NCBI GenBank assembly: GCA_016839905.1 | Contig: JAEOTJ010000239.1 | Span: forward strand, 1 to 6,216 | Length of the DNA stretch: 6,216 nt | DNA from: Promethearchaeota archaeon | GTDB taxonomy: Archaea; Asgardarchaeota; Lokiarchaeia; Sigynarchaeales; SOKP01 | Direction of reading: 5' to 3' | Shown here: positions 1-6,216 of the stretch, piece after piece | Layout: every line of letters starts with the position of its first letter | Position numbering within the stretch: position 1 is the first letter of the stretch | Translations under genes and position numbers: made by a program | Notes under the pieces: model-generated | The model's input: only the letters and a program-made list of their open reading frames with translations | What the model was told of the DNA's origin: nothing | Databases searched by the model: none

Positions 1-318
1 AGACTTTAAAATCCTTTGATACTGTTCTTTAAAAAAGTTCTCGACAACATTAAAACACTTATTTTTAAAAAGAATAGAGAATGACTAAAAGTTAGAAGTA
101 ATAAAATAATGAAATTACTATTATAATCTTTCCATTAATTCTTAATTAAATTATGATTTTTATTTCTAATGAAGAGTATTCATAAAAGATATCTTAATCA
201 GTAAATATCAGTTACCAACATATTTAAATAATAATTCAATTTATTGCTCTTAGAAGCGAGATATAACAATTTTCAAATCCTCAACTAAAATTATTTCTAA
301 ATACCAAAAGATGATATT
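1..318. other. AT-rich region without a gene
   Basis: I find no open frame with coding character on either strand, no tRNA- or rRNA-like segment and no obvious repeat. Stops are dense in all frames. The only possible signal is an A/T stretch around 219-231 (TATTTAAATA) that resembles an archaeal TATA box, but it would imply a leader of about 60-70 bases for the gene starting at 319, so it is only a weak promoter candidate. Confidence 0.6.
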
Positions 319-969
319 ATGTTAAGTATAAAACAAAGAGAAAAAGAGAGAAGTTTAAATATAGTCTTTGATACAAAAATAATCGAAAAGTTAAGATCAG
401 TAAGTTCTGAGTTAAACATAAATGAAAAGAAAGTGCCAGATATCATAGATATTCTATGTGATAAAGCAATAGATTTAAATAAGAATGTTAAAAACCTATC
501 TCTAATGCCAAAAAAAACCACTTTTAAAGATCTTTTTCAAGAACTCTTTTATCTTGAAAAATTATTAACGAAAAAGGATAAGGTAATGTTTTTTATTTTT
601 AAAGAGTCTCATAATAACAATACAGTATTTCTAAAATCAATAATTAAAAGATTATCTTGGAAAAAACCTTGTAAAATTCAAGAAGCACAAAATATTATAC
701 GAGATCTAGCAAAACAAGGATTAATATCAATAATTAAAAAATGTCCTCAATGTGGTACTTCATTTAATTTTTTACCTGATTTTTGTGAGAGTTGTGGTTA
801 TAAATTGTTACTACAAAAAATTAATTTCAAAGATAAGCGTTTAAGGCCGAGATATGCAATTGATATAACTGAAAAAGGCAAAAAATCTGTGAATGAGCTA
901 ATTTATGCCTATATTAACATATATACTTTTTTAAATGTATGGAATAAACACTTAAATAAAACAAATTAA
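319..969 (+). CDS. Zinc-ribbon winged-helix protein, probable DNA-binding regulator
   Basis: 216 aa protein starting at an ATG. Residues 12-52 (SLNIVFDTK... to ...CDKAIDL) read like a ribbon-helix-helix strand plus two helices; this is a tentative match. Residues about 70-140 are helical and basic and end in a recognition-helix-like stretch (QEAQNIIRDLAKQGLI). A four-Cys zinc ribbon follows (CPQCG at 142-146, CESCG at 156-160; Cys 142, 145, 156, 159). The chain then returns to a strand and helix typical of winged-helix C-termini (RYAIDITEKGKKSVNELI, about 178-195). The ribbon therefore seems to sit inside the wing hairpin. A role as transcription regulator is inferred from this fold reading only; ligand and targets are unknown. 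It lies 26 bases upstream of a broken small gene on the same strand. No strong Shine-Dalgarno is visible, which is common in archaea. It could instead be a non-DNA-binding wHTH adaptor. Confidence 0.75.
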   Translation: MLSIKQREKERSLNIVFDTKIIEKLRSVSSELNINEKKVPDIIDILCDKAIDLNKNVKNLSLMPKKTTFKDLFQELFYLEKLLTKKDKVMFFIFKESHNNNTVFLKSIIKRLSWKKPCKIQEAQNIIRDLAKQGLISIIKKCPQCGTSFNFLPDFCESCGYKLLLQKINFKDKRLRPRYAIDITEKGKKSVNELIYAYINIYTFLNVWNKHLNKTN

Positions 970-995
970 ATTAACAATATTAGGTTTGAAGTGTT

Positions 996-1312
996 ATGAT
1001 GAGGAACATGATATATAAAGAACTTAGAAAGGAAATCAAGGGGATACCTAATCTAAAGGATTCTGAAAAAGCATTAGAAGAAATAAAAAAGTTAGATAAA
1101 ATCTTATCAAAAGCAAAAATCGATGTTAGAAAAAGAGACAATTATGCCTATTTTTAAAAAATGGAAGCACGTTATGATAAAGAAGCAAAAGAAAAAAGAG
1201 CAAGAGTTATCGGGAATTTAGGAAGAATCAGAATAGAAGATTATGAAGTAAATAAAGATAAATTAAAAAAAGGAGTAAGGAAGAATTAATTACAAACTTG
1301 GAGCAATTTTAG
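996..1312 (+). pseudogene. Broken copy A of small duplicated protein (nonsense + 1-base deletion)
   Basis: Reading from ATG 996 gives 53 residues (including LEEIKKLDKILSKAKIDVR and NYAYF) and then TAA at 1155-1157. The frame continues beyond the stop with clear homology to the copy at 3212: MEARYDKEAKEKRARVIGN aligns with MEAYYDKDVKEKRAKVIGN, and the stop falls where the other copy has TAT (Tyr). The literal frame ends at 1287-1289. If the A-run at 1265-1271 had eight A instead of seven, the frame would continue as SKEELITNLEQF and stop at TAG 1310-1312, matching SKEELIKNLEKY in the other copy. So one nonsense change and one single-A deletion separate this from an intact gene of about 105 codons. 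The core (basic stretch, aromatic strand, YDK turn, VIGNL) loosely recalls the N-terminal hairpin region preceding some IS4/IS1634-type transposases; I cannot confirm that family. It is followed by a GTPase gene, the same order as the second copy. Confidence 0.75.
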
Positions 1313-1316
1313 TAAG

Positions 1317-1380
1317 ATTAAACTCTTAATATAATTAAAAATAAATATGTGTGTTTGTATTGATATCAAAAAAGTTAAAA
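1317..1380 (+). promoter_or_regulatory. Conserved 64-bp block upstream of GTPase A, probable promoter
   Basis: Aligns without gaps to 3503-3566 with 57 of 64 bases identical by hand count. It contains TTAATATAATTAAAAATAAATA, which fits an archaeal TATA/BRE region, then GTGTGTTTGTATTG and TATCAAAAAAG. It is better conserved than the coding sequence just downstream of it, which suggests a functional element rather than passive duplication. If the A/T core at about 1330-1343 is the TATA box, transcription would start near 1365 and reach ATG 1396 with a leader of about 30 bases. The alternative is that its second half encodes a common N-terminal peptide beginning at GTG 1351. Confidence 0.45.
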
Positions 1381-1395
1381 ACAATAAATAAGATA

Positions 1396-1920
1396 ATGAC
1401 TGAATATGATTATACATATAGAATTTGCTTATTTGCAAGAGAAAATGTAGGGATAAAAACCTTAGTAGGAAAAGAAATGCAACCCGCTTTCCTAAACGAT
1501 ACGTCATTGACTATTAGTATGACTCTTTATGATAAAATTATTAATTCTAAAGTAGGCAAAATAAAAGTACAATTTTTTAATTTATCCAATAAAGAACAGT
1601 TTAAATTTCTGTGGCATCAGTTTAGCAAAGACTCTGATGGTATAATGGTGATGTATGATATTAAAAACGTGAAATCTTTAAAAATTATCTCTGAAATCTG
1701 TGAGCCCATAAAAAAAAGTTTAGATCGTAATATTCCACTTTTTTTAGCAGGAAATAAATTAGATTTAGAAACGAATCGGGAAGTAACAAAAGAAGAAGTA
1801 GAAATTTTAAAAAAGAAATACAATATCTCATCATCAATGGAGATTTCAGCAAAAACAGGAGAAAATAGCGATGAAATGTTTCTGAAATTAACTGATATGA
1901 TGTATAAGAGATATCACTAA
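1396..1920 (+). CDS. Atypical Ras/Rab-type small GTPase (A), degenerate P-loop
   Basis: 174 aa from ATG 1396; an upstream in-frame GTG at 1351 would add 15 residues (numbering below uses that longer form). ATG was preferred because its N-terminus matches the length of GTPase C and the preceding bases look like promoter. Small GTPase fold by motif order. The P-loop is AxxxxGIKT (residues 29-37) where the family has GxxxxGK(S/T), so both the first Gly and the invariant Lys position are changed. The DxxG motif reads NLSN (77-80). YDI (102-104) follows the usual strand. G4 is intact as NKLD (135-138) and G5 as SAK (166-168). There is no C-terminal Cys for prenylation; it ends MMYKRYH. Guanine recognition looks preserved, but Mg2+/phosphate binding and hydrolysis are probably lost. 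It follows broken small-protein copy A and precedes GTPase C by 49 bases. It may be a pseudo-GTPase or a gene drifting towards loss. Confidence 0.85.
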   Translation: MTEYDYTYRICLFARENVGIKTLVGKEMQPAFLNDTSLTISMTLYDKIINSKVGKIKVQFFNLSNKEQFKFLWHQFSKDSDGIMVMYDIKNVKSLKIISEICEPIKKSLDRNIPLFLAGNKLDLETNREVTKEEVEILKKKYNISSSMEISAKTGENSDEMFLKLTDMMYKRYH

Positions 1921-1969
1921 TATTTGAAAATTAAACGTATAAGAATATAGTTTTAGAGAAGAAAAGAAA

Positions 1970-2497
1970 ATGTATGATGAAAAACCTGATTTAATTATTA
2001 AAGTTTGTATGTTTGCTGATAATAAAGTAGGTAAAAAATTATTAACAAAAAAATTTCTTAAATCTACTTTTAAAGAAAGTGTAGGAGTTAATTTCTATAT
2101 TAAAGATGTTGAGATCGACGGAAAACTTATAAGATGGCAATTATGGGATTGGAGCTTAGAAGAAAAAAAGATTGCTCCATATTATCTTGACGGAACTCTT
2201 GGAGTATTATTAATCTATGATATTACTAATGTTGAAACTTTAAGTTCATTAACTGAATGGATTAAACTGATAAGAAGGTATACAAAAGAAGGTACTCCAA
2301 TTTTGTTAGTGGGAAATAAATTAGATTTAGAAGAGAATCGAGACGTATCAAAAGATGAAGTAGAGAAATTAAAAAAAACATACAACATCTCTTCATCGAT
2401 GGAGATTTCAACAAAAACAGGAGAAAATCTTGAAGAAATGTTCCTGAAATTAACTGAAATGATGTACATACAATGGAAAAAATCTCTCAATCAATAA
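1970..2497 (+). CDS. Atypical Ras/Rab-type small GTPase (C)
   Basis: 175 aa, ATG start, normal length for a Ras-superfamily domain. Motifs in order: P-loop A16-DNKV-GKK (family GxxxxGK(S/T): first Gly replaced by Ala, Ser/Thr by Lys, P-loop Lys22 kept); switch I region ESVGVNFY with Ser37 where Thr is usual; G3 as D60-WSL instead of DTAG, with Gly and the following Gln replaced; LIYDITN (81-87); G4 NKLD (116-119); G5 STK (147-149). The best preserved Ras/Rab-like sequence of the three (EIDGKLIRWQLWD, EWIKLIRR). No CaaX-type Cys at the C-terminus. Residues 115-166 match GTPase A at 42 of 52 positions by hand count, while the N-terminal halves are far more different. Role unknown; in Asgard archaea such proteins are presumed switches in membrane or cytoskeletal processes, but the catalytic changes argue for a non-hydrolysing binder. 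Confidence 0.87.
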   Translation: MYDEKPDLIIKVCMFADNKVGKKLLTKKFLKSTFKESVGVNFYIKDVEIDGKLIRWQLWDWSLEEKKIAPYYLDGTLGVLLIYDITNVETLSSLTEWIKLIRRYTKEGTPILLVGNKLDLEENRDVSKDEVEKLKKTYNISSSMEISTKTGENLEEMFLKLTEMMYIQWKKSLNQ

Positions 2498-2563
2498 ATA
2501 AATCAGGATTAATGAAAAACTCTAACTAACAAAATTAATACTAAATTCTTCCCATTGAAAGTG

Positions 2564-2580
2564 ATAATATATAATAAATA
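2564..2580 (+). promoter_or_regulatory. Candidate archaeal TATA box
   Basis: ATAATATATAATAAATA, preceded by a purine-rich GAAAGTG that could act as BRE. It lies about 42-58 bases before the ATG at 2622, a workable spacing for a short leader. In such AT-rich DNA chance matches are frequent. Confidence 0.25.
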
Positions 2581-2621
2581 CTATATAGATGTATTTAATA
2601 ATTAATAATTCCATGTAAACC

Positions 2622-2993
2622 ATGAAAATGATGGAGAAAAAATGTGAGAAATGTTCTTATTATCGTAAATTATTGGGTACTGAATATTGTTGACTTGATA
2701 TTCAGCCTAGATTCTGGGAAGAAAGAAGAAAAAAGTTTGAAAAGATGTGTAATCGATATCTTTCAAAAAAAGCTTTATTTGAAGAACAGATGAAATACAT
2801 AAGAAACCAACGTGAGAAAGAAATAAAATTAGAGATATAGGACGATGAAGGAGAGGAGGATGAGTTTATGAGAGAATATTGTGCACCATCTGAGATTTAT
2901 AAAATAAAACAATATATAAAAAAAATTATCGGTAAGAGGAGTGAATTTTTAGATAAATATCCTATTCTAAATCCCTCTCCTCCATCAAAATAA
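2622..2993 (+). pseudogene. Small Cys-rich protein frame with in-frame TGA and TAG
   Basis: Starting at ATG 2622 the frame reads 123 codons to TAA 2991-2993, interrupted by TGA at 2691-2693 (codon 24) and TAG at 2838-2840 (codon 73). Coding character persists across both stops. Before TGA: CEKCSYYRKLLGTEYC, a CxxC plus a further Cys typical of short zinc-binding knuckles. After it: a charged helical segment (RFWEERRKKFEKMCNRYL) with another Cys, then KYIRNQREKEIKLEI. After TAG: acidic DDEGEEDEF and REYC, ending in PILNPSPPSK. The four Cys (codons 8, 11, 23 and in KMCNRY) could form one zinc site. Most likely a pseudogene by two point mutations. UGA as selenocysteine or UAG as pyrrolysine is conceivable but unsupported: the residue after a zinc-site Cys is not a typical redox position, and a third stop type (TAA) interrupts a gene nearby. 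If expressed as written, only a 23-residue peptide and perhaps a 41-residue piece from ATG 2868 would be made. Confidence 0.6.
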
Positions 2994-3024
2994 AAACCTT
3001 AATATAAGGTAAGATATTCAATAG

Positions 3025-3210
3025 AACAGACTTGACATTAGAGTAGAGCTTAAAAGTCAAAAATATTCACAAGCAATAGTGAGTACTCATTCACAAAAAA
3101 TTGAAGAACTTGAAGAGGCAATTGAAGAATTAGAACCGAAGGAAAAAAAGTTAAGAGATTTCTTAGAAGAAGAATCAGAGAAGTCGAAAACATTTGACTT
3201 CTTTTCATAA
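3025..3210 (+). pseudogene. Short coiled-coil frame, probable gene fragment
   Basis: An open frame follows TAG 3022-3024 and ends at TAA 3208-3210. The only plausible start is GTG 3079, giving 43 aa. The sequence is strongly helical and charged (QKIEELEEAIEELEPKEKK, LRDFLEEESEKSK), reading as a coiled coil with heptad-like Leu/Ile spacing. No start with a clear ribosome site is visible. It ends one base before the ATG of the next gene. It looks like the tail of a longer coiled-coil protein whose 5' part is missing; a genuine micro-protein is the alternative. Function not recognised. Confidence 0.4.
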
Positions 3211-3211
3211 A

Positions 3212-3427
3212 ATGTTAAGGATTCCTCAATATAAGGATCTCACTTTAGAAGAAATTAAAAAGTTAGATAAAATTTTATCAAAGGTAAAAATCGAAGTTAG
3301 AAAAAGAGGAAATTATGCCTATTTTTATGAAATGGAAGCGTATTATGATAAAGATGTAAAAGAAAAAAGAGCAAAAGTTATTGGAAATTTAGAAAGAATT
3401 AAATTAGAAGAATATGAAGCAAAATAA
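3212..3427 (+). CDS. Copy B of small duplicated protein, C-terminus shifted out of frame
   Basis: 71 aa from ATG 3212 (a TTG at 3194 would add six). Reads MLRIPQYKDLTLEEIKK, then a helix (LDKILSKVKIEVRKR), an aromatic strand (NYAYFYEMEAYYDKD) and KRAKVIGNLERIKLEEYEAK. The frame stops at TAA 3425-3427, just after an AAAA run at 3421-3424. Removing one A restores a frame through MSKEELIKNLEKY to TAA 3483-3485, exactly matching in length the tail reconstructed for copy A. The ancestral protein was therefore about 90 aa and this copy is truncated by one base. Homology to the N-terminal hairpin of IS4/IS1634-type transposases is a weak impression only; otherwise a conserved small protein of unknown function. 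It sits about 110 bases before GTPase B, the same order as copy A and GTPase A, so the pair was duplicated together. Confidence 0.65.
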   Translation: MLRIPQYKDLTLEEIKKLDKILSKVKIEVRKRGNYAYFYEMEAYYDKDVKEKRAKVIGNLERIKLEEYEAK

Positions 3428-3502
3428 AAATAAATTAAACCTGATGAGTAAAGAAGAATTAATCAAAAATTTAGAAAAATATTAAAGAGATTGAGAAGAA
3501 GG

Positions 3503-3566
3503 ATTAAATCATTAATATAGTTAAAAATAAATAGGTGTGTTTGTATTGTTATCAAAAAAGATAAAA
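3503..3566 (+). promoter_or_regulatory. Second copy of the conserved 64-bp block, probable promoter of GTPase B
   Basis: Gap-free match to 1317-1380 (57/64). The changes are single substitutions scattered along the block; the A/T core TTAAAAATAAATA and the GTGTGTTTGTATTG stretch are unchanged. Within the stretch that could be read as codons from GTG 3537, no third codon position differs between the two copies, which is not the pattern of protein-level constraint and favours a DNA- or RNA-level role. Confidence 0.45.
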
Positions 3567-4142
3567 TCAAGATGTAAGATTATAAGTGATCATTGGGACT
3601 ACACATTTAAAATTTGTATATTTGCAGGTAAAAATATAGGTAAAAAATCCCTTTCTAAAAGATTTACTAAGCCTATTTTTGATGATTATGAATTTGATGA
3701 ATCATCAAGAGGACTGCATTTCTTCTTGAAGACAATGAAAATTGATGATAAAATTGCAAAATTACAGTATTGGTTGTTACTAGGTGATACTGAAATATTT
3801 AAACGGTTTCATCCAGACAGAAATGTAAATCAACAGTACATTAAAGGTTCTAATGGTATTATAAAAATGTATGATATTACTAATAAAGAATCTTTAAATC
3901 ATTTATCTGAATGGAGTCAATTGATAAAGAATAAGTTAGATTATAAGCCTCCTATTTTATTAGTAGGTAATAAATTGGATTTAGAAAAGAATCGAGAAGT
4001 ATCAAAAGAAGAAGTAGAGAAATTAAAAAAGCAATTTGGAATTTCTTCTTCAATGGAAATCTCTTTGAAAACAGGAGAAAATGTATTTAATATGTCCAAA
4101 AAAATAGCTGAAATGATGTATAAGAGATATCAACATTTTTAA
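3537..4142 (+). CDS. Atypical Ras/Rab-type small GTPase (B) with G3 insertion
   Basis: 201 aa if started at GTG 3537. No ATG exists near the expected start: the codon aligned with GTPase A's ATG 1396 is ATA (3582-3584), so either GTG/TTG upstream or a non-standard codon is used, or the start has been lost. Motifs: P-loop A30-GKNI-GKKS (first Gly to Ala, Ser/Thr to Lys, Lys36 kept); switch I ESSRGLHFF with Ser for Thr; G3 reads WLLLGD (79-84), so the Mg2+-contacting Asp is lost and one residue is added; between G3 and the next strand there is an extra segment of about six residues (HPDRNVNQQY); KMYDITN (110-116); G4 NKLD (145-148); G5 SLK (177-179). Ends MMYKRYQHF without a lipidation Cys. The C-terminal third is nearly the same as in A and C. 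Likely binds guanine nucleotide weakly or without Mg2+-dependent hydrolysis (inference). Confidence 0.82.
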   Translation: MFVLLSKKIKSRCKIISDHWDYTFKICIFAGKNIGKKSLSKRFTKPIFDDYEFDESSRGLHFFLKTMKIDDKIAKLQYWLLLGDTEIFKRFHPDRNVNQQYIKGSNGIIKMYDITNKESLNHLSEWSQLIKNKLDYKPPILLVGNKLDLEKNREVSKEEVEKLKKQFGISSSMEISLKTGENVFNMSKKIAEMMYKRYQHF

Positions 4143-4268
4143 GGATTAGAAACTGGTATAAGTGATGTTAATAGAAGGGACAATTGGGTAACAGTTTCAG
4201 AAAAGTGTATGGAATCCTTAAAGGAATTAAACAATTTCATCAAAAAGGAAATCCTAGATATAAAGTAA
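4143..4268 (+). other. Orphan open frame directly after, and in frame with, the GTPase B stop
   Basis: Immediately after the TAA of GTPase B, the same frame stays open for 41 codons to TAA 4266-4268, with protein-like sequence (WVTVSEKCMESLKELNNFI, then KKEILDIK). The only ATG is at 4209-4211. It could be the tail of another gene joined here by rearrangement, or an extension reached by readthrough. Neither GTPase A nor C has a similar extension, so a gene remnant is more likely. Confidence 0.3.
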
Positions 4269-4286
4269 AACATCTAATAAAAAAAA

Positions 4287-4312
4287 TTTTTTTATTTCTG
4301 TGTTTCTTTTCT
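4287..4312 (+). terminator. T-rich tract, candidate archaeal terminator
   Basis: Seven T preceded by eight A, then further pyrimidine-rich sequence (ATTTCTGTGTTTCTTTTC). Archaeal termination usually depends on such oligo-T stretches. It lies about 150 bases after GTPase B and closes the GTPase cluster. Confidence 0.35.
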
Positions 4313-4317
4313 TCAAG

Positions 4318-4347
4318 TATTTAGGATTCCTCAACATAAGGATCCTG
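4318..4347 (+). repeat. Remnant of a third copy of the small duplicated gene
   Basis: Bases 4323-4344 match 3218-3239, the start of copy B, at 21 of 22 positions, and in the matching frame read FRIPQHKDPV against LRIPQYKDLT. Homology fades afterwards, so only a scrap of the 5' coding end is present. Confidence 0.5.
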
Positions 4348-4622
4348 TATTATTAAACATAATCGTTCCATTTAATAATAAAAACCTTGCCATAAAATCA
4401 GTAAACATTAATAATTAGTAAATAATAATATTTAATAAATAAATCTATTAACCAATTCCTTAATTGCATAAATCTTTTATACAAGATTAAACTAATTCTT
4501 TAATAGTTCAATGATCTTTACTAAGAGTTACAAACAATCTGGAACCATTGAAAATTGGAAAAATCTAATAATAAAAATAAAAAATTTGATTAAAAATAAC
4601 GTTTAAAAAAAGGATAATAAAA

Positions 4623-5157
4623 ATGTTAAGTATTAAAAAAAAAAAAAAAAATATATAAATATGGTCTATTAGCATGTTTTATAATTACAATTATTTTATT
4701 TTCTGGAATAGCTCCCCTAGTAGATTGGGGAGATATTAAAGATAAACCAGAACCTGTTTGGTTTGATCCAAGTTTAGCAGATTATCTTTACGAAGATAAT
4801 GTAGATAATACAAGCTATAGCTTTAATGCTTATAATGAGAGTTATATTATTTGCAAGATTCAAAATACAGATTTTACAAGCTTTACGTTCAATAATACAG
4901 TTTATAATGTGAGCTATGGGATAAATGTAATTCCTATTGATTTTAGGACTCTAAATGCCTCATATTCTATCAATATTAGTCAAGAAGATGTTAATAATGA
5001 TGTATTTGATTGGATTATTGTAGAACCTCTTTATATAAAATCTGGAACTATCAATGTAAACCTAACAAATACAACCGATATTTCTTTTTATGCAGGAAGT
5101 ATGGTTTCGATATTAATTGATTCGGATCTCCTTCTATTTGCTCTACAAAATAGTTGA
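4623..5157 (+). CDS. Secreted, N-glycosylation-sequon-rich protein, frame interrupted at a poly-A run
   Basis: From ATG 4623 the frame reads MLSI, then lysines from a 17-A run, and stops at TAA 4656-4658. With one A fewer, the same start runs into an open frame to TGA 5155-5157, giving about 177 aa: basic N-terminus (MLSIKKKKKIYKYG), hydrophobic segment (LLACFIITIILFSGIA) and a polar body. That is a convincing signal peptide or N-terminal anchor, so the join is probably the true gene. As written, only the body from GTG 4909 (82 aa) is an ORF with a start codon. The body has eight N-x-S/T sequons within about 90 residues, four of the form N-x-S-Y (NTSY, NESY, NVSY, NASY), and few charged residues, as in a heavily glycosylated cell-surface protein. 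The last about 13 residues lie on DNA that resembles an antisense Nudix fragment, so the natural C-terminus is probably missing. No family recognised. Confidence 0.6.
4635..4651 (+). repeat. 17-A homopolymer inside the signal-peptide coding region
   Basis: The A-run falls just after codon 4 of the secreted protein. Sixteen A joins the start to the signal peptide and body; seventeen, as written, puts TAA soon after. A tract of this length is prone to polymerase slippage, transcriptional slippage and sequencing miscounts. Confidence 0.8.
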
Positions 5158-5209
5158 TCAAAACATAATGATATTTAATTTTTCCATTATCATCATACAT
5201 TATTTTATT
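5120..5209 (-). pseudogene. Antisense fragment resembling a Nudix hydrolase
   Basis: Reading the minus strand from about 5209 to 5120 gives about 30 residues, including DDNGKIKYHYVLINY followed by FVEQIEGDP. This closely resembles the segment D-x-x-G-[KR]-I-[KR]-Y-H-Y-V-[LI]-[IV]-[DN]-Y found C-terminal to the Nudix box in ADP-ribose pyrophosphatase-like Nudix hydrolases. The Nudix box itself is absent: the DNA where it would lie is occupied by the phosphatase on the plus strand. There is thus only a scrap between two other truncated genes. The open frame on this strand is longer (5051-5332), but outside this segment it is antisense to the neighbouring genes. Match made from memory of the family, not a search. 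Confidence 0.5.
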
Positions 5210-5578
5210 GATAATAAAATAATACAATTTATTATAAATTGTTCGGAATTCGATTATCGGAAAAACGTCCAAAATGAATTTCACTATTTTCACATAAATA
5301 TACCTGATTTTGGAACTCCAACAGATTCTCAATTAGAAAAATTCTTCGAGATTACAAGTAAGTGTGGAGCAAATAGAGATCCAATTGTTGTACATTGTGT
5401 AGCAGGTTGTGGAAGAACAGGTATAATGATCGTAGCATGGGCTGCTTTTAATGGTTATATTCCAAATGGATTGGATCCTGTCAAATGGATTCGAAAACTT
5501 AGACCTTGTTCCTTAGAAACAAAGGAACAAATGGAATTCGCACAAAAAATGGCTAAAAGGTATCGAAAACGTCATTAA
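5168..5578 (+). CDS. Dual-specificity/tyrosine phosphatase domain, N-terminally truncated
   Basis: 136 aa from ATG 5168; a TTG at 5117 would add 17 residues. The signature loop HCVAGCGRTG is at residues 76-85 with nucleophile Cys77 and Arg83, and the general-acid loop IPDFGTPT has Asp47. After it come the usual helix (MIVAWAAFNGY) and the C-terminal RPCSLETKEQMEF, a normal end for CDC14/PTP-like dual-specificity phosphatases. It would remove phosphate from Tyr/Ser/Thr or another phospho-ester through a Cys-phosphate intermediate. Recognisable homology starts only at about residue 15 (DNKIIQFIINCSEF). The first strand of the fold, usually ending in an AG-S/P turn, is missing, and residues 1-14 are encoded over the antisense Nudix scrap. 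So the catalytic core is complete but the N-terminus is probably lost or replaced, and solubility and activity are doubtful. It lies 10 bases after the secreted-protein stop. Confidence 0.8.
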   Translation: MIFNFSIIIIHYFIDNKIIQFIINCSEFDYRKNVQNEFHYFHINIPDFGTPTDSQLEKFFEITSKCGANRDPIVVHCVAGCGRTGIMIVAWAAFNGYIPNGLDPVKWIRKLRPCSLETKEQMEFAQKMAKRYRKRH

Positions 5579-5581
5579 TAT

Positions 5582-5593
5582 AAAGTATATAAG
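5582..5593 (+). promoter_or_regulatory. Candidate TATA/BRE element for the last gene
   Basis: AAAGTATATAAG directly after the phosphatase stop resembles an archaeal BRE plus TATA box. It would place a start of transcription near 5615 and a leader of about 40 bases before ATG 5657. Confidence 0.3.
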
Positions 5594-5656
5594 AATAGAA
5601 TATATTTTATTAATAAGATTATAATTTTTTAATTGCCATATTATATATATTATTAG

Positions 5657-6216
5657 ATGCTTATGCAAAAATCAGACTACATTTATATGATAACTGATAA
5701 TATAATGGTATATCAGATTAATCTACCCACCGATTTTCGCGGAAATCAATTACATGAGCATCTTAATAGCTACGATGAAAAATATCTTAGTATAATTGCG
5801 GGATTCGATAAAAATTTCTTAGAACACTTTTTAATAATATCTAAAGGAAGAAATCAGGAAGACATTGCTGAAATACTTAGAAAAATGGAAAAAATTTCTC
5901 ATATGATTGGACCAACAGGAAATTTAAGTTATCTCACTCCTAATCAGATCCAATATATCCTCACTAAATTAGGTTCACTCAATGTAAACGAAATAAAAGA
6001 GGAAAATATTAGCCAAATTGCTGATGAACAAATAGAAAAAGAATTTGGAACCACATACGGCGCATCTTCCGCATTAGAACAACAACTTGCTAGTGCAGCA
6101 TTTTATTTACAATCAATTGGATATAATATTCAAGAGATACAGGAGAAATTCAATGAAGTAAGACAAGATCCTTCCAAATTGGATAACTTATTTACCTTAC
6201 CACCTAAAGAAATTAT
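5657..6216 (+). CDS. Unrecognised helical protein, 5' part only
   Basis: Open from ATG 5657 (preceded directly by an in-frame TAG at 5654-5656; a second ATG at 5663 is equally possible) to the window end, at least 186 codons without a stop. The protein is soluble-looking, rich in Gln, Asn, Glu and Ile, and mostly helical: LHEHLNSYDEKYLSIIAGF near residues 30-50, ISKGRNQEDIAEILRKMEKI, a Pro-containing linker (TPNQIQYILTKLG), and an Ala/Gln-rich helix (SSALEQQLASAAFYLQSIG) near residues 140-160. No Cys motifs, no membrane segment and no nucleotide-binding motif are visible. Third-position C and overall G+C are visibly higher than in the GTPase cluster, and the frame has no interruptions. I do not recognise the family. 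Confidence 0.8.
   Translation, partial: MLMQKSDYIYMITDNIMVYQINLPTDFRGNQLHEHLNSYDEKYLSIIAGFDKNFLEHFLIISKGRNQEDIAEILRKMEKISHMIGPTGNLSYLTPNQIQYILTKLGSLNVNEIKEENISQIADEQIEKEFGTTYGASSALEQQLASAAFYLQSIGYNIQEIQEKFNEVRQDPSKLDNLFTLPPKEI

Follow-up and report, generated by a model that had tools for sequence, protein, structure and literature searches.

Three neighbouring genes on a Lokiarchaeal contig encode proteins that resemble small GTPases and share an altered phosphate-binding loop (P-loop). The question raised by this locus is whether such proteins are working switches, decayed copies or members of an inherited group with another role. The window, i.e., the whole stretch of DNA analysed (6,216 nucleotides), carries the three genes in the order A, C and B. 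The genes and their motifs (P-loop positions in Ras numbering, register set against canonical GDSxVGKT) are as follows:

1396..1920, + strand: GTPase-like protein A, ATG start (open reading frame, PF00071 match, family member)
1435..1458, + strand: P-loop of A, ARENVGIK, with Ala10, Ile16 and Lys17 (sequence, alignment)
1753..1764, + strand: G4 motif NKLD of A (sequence)
1970..2497, + strand: GTPase-like protein C (open reading frame, PF00071 match, AlphaFold2 model, Foldseek match)
2015..2038, + strand: P-loop of C, ADNKVGKK, with Ala10, Lys16 and Lys17 (sequence, alignment)
2147..2161, + strand: degenerate G3 of C, DWSLE replacing DTAGQ, with Asp57 retained and Gly60 and Gln61 gone (sequence, alignment)
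2315..2326, + strand: G4 motif NKLD of C (sequence)
3537..4142, + strand: GTPase-like protein B, GTG start (open reading frame, PF00071 match)
3624..3647, + strand: P-loop of B, AGKNIGKK, with Ala10, Lys16 and Lys17 (sequence, alignment)
3969..3980, + strand: G4 motif NKLD of B (sequence)

All three frames were open on the + strand, and an in-frame GTG at 1351 would add 15 residues to A if used as the start. Each protein matched the Pfam Ras profile PF00071 above the cut-off, with E values of 5.9e-26 for A (longer frame), 8.8e-32 for C and 2.4e-26 for B. The AlphaFold2 model of C (mean pLDDT 89.6) had Rab8a as its best Foldseek match (E 7.4e-18, TM about 0.8), and the best match by sequence was Rab12 (E 2.3e-29). 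A, C and B are Ras/Rab-type proteins, with the G-domain indicated by the profile in all three and also by the model in C. They are like Rab8, Rab12, Rab11 and Sec4 in fold, overall sequence and the NKxD and SAK-like motifs, but lack GK[ST], DxxGQ and a C-terminal cysteine.

The G1 consensus GxxxxGK[ST] was replaced by AxxxxGKK in C and B and by AxxxxGIK in A, and alignment confirmed that Ala10 and Lys17 are common to all three, as the earlier note had claimed. The general Walker A pattern is [AG]xxxxGK[ST]; it permits Ala10, so only position 17 is truly unusual. The Walker lysine is itself replaced by Ile16 in A, which thus has no “extra” lysine. A one-residue slip of the loop (Lys17-Thr18 acting as Lys16-Thr17), an idea prompted by the GIKT of A and the GGKT of P0125, was set aside, A excepted, since the alignments need no gap around the loop and members with Glu17 would be left without a lysine. 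At G3, DxxGQ gave way to FNLSNK in A, WDWSLE in C and WLLLGD in B, with Asp57 in C alone; this loss is an addition to the changes listed earlier. G4 and G5 were present in all three as NKLD and EIS(A/T/L)K, with SMEIS.KTGEN intact. The C-termini (YKRYH in A, KKSLNQ in C and KRYQHF in B) carried no Rab-type prenylation cysteine.

A tree of 71 hand-chosen rows, including 40 of the 122 family rows together with P0052 and P0060, was built with the P-loop and G3 columns removed. It placed A, B and C inside one Lokiarchaeal group on a branch with 100/98 support, a bootstrap that is not fully settled, and B clustered with P0027, P0029 and P0016. The 122-row family was defined as the smallest fork of 120–135 rows holding A, B and C on a quick tree, where the enclosing 128-row fork had a support of 93; its rows are 90% clusters, some of them close kin. 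A later alignment of 181 rows comprised the 149 rows of an earlier one minus P0061–P0064 and P0141, plus 37 locus proteins. P0061–P0064 were removed as rows that are truncated or have no N-terminal half, and five rows of this alignment (L010, L033, L038, L039 and L040) had no P-loop letters; in a forced-length alignment, seven locus rows were empty or nearly so of motif letters.

Outside matches to the C-terminal half of C alone, in which the P-loop is invisible, had Lys or Glu at position 17 in 26 of 34 readable cases (Thr in four, others in four), and Lys or Glu17 occurred in 107 family rows besides A, B and C. In one Lokiarchaeal genome, for which 55 of 56 profile matches were taken in (C38 left out), Ser/Thr occupied position 17 in 49 and Lys in two of the 54 GTPase P-loops in which it could be read. 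Both Lys17 loops were family members (P0111 and P0115), so the shared Lys17 exceeds chance; the common GTPases of this genome, unlike the family, have GKT/S and mostly DxxGQ/E. The earlier note had proposed an inherited subfamily trait, to be given up if homologues elsewhere all carried GK[ST]. That proposal is upheld for Asgard (Lokiarchaeal) small GTPases by the single group and by outside homologues that mostly have Lys or Glu17. Outside the family, Lys or Glu17 was found in P0052, P0065 (with intact DTAGQ), L045 and L052. L045 and L052 have Glu17 and have lost Asp57, yet were placed among canonical proteins (99/94), indicating more than one origin of a charged residue at this position. A group of 12 proteins from other Lokiarchaeal lineages (P0035, P0039–P0045 and P0047–P0050) also has a charged residue there, Arg17, but unlike the family retains Asp57 and Gly60. 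A viral origin was rejected: 46 stretches were matched in viral_contigs, none encoding a relative.

Within the family, 85 of the 122 rows had Lys at position 17 and 25 had Glu. These make up 110 of 121 letters, against 20.7% Lys plus Glu among all residues of the rows, which argues that the position is constrained and has not simply drifted. Lys16 was kept in 116 rows, and the guanine-side residues were nearly invariant (Asn116 in 120, Lys117 and Asp119 in 121 each, Ser145 in 122). By contrast, Asp57 and Gly60 remained in three rows each and Gln61 in one, Asp57 being replaced mostly by Ile, Leu, Val or Thr. With these residues gone, the loss of normal hydrolysis that the earlier note had suggested is likely. 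Thr35 was retained in 80 rows. Many of the KRAS substitutions at G10, G15, S17 and D57 are inhibitory for every one of the six interactions assayed (PMC10866706).

The distribution of conservation along the proteins was the reverse of that in the canonical relatives compared. Among family pairs (7368), mean identity rose from 0.362 in the switch half to 0.605 in the guanine half, and 112 rows grouped by motif alone gave 0.366 and 0.599 (6203 pairs). For 31 canonical rows retrieved by these searches the values were 0.439 and 0.399 (448 pairs); the comparison of these with the 112 rows took in neither the 25 “other” nor the 13 Arg17 rows. The pN/pS ratio was higher in the N-terminal than in the C-terminal half in 28 of 28 pairs of eight genes. 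The switches are under weaker or different constraint and the guanine half under stronger purifying selection; positive selection on the switches was not demonstrated, synonymous sites being near saturation. Mean pS was similar in the two halves (0.60 N-terminal, 0.58 C-terminal) in the 25 pairs not both from the window, so selection explains most of the variable half and recombination was rejected as its main cause. Within-window pairs had a lower pS in the C-terminal half (0.37–0.46 vs 0.50–0.64), and some local gene conversion is therefore possible.

The C-terminal tails of the 122 rows were membrane in 14, helical in 17, polybasic in 10, zinc ribbon in five, other long in five, and short or none in 71. 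The surroundings of A and B include two copies of a duplicated segment:

1074..1403, + strand: upstream copy, a small open reading frame with an in-frame stop, and the leader of A (direct repeats D2, D3 and D5)
3245..3589, + strand: downstream copy, the small frame open, and the leader of B (direct repeats D2, D3 and D5; open reading frame 3194–3427)

The repeats D2, D3 and D5 were 85%, 83% and 77% identical, and the stop was seen in an alignment. Besides the broken small frame (about 1074–1290), a surface-protein gene is broken at about 4623–5157. A surface protein was common to the window and locus L006, and was the only recurrent neighbour seen when the frames of L001, L002, L005, L006 and L007 were compared by eye; ten proteins, six of them neighbours, were Pfam-scanned in this non-systematic check. 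At L006, an HD_4 protein lies directly upstream of the family member; HD_4 is a home of alarmone hydrolases. A defence system was set aside, as PADLOC anti-phage models matched no families at E 0.01 among A, B, C, the window phosphatase, L007 and P0083.

The existence of the family, the motifs lost, the guanine motifs kept, the reversed conservation and the tails are shown and the fold is predicted; from these we infer nucleotide binding, absence of hydrolysis, a scaffold role and a part for the tails. On balance, we favour the reading that A, B and C are Lokiarchaeal Rab-like pseudoGTPases, which would hold a guanine nucleotide in the absence of both a normal Mg2+ site and hydrolysis, and serve as a fixed scaffold. 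The Mg2+/γ-phosphate side has been dismantled (Ser/Thr17 to Lys/Glu; Asp57, Gly60 and Gln61 lost), while strong constraint acts on the β-phosphate loop (Gly15 and Lys16) and the guanine side (Asn116, Lys117, Asp119 and Ser145). A guanine nucleotide, probably GDP and perhaps GTP, would be taken up once and held without the standard Mg2+ site, with neither hydrolysis nor cycling, leaving the Rab fold as a fixed platform. Freed from catalytic constraint, the switch face would have diversified towards different partners, and the differing tails (membrane anchor, polybasic, zinc ribbon or helical) would set location. With the guanine part kept and most of the Mg2+- and GTP-splitting part lost, these proteins probably act as permanent docking platforms rather than as on/off switches. 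In A, which has also lost Lys16, nucleotide binding may be weak or nil.

Two further readings we regard as unlikely. One takes the family as a receptor-like module on a Rab fold, in which the guanine half would be a constant handle for a guanine compound held without Mg2+ (GDP or GTP, perhaps even an alarmone like ppGpp, given the HD_4 protein at L006), and the former switch half a diversified recognition surface with differing localisation tails. If true, this Rab-like family would be informative by its surface diversity and not by its nucleotide state. The other is a pure scaffold without nucleotide, a class i pseudoGTPase like p190RhoGAP pG1, CENP-M and the fungal dynein LIC. The loss of several phosphate-side motifs, the missing Lys16 of A and the ligand-free model, whose nearest structural match was a nucleotide-free Rab, are in its favour; the near-invariance of Asn116, Lys117, Asp119, Ser145 and Lys16, whose known role is nucleotide contact, argues against it.

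A little less probable still is the proposal of the earlier note that Lys17 fills the place of Mg2+ and neutralises the phosphates, giving Mg2+-independent binding. It fits the predominance of Lys17 and the joint loss of the Mg2+-holding groups at 17 and 57 while the guanine motifs stay. However, Glu occupies position 17 in a fifth of the rows, the quick tree implies 15 or more exchanges between Lys and Glu, and A has Lys17 without Lys16 and so no net extra lysine. In the Glu17 rows, moreover, switch II offered no evident basic partner. Compensation of Glu17 by basic residues elsewhere was rejected: positions 26, 50, 105 and 155 were more often basic in these rows, but switch II positions 62 and 63 were more acidic (kinship uncorrected in both comparisons). 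Charge replacement by lysine is thus not supported as a family rule; Mg2+-independent binding as such may still occur.

Ras S17N acts as a dominant negative, and a natural counterpart, GDP-bound or empty, could sequester the exchange factors of normal Lokiarchaeal GTPases. Position 17 is altered here too, and the genomes contain many normal-looking GTPases, as the Ser/Thr17 loops of the one genome attest. We consider this very unlikely, as an exchange factor would have to grip the switch face, which is the most variable part, making a shared factor improbable. Less credible again is a working GTPase of unconventional chemistry, e.g., with Glu17 as an Mg2+ ligand: Thr35 is often kept and P0011 is canonical, but Asp57, Gly60 and Gln61 are almost entirely lost, and Thr/Ser35 is rarer in Glu17 rows (14/25) than in Lys17 rows (62/85). 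Local decay or sequencing error in the contig, to which the nearby broken frames might point, is refuted by the homologues sharing Lys/Glu17 and by the intact frames of A, B and C.

The favoured pseudoGTPase reading agrees with the definition in PMC5593906, which also sets out classes, as G1 and G3 are altered and the fold is kept by profile and prediction. Class ii members would bind a nucleotide and leave it unhydrolysed, and the retained G4, G5 and Lys16 speak indirectly for this class. Eukaryotic pseudoGTPases (Rnd, RGK, p190RhoGAP pG1/pG2, CENP-M and, according to PMC10731463, some septins) likewise combine a GTPase fold with the loss of at least one G motif. The present family differs in being archaeal, in its recurring Lys/Glu17 and mostly aliphatic position 57, in its nearly invariant G4 and G5, and in its many members and varied tails. 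Canonical Asgard Rab-like GTPases (e.g., Thor-Rab, PMC10933270) belong to the same superfamily and the same wider archaeal group; in that source, phosphate levels of Thor-Rab were similar to those of human Rab11B. Asgard Rab-like copies numbered 18–63 profile matches per genome (E 1e-8, 11 genomes).

The small GTPases of Asgard archaea are interpreted as precursors of membrane traffic in eukaryotes, and it is tempting to equate how many there are with the number of switches. As the present family has more than 100 known members, which are probably no ordinary switches, such a tally lumps true switches together with pseudoenzymes; the family also suggests that archaea, too, gave rise to pseudoGTPases. 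Its inverted conservation is a natural experiment that separates the parts of the G domain serving the guanine base from those serving Mg2+ and catalysis.

The window comprises 6216 bases with a G+C content of 25.7%. Three + strand frames, A (1396–1920), C (1970–2497) and B (3537–4142), matched Pfam Ras far above the cut-off, and their nearest solved relatives by sequence were all Rab proteins (Rab12 for C, Ypt6 for B and Sec4 for A). Alignment with canonical Rabs confirmed the altered P-loops described in the earlier note, namely ARENVGIK in A, ADNKVGKK in C and AGKNIGKK in B. Since the general Walker A pattern permits Ala at position 10 (Ras numbering), the real anomaly of these loops is position 17. 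The Walker lysine is also missing from A (Ile16), the G3 motif DxxGQ is gone from all three proteins, and Asp57 is retained in C alone.

A homologue search with C returned 65 proteins, including the three of the window; in the 62 outside matches, position 17 was Lys (20), Arg (13), Glu (10), Thr (10), a gap (5) or another residue (4). A profile built from 26 hand-picked proteins of this search, rich in Lys/Glu17, gave 1702 matches at E 1e-15 or below; the best 120 were used. Across the 149 rows comprising all proteins listed from both searches (for the profile, the best 120 of 1702; the window's three counted once), position 17 was Lys in 86, Glu in 24, Arg in 14, Thr in 12, Ser in one and another residue or a gap in 12. 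Because the profile was possibly biased, an extra search was made with the C-terminal half of C alone, which is blind to the P-loop. Of the 40 proteins returned, three were the window's and three lacked the N-half; the 34 others carried Lys (16), Glu (10), Thr (4) or Arg, Asn, Asp and His (one each). These are mostly Lys/Glu17, and the trait was therefore not created by the search.

A larger tree of 181 rows, built without the P-loop and G3 columns, placed A, B and C inside a 128-row group (support 93) containing 110 of the 112 rows that have Lys/Glu17 without Asp57. The proposal that the altered P-loop is an inherited trait is upheld by the C-half matches. On a careful tree of 71 hand-chosen rows, whose bootstrap is not fully settled, a branch with 100/98 support had on one side 42 of the 71 rows, consisting of the search proteins P0052 and P0060 and 40 rows of a 122-row family (the smallest fork of 120–135 rows holding A, B and C on a quick 181-row tree). 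The nearest kin were P0027, P0029 and P0016 for B and P0085, P0003 and P0002 for C; B and C are therefore distinct, older lineages, neither being a recent copy of the other. A, on a long branch, had no firm placement inside the family. One member, P0011, has a canonical P-loop and DxxGE, and may be of ancestral type or have reverted; it is suited as a positive control. The C-terminal extension of P0088 opens another domain of this type, which is cut short (GCKNVGKKTF).

The contacts of single G-domain residues are textbook knowledge. In the 122 rows, residues kept were Gly15 (118) and Lys16 (116) in the phosphate loop, and Asn116 (120), Lys117 (121), Asp119 (121) and Ser145 (122) on the guanine side. 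Position 17 was Lys in 85, Glu in 25 and Thr in four. Asp57 occurred in only three rows, replaced by Ile (68), Leu (22), Thr (10) or Val (9); Gly60 occurred in three, Gln61 in one and Thr35 in 80. By these counts, the family retains the residues meeting the beta-phosphate and the guanine base, and has lost most of those that contact the catalytic water, Mg2+ and the gamma-phosphate, with Thr35 as the exception. PMC4316618 likewise assigns G1–G3 to the phosphate and Mg2+ regions and G4–G5 to the base regions.

Conservation was compared between the halves before (N-half) and after (C-half) the YDIT strand, using pairs that share members and leaving out any whose mean identity reached 0.85. Mean identity among family proteins was 0.362 in the N-half versus 0.605 in the C-half (7368 pairs), with the N-half the more similar in 53 pairs; 112 rows grouped by motif alone gave 0.366 versus 0.599 (6203 pairs). 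The pattern is inverted relative to 31 canonical rows that these searches also yielded, with values of 0.439 and 0.399 (448 pairs) and the N-half the more similar in 297. Among eight genes with DNA, pN/pS was higher in the N-half in 28/28 pairs. Mean pS was similar in both halves (0.60 versus 0.58; 25 pairs with at least one gene from outside the window), so that the contrast reflects mainly selection on the protein rather than exchange of segments.

The earlier note had also suggested that Lys17 replaces the Mg2+ charge. Acidic residues should then be barred from position 17, but Glu is the second commonest residue there and at least 15 Lys/Glu exchanges occurred on the quick tree, making the mechanism doubtful. 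In Glu17 rows, switch II offered no clear basic partner (kinship not corrected). Lys and Glu make up 20.7% of all residues in family proteins and 110 of the 121 letters at position 17, indicating that a long charged residue is favoured. Its aliphatic part may pack on the aliphatic residue 57, replacing the empty Mg2+ site, and its charge would face outward.

The Lokiarchaeal MAG G005 has 56 profile matches, of which 55 were retrieved; among the 56 domain pieces aligned, the 54 showing position 17 had Thr (42), Ser (7), Lys (2), Arg (2) or Ala (1). In the class, 15 of 83 genomes had a match at a strict E 1e-50; in the phylum, 6 of 227 did at E 1e-54. Not all of these are true members, as position 17 is Ser, Thr or His in the matches of genomes G003 and G004. 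These cut-offs overlook weaker members, and short contigs are the source of many family proteins (C search and best 120 of 1702 profile matches), so that the family appears small within single genomes yet broad in metagenomes. Organism labels, as deposited, include Lokiarchaeota, Odinarchaeota, Thorarchaeota, Hodarchaeota and Hermodarchaeota. A separate Lokiarchaeal group (P0035, P0039–P0045, P0047–P0050 and locus protein L037) has Arg17 (GKRN) with DxxGE intact, a change at 17 without loss of the G3 motif. Two further locus proteins, L045:1516–2064 and L052:1519–2070, combine Glu17 with loss of Asp57 in a lineage beside canonical GTPases, where this double change arose separately.

By our own simple rules, the C-terminal tails of the 122 rows were classed as hydrophobic stretch (14), shared helical (17), polybasic (10), zinc ribbon (5), other long (5) and short or none (71); B and C are among the last, and A likewise has no extension. 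The helical tail of P0083 was modelled as four helices. L007:5745–6779, whose neighbours were read by eye, is a family member with a hydrophobic C-terminal stretch.

Other features of the window and of member locus L006.
Window 319–969: protein containing a stretch that resembles a zinc ribbon; no match to Pfam above cut-off
Window 1074–1403 and 3245–3589: duplicated segment (small ORF and leader of the following GTPase gene), 77–85% identity
Window 4623–5157: remains of a secreted/surface protein, not in one frame
Window 5117–5578: dual-specificity/tyrosine phosphatase-like protein near the putative pseudoGTPases (PF22785, E 7.5e-15)
Window 5657–6214: open-ended frame; very weak Csm6 similarity (E 0.0075), far below cut-off
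L006 5418–5960: HD_4 protein (E 8.5e-12)
L006 7151–8470: 439-residue surface-protein relative downstream of the family GTPase; weak TSP3 repeat below cut-off

In contrast to the older B/C split, the DNA preceding A and B is a recent duplication. Measured in 50-base steps, its identity is 74–90% between 1084 and 1415 and falls to 38–62% in the switch region (1466–1636). The small ORF is open at 3194–3427, whereas its upstream copy is interrupted by an in-frame stop; its product matched no Pfam or NCBIfam model. The window piece 4909–5154 has 50% identity over 70 residues to the open relative in L006, which lies downstream of a family GTPase, and the neighbourhood is therefore common to both loci. 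In L006, 13 bases separate the end of the HD_4 protein from the first base of a family pseudoGTPase; such a protein was not noticed by eye in the four other member loci read.

Asgard small GTPases are the subject of PMC10933270, whose main text does not contain the words 'pseudo' or 'degenerate'. A literature search outside subscription papers and preprints found no paper joining Asgard, GTPase and pseudoGTPase; with this scope, novelty of the family is not proven. The altered P-loops are real and inherited, and the best reading of A, B and C with their relatives is a family of archaeal pseudoGTPases.
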